NCBI GenBank assembly: GCA_032358255.1
Contig: JAULBX010022187.1
Location: 62,001-126,000 of the forward strand
Direction: 5' to 3'
From: Heterotrichella gracilis
Taxonomy: Eukaryota; Sar; Xanthophyceae; Tribonematales; Xanthonemataceae
DNA: 64,000 nt
The position numbers and the translations under genes were made by a program. Positions within the stretch are counted from its first letter, which is position 1. Each line of letters begins with the position of its first letter. The notes below the pieces were generated by a model. That model searched no databases and was not told where the DNA came from. It saw only the letters and a program-made list of their open reading frames with translations. Positions 1-64,000 of the stretch are shown here, one piece after another.

Positions 1-3000
1 ACCCCCTCTCCCCAGAATTTCACTTACGTACTACCGCTGTGAACCGCAGCCGCTCGTTTCCCTGCCTGTGCGCTGTCTGCAGCCGTGCCTTGACCACATC
101 CAAGGGGTTGGTCAGTACAGCAGACGTCAGCCCGGACGCTATTCCCGCCCCTATCTGCAAATGCAATGTAATCAACAATGAGAACAATGAAGTGAAATTT
201 GTATGCATACACGAGATATGTGATATCTCTGCAACGATTATGCCATCCAAAAAAGACATTGCCAACATGTCTGACGGCCACATCGCTGTGTTTTGACAAA
301 TGCGACGCTTGAAGCCTGGACTATCATGTTTAATTAAGTCCTGGATTGGATTTCCCGTCTTCTGGGAACGTCTTCTGGGAATGTTTTGACAAATACACAA
401 CAATTGAATTTATAATTGCCAGGAATGTCAAGGAAGTCGGCCACTGGACACATGCAATACCACCAAGTATATGGTAAAAAAATAATAGCAATCCCTTGTT
501 TCGGTGCATCTGCAATAGACTGTTTCTGATTTACAGTCTATTATCGAGATAAGGACCCTCCCTAGTGCAAGGCCAATAGTAAAGGTTGAGCCGATGACGG
601 CTTGGAACGCCTTTTGTTTGTTTGTTTGTTTGTAAAGGTTGAGACTGCCCGAGAGAAACCAGCTCTGCCCCACCTGCACTCCCATGATTTGCCCCCCAGT
701 GCGCGCCTGGTGGCTGTCAGTCACCCCCCAGGTGTCCAAATGACCCCACAGCACTTTCTGGTAGGCGCTGTATGCGCTCCACCAGATGGCGGATGAGGGC
801 GCATACATGGCGATGCTGGCGCCAAAGCCGCGGTACAGCCCCCGCAGCCCATTCTCCCTGTGGGCCATAGTGGTATAGTGACGTGACACCACACAATGTT
901 TGCCCAGTGGAAATTCCCAGGTGTACATATCCACTGCTACTGGTTATAATTGCAAACACAATATCCAAATGTACACCGATGACGGCTGGGAATGCCTTTT
1001 GTTTGTTTGCTTGTTTGTACACCACAGTGGCATGAGCCAGTCATTGGCCATGGGATTGGGATTTGGGGCTGTGCAGTAGAAAAACGATCATTCCATCACA
1101 ATAATATTGCATAAGCCATTGGTTGGGCTTTCACCAGGTGCACCCACACCCACCTCACAATGATCCGCGCCATTTCCGCACCGCTGGGCCGATACGCCTG
1201 GGCCCCCCTCGCACCACCACCACCACCACTGGTGCTGGTGCTGGCCTCGCCCCCCACCAGCATCTGTCGCTGGCTGACCACATCAATGGGCACAACCACC
1301 AGCTGGGTGGCAAGGGAAGCGGTACCTCCTGCTAGGAAGGAGGCCGCACCTGCAAGAAGTAATTTAAAACCTAAGCTATGCAATCATCCCCACGCGAACA
1401 TTGCCAAACCCGCCCAAATGCACCAATCCACTTCATCGCCCAACATTGCAGGCAATTAATATCGTGTTTAAAGAGGAGGGACCCTGCACAAATAGGTTTC
1501 CTTTGCGTATAACGTAATGCATATGAGTGGATTTGGATTCCTACAAGGGCCAAACCCGATTTCGCCCGGGGCCATGCCCTGCATACCTGCCCTGGCGGCG
1601 TCGCTGAGTTCCACCGGTGAGCGCTCCAGCAGGTCAGCGGTGCGAGCCTTGGTGAACTCGAGGGTGCCTAGGTACACCTGCGATTGATGGAGGAGGTTTG
1701 CAGCCTTTCATGCTGGTAGTATTCATGTGCACGCTGCTGCACACCACGCATGCTTTGAGTTTGCATGCGTGACTGCTGCTGGGCTGGTTGATTAAGTATC
1801 CCGAGGACAGCACTGCGAAGGTACATCCATTGAATGCCCGCTATCGGAGATACGCATATAAGCAATGCCACACATTTATTGGAAACATGCACAGCATACA
1901 TACAGCTTTCTCTTTTTTTATGCCACCCATTGGTCCCAAGGACATTGACCACTTTGAGAAATTCCCATTCAGCTTCCAATTGGTCCTGATTAACTTCCCG
2001 AGTTTATTTGACCACCTTGCCTCCTCGGCATGGGGCGCTGTTCTCCGCCAGCCATGACATGCAGAATAAAATCCTAGGCTAGATGCTTGTATTCCGGGAC
2101 TGAATCGCACCATTCTGGCGGGTATGGTCCCAAAGACGGTGGTTGCAAACCCCCGGTACAGTCCCACCGCTCCATCCCTCTTCAGGATGTCCTTGGCTAC
2201 CTTCACAGCTCCCTGCAACCAGCATTTTCCCCACTGCTCAATACATGTGCATGGAAAAGTAATATAGAGGGCAGCGCCACTATAAACCTTGCTGCAAGGC
2301 TCTAGGCAACCTAGGGAAAATCACTGAGCCGGCTGTCAGTGATAGTACCATTTTACTCTGCACAGAACATTAATATATTATGCAGGTGATGGCTGTGACA
2401 AGCACCGCCAATGCACAGAGTTAGGCATGGTGCACTGGCACACATGGCCGTGTGGGTACCCTGGGTTAGGGTTTAGGTGCAAGGGTTTCACCAGGCACGC
2501 ACCCGCAGCCCTGTTGGCGCTCCGTCAATGGCCATCTGCCGCGTCTTGACAACGGATAGCGGGTATAGACATGTTGTGACGCCCTGTGTAGCACCGGATG
2601 GTTGTTGGATGCACACCCTAGCCCCCGCCTAGACGGGGCAGAGCCACTTGTTGCACTTTCATGGTGACATAAGCGAACACCGCCAGCCAATGCCATGATT
2701 CGAAAGTTGTAATTTCTTACTTCTTATTTGGAAAACACGCACAAACCCAGCGATTGCCAGCTCGAGTGGGGCATGAGTCAGAGCATGAGTCATGGACAGT
2801 GCATATGCATGCATATGTGCAGTCACCAAGCAGGATATGATCCACCGTGGGGCCTTTGAAGTGGGCTATCGCCCGTCCCGCTTGTATATAAATCGGGTGC
2901 TGGAACCCACTGGAAAGGCTTTAGGAACGTACCGAGAACAGCCCCGCTCCCACCACAAAGAATTTCTTCTTGTCCAGCCTACACCAGTTGGCCTCGAGGT

Positions 3001-3022
3001 CAGCAACAGGGTTATAATTCAT
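1..3022 (-). CDS. SLC25A44-like mitochondrial carrier (3' end off window)
   Basis: Mitochondrial inner-membrane carrier of the SLC25A44 type; the mammalian member moves branched-chain amino acids. Spliced exons: 3022..2933, 2583..2503, 2212..2111, 1677..1587, 1349..1154, 857..674, 154..28; all phases agree (290 codons plus 1 nt). The last exon donor is GTAAGT at 27-22, so the final exon lies beyond the left edge. The start is the ATG at 3022, giving MNYNPVADLEANW then LDKKKFFVVGAG, matching the family N-terminus. The three carrier signatures are visible: YPLSVVKTRQ (about residue 37), VPIDVVSQRQ and NPLDVVKARLQ. The non-canonical first motif (Ser where Asp is usual) and the second motif lacking the Lys/Arg are typical of SLC25A44 and not of generic carriers. 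GLYRGF occurs twice. Introns 5 and 6 each carry a short retroposon insertion. The substrate in this organism is inferred from family only. Confidence 0.9.
591..631 (+). mobile_element. 5'-truncated non-LTR retroposon tail, copy 1
   Basis: A 41-bp insertion (starts CCGATGACGGCTTGGAACGC, ends in a GTTT repeat tail) flanked by a 12-bp direct repeat GTAAAGGTTGAG at 579-590 and 632-643. The target-site duplication plus simple-repeat tail is the signature of LINE-machinery retroposition. It lies in the last complete intron of the carrier gene, opposite to the gene. Confidence 0.75.
977..1015 (+). mobile_element. 5'-truncated non-LTR retroposon tail, copy 2
   Basis: Second copy of the same tail (CGATGACGGCTGGGAATGCC then a GTTT-type repeat), flanked by TGTACAC(C) at 970-977 and 1016-1023. 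It sits in intron 5 of the carrier gene, same orientation as copy 1, with a few substitutions relative to it. Confidence 0.7.
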
Positions 3023-4610
3023 ATTGGAAGCATTACTGTGTACCTAGCAACGTAGACAGTTGGGTTTACCTTTGCCAGTCAATTTCCACTGGCGCGCCTG
3101 CGCTTTGGCCCTCCGCCATGAGTGTTACTAGTACTCCGACTCGGTGCTGCCAACCCTGCTCCCAAACCAACCTCTGGCACCCTCCACTTGCGTTTGTCTA
3201 CAGGTAACCTCAACTTTCAGCGGCAAGTCCCTTCTAATAGTGAGACCACCATGTCATGACTTGATCAGGTTGTACAACCTGGTGAGAAACCGACTACTAG
3301 GTTTATCAACCCACAGATACAGTGTGATTTTGATGCACAATTAGTGACATGGAACAGTGCTGCACAGTTGTCTCAAGACAAACTTCGTCTGCCCCAATCG
3401 TGCCATAACGAAAAAAGAAGCAAGCCAGGTCTGCCCAAAGCCAGGGGACAACGTTTAGGGTTGATTAGGGTTTTAACCCTGCTGGGTATTCCCTTTCCCC
3501 ACGCATCGCGTACCCTCGACATATCCTTCAGGCCACCAACTTCAAAGCAGCCTGCGAAATTGCAAGCCACACCAGCAAAGGCGAAACCCTGGTGAAAAGT
3601 GCAACTTGCAACCCTTGTCACACAGGTCGTGTACCTGGCCAATACTCTTATAACTGCCTAGGTAACAAAAGAACACCTGACCGGGTGCAGTACATACAGT
3701 ACACTGGCACGAACATGCACAAAGTCAAGACAAGCCACAGGGAACCTAAGCACACCGCAGTTTGCTCACACAAGCACTATGAATTAAGGCCTACGGTAGT
3801 CAAAAACAACTTTTTGTGGATTCACGTTTGTGTTGCGCTAGTTTGACAGAGGGCAGCAACTGATCAAACAGGAGCACTGTCAGGAGCAGCAAGCCACAGC
3901 CGAGTCTTTTCTTGCCTACGCCAGCTGCACGAGAGAAACACTAAATACCATACAATTAACGACACAAGCATTGCATTGAAACGACCTTAAGGAATAAATT
4001 GTTCACTTTTAGTCAATTTTAGTCTTGGACCAACCAGCTGTCAGGTAAAAGCTGACTGTATATAGCCACACAACCAAGCGCTTGCAAAAACAAAGTGCAC
4101 TGCCCTAATCCCTGTTGATAATAAAAGCAGTGCAATGGAAATGAATTGCAACTGTGTATCAGCACAGCGTAGACAAGTCACCAACGCTCAAAAGGGAAGA
4201 TAATTTTCACCGTTGTGCAGCACCCTGGCACCCATTTAGACACTCATGTTCACTGTGCATCGCTGTGCCGTGCATCGCTGGCTGGCAACATGAACAGAAT
4301 TATACCGACTATGTAACAGGGCGATGTCAACTGGGAGTGCCTTTCACTGTAACTGAAAATAGCGTGTCGAGTAGCCTTTGGCAATATTCTGGCCTCAATG
4401 GCTCGAACCTTGCCCCAAAATGGCTCTTCATCCACCCATCCATGTCCCTTGCGCCCCCACACGCGTTCCTCCTCTTGATCATCGCCGCAATGTGCCACAA
4501 TCCAATGGTCTCCTCAACCATGTTCCCGATCCAACCACTGACCCAACACCAGCCATGCAAGGACCTTCAAGCCCTACTCACTTCCCCACCACGCCCACCA
4601 GATGAGGCGA
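3023..4610. other. Intergenic: carrier 5' side / kinase 3' side
   Basis: Spacer between two minus-strand genes. It should hold the carrier promoter (near 3050-3300) and the kinase 3' UTR. I see no convincing exon, RNA gene or repeat; the open frames here lack splice-compatible neighbours and protein-like composition. Confidence 0.5.
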
Positions 4611-7600
4611 TCACGATGTCGCCACTTCTGTCGATATCCTCGGCGTATCCTGGTCACTGGCAGGGCTGGTGCTCTTTGCCACGTCTGAATCTGATGCCCG
4701 CCCGCCATGCATCAGCATCTTGAACATGGACTTGAGGGTAGTTGACTTGCCGGACCGAGATGGGGTGCCCTTGGTGGCAAGGGTGGTGGGTGGCGTTGCG
4801 TCCACCACAGGGCCTGCGCCTGCTCCCTCCCCAGTGGCCATCACACTGAAAGAGTATGACTTGCCAAGCTTGGGCTGCGACAAAGGAAACAGCCAGCTCA
4901 GCCATGTGGATACCACACATTCCCCTCCCTTCTGCACGCTACTATTAACCCTAGACACTTTGATGCTGTACAAGCAACAACAACCCAGAAGCTCTGCCCC
5001 ACAGCAAGCACAGCGCAGCAAAATTGTTAATTGCTTGCCTGCAGCTGAACCTTGAAGCAGTAGACATGGGGATGATAGATGCCCTTCCCCATGAAACAAT
5101 CACATTTATGACAAACTGTGCTCCACAACCGCCTCATCCTTTACCTTGCCAGGCGCTGCCCCCTCCTGGTGGTTGCGCACACTCCAGATTTTGCGCAGCA
5201 TGCGCATGGTCTTGCTGCGGCCCGGGGGGGCGCGGGAGGTTGATGCGCTGCTGACTGACGAGGCCCCATCCGCCATGTCGGCGGGTGCCATGGTGGAGGT
5301 CATGGAGGGGGGGGAGGAGGTGATCATGGGGGAGCTCTGCACCAGTGCACACACATGGCCCTGTCAAGTATCGGCATGTGCAGAATGCAGTTGCAGTCAC
5401 ATGACAGACCGCATTGCTGTGATGGGCAATGGAATGTGCCATCATGGAGCGGTGCTTGCAAGGCAGCCATTCTCATCTGTGGCCTTGCTTCTGCCAGCAT
5501 GCCACCACCCGCCCCACCCCAAGCTGCACACACACAGATGCTGCGAGCCAATCACCACACCCATGCACATGCACATTCCCCGCCACCCACCCATGCCCCT
5601 CAGTGCACAGTGGGGGTCCAGCAGCATCACCCAGCGTTGTGGCCCTCACCTGCTGCGAGCTTGCCACCGAGTCCGTCCCCTCCGTGCGCTGCTGCGTGAG
5701 ACCGGTTTTCTTGACAGTGCCGGCGGAGAAGGAGGGCACCACACCCGCAATGGCAAGCTGGCCTGCAACCACGACCATGATGTTGCAGGCAAACACAGTG
5801 AAGGGTGAGGCATACCCAGGCATGCTAATCTGGCTCCAAAAACTTACCCCTACTTACTACTTACAGTAAAAGGACCTGAAAAATGTCAAGCGACATACCA
5901 AATCATGCACATACTACAGCACACACCCTTCCCCACACACGACCCCATGCCCTTGGCCACGCACCCACGGAATTGTCTGCTGCGCGCATGGCAGACCAGT
6001 AGCGCTCCTCCACGCTGCCTGCGCTGTCCATCAGGGCCTCCTTGCTGGGACTCTTCAGGGGCCGCGCCAGGGTCTGCAGGCGCAGCATGTGCGCGGTGAC
6101 GAAGGGGTGGGCCAGCAGGCGCTCCGCGGAGGGGCGTTTCAGGGGGTCGCGCGCGAGCATCTGGGAAATGGGGAGGAAATGTAAATGGGTCAGCCAGCCA
6201 TGTGCAGCTTTGTAGAGTAGATTTGTATGGTTCGTGGCTTTTACGGTGCATTTAGCACACTTCATCACGGCGTGATGGCATGCCTTCAAGTCTATGTGTG
6301 ATGCATTGTGTCTGTTGCGACCTTACCCCCCACCCACCATCTGCCACCTGGCACGCACCTGTGTGATGAGCGAGACGCAGCCCGTTGACAGGCGGGAGGG
6401 CAGCGCACGCATGCGGCCCTCGGCAATGGCGGCCTTGGTCTCAGCCTTGGTCTCACCCTCAAAGGGGAGGTTGCCTGCACACCCAACAGCAATCAGCAGC
6501 CCAAATTTTGAGCACATGCATCCCAAAAGTGGACGATTAGAATATTAAAATAGATGTTCACTGCAGGCGCTGGTGAAAGCACCTTCAATCCATCCAGCTC
6601 ACAAGCAAGAGCATGCATCTCAGTCTTCGCACCACTGACAGGCGCAAGCCAACCACCGGTGAACGCACCTCGTCAATGTTGTACCCATTACTTTTTGTGC
6701 CAGCTGAGCAGCCAGGCCAGCAATTTTATGCTTACCCCTGTTCAAGAGGCTTGACAAATTTCCAATCTCGTAGATTAATTGCCAATCTCTCATTCTGTTT
6801 ATCGCATTTTCATGCAACCCAATGAACGCAACCCAAAAGGTCAGAGCAAAAAGTGAAGTAAAACCAGCTGTAATATTCGAATAATATCTGGCGACCACCG
6901 GGTAACTCATGCAATGGTGTTGCCTTCCTGATCAAACCCTTATGAGGGTTTTCTCACCTGTGACCAGCTCATACAGCGTGACTCCCAGCGCCCATATGTC
7001 TACCTTCTCGTTGCATGGCCGGATGTCCTTCACCTTGACAGCGCCGCTCACCACTAGGTCAACGGCAGGCAGGGAGACCACCTGCAAGGGGAGGGGCACG
7101 AAAGGGGAAACAAGGGGAAGGGAGGTCAACCTGCCGAGAATATTAATGAGGAGGGAAACAGGGGGAAACTTTGTTGTGGACCTGAGCAAGGAGGTATAAA
7201 AAAGAAAACATAAGCAGGGGGACGTAGGTGACAAAGGAAACAGGGAGAATGGACACTACAGGGGAATGCTTGTGTCACCCCTCTTCCTGTCAACCCCTTG
7301 AAATCCGCCCGCTCACCTCTGGCGCCATGTACTCAATGGTGCCCACCGGCGAGATTGCCTTCTCCTGGCGCATGCTCATGGTCAGCCCAAAGTCACCCAG
7401 CCGCACGCCGCCATCCGCGGCAATAAATATGTTCTCGAGCTTGATGTCCCTGAGGCAGGTGCCGGCACAGGGGTCAGAACAGGGCAGGGTCCAATTCAGG
7501 CTGTCCGGACACCGCATGCATAACTGTTTCTTGGTTTGCAGTGCATATGCATTGCACATCGCAAGATGCACACACAATCGGTCGCATGCATTCCCCCAAC

Positions 7601-9165
7601 CCAACCCATGCGATCGTGTACACTTTATTTACGCCACTGGCGCAGCAGGCACAATCCACACTCGCACCTCCTCTCCCCCCCCACCCCCTCCGCACCTGTG
7701 TATTATGTCCAGCGCGTGCAGGTGGCGCAGAGAGCACAGCAGCGGGAACGCCACCTCCGCCACCACACGGCCCTCAGCAAATGCCCTCCCCTCACCCAGC
7801 AGCTTGTCCAGCAGGTCTCCACCCGAGCAGTACTCCATGACCAGGCTGATGTGGCGGTCATCCTGGAAGGCGCCGTGGAAGCCGGTGATGTAGGGGACGC
7901 TGCGGGGGGGGGGCGGGGAGTGGGGGGTGAGGAGGGGGGGTTGAGCAGCGTGGGGCAGGGAAACATGATGAGGAAATACTGCAAATCCTACAATATTGGC
8001 AAGCCAGACAAATCGCCTTAGGATAGCTCATGCCCTTTAGGGTTTAGGGTTTGGGCTAGCTGATGTGCCCCGCTCACCGTTCTCTTGCCATGTAGATCAT
8101 CATGGCGATCTCTCTGCGGATGGCGCGCAGCTTTGATGGCGACACCTTGCTCTTCTCGTACACCTTGATGGCCACCTTGCGCCCGCCGTATTTGCGGCAA
8201 ATGGCCGAGTAGATTATGGTGTCCCTGCAAGAGGAGATGGTGGGAACAGGCAGCTTCGAAGGGCTGAAGTGGGCAGGCAGGGAGCCAGAGGTCAAGGTCA
8301 GGACCTAGTTGGAGGGTGCTGATTTATATAACAGTGCACCAACAGGGTAAGCGATGGGGCACACGTTGAGGAGTATAGAGAGTGAAGCTAGCTGGCGGTC
8401 GTGCAAGGCCAAATCTTGGCGGGAAGGGTTTTTAAACGTTCAAACAAGGTCGCTGAACCAAAGCACCCGGGTGGATATATTGCAGCTAAAGCAGTAGCTG
8501 TAAACAAATAGCTGCTTTGCTGCACAGGTGAACGGATGGGTACTGGATAAGGCAGTGCAACGCTACTGGCTGACGAGCAACGGAGTGCATGGGCTGCACC
8601 TAAAAATGAATGAGCAACCATCGTGTCAACAACGTGTCTGTTTCGTGACTGACTGGAAGAAGGAAGGGTTGTACCGGTACACATAGTGGTCGGGATGCAG
8701 GTTGTAAGGTGTCTATCAGCGGTACCGGGCTTGACGACAGCTGCCTAATTGCAGGGTTCAAAAAGGGTACAGACAGGTCGGTCTGGCAGGGCTGTTGCAA
8801 GGCAAACTGAGCTAGTCACAAAAGCTGTGTTGCTGTGTGAGGTTGACAACTGACAGTGCTAGCTCAACCGACTGTGTTTGCCACTCATTGCACTTCATGG
8901 CCCCCATTTGGGGCCACCAGGACCACCTGCAGATCAGCCTGAACCAAACCACGATGACTTACTTTCCCTTCCCCACTGCGACCCTGTCTTCAAAGTCTTC
9001 AAGGGCCCACGGGCCCCTAGGGAGGACTGGTATCTCGCCCTTGCACAGGGCATCCCAACAGGCCCCGTCACTCTCGGGGGCAGAGCTCGAAGCCTGGGTC
9101 TCCACAAGCCCTGCTCCCGGCTGGGATGAGGACTCCATCGCTGACTCGGTATTCTGTGTCTCCAT
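4611..9165 (-). CDS. Serine/threonine protein kinase, 563 aa, 10 exons
   Basis: Complete kinase gene. Exons: 9165..8963, 8224..8078, 7899..7696, 7449..7317, 7081..6958, 6474..6359, 6160..5965, 5762..5650, 5336..5145, 4874..4611; phases agree throughout and the sum is 564 codons with TGA. Residues 1-55 are a Ser/Gln-rich leader. The kinase domain follows: glycine-loop VGKGKDTIIYS, catalytic Lys88 in VAIKVYEK, HRD at 184-186 with Asn191, DFG at 204-206, and MAPE at 226-229 after GTIEY. A lobe ending RDPLKRPSAERLLAHPFV closes the domain. The roughly 200-residue tail is Ser/Thr/Ala-rich with basic patches such as KTMRMLRKIWSVR, likely regulatory. The TIEYMAPEV activation segment resembles a kinase family abundant in chlorophytes; the exact subfamily and substrate are not clear. 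An alternative end at the TAA near 5111 would result if the last intron is retained. The start is the first ATG in frame with the glycine loop. Confidence 0.9.
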
Positions 9166-9454
9166 TCTACAAGCAATCACCTAACAAAGGGAGCACAGAG
9201 ACTTGCACAACCACAACGCTGAAAACCGTGCATAGGGAACAGCGGTATTCAGTACCAAGGACACACAAGGTCACGGAAAGTGGCTCCTGGCTAGCTGCAG
9301 TGGCAGTGGCATGCCAGGGATGGCCTGAACGCAGGGATGGATGCTTGGTCTGCAGAGTTCCAGTCACAAAACTTTGCCTGCAGGCTACGTAGCGCAAGTT
9401 TAGCCGCAGTCCAAAACGGTTCTGGCCTAAAAGCCTCCAGCTTCGGCAGACCTG

Positions 9455-10041
9455 TCGCGACAGTCTTTGTGAGCTGCGATCAGTCGCCTCGAGCTGGAGC
9501 GGCGGGAACGATGGCGGGAAGAATCCAGTGAAATCCTCGAGGTCCCGCCGCCCGCCGCTGCCGCCGCCATCCAGCTCGGCGATCACCTGTTCGGCTTGGT
9601 CCAAGGCGATGTGGCTGTTGTGGCAGAAAAGGCATGTTCACATGATGCAGCTGCCTCTCGTGTTAACAAAAAGACCCACAATAGGGTCATTCGTTCAGGC
9701 AGGGTTTTGGCGCGTTTCGTACAGCAGAGCTGTGTTGTGTACACAAGGGTGCAGGGGTGTGATTAGACAGCTAGTGCCCAACAAAGGGCGACCACTCAAA
9801 ACTGATTGGTGTCCAGTTGCACTGACGCACGTCACAGGGCAGGTTTTGGACGTACTCCTGAAAGACACTGCCAACCGTGCTGGTACGTTTTGCTGCTCAC
9901 CTGTTGGGTGTTGTTCACAGTGTTAGGGGGGTTGTTGGTGTGCATTCCACAGGCAAATACAGACCTGCGGCTCACACAGCTGGTGTTCTTGCTGATCCGT
10001 ACTGCGTAAGCTGATGTAATTGTGTGGAGCTGCCTCGCCAT
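9455..10041 (-). CDS. Possible small gene or upstream exons (weak)
   Basis: Two open stretches splice in phase: 10041..9965 reads MARQLHTITSAYAVRISKN, rich in Ser/Thr/Arg like a transit peptide, and 9614 downward reads HIALDQAEQVIAELD then a Gly-rich linker and acidic DLEDF. The donor (GTCTGT) is weak and I cannot define the 3' end; the frame stays open to 9167, next to the kinase start. This could be a short plastid protein gene or extra 5' exons of the kinase. I do not recognise the sequence. Confidence 0.3.
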
Positions 10042-10503
10042 GTTCTGGCATGTCATGTGCGTATCCACCACACGATGGCATATGCATGCATGCGTGGACG
10101 AGTAGGAGTATCTCTGCACTGGTTACCTACACGACCTTCGCCTCCTGCTGCGCGTATATGCATCAGCACGTTCCCCCAAGACCTCTTACGGTTGACTTCC
10201 CCCCCCCCCAACCCCCACCACACGCCACACTCTCACCCCACCCACCACCTGATCTAGTGTCCTTGCGTACCACGACCCCCTTCTGCATATGACCAGGGGC
10301 AATTGCAACCTGTCTATGACCATACAGCATCCTTTGCTAGTATTTTCTCGGGTGTAACCCACCAATGGCAGGGACCATGCTTTGCAGGTACACTAGGACA
10401 TTGTACTAGGGCTGTGTTATGCATACACCCTAAGCAATAACACAAATTCTTCACTCACCTACAGCTTATAAGGAGTCACAGCATCTGGCAAGGAGCAGCC
10501 ACG

Positions 10504-13500
10504 ATGTCCCTCACAATACGCACCTCCGGTGGCGCCACCAGCACCAGCACCAGCACCAGCACCATCCCACCCCACCACGGCCTGAGGCGCACCGCCAGCC
10601 ACGCAACACCCTCCGTAGTCCACCGGAGGCGGCATGTGATTGGGGGCGTGCGGCGGTTGGGTAGCACCATCCACCGGCATGTGCGCCGGCCGCTGTGTCT
10701 GGCTGTGGTGGGTCCCCAGGGGGGAAGTGGCACGTCACCGGCGGGGGGGAGCACGGGGCCCAAGGTGGTCATTGTAGGCGGAGGGTGGGCAGGTGCGTAA
10801 CAAGGCGAGGAATGGATATTGATGCAGTATTAATGCATGAACGCCATCAACCGGATAAAGCCCCCAGGCTTTTGGTTGTTGACCATTTGCTCTACCACAG
10901 TTTGCCTGAAGCAATAATTGCTAATCGCGGCGATGGCAGTTTCAGCCACTGGTGTGCATCTGTGGGTCTTTTGCCTAGATCCCCGCTGTGTCCCGTCACG
11001 GCATCTTGCAGTTGCCAGAAAGTGAAACCCTTGAGTAGGGTTTGTTGCACCACACCAAAAATGTGCTTTTGAGCCCTTGCGTAGGGTTTGGTGCCGCCAA
11101 GCACTTGGCTGAGGAGGGTTTCCAGGTGACCCTGGTTGACGCCGCTGCCAACCCAGGGGGGCTGTCAGCTGGGTGGAGGACCAAGGAGGGGAGGGCGGTG
11201 GAGGCGGGGGTCAAGGGGTTCTGGTACCAGGTGGGGAGGAGGGGGTGGGTGGTGGGGGGCTGCAGGTGGTGTTGGTGATGTCAGCTGGTCAGCTGCAACG
11301 GCATGAGACACAATGGCACATGGGGCACGCTCACATGCAGAAGAGCACAAATGGCACCGTGGACGATTGCATGGAGCACAATCGCATGGATTGTGATCAC
11401 ACGAGGCACGGTGGCATGTTTGGGGCTATGTGCAGGTTGTGCATTTTGTCGGTGACCCCATGCCATGCGGCACCCATCACATCGCATGCAATCACCTATG
11501 GCTTCACTCATCATATGCCTGAGCACCTCAAACCCTACCCCCCTCCCCTCCCCTCCCGCAGTACGCCAACATCTTCTCCCTTGTGCGGGAGTTGGACATA
11601 CCCTGGCCCTTCACGCCCTTCACCACATCTGGCTTCTGGTCACCCCAGGGCCTCACCACGCAGGCGCCGGTGTTCAGCGAGCAGATCCGGCTGCCAACCA
11701 TGCTGGGCCAGTTTGTGCACACCTTCAACCTGTTCGAGTGAGTGGGAGTGTGTGTGGGGGGGAGGGTTATGTGAAGAGATGGCACCAGATTGTATGCTAA
11801 AGTTTGGTGGGTGCACTGGGGGCCAAATTGGATGCGTTGTCGACCCTTTTGATGTGGTGGGTGGATAGGATTGTCAAGGGTAATGAAAGAATAATTAGTT
11901 CTATCATTATATATTAACCTTGGTTTCGTTTAGGGTTTTAATGGACAAAATGAGGCAATGTATTTTCACTCCTTCACCCTGATCATAAACCCCTAAACCT
12001 AAGCCTGGTGCCTTGCTCCAGGCGCATCCCCCTCCAGGACCGCGCTACCATGTTTCCCCTGCTGCTGGCCGCCATCGACTATGATACCTCCCCGGAGACC
12101 TACGAGCGGTGCGCACTTCTCTCTGTCATCCGTTCCCCATGTCTACTGCACCAGGTCATTTGTTGTGCGTGTGCAAATTATGCATGCAGCGTCCGTCCTG
12201 TTTTGCAGTTCATTGCCCTGGACCTTGGCAGATTATGATGTTCCCTCACCCCCAATCTTTTTCTGTTTCTGTGGCCATTGTGACCAGGGTGCTTCAATTG
12301 CCTAAGGTGACGATGGATAAAAATAAGCAAAACAACAGAACAATGACAATATCTGCCCGTCAAACAAATCAACCTCATGATATTGTGGGCGCCCTCTTTT
12401 GAAACCTCCTGTCATCCTGCCATCAAACCTCGGCTTCCCCATCACCCCCTAAAGCCCCTTCCCTCCATTAGTATACCTTCCACCGCCCCTTCCAGGTATG
12501 ACAAGATGAGTGCCTTGGACCTGTTCCGATCATATGGCCTGAGCCAGGCGATGTACGAGGGCTTCCTGCGACCCCTCCTCCTTGTGGGGCTGTTTGCTCC
12601 CCCTGAGCAGCTGTCAGCTGGGGCCATGCTGGGGACGTTCTACTTTTATGGTGCGCGGGGAGCGGGGGGAAGGTGCAAAATGAGCGTGATAGACTGTACA
12701 TGCGGAGGTGGCAATTGTTCCCTGTTGAGAACAGTGCATTCGTTCCCTGCGAGCAGAAAACGAATGGCAAAAGCAGATCTGCTCGAGCAAAGTGCGCGAC
12801 TGGGCACAAATACTGCAACAATTGTGATATGATCTGAATGGCATCAATTTTTTCTTGTTGCCGGGCGCTGTATATGTCATATACAAAACTCAGTACAATT
12901 AAGAATGCTTTAAGTAAAATTTGTATTCTCCTGCCGCAGCGCTGGCGCACCAGTACGACTTTGACGTGTGCTGGTGCAAGGGGAGTGTGGCGGAGCGCAT
13001 TTTTGACCCCCTCATCGCCCGTATCACATCCGCGGGGGGCGAGATCAAGGGGTCAACCGTGGTGACAGATGTGGTGGTGGATGATTACGGGCGCACCACG
13101 GGGGTGCGGGCCAAGTCATTGGACAAGGGGGAGGACACATTCTATGAGGCGGATTACGTCATTTTTGGTGTGGGGGTGTCAGGTGGGTGGGGATTGTAAT
13201 GCTGAGAAAAAGCCACAGCATTTTGTTTTGTGAGTGTGTGTAAATTGTCCATCGATCAACAGGCTAAGGAGATATGTAGTTGTGTGTCAGGATTGTGATT
13301 CTAACGATTTATGCACCATTGTAAATGACACCACTTGCCGCAGGGCCCTTTGACATGTTGCCTAAACCCTAGCCCGCATGGCGTTCTCTGTACAAGGGCG
13401 GGACTGCGAGAACCAGTAGCCAATCGCGTCATTAAGTACTCTGTAAGTTGCCAAGTAGAAAAACCTGCTCCTCGTGCTCCCGCAGGCATGCAGAAGATTA

Positions 13501-15194
13501 TCCAATCATGCCCCGCCCTGGCCGCCAGGGATGAGTTCCGTGCGATCATGAACCTCCAATCGATCGATGTGATTGCCACGCGGCTGTGGTTTGATCGGCT
13601 GGTGGCCACCCGATTCCCCGCAAATGTGCTGTCAGGGTTTGGGGACAGCTACGGGTCAACCTACTTTGACCTCAACACCCTGCAAGTGCGTGGAAACCCT
13701 AGCGAAAAGTGTAGCACAAGGTGTAGCAAAGGGTTGATTGGGCTGTGGCCATGGAACCCTAGCATAGGGTTGAGGGAATCTGCTGCACGCAGGGAAGGCC
13801 ATGAGGGCTCAGGAAGATAAACCCTCAGGATATCTTTGCACGTTTCTGAGACGGAGTGCCACCAAATTACCCCAGGCACCTACCTTCCCCTCACTCCCCA
13901 CACCTGGGTTCACCACCTCTAACCCACCCTCATTCCTATTCTTGCTTACCATCTTGACCCACCTCCTCTTTCAATCCAGGACGAGTACCGGGATGCCCCC
14001 GGGAGCGTGATTGCCTCCGACTTCTACCACAGCAACTCCCTCATGCCCCTGAGCGATGAGGCTATAGTGGACATGGTGCATAAGAATTTGGCGCAGTGTG
14101 AACCTGCGTTTGGAGATGCCAAGGTGAGGGCAGGGGTATTGATATACATATGTGCAGGGAGGAGCCCTGTCCAGGTGGTTCACTGTGTTCAACTTCCCTT
14201 GGACCATGGACTTCAGCTCTCGTGTTAACCCTAATACCTACAATTTCAAACCCTGCTCCGCGTCCAGGTCATATTCTCCGAGGCTGTAGTGTCAAACCCC
14301 AGGTTCACATTCTTACTAAAAGATTAAAACCCTAACACCAAGACCCTGATTCACCCCCCTGTCCAGGTTGTTGACTAGGCAGTTTCAAGGTTGCCCGTGC
14401 CATGAACCTAAATCCTAGTCCCAAACCCTAGCCCCAACCCCCTTGTCCCCACCTGTCCAGGTGGTTGACAACGCTGTGCTCAAATTCCATGACCTTAATA
14501 CCTCATCCAAAACCCTACCCTCTTGTCCCCCCCCATCCAGGTGGTTGACTACGCAGTGCTCAAGTTCCCCCGGGCCGTGACCCACTTCAGCCCCGGGAGC
14601 TACCCCTACCGCCCCACGCAGCCCACCTCCATACCAAACCTCTTCATGGCAGGCGACTGGGTGAAGCAAGTGCCGCACGGAGCCAATGGGCTGTCCCAAG
14701 TAAGTAAACAGACCCTGGTGTGCAATAGCAATTCCCAAACCCTCGCACCGGACAAAACTCAGCACATCCCAACATGACCCTGGTGAGCAGCGTCTGGCAT
14801 GACCAGCCCTGCGCAAAGAGCTGAACACTAGCTTAAAGCAAACCCTTGTGTTACGCTTTAAACCCTGTGTTTTAAATCTTGTGGCGGCATATAAAGCCCT
14901 AGTGTGCAACCTAACTAAACCCTAGTCACCCCCATGCAAAACCCTAGCCACCTTTCTCAAACCCAACCTGCGCAAAACCCTGCCCCTCAAGCCCAAAACC
15001 CTCGCCTGCAGGAGCGCGCCTACGTGACTGGCCTCTTGGCCGCCAACTTGGTGGTGAGTGGCAGCGGCTATGGCAAGCCAGCGCAGGTGCTGCCCGTGGA
15101 GGCCGATGAGGCGCACATTGCAGTCATCAAGGACGCCATCAAGGGGGCCAAATCGTTTGCTTCCAGCCTGGGTCTGGTGGGCAATGGCTTGTAG
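10504..15194 (+). CDS. FAD-dependent carotene-desaturase-like oxidoreductase, 593 aa
   Basis: Complete gene of the phytoene-desaturase/amine-oxidase superfamily. Exons: 10504..10792, 11085..11230, 11562..11737, 12022..12108, 12496..12650, 12940..13182, 13486..13685, 13980..14123, 14541..14699, 15012..15194; every phase matches and the total is 594 codons with TAG. Residues 1-86 are Ser/Thr/Arg/His-rich, consistent with a chloroplast transit peptide. The dinucleotide-binding loop VVIVGGGWAG is at 88-97, and PGGLSAGW follows. Near the C-terminus NLFMAGDW (about 513-520) then QERAYVTGLLAAN form the FAD-closing motif seen in zeta-carotene desaturase relatives. Known relatives in algae and plants are annotated as zeta-carotene desaturase-like; whether this one acts on carotenes is inference. 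Intron 9 contains decoy copies of the exon 10 start (see findings). Confidence 0.92.
14166..14540 (+). repeat. Tandem degenerate copies of exon 10 start inside intron 9
   Basis: Four imperfect copies of the acceptor plus the first 30-50 nt of exon 10 begin near 14169, 14264, 14365 and 14458, before the true acceptor at 14540. Each has a CCAG|GT-type acceptor followed by sequence resembling GTGGTTGACTACGCAGTGCT. They are separated by CCCTAA-type telomere-like runs, with a period of 80-100 bp. Confidence 0.75.
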
Positions 15195-16163
15195 GGTGGG
15201 ACATGGGTGGATGTTTGGGGTGTGGGACGGAAACGTGAGCAGGGATGGGGAGGGGGGTGGGGGGGTGAGTGTGGTACTGGGATCATTTGTACTGGAAATG
15301 ATATCTTTAGTGTATTTAATACTGGCAGATTGGGTCAGCCACTGGTGCAATGGGGTGCCAGTCTCAGACTGGGACAGTTGGATTGCGCCATTGGGCAATT
15401 GAAGTGCCAGGGCCGCCAAGTGGGTGAACGTGCATTCTGTTTGGAGTAGTGTGATCCTTAACGTATAGTGGCTCCGAACTAGGCGACAGACAGTAGGCTG
15501 CCAGCATGTAGGGCAGATGGCACATATTCACTGCTAGCAGAACCAGTAAGCCAGGAGTGCTCAGCATAGGTGATGGATCATGAGTCATGGGTGCGGGAGG
15601 GCCTGTACTGAAAGAAATGTATGAGCCAGAGCTGTTAGGTGTGGACTACCACCGTGCAATTTTAAATGGAGAAGACAATAATTTTTACAATGTAAATACG
15701 ATGTTAATAATTATTATACATTATGCTGCGATAGCAGCTACAATGGCTCCAGCTCTAGCGGCTACAGTAGCAAGTGTGGTGTGACAATTCCCTTTTTTAA
15801 ATTATGTAACACAATTCAATCATGCAACTGGATCACCTGTTCCAAAGCCCACCACATGTGGTACTGACAGTTGAGTCACACCGGGTTGCGCTAAAAGAGG
15901 TGGTTCACGGTATGTCACATGGGCCAACTCGGAAGAAAAAAGAAAGATAATGTCCACACGGTGAAACTTGTGGAGGTACTAACGAGACATACTAGGTACC
16001 CGCTAGTAGGCAAAGCAGTTATCGTGCCACTACAGGTGACTATAGGAAAAATTGTCACCCAACCGCTGACCTCGGACATCGTGCGTGGGAATGGATAATG
16101 TGATGGCCCCAAAAACGCAGAAGACAAGAAAAAGAATAAGCACATGATCAGAGGGCTGCCTGG
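15195..16163. other. Spacer with an unexplained AT-rich open stretch
   Basis: Contains the desaturase-like 3' UTR. From 15587 to about 16100 the plus strand carries three short protein-like frames: 15587-15784 (acidic start then a hydrophobic Ala/Ile-rich tail, 65 aa), 15822 onward (MQLDHLFQSPPHVVL..., ending in a basic KKKER) and an overlapping frame reading DNVHTVKLVEVLTRHTRYPL. No splice sites link them and no family is recognised. Confidence 0.4.
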
Positions 16164-17482
16164 TCATACAAAGTCATCACATGGCAGCACCCCTCGCGGC
16201 TCTTGCGTGGGCAGCACAAGCACATGGGGGCGCACCGCCCCATTCCTGGACCACACAGCCCCAGCTGTCAAAGGATCGGTTTGCCCGCACCGCGATCTGG
16301 TTACGGCAAGACGGGAGCCCATAGCAGGTCTGCATGACCACTTCCTGGCTGTTGTCACACAGTTTTTCCTCCGCTGCCGATGGACATGCGGCCTCATTTC
16401 CCCACACAGCGCCCGCAAGGCTGCAGCACAGCAGCTGCACCACGCGTGTGCATACCTTTGCCCTCCTTCGCCATCGGGCATGGTGAAGAACTCCTCGGCA
16501 TCTGTTTCTGGGTGGTCCTTGCCCAACAACATCGTCGCCAGTTGGCGGTGGTTTGTGGTGGTGGGCTGGCATGCCCCGCCCTTGCACCACCCCACAAGCA
16601 GCTCACCGTTTTGGAATTTGACCTTGCGCAGGCCAACGAAGGCGTAGTGGGTGGGTTCACCGCGCTTGCCTTCCTCGTACCAAGGCAGAAGCATGTCCAG
16701 CTCTCGCCTGAGACAGGGGCGCAAGGTGGAGGAACGGGGTCGTGCAATTGAAGGGGTATCTGACAACAAACAGGAGGCCAGCTCTTGGGACTGCAAGTGA
16801 CAGGCAGCTGATAAACGCACTGAGTTTAAAGCAGGGAGGGAAGACACCATGGTGGACCAGCCCGACACAAATGCCTTGTGCTGAACAAACCCAGGGGCAG
16901 AATAGCGAGCTGGACAGAACAGGGGCGCCCTCACCTGTAGGGTTTAGGGTGTAGGGTGGGCCAGCTCTCACCTGTAGGGTTTAGAGTGTAGGGTGGGCCA
17001 GCTCTGTCGTGGTGGATGCGCAGCACAGGTGACAAATCGCAGTTGCCACCCTGGTAATGCACCTTTGGGCTAACGCGTGTCGCAGCCACCTCCCGGCTGC
17101 TCAGGAAGCCGGCGCTGAAGCTGTTGGAGGATGGAACATATGTGCGCGCAGTAGGGAAGTCGCGGTAAAAGGGGTTGGTGACGGTCCCAGTCCCAGGGGA
17201 CTGCCCGGTGCGGCGCATGCGGTCGCCAGCAACCTTTACACTGGCTCTGGGTCTCGCAGCGGCTTTTGAAACGCGGGTGGAAGTACCAGCAGGCTTGGGT
17301 TGAAGAGGCGGGCGTTTTGGCGCATAGCTAGTGCTGTTGCCTTGAGCTTCGCTGGTGTTTGTGGGCTGTGTAGAAGCTGGGCCTTGCTGGGGTTCTATGA
17401 CGATGTTTTCCCAGGTTTCAGGGTCGAACGTCTCGAGAAGGAATGTAGGCTTGGCATCGCGCCTTTTGCGCTTTGTTTTAAA
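16164..17482 (-). CDS. Unrecognised multi-exon protein gene (ends unresolved)
   Basis: A long coding exon starts after a TTTGCAG acceptor at 17482 (FKTKRKRRDAKPTFLLETFD...) and runs to a donor at 16971, duplicated at 16934. It is basic, then Pro/Ser/Thr-rich (NPFYRDFPTARTYVP). A second exon is best begun at 16909 (phase matches the first donor) or 16790, and reads LDMLLPWYEEGKRGEPTHYAFVG then VKFQNGELLVGW and an acidic HPETDAEEFFTMPDGE. The 3' end is ambiguous: read on to a stop at 16164, or splice a very short 35-nt intron (16455-16421) to a Cys-containing tail stopping at 16177. Upstream, strong donors at 17744 and 17943 suggest small 5' exons, one of which (phase 0, ending SRIFT) joins well. 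No family was recognised; the LVGW segment is only faintly chromo-like. Confidence 0.5.
16935..17010 (+). repeat. 37-bp tandem duplication containing a splice donor
   Basis: Two near-identical units of about 37 bp (16928-16964 and 16965-17001), each holding a CTCACCTGTAG donor context and a TTTAGGGTGTAGGG telomere-like run. On the minus strand this gives two candidate donors, at 16971 and 16934, in different phases. Confidence 0.75.
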
Positions 17483-17759
17483 CTGCAAAGCACAGAGTTC
17501 AAGGTCAGGCACGGGCAGCTAGCTGTGGGAATGGCACCAGATTTGGTGAGTGGTCGGGAGGGCAGTGGTGCAGCGCCAGGGTGAAAGGCACCATGGGTTT
17601 GTGCTGGCAGGTGGGTTCATTGGTGGGTGAAGCTTGCAGTGAACAACCAGCAGCAAGAGTAGGATGAGAGTCTGACTGTTGCCAAGGTGTGTTACTGTAG
17701 AGTTGTTTCTTAACGCCCCGAGGTGTAGAAGTAGGCTGTACTTACCGTGAAAATGCGCG

Positions 17760-19002
17760 AAGTTGAGGGTAAACTTGCACCTAGTACACTTCTATTGCTG
17801 GATGCTAGGTGTGCCAACACAGAGCAACACTGCTGATGGGGACATGGGGCGAACTTGACTTGGGCAACCTAAATCACACGCAACCCGCTCCAAGAAGGCA
17901 CACGTACGTGCTGCAGACAAGTATTTCGGCGTACTTACTGTAAACATTTTGTGTATTAGCCCTTTCCGGTCTCCTTGCGGTTACAGCAGTGGATTGGCCG
18001 GACCCGAATCACGTGCATGCATCTGCATGCATGCACAAACCCCCCAATCCCGGTTCTGGGCTGGGAGTGTGTGTGGTACAACCAACCGGTACGCGCAATA
18101 GCCCGAGTTGTTGGGCGCGAATACGTGCTGATCTGGGCTGCACTCTAGGTTTCATGTACCAACATGGTGTCCAGCTGTTTTTATCTCGTTTGAACTTGGT
18201 GCGCACCCCTCGTCATGCCTTTACTACTACCCCTTGTTGGCCACAGAAATCCAGCAACCCCTGACTCAGCCAACCAGGTGCCTGAGCCTGCTGCTACCTA
18301 GCAGCTTGGCATATCAAATGGCCATTCTGAGACTTTAGGCTAGAGAGGGGAACAACCGTCCGCTGCAATGGCATGGCAGAGACATGGCGGAGTCATGCCA
18401 CAGCACTTGGTGTTACATGTATGAAATCCAAATCCCCGTCGAGTGGTAACACAACATGCTTGCCCCAACTTCATAGTTACAACTAAGGCTGTTCTACAGT
18501 GAGCTGTACTGTACAGCAGGACTATTAAGTTAACCTATATCAGTACACCCGAGTAAATTTGTCGTGTGCAAAATGGACCTCACCAACCATGGTTACTATG
18601 TGGTAATACATTTCGGTACAGCCTGCTGCCCAGAAATACTGTGCTTGGTGGAACGTTAAACTATGCACTTCATTCACAGAAGGTGGGTGCGCAAAGCATG
18701 TCATATGTCTGCCATGCTGTCGCTGCGGTGCGTTTGTAACAGGTTGTGTTCACACTCCTTGCTTGGGGAAAACAAACAAACTACTACCCATACTACTAGT
18801 GGGTAACAAGTGGACTGAGGGCATATGGGCTATCTAGTCTAAGCAAAACCTGCAACGTAGCTCAACAGCCCCCCCTGCTGCTGCAAACCCATAAAAGAAT
18901 AGACTGCACTTTCCGTGCGGTCTTGCTGGCGCCAAGCCATGGTCCAGTGGGCAGCGCCCCTGCACTACCCACAGCAACCAAGGCTGGCAACCAAGGCGCT
19001 CA
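17760..19002. other. Intergenic 17.8-19.0 kb
   Basis: Probably holds the 5' end of the 17-kb gene (donor-like CACG|GTAAGTAC and ACA|GTAAGTACG on minus) and the 3' UTR of the methyltransferase gene. No other coding or RNA feature is visible. Confidence 0.4.
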
Positions 19003-20327
19003 CTACAACAGCGCCCTGTCCTCCTCGTTGGGCCCCGTCACAATGTGCCCCGCCACGTCCACCTGCAGGAACGCATACTCAATGTAGTGCGCGTTCTCCT
19101 TGGCGTTGTACAGGTTGAGGTTGGGGTCGGCGCTGAACGCCCGCATGCCCTTCCTGGTCAGCCCCTTGAGCGCCTCCAGGGCAGGGTCGGTGAACCCCGG
19201 CCCCGAGGCGTGCAGCTCTAGGAGAAGCTGGCCAAAGGGCAGCTTGGCAGGGCTGGCTAGCACCTCTGGCAGCACCGCCCACTCGGACCACTCAATGTCC
19301 ACCTTGAGTACGTCCACCCAGGTGTGGTTCAGCGCCGCCATGATGGTGGACAGCCGCTTCATCTCCCAGGGCTTGCGGCGGTTGCCCTCCATGGCCAGGG
19401 TCTCGTCCCTGGCGCCCAAACCCCAGGGGAGGTACTTCACGTGGGGACCCAGCCGGCTGATCTGCTTGATGTCGTCGTCGCCCAGGTTGGGGTCAAACAC
19501 AAACACCTTGCAGGGGGTCATCTCCAGCATCTCGTGCTCGAAGGAGGTCTCCCCCTCGTAGCCAAAGTCATAGATCACGCACTCCTCTTTTTGGAGGAAG
19601 GTGCGCACCCCGCAGACCCACTTGCCGCCCTCACCCAGCCTGGAAAAAAAGAAAGGGGGTGAGCATGTGGTGTCAGGTGGCAAAAGGTTCCTTGCTGGTG
19701 TGCTCTGGTGTGGGCTCTACAGTAATTTGGCGGTGTGGGGTGTGTGCACTGTGGTATCAAACAAGAAGACGTGTGCATGTCGAGGCGCAGTGTTGTTTGC
19801 ATAAGCGAATGAGTGTGCAATGTGGTCCCACCAGGACTCTATCTGAGCTGCAAGCTGTCCAAGGCTGTCAGCTACAGCACTGGTACTCCAGAGCAAACCC
19901 TACACCGTAACTGTGCCTAAGTGTGCATGCGTGTGTGCGGCCATGTTGCAAAGGGGCTGGGCGATTGTGGGCTGGCAGACTGATGCAACAGGGTGCGCTG
20001 ACAGAAATAGATAGAGTTAGCTCACCTGCCCATGCGCTCCTTAGTCACGCAGTTGAAAAATGGACCAAAGAAATCCCACAGAAAAGTACTCCATCCAGTT
20101 GCTATGTTTCTGTTCCCCACTTGCTTCCAGTCCACCCACGACAGCTCCACTTCGGCCCGCTTCTGGGCTCGGCTGTAGATCCCGTCCAGGAGCTTGTTCA
20201 GTTTGTCTGCGCTGATGTCTGGAATGTAGGCTGGGGCTGCGAGACACGCTTGCAGAAGGGCTAGTGCGGCAATCAGCGTCAATGCGCAGCCTGGGCGTGC
20301 CCTGGCCATCTGCTTCGGCCTGGCCAT
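19003..20327 (-). CDS. FkbM/METTL24-like SAM methyltransferase, secretory, 312 aa
   Basis: Two exons, 20327..20026 and 19639..19003, phase 2, 313 codons with TAG. The start is the first in-frame ATG; upstream in-frame starts are not ATG. Residues 1-35 form a signal peptide or N-terminal anchor: basic MARPKQMARARPG, then the hydrophobic stretch CALTLIAALALLQACLA, then APAY. The catalytic domain shows VIYDFGYEGETSFEHEML (motif I region), the acidic FVFDPN, then RLSTIMAALNHTWVDVLKVDIEWSEW, the family hallmark: an Asp-Ile-Glu after a predicted strand, preceded by LNH and a Lys. This fits the Methyltransf_21/22 (METTL24-like) group of Golgi or secreted methyltransferases, often glycan-linked; the acceptor substrate is unknown. 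It is transcribed divergently from the dihydroorotase gene. Confidence 0.87.
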
Positions 20328-21551
20328 CGCTCTTCTTGAGTGCGCCGTCTTCAAGGGGGCCTATCTGGTGCAGGGCGCTCCAGGTGTCGTGTATGTCCAG
20401 AGTGTAGGTTATGAGCGGCGGGCCTGCGTCGGAACCTATCTTGACATCCCTTGGCAGGTCCTGCAGAAAGGGGTGAGCTAGGTTAGGGATGTGTGGGCGC
20501 ATGGAGGATAGAAGGGTCCCTGGAGGGATGTTCAGCGGAGGGTTTTGGAAATCGAAACCGACAAGTTGGTAAAGAACAGTTCAAGTCCAGTTAATCGGGG
20601 TCATGGTTGAACATTCGCTTGCACAATCTTGCAACCTAAATGTGGTGCCTTGCCCGACCAACCGAGATGCACAATGTTGCCAATCTAGCCAGGTCCCAGC
20701 CTCATAAACTTCGTTTCCTCCCCAATCCTGTGCCTCTGGCAACAAATAAGTGCAGTGGTTTGCAACTAGCCAGTGCTCAGCAAACCGCGTCACCGCCCGA
20801 CCACCCGACCGAGGGGTCTGTGCAACTGTCGCCCATCTACGTACCCAATAGGTCCTGCAAACTCCACAAACAACTGCCGCTGGACGGCTGTTGGGTGCTG
20901 AGGCGGGGGCTGTCGCTCCTCTACCCTCCTATCGGCTTGCGGTTGATGGGTTAATTAGTAACGGGCTCCACACTATCTGGCGAGAAGCGTGCCTCGAGGC
21001 AGACGGGCAACGTTCCCTGGCAGGCCAGATCTGAGGGCAACCGGCGCGAATGGGCAATACGTGAGGAGATGCTTTCAGAGAGTGGCGGTATTGACGCTCA
21101 ACGTTGCGATCTCCTGGTTAAGCAGGCCGGCGACGCGCTTTCCAGCGCAAGAAAACTGTCTCTGCGGTTGGGCTGCCGTTGCAGCGGTTCCACAGTGCCC
21201 ACAGGCCGCTGCCCAGAGGTGCGGATGAACGTTGACCAACGGGCAGGGATACCGCTTTGTAGGGTCTAGGGTTTGCGAGTTGAGCGGTGGTTCTTGGGCT
21301 GCTGGCTCAGCACCCGCCGCGGCAAACGGTCGTTCTGTCCCGGCCCAGACCGGATACCAAGCCAGGCCACAGCTTCCGCGGGCGGAGGCCACGCTAGGGA
21401 CCCACCCAACGGGTTGGTTCTTCGTGCCACAAGCTACATTCTACACAGTGGCAAACTGCATGTCTCATACTGTTGTATAGCCAAGCCTGAAAGCCCTCAC
21501 CGTGAGTTGGCACACCACCCCCCATGCGCCAATGCCTGGCATGCGATTGAC
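20328..21551. other. Divergent promoter region, methyltransferase / dihydroorotase
   Basis: Shared upstream region of two divergent genes. An open minus frame at 20340-20500 (IPNLAHPFLQDLPRDVKIG...) is out of frame with the methyltransferase and is more likely leader sequence. I see no clear gene or repeat. Confidence 0.45.
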
Positions 21552-24500
21552 ATGCTGCGTACCCTACTAAAACCCCGGTTGTTCTACCGCAGCTTAGCAC
21601 CTCAACCATCGTCGCGCAGCATGTCGTTTATCGCGCCCGTAGCTAGCTCCTCAGCGGTCGACAGACTGGTCATCACGAGGCCAGACGACTGGCACCTACA
21701 TGTGCGGGATGGGGCTGGCCTGCGGTCGGTGGTGCCGCATAGCGCCAAGCACTTTGGGCGGGCGGTAATCATGCCCAACCTCAAGCCTCCTGTCACGAGA
21801 ACAAGTCAGGTGCACGCCAGGAGGGAAGCGGGCATGCGCCGAAGTGCATTGCCCTCCTGAGTTGGCCAAGCGCATTGCAGTGTTGAATGCCACGGTCTGG
21901 GCTTGAGCCTATGCCCTCTGGCACATAAACCCTAAACCTTAACAGTGCGTCCCAGTGTTGAGTTGGGTAACACAACCTGCTGGTACTTGTATAGCCAATG
22001 CATACTTGCCATGGCATATGCATGCATTGCCTCGGCTGCCTGTGGCAACATCAGCATCAGATCACACGGAAATAATAGGTTGAATGCCAAGGCAGAGCTT
22101 TGGACACAATGTGCGCATGTGTGACTTGTAAACCTGGCTGCACTGTTGCAACGCACTGTACTGGGCGGATTGGACATCCATCGCCAGGCATTGCAGCAAC
22201 GCAATAGCTCCCATTGTGGCTCATGTGGCCGGCGCCCGTGTGGATCACTATTCACCGTATCCCACCCACCAGTGCCCTACTTGCCTGCATATGCACCCCA
22301 TGGCATACCACTCAGAGGGCGCGTACTCACCCCACGCCGCCCTTGCATACCGACCATCCAGCACCCGCACACTCCTGCACCACCTCACACCCTCCCAGCC
22401 CTGGCCTTGCACCCCCTCCCCAACCTTGAAGCCCACATCAAACACCACCACCACCACCACTACCACCACCACCACCACCACCACCCCATCATTACAATGC
22501 GCAACCCAGAGACTTTGATGCTGTCCAAACCAGAGAACCCAAACACCGTAAACCCTAAACCACACCGCCCCCCGCAGGCCCTCGAGTACCGCCAGCAGAT
22601 CCTGCAGGCCGCCCCCCAGGGCAGCCCCTTCACCCCCCTCATGACCCTCTACCTCACCGACACCACCCCCCCTGAGGAGGTGTTTGCTGCCAGGGAGGGC
22701 GGGGTGGTGGCCTTCAAGCTGTACCCTGCGGGCGCCACCACCAACTCCAGCGAGGGGGTGACCAGTGTGGCCAAGGTGGTGCCCACGCTCAGGGCAATGG
22801 CGGAGGTGCGTGGGGGAGGGCATAAAAGCAAATAAATATTTTCATTTTTGAACACACATTTTTTAAACATTTTTATGGTTTACAATAGCAGTTCATCGCT
22901 TTAATTTTGAAAAGAGGTTGTTCAAATCTGATATTACCGTATACCCTCAAACCTTAAAATTTTGTTGGGCATTACCAACAAAGTCCCCACCCCTGGGCCC
23001 ATCAACAACGCTGAATTGTGCGATGCAGCCAGCAGCGATGACGACACCAAGTAGCGTGACGGCCAAAATTCTTAGGCTCAGACTGATTAGCAAGGAGGAT
23101 GTGCACTTGCACTGCGTGCTAGAACAAACCTATTGCATATTGCATCGGGTTTGCATTTTGCAATTCATTTGTAATTCCAGTAAATCCACCCGTGTCCCTC
23201 ATGGGTGCCCTTCAGGGGCACACAAGGCAATAAGCCGATGACGGCTTGGAACGCCTTTCTTTTGTTTGTTTCAAATCCACCCGTGACCCCCCCTGCAGGC
23301 TGGTGTATTACTCCTGGTTCACGGGGAGGTCACCGACCCTGCTGTGGACTTCTTCGACCGAGAAAAGGTGTTCATTGAGCGGGTGCTCAAACCGCTGCTG
23401 GACCAGGTGGGGCCATCAAACCCTAAATCCTAACCGTACATCCTCAATCTAGACCCTGATCTGTGTTTATCGAGCCGGTGCTCAAAAGACTGCTGGATTG
23501 ACTGGGGCCATCAAACCCTAAACCCCGACTCCTAAATACCTAAACCCTAACCGCGTCCTTTAAACAGCTTGCATTGGCCATGTGTGTGGGGGGGGGAGGG
23601 CGCGTCACTTACACTCCACCCCGCGACCTACACCAATCAACCCCCGGGATTGTTTGCACTGTCTCCCTCCAACATCATAAACAGACACTACAACAGGCAT
23701 TGAGACAGACACTAAACCTCTTCCCACTGCCGCCCACCCCATCATCCCATGCGTTTTCTAGCCCTCTCACCCCGCCGACCGCCCACCCCAGACCAGGTAC
23801 CAGACTTTCATATTGAAATGGGGCACAGCACCACCAGCATGAGCACCCCTTACCCCCCCCACCCCCTTCCCAACACACACACACCAGGTGTCCATGTTTG
23901 AATCAATCAATTACAACTCCCACTGCACTCCCCTCTTGCCCCGTCATCCACTTCCCATCATCACCACCATACCAAAACCCCTCCTCAACCCCCACCCCCC
24001 ACTCCCCCCCCAGGTACCTGACCTCAAGGTAGTTATGGAGCACATCACCACTAGGGAGGCGGCTCACTTTGTGGCGGGGGCACCGACCAACGTGGCAGCC
24101 ACCATCACCCCCCAACACATGCTGCTCAACCGCAATGCGCTGTTCCAGGTGGGGTGTAGGAGGGGGTGGGATGAGGATGAGGATGGGAATGGCCTCATTG
24201 AGGGTCGGTTTGGTCGGTCAGTCATGACGCATCATCATGGTCCATTGGCGATCATGATCAGCATTTTTCTTGTTGCCAATCAATGATGGGCAAATCGCGA
24301 TGTCATTCACGGACACTGAGCCAATCTCTGCCCTCACACTCCACAATCACCGCCACCACCACCACCACCACACACAAACCCAGGGGTGGCCAGCGTCACC
24401 ATGCCTTCTTCCCCACCATTCCCCCCCTGTCTTCCCCTCACCCCTCCACCCCTTCCCGGGGCGGCTTGGGGCACACCTCCTGCTTGCCAGCACATTTACT

Positions 24501-26787
24501 GTCCCCCCCCACACCACCATCCTCCCCCTCCCTCCCTCCCATCCCCAACCCTTCCACCCCCACCCAATGTGGCCTGCGTCCATCTTCCGCACCATGTCCC
24601 CGCTTGGCGTTTTGTCCAAGCCTCGCGCGATGCGCGACGGGTACGTTATGTTAACTGTATATTTCCCCTTTTTTCCCTCTCAACCCCTCCCTGACCCTTT
24701 CCACCCCACCCAGGGCGGCCTGCGGCCCCACGCCTTCTGCCTGCCCATCCTCAAGCGGGAGGAGCACAGGCGGGCAGTGGCGGAGGCAGCCACCAGCGGG
24801 AGCAACAAATTCTTCCTGGGGACCGATTCTGCTCCCCATCCCAAGCACGCCAAGGTGGGGATCAGGCCCGAATTCTCGCTTGGAATCTCAACCTTCGAAT
24901 TTGACACATTCTCTGGGATTATCCTTGTTTGTACAAGCCATTTATTTTGCATATGGGCGCGCATTGCCCTGCACACCTCCGCTCGCAGGGATGCTGCCCC
25001 TGTCCAGCGTGTTGTCTATGGCTTCTTTCAAGCAGCTGTAGGTACTCATTGTAATTCTTAATCTTAATCTTGATTGCAATCCGGGCAAATGAAAATTTGG
25101 CTGATGGTGAAGTTGTTCTCATTCCTGTGATATATGGAGACCTTTGAAGGACAGGAATGCATGTTATGTGATCAATGTTGGTACATGCAATCCTTAGGGG
25201 GCACGCGTGGTACTCCACCTATATTTATATCTGCTGGGAACCTCGGTGTTTTAGTGATTTGCGTATTTTGCCCTGGAATGACTTTTAAAGCACGGCAAGT
25301 TTTGCAGATATTTACCGTACCTCATTCCGGGGTTGATATGCAAATCAATGTCAATCAGGGTGACCTGCTGGGAACCACGGTGTTTTAGTGATTTGCGTGT
25401 TTTGCCCTGGAATGACTTTTGAATGACGGCCAGTTTTGCAAATATTTACCGTACCTCATTCCAGAGTTGGTATGCAAATCAATGTCAATCAGGGTGACCT
25501 GCTGGGAACCTCGGAGTTGTAGTGTTTTGCGTGTTTTGCCCTGGAATGACTTTTAAAGCACGGCAAGTTTTGCAGATATTTACCGTACCTCATTCCAGGG
25601 TTGGTATGCAAATCAATGTCAATCAGGGTGACCTGCTGGGAACCTCGGAGTGTTAGTGATTTGCAAACTTGCCCCGATAGGATAGGACTTTTACAGCACG
25701 GCCAGTTTTGCAGATATTTACCGTACCTCATTCCGGGGTTGATAAGCAAATCAATGTCAATCAGGGTGACCTGCTGGGAACCTCGGAGTTTTAGTGATTT
25801 GCGTGTTTTGCCCTGGAATGACTTTTGATTGACGGCCAGTTTTGCAAATATTTACCGTACCTCATTCCAGGGTTGATATGCAAATCAATGTCAATCAGGG
25901 TGACCTGCTGGGGACCTCGGAGTGTTAGTGATTTGCAAACTTGCCCCGATAGGATAGGACTTTTACAGCACGGCCAGTTTTGCAGATATTNNNNNNNNNN
26001 NNNNNNNNNNNNNNNNNNNNNNNNNNNNNNNNNNNNNNNNNNNNNNNNNNNNNNNNNNNNNNNNNNNNNNNNNNNNNNNNNNNNNNNNNNTTGATAAGCA
26101 AATCAATGTCAATCAGGGTGACCTGCTGGGAACCTCGGAGTTTTAGTGATTTGCGTGTTTTGCCCTGAAATGACTTTTGAATGACGGCCAGTTTTGCAAA
26201 TATTTACCGTACCTCACTCCGGGGTTGATATGCAAATCAATGTCAATCAGGGTGACCTGCTGGGAACCACGGTGTTTTAGTGACTTGCGTATTTGCCGTG
26301 GAATTACTTTTAAAGCACGGCCAGTTTTGCAAATATTTACCGTACCGCATTCCAGGGTTGGTATGCAAATCAATGTCAATCAGGGTGACCTGCTGGGAAC
26401 CTCGGAGTGTTAGTGATTTGCGTACTTGCCCCGATAGGACTTTTGAATGACTGCCAGTTTTGCAAATATTACCCTAGATCCTTCCCCCCTTATTGAAATC
26501 GACCCGTGCCACCCCCCTTGCAGGAATCAGACTGTGGGTGTGCGGGCGTGTACTCCGCCCCCGTGGCCCTGGGCCTATACGCGCAGGCATTCGACCAAGC
26601 TGGCAAGCTGGAGAATTTGGAGGCATTTGCAAGCTTTAATGGCCCTGATTTCTATGGTTTGCCCCGCAACACCGACACTATCACGCTCACCCGCCAGCGC
26701 GTGCCCATCCCTGCCTGCTATGAATTTGGCGAGAGCCATGTGGTGCCCATGTGGGCGGGGCAGGAGGTGCAGTGGGGGGTGGAGTGA
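21552..26787 (+). CDS. PYR4: Dihydroorotase, class II, organelle-targeted, 377 aa
   Basis: Dihydroorotase closes N-carbamoyl-aspartate to dihydroorotate, step three of UMP synthesis. Exons: 21552..21809, 22578..22805, 23299..23406, 24014..24148, 24714..24854, 26524..26787; all introns are phase 0, 378 codons with TGA. Residues 1-38 form an Arg/Ser/Leu-rich transit peptide, as in plant plastid enzymes. All zinc ligands of the E. coli-type monofunctional enzyme are present: His48 and His50 in DWHLHVRDG, carboxylated Lys133 in FKLYPAG, His170 in LLLVHGE, His208 in MEHITT, Asp281 in GTDSAPH. The C-terminal NGPDFYGLP and WAGQEVQW match the family end. The enzyme looks fully functional. Oddities: introns carry decoy copies of exon edges, a retroposon tail 26 bp before exon 3, and a 134-bp satellite with an assembly gap in intron 5. 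Confidence 0.96.
22436..22491 (+). repeat. (CAC)n simple repeat in dihydroorotase intron 1
   Basis: Almost pure CACCAC triplet run with one TAC interruption. A shorter similar run is at 24351-24371 in intron 4. Confidence 0.85.
23195..23272 (+). mobile_element. Non-LTR retroposon tail, copy 3 (longest)
   Basis: A 78-bp insertion ending in the same CCGATGACGGCTTGGAACGC core and a GTTT-type tail as the two copies in the carrier gene, with about 40 bp of extra 5' sequence. Flanked by perfect 13-bp repeats AAATCCACCCGTG at 23182-23194 and 23273-23285. It lies in dihydroorotase intron 2, just upstream of the exon 3 acceptor. Confidence 0.78.
23369..23555 (+). repeat. Duplicated 3' end of dihydroorotase exon 3
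   Basis: The last ~38 nt of exon 3 plus donor and following CCATCAAACCCTAAA sequence (from 23369) recur diverged from 23461 onward inside intron 3, period about 92 bp. The copy keeps the GAGC.GGTGCTCAAA core but not the donor. Confidence 0.75.
24380..24720 (+). repeat. Decoy copies of dihydroorotase exon 5 start
   Basis: Degenerate copies of the CCACCCAGGGCGGCCTGCGG acceptor region and following CACGCCTTCTGCCTGCC precede the real acceptor (24713), near 24385, 24456 and 24562. Some keep an AG acceptor. Confidence 0.6.
25232..26469 (+). repeat. 134-bp satellite array in dihydroorotase intron 5
   Basis: At least eight head-to-tail units with a period of 133-138 bp, anchored on GCAAATCAATGTCAATCAGG followed by GTGACCTGCTGGGAAC; anchors near 25338, 25472, 25606, 25744, 25878, 26096, 26230 and 26363. 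Two sub-types alternate (TTTTGCCCTGGAATGAC versus CTTGCCCCGATAGGA). Interrupted by N at 25991-26090. Confidence 0.95.
25991..26090. other. Assembly gap (100 N)
   Basis: Exactly 100 N inside the satellite array, probably a placeholder; flanking unit spacing is 218 instead of about 134-138, so true array length is unknown. Confidence 0.98.
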
Positions 26788-26945
26788 GGGGGGATTGGGG
26801 CGGGAGGTGCAGTGGGGGTGGAGTGAGGAGTGGGGGGGAAAGGGAGGTGCAGCGGGGGGTGGAGTGGGGAGTGAGGAGTGTTTGTGGGGGGCGAGGGGGA
26901 GGGGGGTTCAGTGAGGGGGTGGGGTTGGGGGCAGGAGGTGCAATT
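26765..26945 (+). repeat. G-rich tandem copies of the dihydroorotase stop region
   Basis: The terminal codons (GGAGGTGCAGTGGGG...GGAGTGAGG, which encode EVQWGVE-stop) are repeated imperfectly about three to four times directly downstream, forming a G-rich minisatellite in the 3' UTR. Confidence 0.75.
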
Positions 26946-28292
26946 CCGTCTGCAATGCACTGCAGTGACAGTTTTGTGCAGTTTTGCAAATGTTTCAGAG
27001 ACGGTGATCAGGTCAAGCGTGCCAAAACACTTGCACACTCCTGTGCGGCACAAGTTTTGCAAAAATCTGTACTACAATGTGGTACGCCATACAGTGTCAC
27101 AGTGACTCATGTGGCATGCAGGGCAACACCCTCCTGTAAACAGGCGTTGGGAAGCAAAGAGGTTTGCACTACCTTTTAGCTGCGCACAGTGCATCATGTG
27201 CCATGTGTACAAACAAACGTGGCCCAAAGCTGAGTCAGCATGTCATGATTGATCATGACACGTGGACCCCAGCCATGTGTACAATACCCCAGTCTGGGGT
27301 TTCCTGAGAAGATGCGCAGGGCCCGGGAGCTGGAAGTTCGAAGTTCATGCCAGGCTGCCATCCAACCTCAAAGGTTTTGCCTGCTTCAAAGCATCTGCAG
27401 GCAACGTATAAAGCACACAGCTCGCTTTCAAGAACAAAGCAAGTGCTCTGCCGCAATTCCAGCCTGGCGTTGGCCCACTACGCAACACCGCAAGCTTGTC
27501 ACTATCCACTATCTAGCCCCACTGGCGCATAGGACTTCGACTGCCATCGGTTGCAACCAAGCCCACTCCATTGCTGAGAAAGCGCACGTATTGAGCTACG
27601 GTACGCTGTGGACGCGTGCATACATGCACCTGCCGTAGTTGCAGCCTGGATGGACTGTGCCCAGCAAGGCTTTGAACCTTGGTTGCAATTGTGCAGATGA
27701 AAGATTGCAAGCCGTGCTTTGTCACCGGGTCCCAATCCATCACAATCGTAAATGAGAACGCGTCTTTGAAATATAGCGGCCCAATTAGGGTCTGCTTTTA
27801 CCGAATAGATTGTGCCAGGGTTGAACAGCCCTAAGGGTTGTCACAAGGTTGAGAACTTCGTTCGGAACGGTGTATGCAAACCGCAGAGCTTGAGAAAGCT
27901 TTGCCGTGACCTTTCATGCTGCATAGGTTGGCCAATTTCACCTGGTGCAGGCCAGAGCGCTTGGGTGTTAGCCTTGTATCATTAGAAATCAGTGTACGCC
28001 TTCAGGAAATCGCCTGGCATGCTCAGCCTGTCGACAGACGTCTAGGCTGGGGCCTCCCCATTGCCCAGTGTGTCACAGTGCCCCCAAGCAGGGCAGTGCC
28101 CCCAAGCAGGGCATTTCCCAAGACCCAATCTGCCTGCCATTGAGCAATATACATTGCAATGCAAGGCCCTCACGCTGTGGATTCCCAACCACTTTGAATG
28201 ATTTGCCGCTGCAGGTAGAGACCCCCTCTGCACCAGCTCAGAGCCCCGCCCCGGCCTCCTCATCCTAGCCTGCGCTGAGCGCTCCCCTCCCT
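26788..28292. other. Intergenic 26.8-28.3 kb
   Basis: Dihydroorotase 3' UTR and the upstream region of the first cysteine-rich gene. Holds TTTTGCAAATGTTT-like remnants of the satellite near 26980. A short direct repeat (GTGCCCCCAAGCAGGGCA) is at 28076-28112. No gene seen. Confidence 0.5.
28201..28225 (+). promoter_or_regulatory. Conserved GCTGCAGGT element upstream of leader exon
   Basis: TTGCCGCTGCAGGTAGAGACC about 75 nt before the ATG. The same GCTGCAGGTnGTGAC-like word lies 55-95 nt upstream of every cysteine-rich leader exon in the window. It may be the acceptor of a 5'-UTR intron or a transcription/translation element. Confidence 0.5.
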
Positions 28293-30402
28293 ATGGCCCC
28301 CACCTCCATGGCCTCCCTTGCCACCACAGCCACAGTGGCCCTGCTGTGCGCACTGTGCTGCACTCCTCCAGGCTGGGCGCAGCCAATAAGTGCGGCCACA
28401 CACCCTCCCCTTCAGCCTTCCTGGTTACCCTCCTCTGCACTGTGGCGCATGACCTATCCATGCCCAATAGGTGCAGCTTCATGCCCTTCCCTGCAACCTA
28501 GGTCCTTACGGTCCCACAAACCCTAGCTGTTTAGGGTTAGGTTATATGCTTGACCCTAAACCAATAGGTGCAGCTCCATGCCCTCCCCTGCAACCTAGCT
28601 AGCTATAGCTCCTTACGGTCCCTCGAACCCTAGCTGTTTAGGGTTTAGGGTTAGGTTTGACCCTAAACCAAAACCCTAATCCTCGGTGCTAAGTTCAGTA
28701 CCCTCCCCTGTCACCTACAAATCGTTGCATGATGATCACCCTCTTTCTGTTCACCTAGCTGCCTTGAAAGGTGATGCAAGTCACGCCATTACACCACGCG
28801 CATGAACCCCAACACAGCACGATATATCTATGCTGGCGCATGTGCCACATGCAACATCACCCACTTGTACTCCTGGATGCCACACATGCCACCTGGCATC
28901 ACCTACACGAGTAAATCCTGAACCATGTCATCTCTCCCTTGGTGCAGACCCAGGGACAGGGCTCTCCATTGGTGCCCTGCACATCCCCAAGCCCACTGAC
29001 CAGGCCGCAGCAACACCCGGTGCTGCCCCCGCCCCTGCTCCCAGCCAGGTGTGCATAGGATACGCATGGCATGGCCTTCTCACAGGTGTTGCAACAGATA
29101 CTGAAGGATGACACGTGTGGGATGTAGTATGCACGTATATTCCATATTCACAGCCACATTCATATTGGCGCAGACTCTGGCAGGGTTTACCGGGCACTTA
29201 TACGGTGTTTGCCTCATGCACATTTAAGGACGTTTCCTCGCTGGATTCCTCTGTCAGATGGAACATCCTTGAGAGTTTTGGTAAAATGGCCTGTTCAGTT
29301 GGATAAACATCGCTTCTTAGGGCAATGAGAAACATGTAGCGGGCCATGCGTTTACATGCTGCACACTCTCCATTGCACTCACTCATCCTTCCAACAAATC
29401 AACCAATACCTCGGTCACTCACTGTGCCACAATGCTTTTGCAGGCTGGCCCCATTGCCCCGCTGCCAGCCAACACCACCGGCGCCAATGTCACCGAGCCT
29501 GTCGCCAACGCCACTGCCCCCGCACCCGCACGCAACACCACCATCACCCCCCCTCCAAAAATCATCCCAAACCCCGCCACCCCCACCAACACCACACCAA
29601 AAGCCCCGGCGCCTGGACCAGAGGCCGCCAACGCAACCTCCCCACCACCCGCCCCCACTGTCAACACCACCTCCCCACCCGTCACCCCCATTGTCATCCC
29701 AGGCAACCTCAGCTTCAGCCCACCCGCAGCCCCCACCCCCCCGCCCCCCTCCCGCTCCACCGGGATGATCCCGCCTGTGCAATCCACCCCCGGGGGATCC
29801 AACAGTGATGTTGCCCAGGTGCTGGATGCCATCACCTCCACGTGTGCAGACTACTGCGGCGGAGCTGCTGGCGCCTCCCAGTGCTGCAGGTAGGGTGGAA
29901 AGAAAGGAAAGGCATAAACGAAACCAAAAGCCACAGGGCGGCATAATGTGCAACAACGCATAGCAGACAGGAGAGCCACCTCTACTAGTTCATGTTTTGC
30001 CAGTTCTTCTTTTTTTCGCGCTTGTTCCAGAGGCTCCCTAGTCATAATTTAATGTACAGGCTCCCTCGTCACAATTTAATGTACATTGGTATGAACTGAA
30101 ATTTCCACAATACTCCTGATGAGTATTGTGGAAATTTAAAATAAACTCAATTGACCATTATTTTGTTATGCTGCAGTGCCGCGATCGCCGCTGCGGCAGA
30201 CAGCGCGGACGGCTGCTTGAGAGCATTCTTCTCAGCCCAGGGCCAGTGTAGCTGCCTGTATGACCAGAGCTTGATGTACGTTGGGGTGGTGAGCGCCTGC
30301 CCTGGGGGCGTGGTGTGCGACCAGTGCCTGGAATGCTGCCTGTACGGGGTGACCTACTCGGTCAACGACTTCCCCACATGCAGCGTCAGCGAGCTGTGTT
30401 GA
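28293..30402 (+). CDS. Secreted 14-cysteine protein A with N-glycosylation-rich linker, 289 aa
   Basis: Founder-type member of the cysteine-rich family that fills 40-49 kb. Exons: 28293..28389, 28948..29048, 29444..29889, 30177..30402; phases agree, 290 codons with TGA. Residues 1-30 are a signal peptide (MAPTSMASLATTATVALLC... ending GWAQ). A Pro/Ala linker follows, much longer than in the paralogues, with eight N-x-S/T sequons (NTT, NVT, NAT, NTT, NTT, NAT, NTT, NLS), so it is probably heavily glycosylated. The C-terminal domain has the family pattern: C-x3-C-x8-CC, a single C, C-x-C followed by LYDQS, ACPGG, then C-x2-C-x2-CC-LYGVT and two final Cys. Unlike the paralogues, an extra intron splits the domain right after the first CC pair, and the linker is split by another. 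Function unknown; a cell-wall or extracellular structural or binding role is an inference from secretion and disulfides. Confidence 0.85.
28379..28725 (+). repeat. Tandem copies of exon 1 end in intron 1 of gene A
   Basis: The exon 1/donor region (CCAATAAGTGCGG...CACCCTCCCCT) recurs as CCAATAGGTGCAGC...TGCCCTCCCCTGCAACCTAG near 28464 and 28561 and more weakly near 28685. Units of about 98-110 bp are separated by TTTAGGGTTAGG runs. Confidence 0.7.
30030..30137 (+). repeat. Direct repeat and perfect hairpin in intron 3 of gene A
   Basis: A 27-bp tandem repeat (AGGCTCCCTxGTCAxAATTTAATGTAC twice, 30030-30083) is followed by a 16-bp perfect inverted repeat, arms 30099-30114 and 30122-30137 (AAATTTCCACAATACT) with a 7-nt loop. 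It may be a MITE remnant or a local RNA hairpin. Confidence 0.7.
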
Positions 30403-33387
30403 ACTCACGATGCGTGGTGACATGTGGTTTCCTTTGCAAGCCTCCTGCCAAGCTGTCGACACTGATCTGATCTGATTCAGCGCAAGTGTCACTCTTGTGT
30501 GATGTCAAGCAATGCGGAATACGACGCTGCCAGCAGGCAGACCCACCCTTCACAAGGGTTTTAGGAGGGAGGCCAACCCTTCCTGAGGGTTTAGAGGTTG
30601 AGCTAGGTGGTCAGCAGATGGTCTCCAAGGCCTATGTGAATTTTGCCCGGTGGATGATCCTGAAACTTCCGTAGAAGTTGTACTGCACCTGCCAGTCATG
30701 TGGCCAATTTATGGCCTGTGCTAGTAGCTTTTTCAACCAGGTTGCTCTTCAAGTTGACAGTTTTGACCCGTAACCAGCCACAGTACTAGCTCCATCTATC
30801 TATCACAGTAGTACCACGGGTTATGCAGCAATAAGTCACTGTTTTACCAGCTGTAGCTTGTGATCTTTTGATTATGCTTGTGGCTCTCCTATGCTGGTGT
30901 ATTATTCCATTCCATGCATTGAACTGTACTATACTCAACTAGGGAATTTTCCTACGATTGCAGCTATGTGCGATCAGCGTTGTGTACCAGCTACGTGTTA
31001 CCATCTAGTCTGAGCGTGCTTGCACTGACTGGCCTCATGCATGTCAGCTTTGTCAGCCAAGCTGGGCAGTGAATGTAGTTACATGTACAAACATTAAATG
31101 TTTGCGCACCTTTCAAGACCATATTTGTACATTGTAGGCGTTCAGGACCATTACACAATGTCATATAGAAATCGCTATGATGGCATGTGCACGCATTGCA
31201 TAAAGTTGAACATGTTGTCCTTGACCAGCCAGGATAGGCCGCCTTGCGGCAAAATTGTGCTAGTGGCCGATTGTCACGATGTAGATGCCAATGTTATGTA
31301 AAAGTAAATATCAGATAAACATGCTGTTTACTCCCTTACCCTACAGTGGCAGCTACGTCAACGTGCGACTGGCAGCCACATCTGATTCGGTGGATGCATC
31401 ATGGTAGTACACAATGGTGCTTGGCAGCCATTGTCTTACTAATTCTCATTTCTGTAGGTGCATGCAAATAAGCTACTCTTAGTGCCTGTCACTAAGGGCA
31501 GAATGTATGCAGGCAAATACAGCAGGGCCCTCAGGCTACACAGGTTAGTTAGTAATTGTAATCACAGAAGGCGGACTGGTGTGCCAAAGCCGCAGCTGAA
31601 GGTACAGCAGCAGCACAGAAAATGCGCGCAGCCGGTAAAACTCCAGCGCTTAGGCTGCTAGGCTAAGCCATTGGCAACCTCTACCCGCGGGGGTTATAAG
31701 TGCGACCCTGCCTGGCTGCCAGTGCTGCATGGGGTGAGCAACTCAGTCACCGACTTCCCCGCGCAGTGTTAATCCCACCTTGGGCTCATTCATGTCCCAG
31801 GCTTGATGTATATGGCCTATATAGCCTCCTCCTCAGCTCAGTGCTGTGCCTGTGCCAGCAACACCTAATTCACCGAACAACGATGGCATGTTTAGAGGGG
31901 TTCAACCATTGAATAAATAAATACCAGATTGTATCAAATCAGGGGTTAAAACAAATAAACAGAAACGGCATTCCCAGCCGTCCCCGGCATATTGCCTTGT
32001 TTGTTCTTGAAGACTCTTGACCACACACTATGACAATGCCTAGTGGAGTGAGCAAATAAGTCTCGCATGCTGGAGACATCAGAGTTACCCATGAGAATAA
32101 AGTAGGAAAATGGACCACATACAGGGCCAGTTTGGAAGCAACGCAAAATCCAATGCAATTCATCCTGAACCTGACCTGGGCAGTGGGGACAACAATGGCA
32201 GTGGCAATGAGAGGTTGCAAAACTAAACTAGTAAACTATAGTAGGTGGAAAATCCTCTTACCTCCCTCTGCACAACCTGACAGGGCGGCCCTAGCTGCAC
32301 AGGGAGCAGCTGAACCCCTGATATGACATGCTCGAGCGGGATCTGGAAGGTGGGCTGACGAGGAGGTCAGGGGTAAGTGTGGGGGGGGCATGGGTGGGCT
32401 TTGCCACACAGCAACACACTTGAAGCAATTGTCAATGTACTCGCCTTAGCCAATCTACCGCATACACAGCCAACCAGACCAGAGCCGTCAGGAGCACAGC
32501 TATCTTGTGTGTCTACTCACTCGAGGGCGGTCAACAGGTGACCACTGATGTCTACAACACAGGGCGACTCAAGTATTGCACGTCAGCTAGAAGTTAGGGT
32601 TTAGGGTTTATGATTTAGGGTTGAGGGTATCACCTTCACTGAAGGCTTCAGCCCCTTGGCAGCTAGCACACATCCTCAGGCACCACCAGCTGCAAGCTTG
32701 GATTGAATCACACCACGCAATGGTTCCCGTGGGCTCAGTACCTGTCCCATGCTGGTGGGTGGATTGTGGGATTTATCAGGTGTATCAGTGGTCACGAAGA
32801 ATAGACCAGGCATATACGTATAACGAAATTGGGACGTTGCAGTTTCTTGATTACATATGCGTTTCAACGAAACAAGATTTTGGCCACATTGCATGCATGC
32901 AATTTTGCAGGCATGCAAATGCATATTTGGCGATGGAGCGAATGCAGCACGTTTGGCAAGGTGATGCGCGCTGAGGGAGTAGATGTAGTTGCAATATAGC
33001 GCTACCTTTGTCGGTAGTCAGTTGAACGAAACAGACTGTGGTCAGGTGGTGCATAGGTGAGAGCGCGGGAACTCGAACGCCCTTCGTTTTCACCCTGTAA
33101 TAAACTGATGCAAACAAGTCTCTTGCCAAGTCTACCCAAGACCCACAATTCGGCTTGTATAAGCTGGTAGCGCAGGGTGCAGTTCCAAGCACCGCGGTGC
33201 TGGACTCAGCGGTCAGCGGACACTGGTTAGTCAACATACAAACGTTAGCTGGGCAACACCTTGGCACATTCTTGTCAAAAGTCAGAAAACCTACTGGAGG
33301 GTTAGACCTTATAAGGCCCAGGACAAGCAACTCTGCGAGCAACATTAGGCCTAGCTTGTTGGGTAGGGGAGTGGGTCGGGAAAAGCC
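30403..33387. other. Intergenic 30.4-33.4 kb
   Basis: Mostly AT-rich spacer. Contains a decayed cysteine-rich gene fragment (31698-31771) and a TTTAGGG-like run at 32587-32630. The long minus frame at 32851-33423 has no splice-compatible partner and reads as chance. No other gene supported. Confidence 0.45.
31698..31771 (+). pseudogene. Decayed C-terminal fragment of a 14-cysteine gene
   Basis: The sequence AAGTGCGACCCTGCCTGGCT followed by GGGGTGAGCAACTCAGTCAC and CGACTTCCCC aligns with the last 75 nt of gene A, whose protein end is CDQCLECC...GVTYSVNDFPTC. Here it reads KCDPAWLPVLHGVSNSVTDF with shifted frame and lost cysteines. No upstream domain or leader exon is recognisable nearby. Confidence 0.6.
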
Positions 33388-34167
33388 ATGGTTCGAAGTC
33401 TTAGCAATGGGTCTGTAGACCAACGAATTGACGACCTAAAAAGACTGTTGCAAGATGGACTCGGGGACAATAAGGAACAACTAGCCACCTTGGACAGAAA
33501 AGTCACTACCCTGACGCAAACGGTGACTGAGATGGATGCAAACGTGGCGGCGCTCATGAATGGGGTGGCGCTTGCCAGCCACGACACCAAGAGGGTGTTG
33601 ACCCCAGTTTGCAGCTCTGTCAATCAAGGCCCGCCCCCTGCAGGTGAGTGCTCAGTGTGGTCGCGTGCCTCACCGCTGTCATGACATGTAAGCTTAAGGT
33701 GCAGATATATATACTCAGCACATACAGGTATACAGCTGCAGGTGGGCCCTAATTGGGGACCAGGACCGCACTGCCGGTGGCGTGCTTGTCAATGCATGTC
33801 AGTTGCAGTAACTCAGCAGAATACTGGTAACGAGCTGCAGGTTTTACAAATGTATCCTGTTTGCAGGATTTCCCACCACTGTTCTCGACCTTTACGCGCT
33901 GACCGATCCCACAGCTGAGAACCTGGACACAATGATAGAGCTCTTGGAGTTCTACCGACTGCCAGTTGCCCGAGGAAGGAGGGCCCACGGGAGGGGTGAG
34001 GCCTTTTGCTGAAGTCTAGTTGCTTCCATGCGTTTGACAGACTTGTAGTATGCTGGGCACTGCTAATGAGGGGGTCTAGGATCTTTAATGACCCTAAACA
34101 TGCCCACCCCCTGCCCAATGTGGTTGCAGGCTCGCTGGAGGCTTCCGTGACAGTGACAGTGAATTGA
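33388..34167 (+). CDS. Small coiled-coil protein, 140 aa, 3 exons
   Basis: Exons 33388..33643, 33867..33995 and 34130..34167, phase 1 at both introns, 141 codons with TGA. Residues 10-70 have a strong heptad pattern (IDDLKRLLQDGL... LATLDRKVTTLTQTVTEM) typical of a coiled coil. The second exon adds LDLYALTDPTAENLDTM then a basic RGRRAHG; the tail is the short SLEASVTVTVN. No signal peptide. Unknown function; possibly an oligomerisation partner. The consistent phases and good donors (GTGAGT, GTGAGG) support a real gene, but similarity evidence is lacking. Confidence 0.65.
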
Positions 34168-36005
34168 GAGCGGCTCAAGAAGAAAATCTGCCACCGCTGA
34201 GTGCAGAGGGGTGGCAAGAGCAGAAGACATGAGTTGTCACTGAGGGTGACTTGGAGACAGGTGGTCATAGGGGTAGAAACTCTTGCAGGTGTGAGTGCAA
34301 CACAGCTGTAGGCTGTATGTTTTTTCTATTATGTTTGAAAGTGAATGGCAGGAGGCTGTTTGGAGCCAGCACACAGCTTTTGTTGGCGCGCAATGTGTCG
34401 TTGTCATCCGCTGTGGGTCGTGCGGCCTGACAAGGGTATCCTCACATAAACAACCCAGGCCATGCCTCAGGATTGACTCAACAGTGGTGAAAGTGGAGGT
34501 GTGTGGCATGATGAGGGGGTGGGGGTTGGGTGTACGGCAAGAGGCTGGACAAGGGCATGGTGTATAAGATTGATAGACTTCAGGTGCACTAGCAGCGCCC
34601 GTCAAAAGCACCCTGCTCAAGTGCAACAAACGGGGCCAATGGGCAGTTCTAGATTGTGGGCAAGTTCCCAGAAATAATAAGCTTTTGTCAGCAAGGTACC
34701 CTGTCACGCACCTCACCTTTTGCGCCCTATCTGGATACACAGTGGCGGAGGAGCGAGGCGCTGTGCGTGCGTATTGCCCTCTGGAAGTAGATGCCTAGGC
34801 TCGGGACCAGCCAGGCAAGCATTGCGGCGGTGTTTTAGGGTCTTTACACGGGTTGAGGGTCAGGTTAGTCTGTGGGGCAGCTGCCAGTAAGTGCTATTGC
34901 TGGTATGATGCATGCACCCTTCCCTCTTCCCATGGTGCATCAACCGTATTGGCTGGTTGTCAAGGACAGAACTGAGCTTTGAACAAGGAAATAACGTAAA
35001 TAAGCTGTATGTGCAGTTGCCTTCTTCAGAAAAGGCGAGGGGCAACAACTGCATGCATCTATGCATGCATGCATGAAAAAGCCCGAGCATTTGTCCTCTT
35101 ATACCCACTACACCTACTATACCGTGTCTAGTGAGTAGTAAGTAGTGTGCCTATTACAGCAGGGAATTGGGATATATGTGGAGCGCCGTCAAGCACCAAG
35201 CTGCAGCATATGTTCATATGGGTTGATTATTTGGTTAGTTATCTCTTGCTGCTCACCACACAGGGCGCATATATACGTCAGTCAAGCTGTAGCTCTTCTC
35301 GACAGGAAATCCTCCAACAAGTCACTTGTGAAACGGTGTTTTGAAAGTGATCAACGTTCTTGATAACTTGCAAAGTAGAACACAGCCATGCATGCATTCC
35401 ACCTTCTTTTAAATACGGCAGTCTATTTGGCCTGACATGGATCTTTACGGTACGCCCTGGAGACTAGCCTATTGTATCTGACCTTCCTGTTTTGTGAGAT
35501 GCACAGAGGGGTTGCGCCACTGAGTGGACAGTACACATCACCTCTCAACTTCCACCCCACTTTCACACCTCTCTATAGCAAGCCTGCGACAGCTATACCG
35601 TCTGCCTATGTGCTAGTAGCTGCTGCCCAGTATATACGCTTGCGACTGGTGCTGGAGCTGTAGATTGTGCTATGCATGCATATGGGCTCAGTTCTGCCGT
35701 ACCTTCACCTGGTGCTGCAGGCCTCACAGCGACTCCAGGACACAGAGAACCCCTAGCAACGCTTGAATGTGCTCTTCTGGGGCTGATTAGTACAAGACAC
35801 AGCAGAAAGTGTGCCCTGTGTGCCCACAGTGGGCAGAGCAGCGTTTTCAGCAGACAGTGACCAGCTGTGATTGGTCAATCACCGTTGACGCCAGCCAGGT
35901 GCTGGCTCAGGTCTACTACAGAGCCTCTCCTTTTCCCCCCAAACCACTCAGCACGCAGCGCAACCTCTGAGCGTTATCACCAGCTCTTGGCCCCACTCCA
36001 GCACC
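34168..36005. other. Intergenic 34.2-36.0 kb
   Basis: No gene seen. Upstream of the TFIIS-N gene a CCAAT-type box (GATTGGTCAATC at 35870-35881) is a plausible promoter element about 125 nt before the ATG. Confidence 0.45.
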
Positions 36006-38730
36006 ATGGCAACCCCACCACCCCCACAGCAACAACCTGCAGCCAACACCCAGCCAGCCCCGGCACTCAGTGCCCCACCAGCCACCTCCACCCACCCTCC
36101 ACCCCCCGGCGCCAGCCCCACCCTGTCCCTCACAGACCTCCTGGCACCCGCGGGGGGAAACACAGCTGGAGGGGTGGTCCATGCACCACCAGCACCAGCA
36201 CCACCACCGGGTTGTGAGGTCGCCTCCCCACCATCCCCCACCGGCGACGCAGCAGCCTCTGATGGGGGCCCGGGTGGCGGTGCGGTGGGTGGGGGGTTCC
36301 CCTCCTATCCCGTAGGCAACGAGGGTACCTCCATTGTGGAAGCCGCTGCTGCGGTGGTGGCGGAAGGGGAGGGGCTCGAATGGCCAAGTGTGGGGGTGGA
36401 GCAAGGGGATGTGGATATGCTAGTGGAGGAGGACCAGGAGGAAGACGCAGATGAGGTGTGATGCAACCCAACTGCAGTACCCTACTTAGTTAGTCAGTTA
36501 GTTGCATTCCAGCAATACAGCCAAATTAGCAGTCAGTCTTGCACATGCGGCGCCACGCAGCTCTATCCCGGCACTGTTTGAACCATCTATTGATCCCACG
36601 CGACTTGAGGTACCTCCTGCTGGAGTAGGTCAGCCCATGTGGCCCTTGGCTAACCTCCCCCTTTTGCCCAGTCTACCCTACCCAACTGCAGGACCCTATC
36701 CATGCATAATAGGCGTACACTCTGGTACTCTGATAGCAACCAATGCTGAGGTCATTGGGCCGCAGTCCAACACCAATGCCGCCTCACCACCATGAGGCAT
36801 TTTAGCTTGGTGAGCACTTAGACTTAAATTTATTGGCCCCAAGAAACCTTATAAACTGCATGCTGCCCCAGGTGCCCCCCACCTGTCCTGCCTTTGTACA
36901 CAACCTGTTTTGCTTGTTTGCCTTTCCCGTTCACTTGCTTTCGCATACCGTGGTCAGCGTTTTTTCATAATGTAAACTATATCGCTGTCACCTCCAAGCC
37001 CCTCTCCCCTTGCCCCCACCCATATCCTGCCCCCCCTGCAGGCTGGCCCCGACCCTTCCTCCACCGCTGCCTGCCTGGCTGTGGACTGGGAGGAGGTGGC
37101 GGGGCTGAGGAAGGAGATTGTGCGGGGGGTGGAGGGCATGAAGGCTTTCACGGCCCCGGGGGCAGACAAGCAGGAGCAGAACTCGCTGCGCATGGTCCTG
37201 TATTACCTGAGGTGGGTGGTTGGGAAGATGGTAGTATGGGGCTCAGAACCCTTCTGGTTGCGCGTCCTCGTTGTGCGCACGCCATCGCCCAATGAGGATG
37301 AATGGATGCTGCTGCATGTTTGATGCTGCAGAATATATCTGATCTGCAGTGGATGGGCCGCATGGCGTGGGCAACATAGGTCATGGAGCGTTTCTGCTTG
37401 AAAAACCTTGATCTTTTCCATATAAAACTCTAATATATTTTACATCGATTAAAATAGTAGACTGGTATGTGTGGCACGAGGTGTTGGCCAGCTGTCCACA
37501 CAGGTTCTCAACTGGTAAACTGGGCTTGCCATGTATCCACACAGCGCCTTGGCAAGGTCATGGGGGGTCACAGGGTGGCAGTCACGGCAAGAATAAATAA
37601 CTAAAATAAATAAATATTATGCAGCCTCTCCTTTGCCAGGTCACGGGGGTCACGGGGTGGCAGTCACGGCAAGAATAAATAACTATGATTAATTTGAAAA
37701 TTTAATAGATATTATGCAGCCTCTCCTCTGCCAGGTCGCGCGCGTCACAGGTTGTCAGTCATGGCACCACTTGCTTGGCAGCAAATCATGGATATGTTGC
37801 CATATCTATTGCCATGACCTGTGTCTCTTGCGGTAACCACCTTGGAACTTCACCCCCCTGCGGTGCCTCAATGTGCCCTCCCCGTAGATTTAGGGCTTAG
37901 GGTTTAGGGTACCCTAAACCCTAAAACAGTTGTTGTGCCACAATGGACCCCAGTGGCAGTACCCCACACATGCACGCCGCCCTGACTCTCAACCCCCCTT
38001 GTGACCCTCCCAAACACAATCATACCCGTGTTCTACTCAGCACATGGTTACAAACTGTAATCCATCCCCCCTTTTAGGCTGGTGTGCGTCCTCCCGCAGG
38101 CACTACCCCCTTCCCCCCGCCGCCCTTGTCCGCCTGCAGCTGCTCCCCCAGGTGGTGGCGCTGGCCGCGCTGCACCCCGCGCTGCAAGTTAGGCACCAAG
38201 CGCAGGCGCTGCTGCAGGTGGAGCCCTGGGCGGGGCTCAACAGGGCCGCGGCAGCAGGCGAGGTGGGTGCAGGATGGTTTGGGAGAGATCCCCGGTGTTG
38301 TTGGATGGTGGATGGCGGATGGTGGCCGGGGGTTTGTTGTCAACTGTTGGCAGTGCATCATGTCGCTAACGTACAGACACTTGGGCACTGGTGCCAACCA
38401 ATTTGCAGGTCGTGGTACTGTCAGGCAAAAATCGTTCACAAAATACAATAAGCTGAATTAGTTCTCAGTTGGTAGGAGTGCTTGGCTACGCACAGGATTG
38501 GGGTGGAATGCCATGCGTGACGGGGTGCTGTTTCACGCTTCCATCCAAGCCCCTTGGATTACGCCAGCCTCATGTGCAGTGTGGTGCATGCGTGGTGGGG
38601 ACTAGGGGGCCTTTCATCGAGGATTTGGGCTTGACACTGGGTGTGGCTTGTGCAGGCGGGTGGCGGCGAGGGCGCGGCTGGCAATGGCACCAAGGCGCCT
38701 GGCAGGGGGAGGCCAAGGCGGGTCAGCTGA
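36006..38730 (+). CDS. TFIIS-N/LEDGF-like domain protein, 285 aa
   Basis: Exons 36006..36455, 37042..37211, 38100..38262, 38656..38730; phases agree, 286 codons with TGA. Residues 1-150 are low-complexity Pro/Ala/Gly turning acidic (DMLVEEDQEEDADE), typical of nuclear proteins. Residues about 165-255 resemble the helical TFIIS N-terminal (LW/TND) domain: VDWEEVAGLRKEI, NSLRMVLYYLRHYPLP, LLPQVVALAALHP, then VRHQAQALLQ, i.e. the VR-x-x-A-x-x-LL signature after a HP. The C-terminus is Gly/Arg-rich (GRGRPRRVS), like an RGG/AT-hook-like basic tail. Such domains dock onto transcription elongation factors; that role here is inferred. An alternative acceptor at 38078 in exon 3 gives an early stop and is rejected. 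Intron 1 holds a dispersed repeat also found at 54.1 kb, and intron 2 holds telomere-like and 100-bp repeats. Confidence 0.78.
36486..36628 (+). repeat. Dispersed ~145-bp repeat, copy 1
   Basis: From GTTAGTTGCATTCC through TTAGCAGTCAGTCTTGCACA and TGCGGCGCCACGCAGCTC to CTTGAGGTACCTCCTGCTGG. It matches 54083-54228 with roughly one change per 8-10 bases. It lies in intron 1 of the TFIIS-N gene, starting 30 bp after the donor. Confidence 0.8.
37545..37770 (+). repeat. ~100-bp tandem repeat, 2.3 units
   Basis: Units contain GGTCACGGGGTGGCAGTCAC, GGCAAGAATAAATAACTA and TATTATGCAGCCTCTCCT. They start near 37550, 37638 and 37733, in intron 2 of the TFIIS-N gene. Confidence 0.8.
37886..37926. repeat. 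Head-to-head telomere-like palindrome
   Basis: TTTAGGG-type repeats run into CCCTAAA-type repeats across a central GGGTACCC; the arms GGGTTTAGGGTA / TACCCTAAACCC are inverted repeats. Confidence 0.85.
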
Positions 38731-39999
38731 GGGCGCAGGGTGTAGGGTTTTGGATGAGGGCTAGTCTGAGGGAGTGTGGCATGCGGCTCAATGCTGGAGG
38801 CTGGCGACAGTGGGAAGAGATGCTGCAATGGGTTATGAGGAGAGCGGCAACCACCTTTTGTAGCGCTGCTGTCTGGATATGTGACCATAGTGGGTGCCGG
38901 CAATGCGCTCTGGAGTTAATGACCACAGGCATACCGCATGGCCAGCGCATGCAAGCAGTACCCACGTTACCCACGCCATGTTCCACTGGTTGCTGCCTGG
39001 CTTGTCTGTATTTTTCAACATTGCTGGTTGTGGTTTGCCGCCGTGTGTGGGGGCGTTTTGTTTCTTTCTTTCTTTCTACGCTGTGTTCCTTCTTTCCGCG
39101 TTGCTGAAGCAGTGCTTGTGGTGCGCTCACCCGCAAGGCCCACGTTAGAGGAGCATGTGCAATGTACACGTCAGGGGAGTATATGCAATTTACATGCAAG
39201 GCAAGTTTATGTTTTGGCCATGGGCACAAAGGGCTTTGGTGTGGAGGGTTCACAGGTGCTGGAATCAGACCTAGTCTAGGAGGATTTGCACTGCCATTGA
39301 ACTGGCCCCAGGGGTGCAGTCTGCTCTGAGAGTTGCAAGGCCCGGCATAATGCACTGTGACAAAAGTCCCACCATTTTGTAGATACAATAAACAGATATC
39401 TCATTGGGTAGCAATACTATCAACCATTTGTTACAATCAACCATTTGGGTAGTAATACTATCAACCATTCGTACAGTACCGAGGATGCACTTGTCAACAG
39501 AACCTATTCATTGATTTTATTGCGGCAATGAAGTGTCAAGCTGGGAACCATTAAGCTGCCAGTGCACCATTGACTGCCAGGAGTGGGGCGGCCTTTGCAG
39601 AATTAGGAAAGAAACCTAAAAAGGCGGAGACTCAACCGTTGAGTGACACTGTCGCTCAGAGCACACATTATGGAAGGCAGACACGTCAATTTCATTGGGA
39701 AAAGAAGGCCTTGTCATACAAATTGTAAGCTCAAACAGCTGCCAAATCAGCTCAAACAGCTGCCAAACAGCTGCCACATCAGCTCAAACAGCTGCTAAAC
39801 AACGCACACATGACCAAATGGCCGCACGGCATCCATCCAAATGCAGCCACATATTGCCATGGGTCCTCACACAGCCTACTCCATTTAGGCATCCCCCCCC
39901 TTCTTTGTCACTGCATGCATGGCTGGTATACAGAAAACAAAGCCAGCTGCCATTTGCAATTGCCTTTTGACTGTCAACCACAAAACACCCAAGGTTGAT
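38731..39999. other. Intergenic 38.7-40.0 kb
   Basis: 3' flank of the TFIIS-N gene and 3' flank of cysteine-rich gene B. Contains a short triplicated word AGCTCAAACAGCTGCCAAATC at 39729-39800. No gene seen. Confidence 0.5.
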
Positions 40000-41107
40000 T
40001 CAACAAAAATCGCCGGCCACGCATCTGGGCCAAGCATTGCTCAGCCTGGTAACCCCGTACAGGCAGCAGTGCTGGCAGATGGCACACGCGGCACCCCTTG
40101 AGCTAGGGCACGCATCCACCACCGTGGCATCCGCCACGCTCTGCTGGTACAGGCAACCGCACTGGTCTGGGATAGAGGAGAAATATTTCTTGCAGTCAGT
40201 GAGGACATCCACTGCAACGTTGAGTGTGGCACTGCAGCACTGGGGCGTGCCTGCGCCGCTGCATGACTCGGCGCAATCGGCGATGATGCTGTCAAAGAGG
40301 GGGTTTGCGGGGACGCCTTCAGGAATTGGCTGCACAGGCGGGGTGGGGACAGCCTGCAGAGCATGCGCAGCGGTTTAGAGTGTTGAATGTGCTGCGAGAG
40401 GCACCTGTTTAGGGTTTAGGGTTTAAGCTTTAGTGCGTTGGATGTGCTGGAAGAGGCAGCTGTTTAGGGTTTAGCGTATTGGATGTGCTGCGAGAGGCAC
40501 CTGATTAGGGTTTAGGGTTTAGTTCGTTGAATGCGCTGGAAGAGGCACCTGTTAAGGGTTTAGGGTTTAGGGTTTAGCGTGTTAGATGTGCTGTGAGGAG
40601 CACCTGATTAGGGTTTAGGGTGTAGCGTGTTGGATGTGCTGGGAGAGGCACCTGATTAGGGTTCAGGGTTTAGGGTTTAGTGTGTTGAATGTGCTGCGAG
40701 AAGCACCTGATTAGGGTTTAGGGTATATGGTTCAGTTTGTTGAATGTGCTGCGAGAGGCATCTGGAAATGGCTACACGTTGCTCAATGGCCACAAAGCAG
40801 TGATCCGCCCTGTGGAACCTCCCACATGCAATCCAGTGAACCCTAAAGGGTTTTCCTCGAGGTGTTTCTTGTGATCATTGAAGCCCGCACAGACGCAGTG
40901 GTGAGAGGATAACAGCAAATTGTTGACTGTCCGGGTGTCACAAGTTGTGGGTAAGCCATGCCACATGTCTATCATGCGCACCTGGGCGGGGGCAGGGGCA
41001 GGGGCTGCATCTGCTGGCTGCGCCACGCCAAGGGGTGCACAGCACAGCGCGCACAGCAGGGCCAGTGTGGCAGCGGCGACAAGGGGAGCCATGGAGGCGG
41101 GAGCCAT
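40000..41107 (-). CDS. Secreted 14-cysteine protein B (short form), 159 aa
   Basis: Two exons, 41107..40982 and 40353..40000, phase 0, 160 codons with TGA. Exon 1 is the family leader: MAPASMAPLVAAATLALLC... signal peptide with cleavage expected near VAQP, then an Ala/Pro stretch ending in Gln just before the conserved donor CAG|GTGCGCATG. Exon 2 begins AVPTPPVQPIPEG and holds the whole domain: C-x3-C-x8-CC, D-C-KK, C-x-C-LYQQS, ACPSS, C-x2-C-x2-CC-LYGVT, C and a terminal C; 14 Cys. An in-frame upstream ATG at 41203 exists, but the paralogues support the MAPAS start. It is divergent from gene C. Intact. Confidence 0.87.
40374..40760 (-). repeat. Telomere-like minisatellite in intron of gene B
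   Basis: About eight units of 45-55 bp, each GTGTTGAATGTGCTGCGAGA then GGCACCTGATTAGGGTTTAG. The core also occurs once in gene F's intron near 47350, so the array probably grew from ancestral intron sequence. Confidence 0.9.
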
Positions 41108-42247
41108 GGGGAGGGGAACACTGGGATGATGAGGGGAGGGAGGGGTCCTGAGGTGGTGCGTGTGTGTGTGTGGAAGGGGGTTCACAACCTGCAGCAGCAG
41201 CATGGGCCAGTTGGTGGCACACCAGGTAGCCCATGGCAGCAGGGTGGGGATGAAGTGCTCCTACAGAACCACTATCGAGATATCGTACCGTAATGGTTTG
41301 AGATTCCCTGTGCACACTGAATAGTGGAGGCTCCCGGGAAATGGGAACTTGATTGAAAGCCGAGCATATAATGGGTTCCAACATGGGGTAGGACGGTGGG
41401 AGGGATGGGAAGGTGGGGGCCAGGGTTGAAAGAATTTCTCGCTACTGCAAAACAGCTATCACAAGCGTACAGTGCCGCAGTGAGCCAGTGATCCACTGCC
41501 ATACCTGGCGCCGGGAGTGGCTGTGGACGGAAACTGCTCCTGATACAAGGACGTGCACAGATACAGTGCGTTCGAGTAGTCGCACCGATCAGGGTCCGAT
41601 GCATGCATACACAAGACTTGGTTCAACTTAGTTCAACCCAGAAGCCCTGCGATCCTGGGTGGGGTCGAAGGGCTTATCGCAGCAACCCAGCCCAGAACCC
41701 AGTATTACTAGCTCGTGTATGACTTCTGCTTTCCGTCTTGGCCACTTATATCTATTGCAGACACATTGAAATATGCATGCGCTATTTTCATCCCCCCTCT
41801 GTACCGTACCTGCACTGCTTGAAGCAATACATCACTTGGTGTGCAGCTTGTGTGTAAGCAGCCTATACAGTGATATATCGCAGCAGGTGGATAAACCTGA
41901 CGAATTCCTGGCGACAGCCGGCAAGCAAGCGGTTTCACTTTCAAGTTTGGAGAGGTCGGTAAGATTACATAAGGTAGCCAGAGTCCTGTGCAATGCATGC
42001 CATTTGATCCACCAAAACTTAAATTAAATTGATGTGCTGTCATCTGTCACCGTAGCATGCACTGCAGTGCCAACTGGTATAGTTGGGTAGTGGTTCTATA
42101 AGGACACATTTCAATCCTTGTGCCACACCCTGCTACCATGTGCTTCCAACTAGCCCCATGCTGCGGCAAGGTAGTGACTCCCCTTCCACAAACCACCTCA
42201 GAACCCTCCCTCCCCTGAGGCTCATCATGCCATTGGGATTCCTTCCT
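41108..42247. other. Divergent promoter region B/C
   Basis: Shared 1.1-kb upstream region. The conserved GCTGCAGGTnGTGA element occurs facing both ways: 41181-41210 (minus) and 42149-42180 (plus, as CTGCGGCAAGGTAGTGACT). Both are preceded by similar CACCCTGCTxCCATG text. Confidence 0.55.
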
Positions 42248-43100
42248 ATGGCTCCCACCGACTCCATGGCTCCCCTTGTTGCCCCTGCCACACTGGCCCT
42301 GGTATGGGTGCTGTGCTGTGCACCCCTTGGCTTGGCGCAGCCAGCAGGTGCAGCACCCGCCTCCGACCCCACCCAGGTGCGCATGGTAGGCATGTGGCAT
42401 GGTCTACGCACAAGAATAACAATTACAGCTAACATCTAACGGACATAGGCATGGATGTAAAGTATTAAAAATGTTCATAATTAATACTTTACATCCAATG
42501 GCATCATGCATGATGCCCATGTCCGTCGACTAAGAATGAACACTGATGCACTTGAAATACATGTATCATAGCAGCACTGTTTCCTAGCCTTGCCCTCCTG
42601 CCCCGGGTGCCTCTCGCATCCTACACTCAACCGCTGCGCTGGCTGTGCAGGCTGCCATCATCCCGCCTACAGCCACCCGGCAGGTGCAAAACTCGCCACC
42701 GCCGCCAGAGAATCCTATGTTCCTCAAGGTCATTGACGCATGTGCTGGCCAATGCAGCGGAGCCGCATCTCCGTGCTGCAACATTGCACTCACTGCAGTC
42801 ATGGATTCTTCATTCCAAGGTGCGACAGGCATGCGGTCGACTGGCATACCTCTCTACTGCAAGCTGCTGGAGGAGCGAGGTATTCTAAAATCTGTGGCAG
42901 ACCTGTGCACCTGTCTGTATGCCACAGTCATCAGCCCCACAGTGGTGAATGCGTGCCCAGCTGCTGTTGACCAGGGTCTGCATGGGATGTGTGACCCCTG
43001 CCTGGTCTGTTGCCTGGTTGAGGCCACCCACACTGACGTCTTAAGCAACACCGATATCATTGGCAACGGGTGCCAATTCAGCGATTTCAAGATCTGCTGA
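42248..43100 (+). CDS. Secreted 14-cysteine protein C (long-insert form), 192 aa
   Basis: Two exons, 42248..42376 and 42651..43100, phase 0, 193 codons with TGA. Exon 1 leader: MAPTDSMAPLVAPATLALV... to PASDPTQ before CAG|GTGCGCATGG. Exon 2: AAIIPPTATRQVQ linker, then C-x3-C-x7-CC. A long insert (MRSTGIPLYCKLLEERGILK) stands where short forms have DCKK, followed by C-x-C-LYAT, NACPAAV, a loop, C-x2-C-x2-CC, and two terminal Cys; 14 in all. This long insert groups it with gene E. The single intron carries a ~90-bp inverted repeat. Intact. Confidence 0.87.
42439..42526. repeat. ~88-bp inverted repeat (MITE-like) in intron of gene C
   Basis: Outer arms ACGGACATAGGCAT (42439-42452) and ATGCCCATGTCCGT (42513-42526). 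Inner perfect arms GGATGTAAAGTATTA (42453-42467) and TAATACTTTACATCC (42482-42496). A 16-bp palindromic GCATCATGCATGATGC sits in the right arm. Confidence 0.8.
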
Positions 43101-43400
43101 ACGCGCCTTGGGGTAGTTGCAGTTAGGGTCACAGTTGCCAGTTAGATGGTATTATCTCCCATCATTGGCATACTTTTACACACAACATTGTCGCATGTGT
43201 GAGGCAGGGCATTTACTGTCAGCAGACACTGCGGCACTGTTGTAAGCAACAATACAAGTCATGACTGGCAGCTTTACATCCTTTTACACTGCCAATTGTG
43301 ACGGTAACTGCACGCAAACATGGATTTACCTTTGTCTATGGCCTTGCAGCTGGCCTATGCATGGTTCAACTGTGAATTTGACCATAAATCCCCAAATGGA

Positions 43401-44189
43401 TCAACACAGATCGTTGACATCACATTTTGGCCATGCGTCGTTGATGGTTGTCGCCCCGTGCAGGCAGCATGCCAGGCAGGAATCGCATGCCCCAGGGCAC
43501 GCATTTGTCACCCTTGCATCCGCCATGCTCTGCTGGTACAGGCAGCTGCACTGGTCTGGGGTGGAGGAGGCAGACTTCTTGCAGCCAGCGACAACATCCA
43601 GCGCAGTATTGATCGTGGCGGTGCAGCACTGGGTTGGGTCATCGCCGCACGCATCATGACACCCGAAGATGATTTTTAGATACACAAGATTCTCGGGTGC
43701 GGCATCGGGGTTGCTGGGTTGCACTGGCCGGGGGGGAGTAGCCTGCAAAGGGGGTTGAGAGTGGTGGATGTACTGCTGCAGGCTGCTACATGGCAGCCCA
43801 ATATTGCATGCAATGCTTGTATTCCAGCCTCTGCTTGCATTCATGGTTATCGCTTTTAGTAATGCTCATCTCCATGAACCATGGGGTATGTTTCGGCACA
43901 GGCCATCCAGTGTGTGCCATTGCCTGTACCCGTGTCCACGCATTTGACTGATGTCCAAGTATCTACCCTGGTAACTGTTCATACCCCTGTCCATATTCAT
44001 GTGATCATCCTGAGAGCACATGCTCTGTGCATACACCATCTCACATGCATCCATGCGCACCTGGGTGGGGGCAGGGGCGGGGGGCCCACCTGCTGACTGT
44101 GCTGAGCCAAGGGGTGCACAGCACAGCGCGCATAGCAGGGCCACTGTGGCAACAGCGGCAAGGGGAGCCATGGAGGTAGTGGGGGCCAT
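43401..44189 (-). CDS. Secreted 14-cysteine protein D (short form), 156 aa
   Basis: Two exons, 44189..44061 and 43742..43401, phase 0, 157 codons with TGA. Leader MAPTTSMAPLAAVATVALLC... to PAPTQ, donor CAG|GTGCGCATGG. Exon 2: ATPPRPVQPSNPDAAPEN, then C-x3-C-x7-CC, G-C-KK, C-x-C-LYQQS, NACPGA, C-x2-C-x2-CC-LHGAT, and two final Cys; 14 in all. Closest to gene B. Convergent with C (300 bp apart) and divergent from E. Intact. Confidence 0.87.
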
Positions 44190-45561
44190 GGGGAGAGGGC
44201 CTCTGGGGTGATGAGGGGAAGGGGAGGGTCAGGTGGCACAGGGGAGGTCACTACCTGCAGCAGCATGGGCAAGGTTGGTGGTAGGCCTTGGCAGCCATAT
44301 GCTCCCATTGCACTTCAAGAATGTTTGACCATGCTCATGGTCATCTGGCACAGGAAAACCTGGCAGTTAGGCTTAGGGTTTCTTCAAGGTCTGCTGCATT
44401 GTTTGCCAATCACTGCCACAATGCTATACAACTTTGGCAAGCCTATCTAGGTAAGTCTGGGCGCGCAACGTGAATAAAATTGCAAGTTGCAAACTACATG
44501 TTGGGAAGCTGAAACCTACAATCAGTCTGTAGGACATGAACTGCATGCACAGAGGTTGCCATGGGTTGCAGCTACAGTTGCCTGGCATGGCATGACTTGC
44601 AGTAACACAAAACCAATCTCCCAGCACTGCACTGATTGGCAGCAGGAAACTCTTCCTTCATACGAGGGGGCATATTAACTCAATACTGTTGACAGTACCT
44701 TGCTAGGGTGTAGTCTCACCCAATCGTAAGATAATACAATGTGGTGTATCTGGTGAACCTACAGTTGTATGAAGCTAGCTCAGCCGAGCCACTATGTCTT
44801 GAGCGCCACACCCCGAGTCCAGAATCCAGTAGAGAAGGCAAAGCAGACTGTGACAGCTTCTTCGAGGCCATTTGAGTCAGCCACACCCATAACGCATGCT
44901 GGTTTTGAACTTGAATCAACCATATGTTCAAGGCACCTGGTCAAAGGCTTCTGCCTGGGGTGCACATCAGCGAGAAGCTGGTCCTGGGTAATGCATTTAT
45001 GCCGTGAAAGCACCATGCGTTAAGAGCACACTGATAGGGTGTTATTTTCACAGCACGTAATGAGCAACTTTGTGCCTGATTGTATCATCAGAGTCTGCAC
45101 AAATACCTGGCAGGAATGGTGCTCTCAGTCTGTCAGGATAAAGAGCGCCACCATAACCGGGTCCTGGGAATGATCTTTTGAAGTAAGCGTTGTTTGCTGA
45201 AAGGGGTGAGTGTGAGGGTAGCCCACTGAAGCACGTACGATGAAAACGCAGGATGGCGTGCTCTGCGTGCAAACGTTTGCATTGCTAAAACGTGGCGGGC
45301 ACATAAAATTTATAAACTGATACAAATGTATCCCCACCCCTGTCCCAGCCAGTGTAGTAGAGGTGGCCATCCAATTTCAGGCAGTGCCCAGGTTGTGGCA
45401 CTGAGTGACACCATTTTATACACGTTAGGGCACACATTTTCATAGTGCAGGACCCATGCATCAAAACTCCTCTCACCAACCGGCCCATGCTCATGCAGAT
45501 TGTGATTACTCCCCTCCCACCGTAAACCCCTTCCCCCTCCTCAACCCAGGGCGCCCTCCCC
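44190..45561. other. Divergent promoter region D/E
   Basis: Conserved upstream element at 44247-44272 (minus) and 45481-45508 (plus). A segment at 44930-44962 (GCACCTGGTCAAAGGCTTCT then GCCTGGG) recurs at 48669-48700 between F and G, evidence that these spacers are copies of each other. Confidence 0.6.
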
Positions 45562-46382
45562 ATGGCCCCCACCGCCTCCGTGGCTCCCATTGCTGCTTCT
45601 GCCGCACTGGCGCTGGTGTGCGTGCTGAGCTGTGCACCCCTTGGCATGGCGCAGTCAGCAGGTGCTTCCCCTGCTCTCGCCCAGGTGCGCATTGCATATG
45701 TTTGATTTTGGTATAGCCTAACAGATGAAGAACCCAATGATAATCTGACAAACATGCGCGTGTGAGAAAATAAAAAGGGGCGCAGGTACTGAAATATGCC
45801 TACATTAGACGCATGCATGCACAGGCAAAACCCTTAATGAAGGGTTCAGTGAGAACCCTGTCCAGTTCACTACCTGTGGCGATTGACAAGCGTGTTGCGA
45901 CATGTTAATCACATTCACCAACACTCTAAAATGCTGCTGTCACTTTCCAGGGTGCCATCACATCACCCTCCGCCATCCCGCCCACGCAAACCCTGCCACC
46001 ACCGCCACAGCAAGGCAGTCCTCTGAATGTTCAGATCACACAGAGATGCGCTAACCAATGCAGCGGGGCCGCATCCCAGTGCTGCAATGCCTCACTCACC
46101 TTTGCTTCGGGAGCAATGATTGACCTTGGCAGGGTATATGGTCCGTAACAATTGCTCGACTACTGCGCAGGCAGAGCACCCATCTTCTACCCAGCAGTGC
46201 CCAGTGTGGCAGAATCATGCGAGTATCTGTATCAGGAGGTTGGACACCATGTTGGTGATGCCTGCCCGGCGGTACTTACTACCGGGAAATGCGACCCGTG
46301 CTTTGCCAGCTGCCTGGCTGAGGGCACCCATGTAAATGCCTTAGGTTCAGTCGCATGTGAGGTTGGGGTTTTTGGTTGTTGA
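45562..46382 (+). pseudogene. Cysteine-rich gene E (long-insert form), in-frame stop
   Basis: Exons 45562..45684 and 45951..46382, phase 0. Leader MAPTASVAPIAASAALALV... to SPALAQ, donor CAG|GTGCGCATTG. Exon 2: GAITSPSAIPPTQTLPPPP, then C-x3-C-x7-CC, the long insert, and the C-terminal half. A TAA at 46146-46148 interrupts the insert while the frame stays open on both sides to the terminal Cys and TGA at 46380. So it is either a young pseudogene or read through. Two cysteines are replaced: the second of C-x-C (Tyr) and the first of the late CC pair (Ser), leaving 12. Confidence 0.75.
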
Positions 46383-47000
46383 ATTCAACTTGCAAGGGTT
46401 TATTGGAAGAAAGTGTTGAACTAAACTTGGAACAACAGATTGAACTGCATTTCCAGTAGCAGCTGACAGTCCAGGGGAATTTCCAGCCGCCATCGGCTAC
46501 ACGTGCCATGCATGCCCTTGTGCGCACATTTGAGGCCAAACTTTAATTCGTTAAAAAATATTTCACTGCTGCAAATCCCCTAAGATTGAATGCCTAAGAT
46601 TAAAACTTGTAATGCATGCATACGTAAGGGCTCTAGCTTCACATATAGCCCTTGCCCTGCCGCCAAATGCGACAATACCTTCACTTCTGTCTAGGCAGTC
46701 TGCCGGCCACGACGATTTCTCATGTGCTTAAGTCCTATAACCCAATTTCCCGTTGAGGGCTGGCAAATGCCGCTAATGATGTTGAAGTGGCTGCAGGTCT
46801 CATTAGATCTTCAAGAGCAGTGTAAGTAACCACGCTAGTTGGTTAAAATATGCATTCTAAAACATACCTAAAAGGTTGTGCTGTCTCAAATGCGTGTCCT
46901 TTGAGGGCTCCTATGGCATAGGCAGGAAGTCCATGACCTGAAAGAACATTTTGGACTCCTGCCTGCTGTGGTGGTAATATTCATGGAACTGCCCAAAGGT
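46383..47000. other. Spacer between convergent E and F
   Basis: AT-rich; no gene or clear repeat seen. Presumed 3' UTRs of both neighbours. Confidence 0.5.
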
Positions 47001-48063
47001 TTAACATCTAGGCAGACTGTTTGGCTCACACCTAAACCCGACAATGGCATAGAGGCAGCATTTCAGGCAGGGGTTACATGCGCCACCCCCAGGGCATGCA
47101 CCCGCCACCCTTGCATTAGCCAAGCTCTGCCTGTAAACGCAGCTGCACTGGCTCGAAAAGAATATGTCCTTATTTTTGCAGTCATCCAATGACCTCCTCC
47201 ACTACGTAGAATGTGGCGTTGCAGCATTGGGACGCGCCGCTGCATAAGTCGGCGCACTCAGCTGTGATTATGTCAGACAAGGCCTGGGAGTCTGACTGCG
47301 AGGGTGAGATGGCGAGGCCTCTGAGGGCAGTCTGCAAAGCCAGCGCAGCGGTGGAGTGCGTTGGATGTGCTGCGGTGGGCATGATGCAATGGCCACAAGT
47401 TAGTGCACTATAATGCTTCCTCATCAGGCTATCCTTTGTGACTCGTCAAGGAATTCCTCTGTGGTTAGTGACACCCTTGCCCATGCAATGGCAAAGGTGA
47501 TTGATAGAAGCAGATCACCAAGGGGTGAGAGGGAAAGCCAGCAAGGCAAGGTTGTCGCGAACAAAATGCCATGCACATATTGCCAAGCTGCCAAGCCCCT
47601 TGCATTCACAATTCTGTTATCGAGTAATGTCCATGAGGTACAGGGTACTTAAACCTTATAGCACACGTCATTTATAGGCCATACAGTTGTATGCCATTGT
47701 CGGGTGCCATGCCAATGCTCAAGGTAAATTTTATCACGAAGGTAATATTCATGTGTAGAAAGAAAGGACATGCATAAAGGCAAGGTAAATATATTATAAA
47801 CGCAGGGTTCATTGTTAGCCATTTCCATGTCATCTTCCTGTTTCTATGTTTTTCAAAACAAATTCAACATTGAATTAACAAAGTAAATTCTGAGCAGGCT
47901 GCCCCAGCTGTACAGCATGGCATGTTGCATTGCGCACCTGGCTGGGACCTAAGGTGGGGGCTGCATCTGCTGGCTGCGCCACACCAAGGGTTGCAAAACA
48001 CAGCGCGCACAGTAGGGCCAGTGTGGCAGCGGTGGCAAGGGGAGACATGGTGGCGGGAGCCAT
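47001..48063 (-). pseudogene. Cysteine-rich gene F (short form), one frameshift
   Basis: Exons 48063..47938 and 47331..47001. Leader MAPATMSPLATAATLALLC... to LGPSQ with donor CAG|GTGCGCAATG; one leader Cys is replaced by Phe. Exon 2: TALRGLAISPSQSDSQA, then C-x3-C-x6-CC-NATFYVVEEVI. A one-base shift near 47187-47190 moves the frame, after which DDCKNKDIFFSSQCSCVYRQ, ACPGGGAC, C-x2-CC and two final Cys follow to TAA at 47001. All 14 Cys survive across the two frames, so the lesion is recent or a sequencing error. Confidence 0.75.
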
Positions 48064-49081
48064 GGAGAGGGGTGCGTTGGGGCTGAAGACGGGAGGGACG
48101 GGTCTGCCAGAAGTGAAGTGGCCGCGGGGGAGGTCACCACCTGCAGCAGCATGGTCCAGTTGATGGCCAACCTTGGCAGCCATATGCTCCACGCACGTTG
48201 TTTATCTTTCACCCTGCCCATGGTGGACGCTGACAGAGGTGTGTCAGCAAGTTTACTATTTTCTAACAAAGTGTGCAACCCTTAGGCTACTCAGTACTGA
48301 GTAATATTTGAATAGGCTATCTGCATGCGTACTACATACTATGACTATCATATTCCATAACTTATGCCTTAAAGGCATAATGGGGCTATCAGTAGTGTCC
48401 CATACCTAATGAGTGGCTGCAGGTAAATACTTGTTCCTGATGCACCACCAGCACAGGATGCTAGGGGTATCGCACCCACATGCGTTCACAGTGAGCAGTT
48501 TTCAGGAGGTGCATGAAAATGGGTGGGAAGGAGCTCTTAAGCGCAACAACATCCATTACGGGGGCCGATTTGGCCAGAGCACACAGCTATACTGCTTTCC
48601 GTCACAGCCACTGAATTGGCCATCATGCATGCCTGGCGGGCCCCAGCCGCTGACATGTGATACTTTCAATGCACCTGGTCAATGGCTTCTGCCTGGGATT
48701 TAGAGGCTGCGTGCAATCTGAAGTGCTTCAGATGGTACATGCCGTGGTACGCGAGTCTTGTTCGGAACAAATTCGGAACAAGATGCCGAATTCGTTGTGC
48801 TTGAACAATACTGTTTTAATCCTCTGCATAAACATGTTAGCCATGCATTTGCTTTCAAAGACCTCGGAAGTGTCTCTGCCTAGCATGTCACACCTCAAAA
48901 CCTGGCACGAACTGCAACAGTGAGCGTGTCACCCTGTTTACTCATAAGAGTCTCATGTAGACTCTGGTCCTGTGCCATCCCACTCAGCCAGCTGTGCTGC
49001 TGCAGCTAGTTTTGCTCCCACACCGTTTGGCCTGCGCCCTCTTACCCCTACCTCCCCTCTCATTCCAGTGTTCACCACCCC
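48064..49081. other. Divergent promoter region F/G
   Basis: Conserved upstream element at 48131-48160 (minus) and 48989-49015 (plus, degenerate). Shares the CACCTGGTCAATGGCTTCTG segment with the D/E spacer. Confidence 0.55.
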
Positions 49082-49207
49082 ATGGCTCCCGCCTCTATGT
49101 CTCCCCTGGGACCCACCGCCTTACTGGCCCTGGTGTGCGTGCTGTGCTGATCATCCCTTGGCATGGCGCAGCCAACAGGTGCAGCCTCCACTCCTATTCC
49201 CACCCAG
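49082..49207 (+). pseudogene. Orphan leader exon G of the cysteine-rich family
   Basis: MAPASMSPLGPTALLALVCVLC, then TGA at 49148-49150, then SSLGMAQPTGAASTPIPTQ before a conserved donor CAG|GTGCGCATGG. No matching cysteine-domain exon was found downstream to 50.4 kb, so the gene is a dead first exon. Confidence 0.7.
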
Positions 49208-50435
49208 GTGCGCATGGTATACCAGCTGTGGTACAAATGGCATGGTGTGCGCACAAACAAAAATAATTGTATACATTGCGTACGTGGACATGAACAATTT
49301 AAAATCTCTTAGAGTGTTGCGCCATTAAGGGCAACTTTGAGCATTGAGTAAGGGGTGTAAGGAAATGTCATGTACATTGTACGTGTACATCCATGGTGCA
49401 TCTTTTGGACATGAATCACCCGCTTTCCTTCAATTGTTACAATTGCCTGGACAATCAGTATTAATATTAATCTCAGTGTCACACACGGTATCAATCCAAC
49501 ACATACTTGTAACAACAGTTCACACCAAGGCATCAACGTTCACCAGTGCGCACAATATCTACAGACACCTCGCAACAGTTGTGGATACTTAGTCTAGCTG
49601 GACAAGCTATCATCATCATGTCAGCTGAAAGCATTGTTACCTACACAATACGAGGGTGGGCTAGCACAGACATCTTGTTGTGGTTTTGCTGTGGTTTACT
49701 CATGACTGGTTGCTGAGCAACATGTGCACTAAGCACATATGTTGCCAAAGGGGACCTCCAATCGATCCCCAATACTGGCGGACAAATCTTGCAAGTGTGC
49801 TCAATCTCATTAGGGACATGTCCCAGCAACAATCACAGTGATCTTCTGACCTGCCAGCAGAAGGTGGAAACATATTTAATGTATGTCAAAAATTTCACTG
49901 TTGCTTGGTAAGAAGTGTCACTATGCTACTCCACGCCGTCAGGGGCTTTCAACATGTCATGCAACCAATAACAGACGGCGGCCTGTCATGGTTTTTAGCA
50001 TGACCCACATGATTTGCGGCATATACCAACCATGCAGACACGTGGACAGCCGACATGCGACGAGCGCAAAATAGCACACACCTTGGCTGATAAGTAAAAC
50101 GATTAAAACTCTCATCATACATTTCACAGACTCTGGGAGGCCCTCTCTGAGAGGGCACACGTTACAAGTCTTAGACAATTCTTGATTGCGATTGTAAAAT
50201 GCAATTTTTTGTTGAGGCTACTCACCCATAGCGCATTCAGTGCCCGCAGGGGATGCATAGTAATACTGCATGGCAGCCACAGTTTGGTAAGAGATTGAAT
50301 CTGGTCTTTGGCTTTTGTCTGTGTAGCGGTAAATGACTTGAGAGCAATGCAGTGCAATGCTTGGTCTATACCACATTACGAAGTTGCTGGGGCATGGCCA
50401 TGACCCACAAACACATGCCCCACATGTGAAGACAC
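49208..50435. other. Spacer 49.2-50.4 kb
   Basis: Expected site of gene G's second exon, which I cannot find. No other gene or repeat recognised. Confidence 0.5.
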
Positions 50436-51845
50436 TTAGTGTGAGATACTTCTACAGCCTGCCATGCCTGAGCTGCAATGAATAACCAACTTAACTACTT
50501 TATAATCTGCTGGTACTTTTTGGCACTCTGAAAACAATGTATGTAAATCCAAGCCTGTGAGGCACATGTGTGCATGTTGCCTCACCGTGCCGGTTGCAGT
50601 TGGCTTAACGGTGGCGCTGTGGTCAGAACCAACTGACATGGCAGCAACCTCAACCAGCCTGGGCTGGCTAGGATCCGGAGCAAATGTAGCGGGGCAGTCT
50701 GCAGAAGGAATCTCCCAGACACGGCTGGCGTCATCATTGCCATCCCTCCAGTTGAAAGTCACAGAGTGGCCACAGCAGATGGTGATGGGCCCGTGGGTGA
50801 TGGGCGCAGAGTTGTCCATGTTCCAGTCCACTGTCTGATCGGTGTTCAGGCATTCTGCACAGCAAGATCCAAATAAACAAATTAGGCAAATGTTTACGGT
50901 GAATTTCATTATTGATGCCACATGTAATACGCTAAGTAATATGATACCAGCAGGTGGCTTACCTTGATCAATAGGGGCTTACACTCTGCTACTACTTTGC
51001 TGGTATTGACTGACATGTTGCTTTATGTAACACTGGCTATTATTTTCTTTGGCAATGCGCCTGGTAAGGGCCTTGCCGGCTGTAGATAAGAGGATCATCT
51101 TAAATGGCCCAGCAATGCTGTGGCGCTCATGCAAAAGCACAAGCTGTGGCGCGCATGAATAATCATTACATTCTTCTGAGATGGACATCACGGCAGTTTT
51201 CTACAAGGGCTATACATGCTTGCTATTCTATGCAGACTGCCGTCATTCCCTCAGCCCTAAACCCTAAATATTTTTCCGTTTCTGCCACCACTCACCCTGG
51301 CCAGGAGCAGGGGCAGGAGCTGCAGCTCTGATGAACTGAAGGTTTGGGTTGGGGAAGTTGGGGAACTGGGGGGCCAAGCCTGCAGTCAAGGGAGGGATGT
51401 CACAATCCCTGAACCAGCCGTGCAGATGATGGTGTGGATGCATATGCGGCATCTGGATGTGCGGCCGCATGCGCGTCGCTGATGCCACTGACCCATGTGA
51501 CATATGCATTGCAGGAGTACGGTGCATTTGCACTTACTCTTTGGCCTAAACAGAAATATGCACAATGTCTAATATGCAGGCGGATTGTGCTTGGGGACTA
51601 AGTAGAGCAGGTTTGCATCTGTTGCTGATGTGCCAATTAATTGCAAACTCTCATGGGCAGGTGTTCCCTCTCAGTAAACCTGCACAGGGGAGGGTGGTGT
51701 AATGGACCACAGGGGAGGGTTTGGGGCTGCACGCACCTACTATCTGCGTGGAGCCAAGGGGTGCACAGCACAGTGCGCAGAGCAGGGCCAGTGTGCCAGC
51801 GCCGCTGGCAGCTGCGGTAAGGCGAGTTACTGAGGCGGTAGCCAT
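50436..51845 (-). CDS. Secreted cupredoxin-like protein with cysteine-family leader (H), 203 aa
   Basis: Exons 51845..51737, 51379..51296, 50854..50436; both introns phase 1 and the total divides by three (204 codons). Exon 1 reads MATASVTRLTAAASGAGTLA then LLCALCCAPLGSTQ, clearly the leader of the neighbouring family. Exon 2 is a Pro/Asn/Ala linker ending AAAPAPAPGQ. Exon 3 is a plastocyanin-like fold: WNMDNSAPITHG, CCGHSVTFNWRDGNDDASRVWEI, then SATVKPTATGTVR and a late CLTG...H and HCSSGM. This resembles phytocyanins, but the classical His/Cys/His/Met copper set is not clearly complete, as in copper-less early-nodulin-like proteins. A possible donor at 50585 would cut the end off; I prefer the uninterrupted frame to the stop at 50436. 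A small base-count ambiguity near 51737 affects that exon edge by 1 nt. Confidence 0.68.
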
Positions 51846-53442
51846 ATTGGGGAGGGAGTTCTGATGTCAAGGGGTGGGAGGTTGAACAGGTGTGTCACAA
51901 CCTGCAGCAGCATGGGCCAGCAGCAGCATGGGCCAGGTGGTGGCACATCAGGTTGAGAATCCATGGTAGCAGGGTGGTGACACAAGCATTCCCAAAGGTA
52001 ATCATTTTATTTCAGGCTAGAGGCTCTCTTAAGGTTTCCTGTTCCCATATACATGGGTTTAGGGCTTCGAAACTGTGCATGCACTGATTGTTTAGAGCCC
52101 ATAAAACCATCTCATGCATAGGCGCAGTGCGTGAAGTGGTTGTTATGACCAGCATGCGTTTGCTTTCAAAGTACTTACAAGCAACCTGGACACACTGACC
52201 TGAGAACGCTCGCTTTCGCAAACAGCCGAGGCTGACCTGGTCCGAGGCTGACGTGTGACAATTCACTGATATGTTGAACAGGTTGACAACGTGCGGTCTA
52301 TTAGCTAATAGTAAGAGAACGCACGCTAAAGAGTTTAATGGCTGACTTTTGGCGCAGCTCGAGCACGAGAAGCCTTATAGTCCAATTGTGGTGATGCCGT
52401 CTGCATTTGCTGTGAAAGCAATACAGGCAGCTGAAGAGCACGTGTTTGATAAACCCATCCTGGAGGGGTTTAGGGTTTCCAGGTGCCGCAGGGGTACAAC
52501 CTAGCTGGCTCTCTGCATGCAGCCTCACGGTGTGTCTGATTGAAGGCAAGCTGCTGCCCACTGTTGTATTATACACAGGCGACAGGATCCTAATTATAGC
52601 CTCAGGCAGTTGTATCAATGTGACATGGGAGTTGTGAGCTTAGGGTTGCGTTCCTGCACTGGTGGTCACCCATGTAACACTGTTCCTGCAAGTGCAAAAA
52701 CCTACAATCTCTTGCGTAATGATAGCAATGATACCATTACGCAAAAACCTACTATCATTACTACCAAAAACCTACTAACATTGAACTATGGCGTGGGTAA
52801 GTTTAATGCCCACTTTGTTAAACAGTGTTCTGGCATTGAGCATAACCCTCTTGAATGACTGTCAGTGTACGCACCACCGGGGAAAGAAAATGAGGTACGG
52901 TATACATGATGGATGTCCTAAACAGAAAAACAATTGGTACACCACACATAGACACGGAGATTACTAAGAAACAGGATCATGAATGCAAGCAGCCATGTGT
53001 GCATGGCGCACTGATCAACCTCACCATCGCCAAGTGCCAAGGCGTAAAGGGAACACCTTTGAGGGTTTATTTGGATGCTGTCACACGTACAGTAATTGCT
53101 GCAAATCGACCATGACCCCTCCCTTCCCCCCCAAACCACCACACCTACTTACCTGCGTCAAGAACAAGCTGAGCAGGGTGCAGCTAGTGCAGCTGGGTAC
53201 AGAGTGCGGGGCACACCCCTTTTCAAAGGGGGCATAGAGCGCAATAGGTGTGCGGGATAATACCATTTGTCATATACTAAAATCTAATCAAAACCTTTTT
53301 TAATTAAATGAGCATGTATTACCTTTCTCATGGTACAACGTTAATGTAATTTCAAAAATGATATAAATAATGTAAATCGTTTAAAACGAAATCTGCGCTC
53401 CCTTGTTGGGAGCGTGGTGGGGGCACCCCAGGCGCACCCCCC

Positions 53443-53535
53443 ATGACCCACGTCCCGCGCCCGGTCTGCGCACCTGCGCTCTACGACCTGGAGGTGGGAA
53501 GCGCTGTGGCGGCGATTGGCGGGCTGCAGAGGGAG
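53443..53535 (+). CDS. Orphan exon-like frame (weak)
   Basis: Starts MTHVPRPVCAPALYDLEVG and ends GGLQRE at a good GTGAGT donor, phase 0. GC-rich and protein-like in an AT-rich spacer, but no downstream exon could be joined. May be a gene remnant. Confidence 0.25.
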
Positions 53536-54082
53536 GTGAGTGGGTGGGGGGAGACCACATGTATGATATGAAAATGGCACATTTCAATCATCTGCACCAC
53601 GCAAGCTCAAATAAACACATGCGCAGTGGATTGCAAACAATTGCGTGTATATGGACGCAGCAGGCCATTGAAGTGCAAGGGACACAGTGAAGGGGCAGCT
53701 GAGACACCAGGTGGCTATCATAGCTGCGCTATGGTGGTGCGTAGGAGGCCTCCTCGGGGGGAGCTGCAAGGTGTGTGGGTGGCTGGCGGCAGACAGAGGG
53801 CCACGACCAGCTAGGAAGCCACCAGGGAGCCTGTGGGGGCTGGCGGAGGGCAGCAGAGATGTTGCGTTGTGCAGCACGTACCATCTGCCAGATCTGCATG
53901 CGTTTGGTGGAGCGCAAATCCGCCACCAGTTTATACATCTGCCAAGCGGGTATGCGGTGGGCCATGCTGAGCCCATGCATGCAGGTGCCCTTGGCAAAAC
54001 AATTGCAGCATATGCATGCAAAAGTATTTAATGAATGTACTGTTCATTAGATGACGTGTTGTTGCCATACCCAGCGCCCTGT

Positions 54083-54228
54083 AGTTAGTTTGTTAGCTAG
54101 TTAGTTAGTTACGTGCATTCCATCCAGATTAGCAGTCAGTCTTGCATATGCGGCGCCACGCAGCTCGTTTCTGGCACTGTTTGAACCACCTATTGATCCC
54201 ATGCAACTTGAGGTCCTGCTGGAGAAGG
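54083..54228 (+). repeat. Dispersed ~145-bp repeat, copy 2
   Basis: Matches 36486-36628, including TTAGCAGTCAGTCTTGCATA and GGCACTGTTTGAACCACCTA. Confidence 0.8.
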
Positions 54229-55330
54229 TAAACGCGCCTTGCTAGTGGGCACCTTGTATCACTCAGTACCTAGTAGGAGCTTTTCGACGCCCCTGCATGT
54301 GCATCTTCTGCAGTGGGCTCTCGATAAATGAGAACAGTCACCTTTATGTATCACGAGGCACTACAGTCCGCGAAACCGCGCGCGAGGAATAACGCGAGCC
54401 ACGCGAGCCAGAACAGGCTAGACCCAGAGTACAACCCGCATAACAACCTTATCACTGTTCTCTCGGGTATGAAACTAAGCGTACTGTATATGTGAGGTTT
54501 GGATAATTTCAAGCGAGAGCACTGGTCGACAGTGCAGGAACAGGTACTGCATGCACACATGAATCGGTGACAAATGCATGCATGCAATGTCGGCGGACAT
54601 GGAAGGCTTGTAGGAGAAACACGGGCCTTGTATCTTCCGTGTCCACACGCGTTACGCTAAAAATAGAGCTCAAGCAGTGGGGAGGCAAGCGTGACGACAC
54701 TCGTCCTGTATCGGGTTGCATCAATAGCTAGGTCGCATGTGAATGCACAAATTGAGTGCAGAATACTGCAAGCTTCCATATTTGCACTGCTTTTACGTTT
54801 GCGACAAAGTCTCCGAGCTTTAAAATATTCGCTGGGCACAAAATTTCTGTGCTCTTCGGAAATTCCCCAGCCGGTTTGAATTCTAGTGCCTTCCTGTTTT
54901 TTGGGCGCATCCTGTAAATGCTAGTCCTGTCACTTATGTCAATTGAGCTCTCGAGCGAGCGTGTAGTTACGCGTTGTGAACCGCCATTCCAGACGCAACA
55001 CAAGTATCTTGCAATCGCTTTGATGGGCGTTTTCAACTGAATTGCAAACGCATTGGGCATGGCATCACCGGGCATGGATTGCTTCCCGCCAAGTTGGAAC
55101 CACAACCACAGCCAGCCATCTGATTACTCTGTTGTGAACGCCGGATTTAACCTGAAGTAGTTGAAGGATAGCCCGGGTAGAGCCCGGGTTGGTGACTGGT
55201 TTCCGGGTCTCCTCCACAGTACTAACCTAGCTAATCTCTGCAGCAGCCTTCAGCAGCGGTTCAAGGTTAGTGGTTCAGCCTATTCAAACGCAGCGGTTTA
55301 GCAGTCTTCAGCCTTCAGCAGTGCTGCCCC

Positions 55331-58300
55331 ATGGCGGTGCCTGCCGCTTGGTCAGGACTGGCGCTGGCCTGGGTTCTTCCACCCGCAGGCTGCACCAACA
55401 CAACTTCCACCGATGCCTCACCAGCGGGCCATCCCCAGCAGGGCATGAGCCTTTCTTGGAAGCGCAATGGCGCCTTGCGTACGTGCACATCAATCCTACT
55501 ACCTCCACACCTTCAGACACTACCGCCATGCCACTGCCCGCCGTCCCATGCAGCAATTTGCGATAGCAGCAGGGGCCCCTGCAACAAACACCCACAGACA
55601 TGATATACACCTGCATTTGTTGAACCCTCCACCCAATTGTCTCATTTGATGGTAGGGACATGTGGGCAGGAGGTTCATGCAATCCTCCTATTCCTCCTCC
55701 CCCCACGTTCGGCGCATGTGTTTTTCATTGTTCATTTTCCTTCTTCCCCTGCTGCAGGCAGTGACATGAATACCTTCCCAAATGCCTACACCGCCTTTCA
55801 AATGCGCGTCCAGGAGGCGACCTTGGCGCCGCGGCAGACGGGGGTGAACGTCAGTTCGCTCCCCCACCGCAGGCAGCGCAACAAGTACTATTAAAAACCC
55901 TAAACCCTAAGCCCTCATGCTTGTGGCTACCTTCACAGGCTGCTCAATAGATACAGAAGCGCATGAAAAGAAACCATGCGTTCAAAAACTGTCTGTCCAA
56001 CAACACTGATGCCCTTGGCTGCAGGCCTGTACGTGCTGACCCTCCGGGGGCTGCAGGGAACAACCACCTACACCACGAGGGGCAGGGTGGATGAGGTTGA
56101 CACACGCAAATGGCTCATGGTGGGTGCACAACGTCGCTTTCGTGCAGTGCTGGAGCCCAATTTCCTTGTGTTTTTACCTACTAGGGTATCTGTTGGGGGC
56201 ATGTAGGGTATTAGTATGCTCAATGTGCCGGGTATAAAATTGGGGTACCCATATGTTCAATGCACAGGGAAATATAATATAATTTAGGTACAGTGTTGCG
56301 CGTGCCACCTGCTGGTGGAGGGCTGGCCACCTCTGAAAAGATAAGGACAAATCAACGCAGTGAAACACAGATATAAAGTACTAAAAATCTTAGCCTTAAA
56401 TAGTCTAAACTAAAGTAAGACCTGTTCTGCAAACTTAGAGGATTACAACATATTTCCATAGTCCATAGATGCTCATGCTAGAGCTTGGCGTGTACACGCT
56501 TATATATTGGTGTGTGGGCCACCTCCGCACGAGCTAGCAGGCTTAGGGTGGTCATGTACATGCCTGCGCGCGCCATGCTGCACCTCTTTTAAGTTTCTCA
56601 TTTTCTCATAAAATGAACTCTGCTACGCCATGGAAACCTTGCCGGTGATGTGAGACCTTAACTCGCCTGGCCTCCCGCAGGGTTTCACCTCACTCAACGG
56701 CCACCTTGCCACCATCACCGCCATCCTGCGCACCCACAACACCAGCGACATCGTCTTCCTCCAGCTTGCCGCACAGCCCCTCACACACGCCTACCCCAGC
56801 AAAATGACCTTCAACGTGACGGTCATGAACGGACCTTCCTCCAAGCTGCAGGTGCGCATACCTAGAACCCTACAACCCTACATGCACGCAGCAGGCGGTG
56901 TATTTGCTTGCAGCTTGGTGGGGTATACTTGTGCAATGGAACCCTGAACTTCTTGGCTTGCGTTGATTCATTGGCACTACAAAGGAGGCAAAGACGGGGA
57001 TTGCTAAGGCTGCAGTAAGTAAAAGAGCCTGCTTGCAATGTGCCTGTGCATTTAAATGCTGCTGCCAAGCACAAACTCATGGCCGCATGTGCGCTTTGTT
57101 CAAATCGGCATCCATCCCTCCCTGGCACCAATCCATCATCATCCCTGGCACCCATCCATCATGTCAAAACAAGTGCCACCAGCCAAGAAGCCCCTGGAGC
57201 ACTCCCTGGTATTCCAAACCTGACGTGCCATATCCTACACCCTACTTAAAAACCCTTGCTAACAAACCCTAAACCCTAACCTCACACTCCCGCAGGCCTC
57301 CTACTCTTCACGGGCCACCACTCACCTGTCCACAAATGGCACCTACACAGCCACAGCCAGCGGGCCCCTCAGCACCTTCTACATAGAAACCTGCCATGGG
57401 TGGCCATTCAAGTGAGATCACATGCAAGCACATTGCAGGGGAGGTTGCCTGAGGCACACTCCACCAACCCTGTTTGCTCTTAGTTTGCTCCCTACATGCC
57501 CCATGAACATTGCCGGGCCTTGCGCCCATTTGAGTGCGATTTCATTAATGGCATGCACTGTTTGCTCTTGCTATGACCAGGCAGTCCCATTCAAAATGAC
57601 TGCACCCCCATATTGCAGGTGTGAGTTGCCCAAATCACGTCCCACCCCCTCCTACTCAACATATCGCCACCCAGCGGGATGGCGCCCGACTGTTGGTGTT
57701 GAGCCCACAGCAGGCCGCATGTATCAGCCCATGATCGGCCAGCCCAAACTCGCTCCCTTCAGAAGGACAAATGCAACGCGCTACAGCCAGCAGCCAGCAG
57801 GTAAGGCACAGTGTACTCAATACGCACAATTATACTGTTTTTATAAATCTATTTAATACTTGTGTAAATAAATAATTATATACGCAGCTTGTCCTGAACA
57901 GGCGCGGTGGAGAATTATGCGAAGAGAAGGGCATTGCTGTTGTCCACTGTTTCCCCTACCATATATGTTTGTATACAGGGTATGCGTTTCTGTTAATCCA
58001 GACACCGTGACGGCGCCAGCATGCACGCCAATGCCAACTGGATTGAGAGCGCATCCCTTCACGCCTACATATGCCTCCACCCATCCGCTGTGACATACCT
58101 ACACTTGTTAACCATTGCCTATTGTTGGCCCCTGCAGCGTCCAGTCCCCACACCCATCTACCCGCCACCCCTCTCCACCACCATCCAGCCAAAAAACTTC
58201 CAACACCCGCCACCCCTCCCCATCACAAGCCCAAACACCAATACCCTCCCGGTTTCCGCCCAACGCCGCCACCCCGCCACTCACCTCAACGCCGCAAGCT

Positions 58301-61300
58301 GCAAAATGAACCAGAGGGTTCTGGATTAGAGCCCTTTTTCTCAGATATCCCCCTGCCAAACTCCAAGGGAAGCATTCAGGCTACCACTGGGATCGCAATT
58401 ACCGAAGGTGAGGTTAGGGCTAAGGGTTTGTTTTGGTCATGTGAGGGTTTAATATTGCTGTAGGAGGTGTTACTAGGGCTTTGGTATTACCCATTTGAGG
58501 ATGATTCTGCATGTGCGCCTTGATGTTTACCCTGTTTCAATGCATCTGATGCGCGTTGCACCAAGTTCAGGCCAACAAGCAAACGAGCGCAGCACACTGT
58601 GCCCATCCTATTGCCCAATTACCATAACTAATTTCAACACAACATGCTATTCACATTCCAAGGGCATGCGCCTAACATGCGCCTTGCACATGCGACCCCA
58701 CACAGATGCTCGATGTGCATGAAACGGAAGAGCATGTACAATTGGGTGGTCATGCCCCTGTTTGCACTGGTGGAATGTTGTACACGGCTGCTGATGGGAT
58801 GTGTATGCCTTGGTTGCAGAGGCTGGGAGCATTTTTGCTGGAGTAGTTGGTGAGGGGTTGGATCTGTTTGATATAGCATCCACGGTAGGTGCACATGGGA
58901 TGGATGGATTTGTCACAATTGCTTTACATATTGCCTTAAAAATTGTATTGCACATTTAATCATTAAATGGGGCACATTGCTGGCTGGCGAGAGGTGCTGT
59001 TCATTGGGGGTTAAGGAGAAGAAGGTTAAATAAATTGTGCAGCAGTGCAGTGCTATTATAATTGACCATTGCAGTGCTCAGCCTGTCAGAGCAGTGCCAC
59101 ACTGGCATTCAAACGAGTAAGTCTGCCATGTTCAGGTGTATGACCTTGTCCAACCAGCTCAACCCGATCCTCTGGATGCGCTGTTGGTGGATGTCCAGTC
59201 GCAGCTCCAAACAATATGCACACACATGCCTCATACCAACCTGCACGTGCCTTACATGTATGTGTTCCAACATGAAGGCCAGATTGGCAGTCAATCCAAA
59301 CGGTGTGCACACACATGCCTCATGCACTGTCATGCCAACTTGCACGTGCCTTACTTACATGCGTTCCAACATTAAGGCCAGATTGGCAGTCAATTCTACA
59401 TGCCAGGTGCCAACCAGATCTGCTGTGGCACTGATTATATCACCTTTGCACAGAAGGTGTCAACATAGCTAAATTGCATAACGCTATGTCCCTCCATGTG
59501 GCTCTGAGCCCCTATTAAAGTGCCTCACTATTGTTCTGCCATCATAACACACGTGTGTTTCTCCCGTATGTTCTGGGTCTCCTGTATCATCTTGTACCAA
59601 CCTCGATCCACTAGGGTATATGCGACGAAAGTACCCTGGACAATGAAGCTTGCATGCACTATGCAGAAAGCTTTCACTTGCATTTTAAACGCAGCATTAG
59701 CACTGGAAATTGGTCTACAATTGATACATAGTGCTCTCAACAGCTATTTCAGACTTCAAAAGGTTGTACGTACCCACTTGGAACAGCAAAACAGCCCAAT
59801 TGTCAGCCCCCATACAATAGTGTGCCAAGGCCAATCGTGTGGCACGTCGTGTGGCGCATCGTGGGTTGCAAGCACTTTTGAGCATCGGCGACAACCCTTG
59901 GAGGGGTTTAATTAACGCCCAAGCCTTCCAATTCCCTCTCTTGCAGGCTGTCTCACTATTGCAACTCAGTGAGGCGCAGCTGATTTTGGCCAATGAGAAT
60001 TTGGACGCAGTGAACAACGCCGTCGTGTGCCTGAACACGCAGTACAACGCCATGATGACCATCGCTGGCAGCGGGGACACATTTTACAACAACGGATCCT
60101 GGCAGAGCTGGTGAGCTGTGTAGGGTTTAGGGTTTATGACATTCTTGGGAGCAATGTGCTTGTGTGCAGTCCATGATGCAGGGTTTAGGGTGTAGGGTTT
60201 AGGGTGCAAGAGGTTATCATAGTTTTGTCTCTGAGCCATATACAAGGCTTATATCTTGCTGTGCCAACAGCTTGCAATCAAATTATTAAATGCCAACAGA
60301 TTAAGCATGCACCCCATTCACTGTTAGAATTATGTGTGAAAGATTCAAGGACCAAATATTGCATGACTAATCTGGTTGATTTCTCTCCAAGCAAATTCAT
60401 GAAGTGTGCTTAGGCTCAATCAAGTGGATGGTCAAGGTAATCTCAATGTCTGGGCCAACATGGGGACACTCAACTCAACCATTCTTGGGATCGATGGCAA
60501 CTCAGAATTTCTTCCTGCATACTGGCGCGTGTTTGCTCAGGTACGTATGCACCACACGACAGCATATGCATCGCAGGGCCGTGCATAATTGTGCATTGCA
60601 TCGCACGGCAATTGCGTTGCGTCATGTATGCATTGCATTGCATGGCAGGTGTGCTCACTCCTCCTATGCTGTACCATGTTTGTACCCCTCTTACCCACTT
60701 TTCCCTCTTTTTCCCCCCCTGCTTGGCAAATGATTGAAGATTACTTAGCTGGTATTACCTTAGCTGGTATACCTAATGAGAACTACACACATGATTTTCA
60801 TCCGTTCACTAACAAAACCTTGGTCAGTTGCACCTCAAGAAATGTTGCTCTAGTTCAGTACATGCCTTTGCTCCGTGAATTTGCATGGCATATCATTCCT
60901 CATCTCTCACCCCTTGCTTCCTTCCCTCCCCAGCAAGCCCTCACGCAGTACGGCTCATCCGCCTTTTACTCCACCAACCTCAAGTGGACCTACATCTACA
61001 ACTCCCTGTGCATGGGTGTCAAGATGTTTTCGATAATGATGGCGCTCAATGGAGGTCAGCAGGACCTAGGGTACCAAGCCCAACTAGCGCAACTCAAGGC
61101 TACGCTGCCTATACAGCTGAATGCTGTAGCAAGCCAGTTCACCACCTTGCTGAATGCCAACCCCATGGACCGCTTGGTTGTGTGAGTACCCACGTGCTAG
61201 TACAGCTCCACGGCCCCATGGCACAATATCATGGATCAGCACTAGACCAGCTTTAATTCTGTTGTTGTCAATGCATTTGCTTGCTGTGGCATGTCAGGTG

Positions 61301-63646
61301 CACATCGTCAACGCATTTGCTTGTTGTGCCATGCAAGGTGCACGCTGTGGTTTGATGACATTTGTCCTATATTATAAACACTGTAGAAAGCCACAACCTT
61401 TTATGCCTACAGGAACAACAATGCCCCTGGGAGCCCACCCTACTCTACAATATGGAAAAATTATTACCGTGATTACTATGTGACATCCAATTATTACATG
61501 TTGGGACAAGGAGAGGTAGGCTGGGATGCTTCTTATTATGCATGTCATTTGCTTTTTGGTGCAAGACCACCGTAGTCACACTGCATCTCCTTTTGACAAA
61601 GTATCCTACCAGTATTGCCCGTGCCCATTTTTGGAATGAATGCCATTTATTCATGTACAAATGTTTGTAAATGGATAAAATAAATAGCATGCATCCCAAC
61701 GGGTGGGCACAGGCAATACTCGTAGGATACAATTGGCATCATGTTCATGATGCCAACAGTATAGCCAGCTATAGTGTTGCTGTGACGCGCGACAGCCAAA
61801 CCTGCCATAGCATTTGCTTATACTACTCGGAGTAACTGTGTGCTGACTTGTGTATTTTTGGCTGAGTCCATCCGAATATAGTGTCAGGGGCAGTCCGCCT
61901 ACTTCATTTCATTCATTGTATAGAGGTATGCTGCCACAATCTTGAATGGAGGCTGTACTGATTGCAGGTCCTCACAGGACTAGGCTTCACCCCTGTCCCA
62001 AGTGCCGGCAGTGCCACCATGTTTCTGCAATTCCAATCAGCTAACCTGGTTAACGGAGGAGGTGAGGATCAACGCTGGTGTGGCATGATGTCAACGTCTG
62101 GCCTGACATTAAATATTGTCGTAGCGTGTAATTGGTGTCAACTGTCAGCCAACATGTGGTCTGCAATTCTGATAAATTATTGTACTGTTTAGTGATGCGC
62201 AGCCGCTGCAGCTTACATCCGTAATGGTTGAATCCCTTGTGCACCACCAGGCCCAAAATCTGGACACATACTTTCTTATTCTTTCAAACCTATATAAGTA
62301 CCAAGGGGGGTTAGAATAATCTTACAGAAATACAGGAGTTGCATACATACTGATAAGCTAAACTTGCCTTCCAATATGATGTCCAGCCTAACCATGAATA
62401 TTTCAATCAACTTTAATATTTCAGTCAAAGAATTGGACCGGTCTCAAGAGATAAATAGTGCTGCTATTTGGCTCAAAATGGCTGTGTCCGAATTTGGTTG
62501 AATAAAGCAACTGCGATGCCACCACCTAATAAAACATATTGCGTATGAAGCAATCACTAAATCCAGGACTCCAAAAATTACCCTATGATAGTATGTTGTG
62601 AACTGTGGCCATGCCAATGTTGGCCAAGCTACATATGAGTGCACATAGCTCCACACTTTAACACAAAGTTCACGACAAAGATCTTGTGAATCCTAACATA
62701 TCTATTATTTATTGGAAAGCAACTTGAGAGCCATTGGGTTTGCAGGCAGCTACTCTTTATCAAGTGCCAACGGCTGGTCGACTGTGTCCGGATCAAGTAC
62801 GCCACTGCCTAAATATGTTACTTGATATATGCTGATGACACCTTGCAAGACCCACTAAACTCTAGTTTTTGTCACATTTTGATTATGCAGCATTGCTTGA
62901 GTCAATGCACTGCAATTGCTTTGGCCTTGTTGTGCAGTTTAGCAACCCCTGTCAACATAAGAACGGGATCGGCCTTCAGTGATGACATGTGCACAATTTG
63001 AGTGATGACATATGTGCCTAATGAATGCAATGAATTTCTAGTGCATTGCCTTTTGATGCTTTGAGCAGCAATTCCAATGTGCAGATGCCTACAAAAACCC
63101 GACTCAGTTTGATGCAACTCCGCTCAACCTCCCTACCGGGCAAGTAGCCTAAGTCCCACTCCATAAGCAACCCACACGGTCTTGTATAATTAGCTCAAGT
63201 ACTTGTTCTGTCAAAACTGCGTGTCTGCATGATTTTACCCGTGGAGGAGCACCTCCTTACCCATGTGCTGCCATCATCAACCCTGTGTTTCTCTCCACCT
63301 CGCCTATTGACACCATAAGCTGAGCCACAATAAGGCATGCAATACCTGGATTTATCCATGCATTCATGAGTGTGCAAATGGTACAAGCAGTGTGGAACAG
63401 ACCTCCCGGGCACCGTGTGTATAAGGGTTGACTAGGTTGACTGCTGAACTTTGTTAAGCGCGGGGATGCTTGTAAAAGGTACATATTCATGTGGGTGCGC
63501 AGGTACGTGGCAACAGGAGTGGCCATGATCGCGCACTACTCCTGCCAAAACCGGATCCAATTGGCTCTCCTTGCCACACCCCACACCTTCTCAACAGTGG
63601 ATGGCTCACGGCAACTGGTGCGAATGGCCGACCAAAACTCTCTTAA
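55331..63646 (+). CDS. Large secreted multi-exon protein of unknown family (~17-19 exons)
   Basis: Exons with consistent phases: 55331..55478, 55758..~55853, 56025..56119, 56681..56851, 57296..57411, 57619..57800, 58138..58407, 58820..58884, 59136..(end unclear), perhaps one at 59.6-59.76 kb, 59947..60110, 60414..60540, a short one near 60788-60826, 60934..61181, 61413..61515, 61968..62061, 62746..62796, 63085..63143, 63503..63646 (TAA). N-terminus MAVPAAWSGLALAWVLPPAG is signal-like. The first third looks beta-rich with sequons (LRTHNTSDIVFLQL, STNGTYTATASGPLS). The middle is Pro/His-rich. After EEAGSIFAGVVGEGLDLFDI comes a helix-rich part (SLLQLSEAQLILANENLDAV, KATLPIQLNAVASQFTTLL). The C-terminus is Tyr/Asn-rich then beta-like (VLTGLGFTPVPSAGSATMFL, SYSLSSANGWSTVSGS). 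It could be two genes; the phase-1 join at 58407/58820 argues for one. No family recognised. Confidence 0.55.
59216..59396 (+). repeat. ~90-bp tandem duplication at an exon end
   Basis: Two units containing CACACACATGCCTCAT, TGCACGTGCCTTAC and AGGCCAGATTGGCAGTCAAT, at about 59218-59296 and 59309-59395, right after the exon starting 59136. Confidence 0.75.
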
Positions 63647-64000
63647 AGTTGCTGTGCTTGTTGTGCGGTCTAGCCGCTGGAGGGTCCTTATTTATTCAAA
63701 AGTCATATTGGATGCATAACTGATTTGGTTGATCTTCAAGGTAATTACTTGGAAAGTTCAACATTTAAATGAGTCTGCTATTTATCAGACAGCCGACTTT
63801 TAGGTTGTTTGATGGGATACGTCGTCATTTGCATGTCTTTGCTTCCACCCATATTCAAATGCATCAAAGCATGCAGGCTTCAAGCAGTGGAAGCAGAAGC
63901 GCTGCTATGTGACGTATCATTCAGTTGCAATGATAAATGGAAACATGCAATGCACAATGCCACGTTTTGGAGCTGGTATTCACTGATATTTGATCATTGT
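63647..64000. other. 3' flank at right window edge
   Basis: AT-rich; alternative reading of the last exon in another frame would stop at 63719. Nothing else seen. Confidence 0.5.

Follow-up and report, generated by a model that had tools for sequence, protein, structure and literature searches.

A multigene family with a 14-cysteine domain and a slowly diverging signal exon in the alga Heterotrichella gracilis

The described systems closest to the genes reported here are the nsLTPs of green algae and the HyPRPs, both defined by an eight-cysteine motif (8CM), and, in mode of evolution, the conotoxins. In the accessible parts of Huang et al. 2023 (PMC9832785), nsLTPs are reported from chlorophytes, with the search pattern C-Xn-C-Xn-CC-Xn-CXC-Xn-C-Xn-C (n 8-50), gene counts of one or two per genome, rising to eight in Coccomyxa C-169, and both an acidic (CrLTP1, pI 5.53) and a basic (CrLTP2, pI 8.64) product; among the green-algal literature searched no fitting family was found, these parts being the nearest. 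HyPRPs are described in the available portion of PMC2216038 as apparently unique to seed plants. For conotoxins, the available sections of PMC3862624 give Ds values of 0.000-0.129 for exon 1 and 0.340-0.680 for exon 3, and introns that are conserved within a superfamily, which makes the mature exon the fast-changing one there. Compared with the same parts of PMC9832785, the present genes resemble green-algal nsLTPs in their predicted signal peptide, Cys richness, predicted helical build, Pro-containing N-terminal extension and introns, and their products are acidic like CrLTP1 and unlike the basic CrLTP2, whereas 11 of 12 domain rows fail the n 8-50 spacing, the loci number more than a dozen and there are about six more Cys. 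With HyPRPs, as portrayed in that portion of PMC2216038, they share a signal peptide, a Pro-rich stretch, a C-terminal Cys-rich domain, the clustering of some genes and low sequence conservation, but they differ in having some 14 Cys and in matching no 8CM model of Pfam. As in the conotoxins of those sections of PMC3862624, an early signal exon has dN and dS well below those of the mature-domain exon; unlike there, the introns align no better than the 3' flanks, so that here it is the signal exon that changes slowly. The likeness to conotoxins is one of mode of evolution and implies no sequence relation.

The window analysed, a 64-kb stretch of genomic DNA, contains a cluster of six genes that alternate in strand (B-, C+, D-, E+, F-, G+), as an earlier note on this DNA had described. 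All six share a signal-peptide exon ending in CAG|GTGCGC, and five have a second exon made up of a Pro-rich linker and a domain of the 14-Cys type. In gene B (minus strand) the signal-peptide coding part of the 5' exon lies at 40982-41107 and the intact second exon, of a short form, at 40000-40353; the leader upstream of its start codon (41108-41222) is partly conserved among members and holds an internal splice-like TGCAG|GT. Gene C (plus strand; signal exon 42248-42376) has an intact second exon with a long insert (42651-43100), and gene D (minus strand; signal exon 44061-44189) an intact short one (43401-43742). Pseudogene E (plus strand; signal exon 45562-45684, long second exon 45951-46382) has an in-frame TAA at 46146-46148 and retains 12 Cys, since its CxC reads CEY and one CC reads SC. 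In pseudogene F (minus strand; signal exon 47938-48063, short second exon 47001-47331) the frame changes near 47188, and the pieces on both sides together hold 14 Cys. Relic G (plus strand) is a signal-peptide exon alone (49082-49207) with an internal TGA; a search for a domain exon downstream of it found none. These lesions leave B, C and D as the only intact genes, and half of this cluster is thus in decay. The assignment of the short form to the minus genes (B, D, F) and of the long insert to C and E in the earlier note was borne out, as was a segment common to the D/E and F/G spacers (33 bases, 94% identical, 44927-44959 and 48665-48697). Its period of 3.4-3.6 kb fits the domain starts of the minus genes, which are 3,389 and 3,597 bases apart, but the signal exons vary more (start to start, 3,079 and 3,877 for minus and 3,314 and 3,517 for plus genes), and with such unequal distances a single clean period is an approximation.

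The family extends beyond the cluster. Two further members were found in the window: relic H, a signal-peptide exon alone (51711-51845, minus strand), and gene A (28293-30402, plus strand). Gene A consists of a signal-exon core (28293-28397), a stretch resembling an exon end with a donor about 600 bases past that core (29007-29084), an exon that encodes domain Cys 1-4 behind a long linker rich in Pro and Asn-Thr (29444-29887, beginning after TTTTGCAG), and, past an intron at the CC pair, the remainder of the 14-Cys domain (30169-30402). Nine more members lie on six other contigs of the 68.5-Mb genome (four on C473, named c473a-d, and the others on C640, C330, C594, C183 and C353), weak domain matches on C162, C897 and C603 not being counted; the family is genome-wide, with more than a dozen loci. 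Its CP26 protein places the genome with the chlorophytes: the nearest chains were 7pi0, 9is4 and 6kac (311-306 bits), ahead of 8bd3 (273 bits). With 7pi0 and 6kac being Dunaliella and Chlamydomonas chains and 8bd3 one of a Chlorella, this single protein leans towards a chlorophycean. PsaA and PsaB had no match in the assembly. A GT donor follows the signal exon in 15 of 15 loci, reading GTACGC in c330 and c594 and GTGCGC in the others. Immediately 5' of the domain exon, 12 of 14 loci have an AG, c473a and c473b having candidate acceptors only further upstream.

It is plausible from sequence comparison that the cluster arose as tandem copies of one divergent pair, as proposed earlier. At non-Cys positions the row closest to B is D (45%), the row closest to F is B (37%), and C and E are mutually nearest (35%), which is the neighbour pattern that the proposal predicted, as seen in pairwise comparison; the trees, on the other hand, leave the forks open. 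The grouping that would speak against it (B with C, or D with E, as sisters) was neither established nor rejected by domain trees of 15, 9 and 6 rows (p-AU 0.117, 0.419 and 0.35 for B+C; 0.261, 0.176 and 0.308 for D+E), nor was B+D+F rejected in the two sets tested (0.489 and 0.245); end branches in the 15-row protein tree reached 10 changes per column, and that tree was not used for claims. The forks among B, C, D, E and F were likewise unsettled in a 17-row tree of signal-exon DNA. Given a genome-wide family with old domains (median domain dS 1.61), the cluster does not represent three fresh copies.

The 14-Cys pattern that the earlier note had drawn is real in B, C and D, each with 14 Cys spaced C-x3-C-x6/7-CC-x13 (26 in C)-C-x10 (15)-C-x-C and, after the C-x-C, x13/14-C-x3..11-C-x2-C-x2-CC-x13 (19)-C-x5 (7)-C, but does not hold for E. 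Among 11 complete domain rows (C353 taken with its last Cys), the Cys count is 14 in 8 rows, 15 in 2 and 12 in 1. The exon-2 products were acidic in all 10 cases computed (pI 4.05-5.36), and their first 20 residues contain 4-12 Pro in the nine rows read in frame; the linker of A is long and Pro-rich. The members are small and probably secreted proteins, signal-peptide cleavage and secretion having been judged by eye. An AlphaFold2 model of the D domain, built from nine window rows, was all-helical with fair confidence (pLDDT 82.7, pTM 0.74), and that of the C domain was poor (pLDDT 50.3). As the earlier note had supposed, no described family matched, since neither Pfam, NCBIfam and PDB sequence searches nor PDB and viral fold libraries gave a convincing relative. 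In Pfam, only two of 12 members had matches at E<=1 (FAM194, 0.041; PBP_N, 0.59); these and a B3-domain match were weak and were set aside as chance. The CFEM domain (PF05730) was absent from the matches at E<=1 of all 12 members. None of five pieces matched NCBIfam, the best E-values of profile searches against PDB sequences were 1.6 and 2, and model searches of the PDB and viral folds returned no fold match and no LTP among the results. Searches with protein D alone gave 8 pattern matches in viral contigs and 43 in a prokaryote genome collection, none of which was confirmed.

The two exons of the same genes differ strongly in divergence (median dS 0.31 in the signal exon against 1.61 in the domain exon). 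In 45 non-independent pairs drawn from 10 genes, dN was lower in the signal exon in every pair and dS in all 41 pairs where it was defined, the domain being saturated in the other 4; with only about 40 codons per signal exon, dS values of single pairs are noisy. At identical residues the same codon was used in 835 of 1,058 cases in signal exons and 915 of 1,577 in domain exons, the signal exon having the higher share in 42 of 45 pairs. Relative to what its own codon usage predicts, the signal exon had an excess of codon identity for Ala (0.81 vs 0.31), Pro (0.74 vs 0.47), Leu (0.86 vs 0.37) and Cys (0.77 vs 0.51), while in the domain Pro (0.28 vs 0.27) and Cys (0.71 vs 0.68) were at saturation and Ala (0.51 vs 0.27) and Leu (0.77 vs 0.34) short of it. 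Alignments exceeded shuffles (z>4) in 45 of 45 pairs for the signal exon, 26 for the leader, 4 for the intron start, 2 for the intron end, 2 for the 3' flank and 1 for the far 5' flank, the intron anchor of c473d being about two bases off and the 'intron end' segments of c473a and c473b approximate because their domain starts are edges of BLAST matches. As introns hardly align, it is the signal exon that stands out as slow and not the domain exon as fast, a contrast that favours constraint or exchange acting on the signal exon over hypermutation of the domain exon. B, C, D and G have part of the first 20-30 intron bases in common, and past the donor B aligned with C at z 6.9 and with D at z 4.0.

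The reading we prefer, to which we give about an even chance, is a multigene family of secreted acidic algal proteins with a HyPRP/LTP-like build, in which the signal exon is held back and the domain diverges. In the sequence, one exon carries the leader and a signal-peptide-like stretch, and beyond an intron a second exon encodes the Pro/Ala-rich linker and a compact domain of about 14 Cys at near-fixed spacing. Judging from the sequence, the mature protein may act outside the cell with its linker in the wall or matrix; the model suggests a helical core that up to seven disulfides could close, and by analogy with HyPRPs and LTPs the domain might bind a partner that is small or hydrophobic, or do no more than armour the wall. 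The family would grow through duplication and decay through point lesions, with leader and signal exon slowed by nucleotide-level constraint or exchange between copies as the domain exon diverges. A closer tie, by which the family is a strongly derived nsLTP/HyPRP branch with a lipid-binding helical bundle and extra disulfides, seems rather unlikely. When spacing is relaxed, 10 of 11 complete rows contain the order C..C..CC..CxC..C..C, the N-terminal part is Pro-rich as in HyPRPs, and the sole PDB chain found with a 12-row profile was an nsLTP, yet at E 2. One comparison of profiles, against five nsLTP fragments, scored 19.3 over 31 columns, more than any of 60 shuffles with the Cys columns kept in place (maximum 15.6) or any of 60 full shuffles (maximum 16.8), but the hhalign probability was only 9.6%, and hhalign's own run on the untrimmed alignment (1.9%, score 15.4, 19 columns) was no better than the best shuffles. 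In 12 exon-2 rows (signal Cys excluded, one domain partial, C353 without its last Cys), the canonical 8CM spacing (n 8-30, by the rule in the accessible parts of PMC9832785) was absent from all 12, HyPRP-like Pro-rich part notwithstanding, and the extended algal spacing given there (n 8-50) occurred in c330 alone, although size (< 60 kDa) and signal exon would fit a green-algal nsLTP. Pfam 8CM models matched none of 12 members at E<=1, whereas a 51-residue nsLTP fragment, as positive control, matched PF00234 at 9.7e-7. The nsLTP fold is a bundle of four to five helices around a lipid cavity; the D model was all helical, and the fold searches matched it neither to an LTP nor to any other structure.

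Exchange is the core of a related and tentative proposal, possible though on the doubtful side, that the leader-plus-signal exon is a cassette exchanged or overwritten between loci, even across contigs, while the domain exons are ancient and diverge freely. The conserved block ends near splice-like borders, its synonymous sites are unsaturated, B and C share more intron than B and D even though it is the domains of B and D that are more alike, and relics G and H are the cassette alone; with much the same reserve, the route might be either gene conversion or the capture of exons, and the family would then parallel, in the plant lineage, the modular diversification of conotoxins. That selection itself drives the domains apart, in an arsenal of interaction proteins for defence, symbiosis, or grazer or mating recognition, is unlikely. 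Many copies and relics, and a conserved signal exon beside a divergent Cys-rich one with dS and dN gradients like those in Table 5 of PMC3862624, recall conotoxins, but the slow signal exon argues otherwise, and the median domain dN/dS of 0.47 gives no sign of positive selection, which saturation can mask. Typical antimicrobial peptides are cationic, and the products here are acidic. Least probable, and in our view very unlikely, is a dying, non-functional remnant whose low signal-exon divergence comes from codon bias and short length: E, F, G and H show lesions or truncation and c640 has two in-frame TGA, but the domain exons of B, C, D, c473a-d, c330 and c594 are open with their Cys order kept, median domain dN/dS is below 1, and signal-exon codon identity lies above the own-usage prediction for the four residues given. 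A near-fixed 14-Cys frame at more than a dozen loci with no library match makes the domain a clear target for work on structure and function, and the contrast in divergence between its exons gives another case, unrelated to the first, for asking why signal-exon DNA stays conserved in diversifying secreted families. At the aligned place for a possible short leader intron, a donor GT was present in 14 of 17 members and an acceptor AG in 13 of 17, with one or the other missing in E, F and G and also in C, H, c183 and c594, so that such loss is no mark of a pseudogene. The TGCAG|G at this place could alternatively serve a longer intron of the leader as its acceptor.

The window spans positions 62001-126000 on contig C223, one of 903 contigs in a 68.5-Mb genome. 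The alternating strands of the six genes or relics B-, C+, D-, E+, F- and G+ at 40.0-49.2 kb were borne out. By self-comparison, the repeats in the cluster fell into two types: a 5' block spanning approximately 130-300 bases, whose copies occur both direct and inverted, and a domain block that has diverged further. When translated, the former gave a signal-peptide-like sequence with the terminus CAG|GTGCGC (signal exon), and the latter, preceded by AG, a Pro-rich start followed by 14 cysteines (domain exon, or exon 2). Genes B, C and D were open. E carried a TAA at 46146-46148 and 12 cysteines (lost were the second of the CxC and one of the second CC pair), F a frame change near 47188 with 14 cysteines in its pieces combined, and G a TGA inside its signal exon, downstream of which no domain exon was found. 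Two further members lay outside the cluster: H (51.7-51.8 kb), consisting of a signal exon only, and A (28.3-30.4 kb), whose long linker exon, rich in Pro and Asn-Thr, starts at 29444 and whose domain is interrupted by an intron at the first CC pair. The 5' exon of A appeared split, its signal core (28293-28397) and an exon-end-and-donor-like stretch (29007-29084) being about 600 bases apart. A 145-base repeat (83% identical) flanked the cluster region on both sides (window 36486-36630 and 54093-54229), and a separate 161-aa open frame with cysteines and its own signal-like start (window 50436-50921, minus strand) matched no Pfam family above the cut-off. The intron of gene C held a small foldback element (window 42440-42525; self-complementary core 42452-42497, 87%) resembling a miniature transposable element.

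In genome searches at E<=1, protein D matched 16 times, protein C 10 times and the B signal exon 17 times; several of these matches are weak or represent a second fragment of a gene already counted. Nine members were located beyond the window contig, four on C473 (c473a-d) and one each on C640, C330, C594, C183 and C353. The C353 member was detected through its signal exon, and all eight detected through their domain had a signal exon upstream; the 17 signal-exon matches comprised 15 loci with the family domain plus relics G and H. In the C640 member (c640; L020:4795-5184, minus strand), TGA interrupts the reading frame twice, once at a cysteine position of the CC pair; this member is most simply a pseudogene, with selenocysteine as a conceivable alternative.

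A twelve-row alignment gave the common frame C-x3-C-x5..7-CC-x13..15-C-x7..18-CxC-x14-C-x3..9-C-x2-C-x2-CC-x11..20-C-x5-C, from which C, c473d, c330, c353 and c183 deviated at one or more gaps; c473c and c330 had one extra cysteine each. Among the 11 complete rows, eight had 14 cysteines (the C353 row counted with its last cysteine included), two had 15 and one (c183) had 12. A Pfam search returned a relevant family for none of the 12 rows. Eight of the cysteines match the order of the eight-cysteine motif (8CM) of lipid transfer proteins (LTPs), and a profile of the trimmed alignment scored, around the CxC, above 60 of 60 cysteine-preserving shuffles against nsLTP fragments, with a probability of only 9.6%; for the untrimmed alignment the probability was 1.9% and the score did not exceed that of the best shuffles. 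Since the canonical 8CM spacing rules were failed by 12 of 12 rows and the extended rules by 11 of 12, and no Pfam 8CM model matched any of the 12 rows searched, the family is not classed here as an LTP; it may be LTP-like in function.

The earlier note had proposed three tandem copies of a divergent two-gene cassette, with short minus-strand genes (B, D, F) set against long-insert plus-strand genes (C, E). This split fits the non-cysteine identities of the domains (B-D 45%, B-F 37%, B-A 36%, C-E 35%, B-C 25%), by which C and E are a mutual best pair, and the long insert in both of the latter, but was not resolved by maximum-likelihood trees. In three domain row sets no fork bearing on duplication history was starred, and sisterhood of B and C was rejected in none. 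The best tree joined C with E in the 9-row (support 58/55) and 6-row (50/1) sets, and C with c473d in the 15-row set (81/74). In the signal-exon tree (17 DNA rows) the sole starred fork was c473a+c473b; C+E received 84/67. Topologies with B+C (p 0.18) or with B+D+F (p 0.376) were not rejected. Origin of the cluster through divergent-pair duplication is therefore a reasonable guess rather than an established result.

Divergence was compared between exons in the ten genes having both (45 pairs). Domain dS exceeded signal dS in all 41 pairs in which it was defined (medians 1.61 and 0.31), the domain being saturated in the remaining four, and median dN/dS was 0.47 for the domain and 0.77 for the signal exon. 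Identical residues were encoded by the same codon in 835 of 1058 cases in the signal exon and 915 of 1577 in the domain, the proportion being higher in the signal exon in 42 of 45 pairs. With c594 in place of c353, and with approximate intron ends for c473a and c473b, alignment beyond shuffles (z>4) was found in 45 of 45 pairs for the signal exon, 26 for the leader, four for the intron start, two each for the intron end and 3' flank, and one for the far 5' flank. The leader and signal exon are therefore the slow part, and the surrounding non-coding parts hardly align. Both nucleotide-level constraint (splicing, message export, translation) and exchange between copies could account for this. 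The tidy borders of the slow part lean towards constraint; a signal dN/dS not much below one leans towards exchange, as do intron bases past the donor, which are partly common to the neighbours B, C, D and G (strongest for B-C, z 6.9). Six of 105 pairs exceeded z 4 in these bases, one of which, c640-c594, looks to be due to telomere-type repeats. Degenerate repeats of this type (TTTAGGG) lie in the intron of B (window 40372-40764) and were seen by eye in introns of c640 and c594; genome-wide, the exact triple TTTAGGG occurred 406 times forward and 428 times in reverse (reversed control, 0).

All ten exon-2 products computed were acidic (pI 4.05-5.36). A start resembling a signal peptide, a linker rich in Pro and a predicted helical core closed by disulfides make a function outside the cell, in the wall or matrix and perhaps involving binding of a ligand, the most likely inference. 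As to the host, 43 stretches of the genome matched chlorophyll a/b-binding proteins, and one CP26 fragment was compared with known chains, the closest of which we take to be green-algal; together these matches support the reading that the genome is probably that of a chlorophyte.
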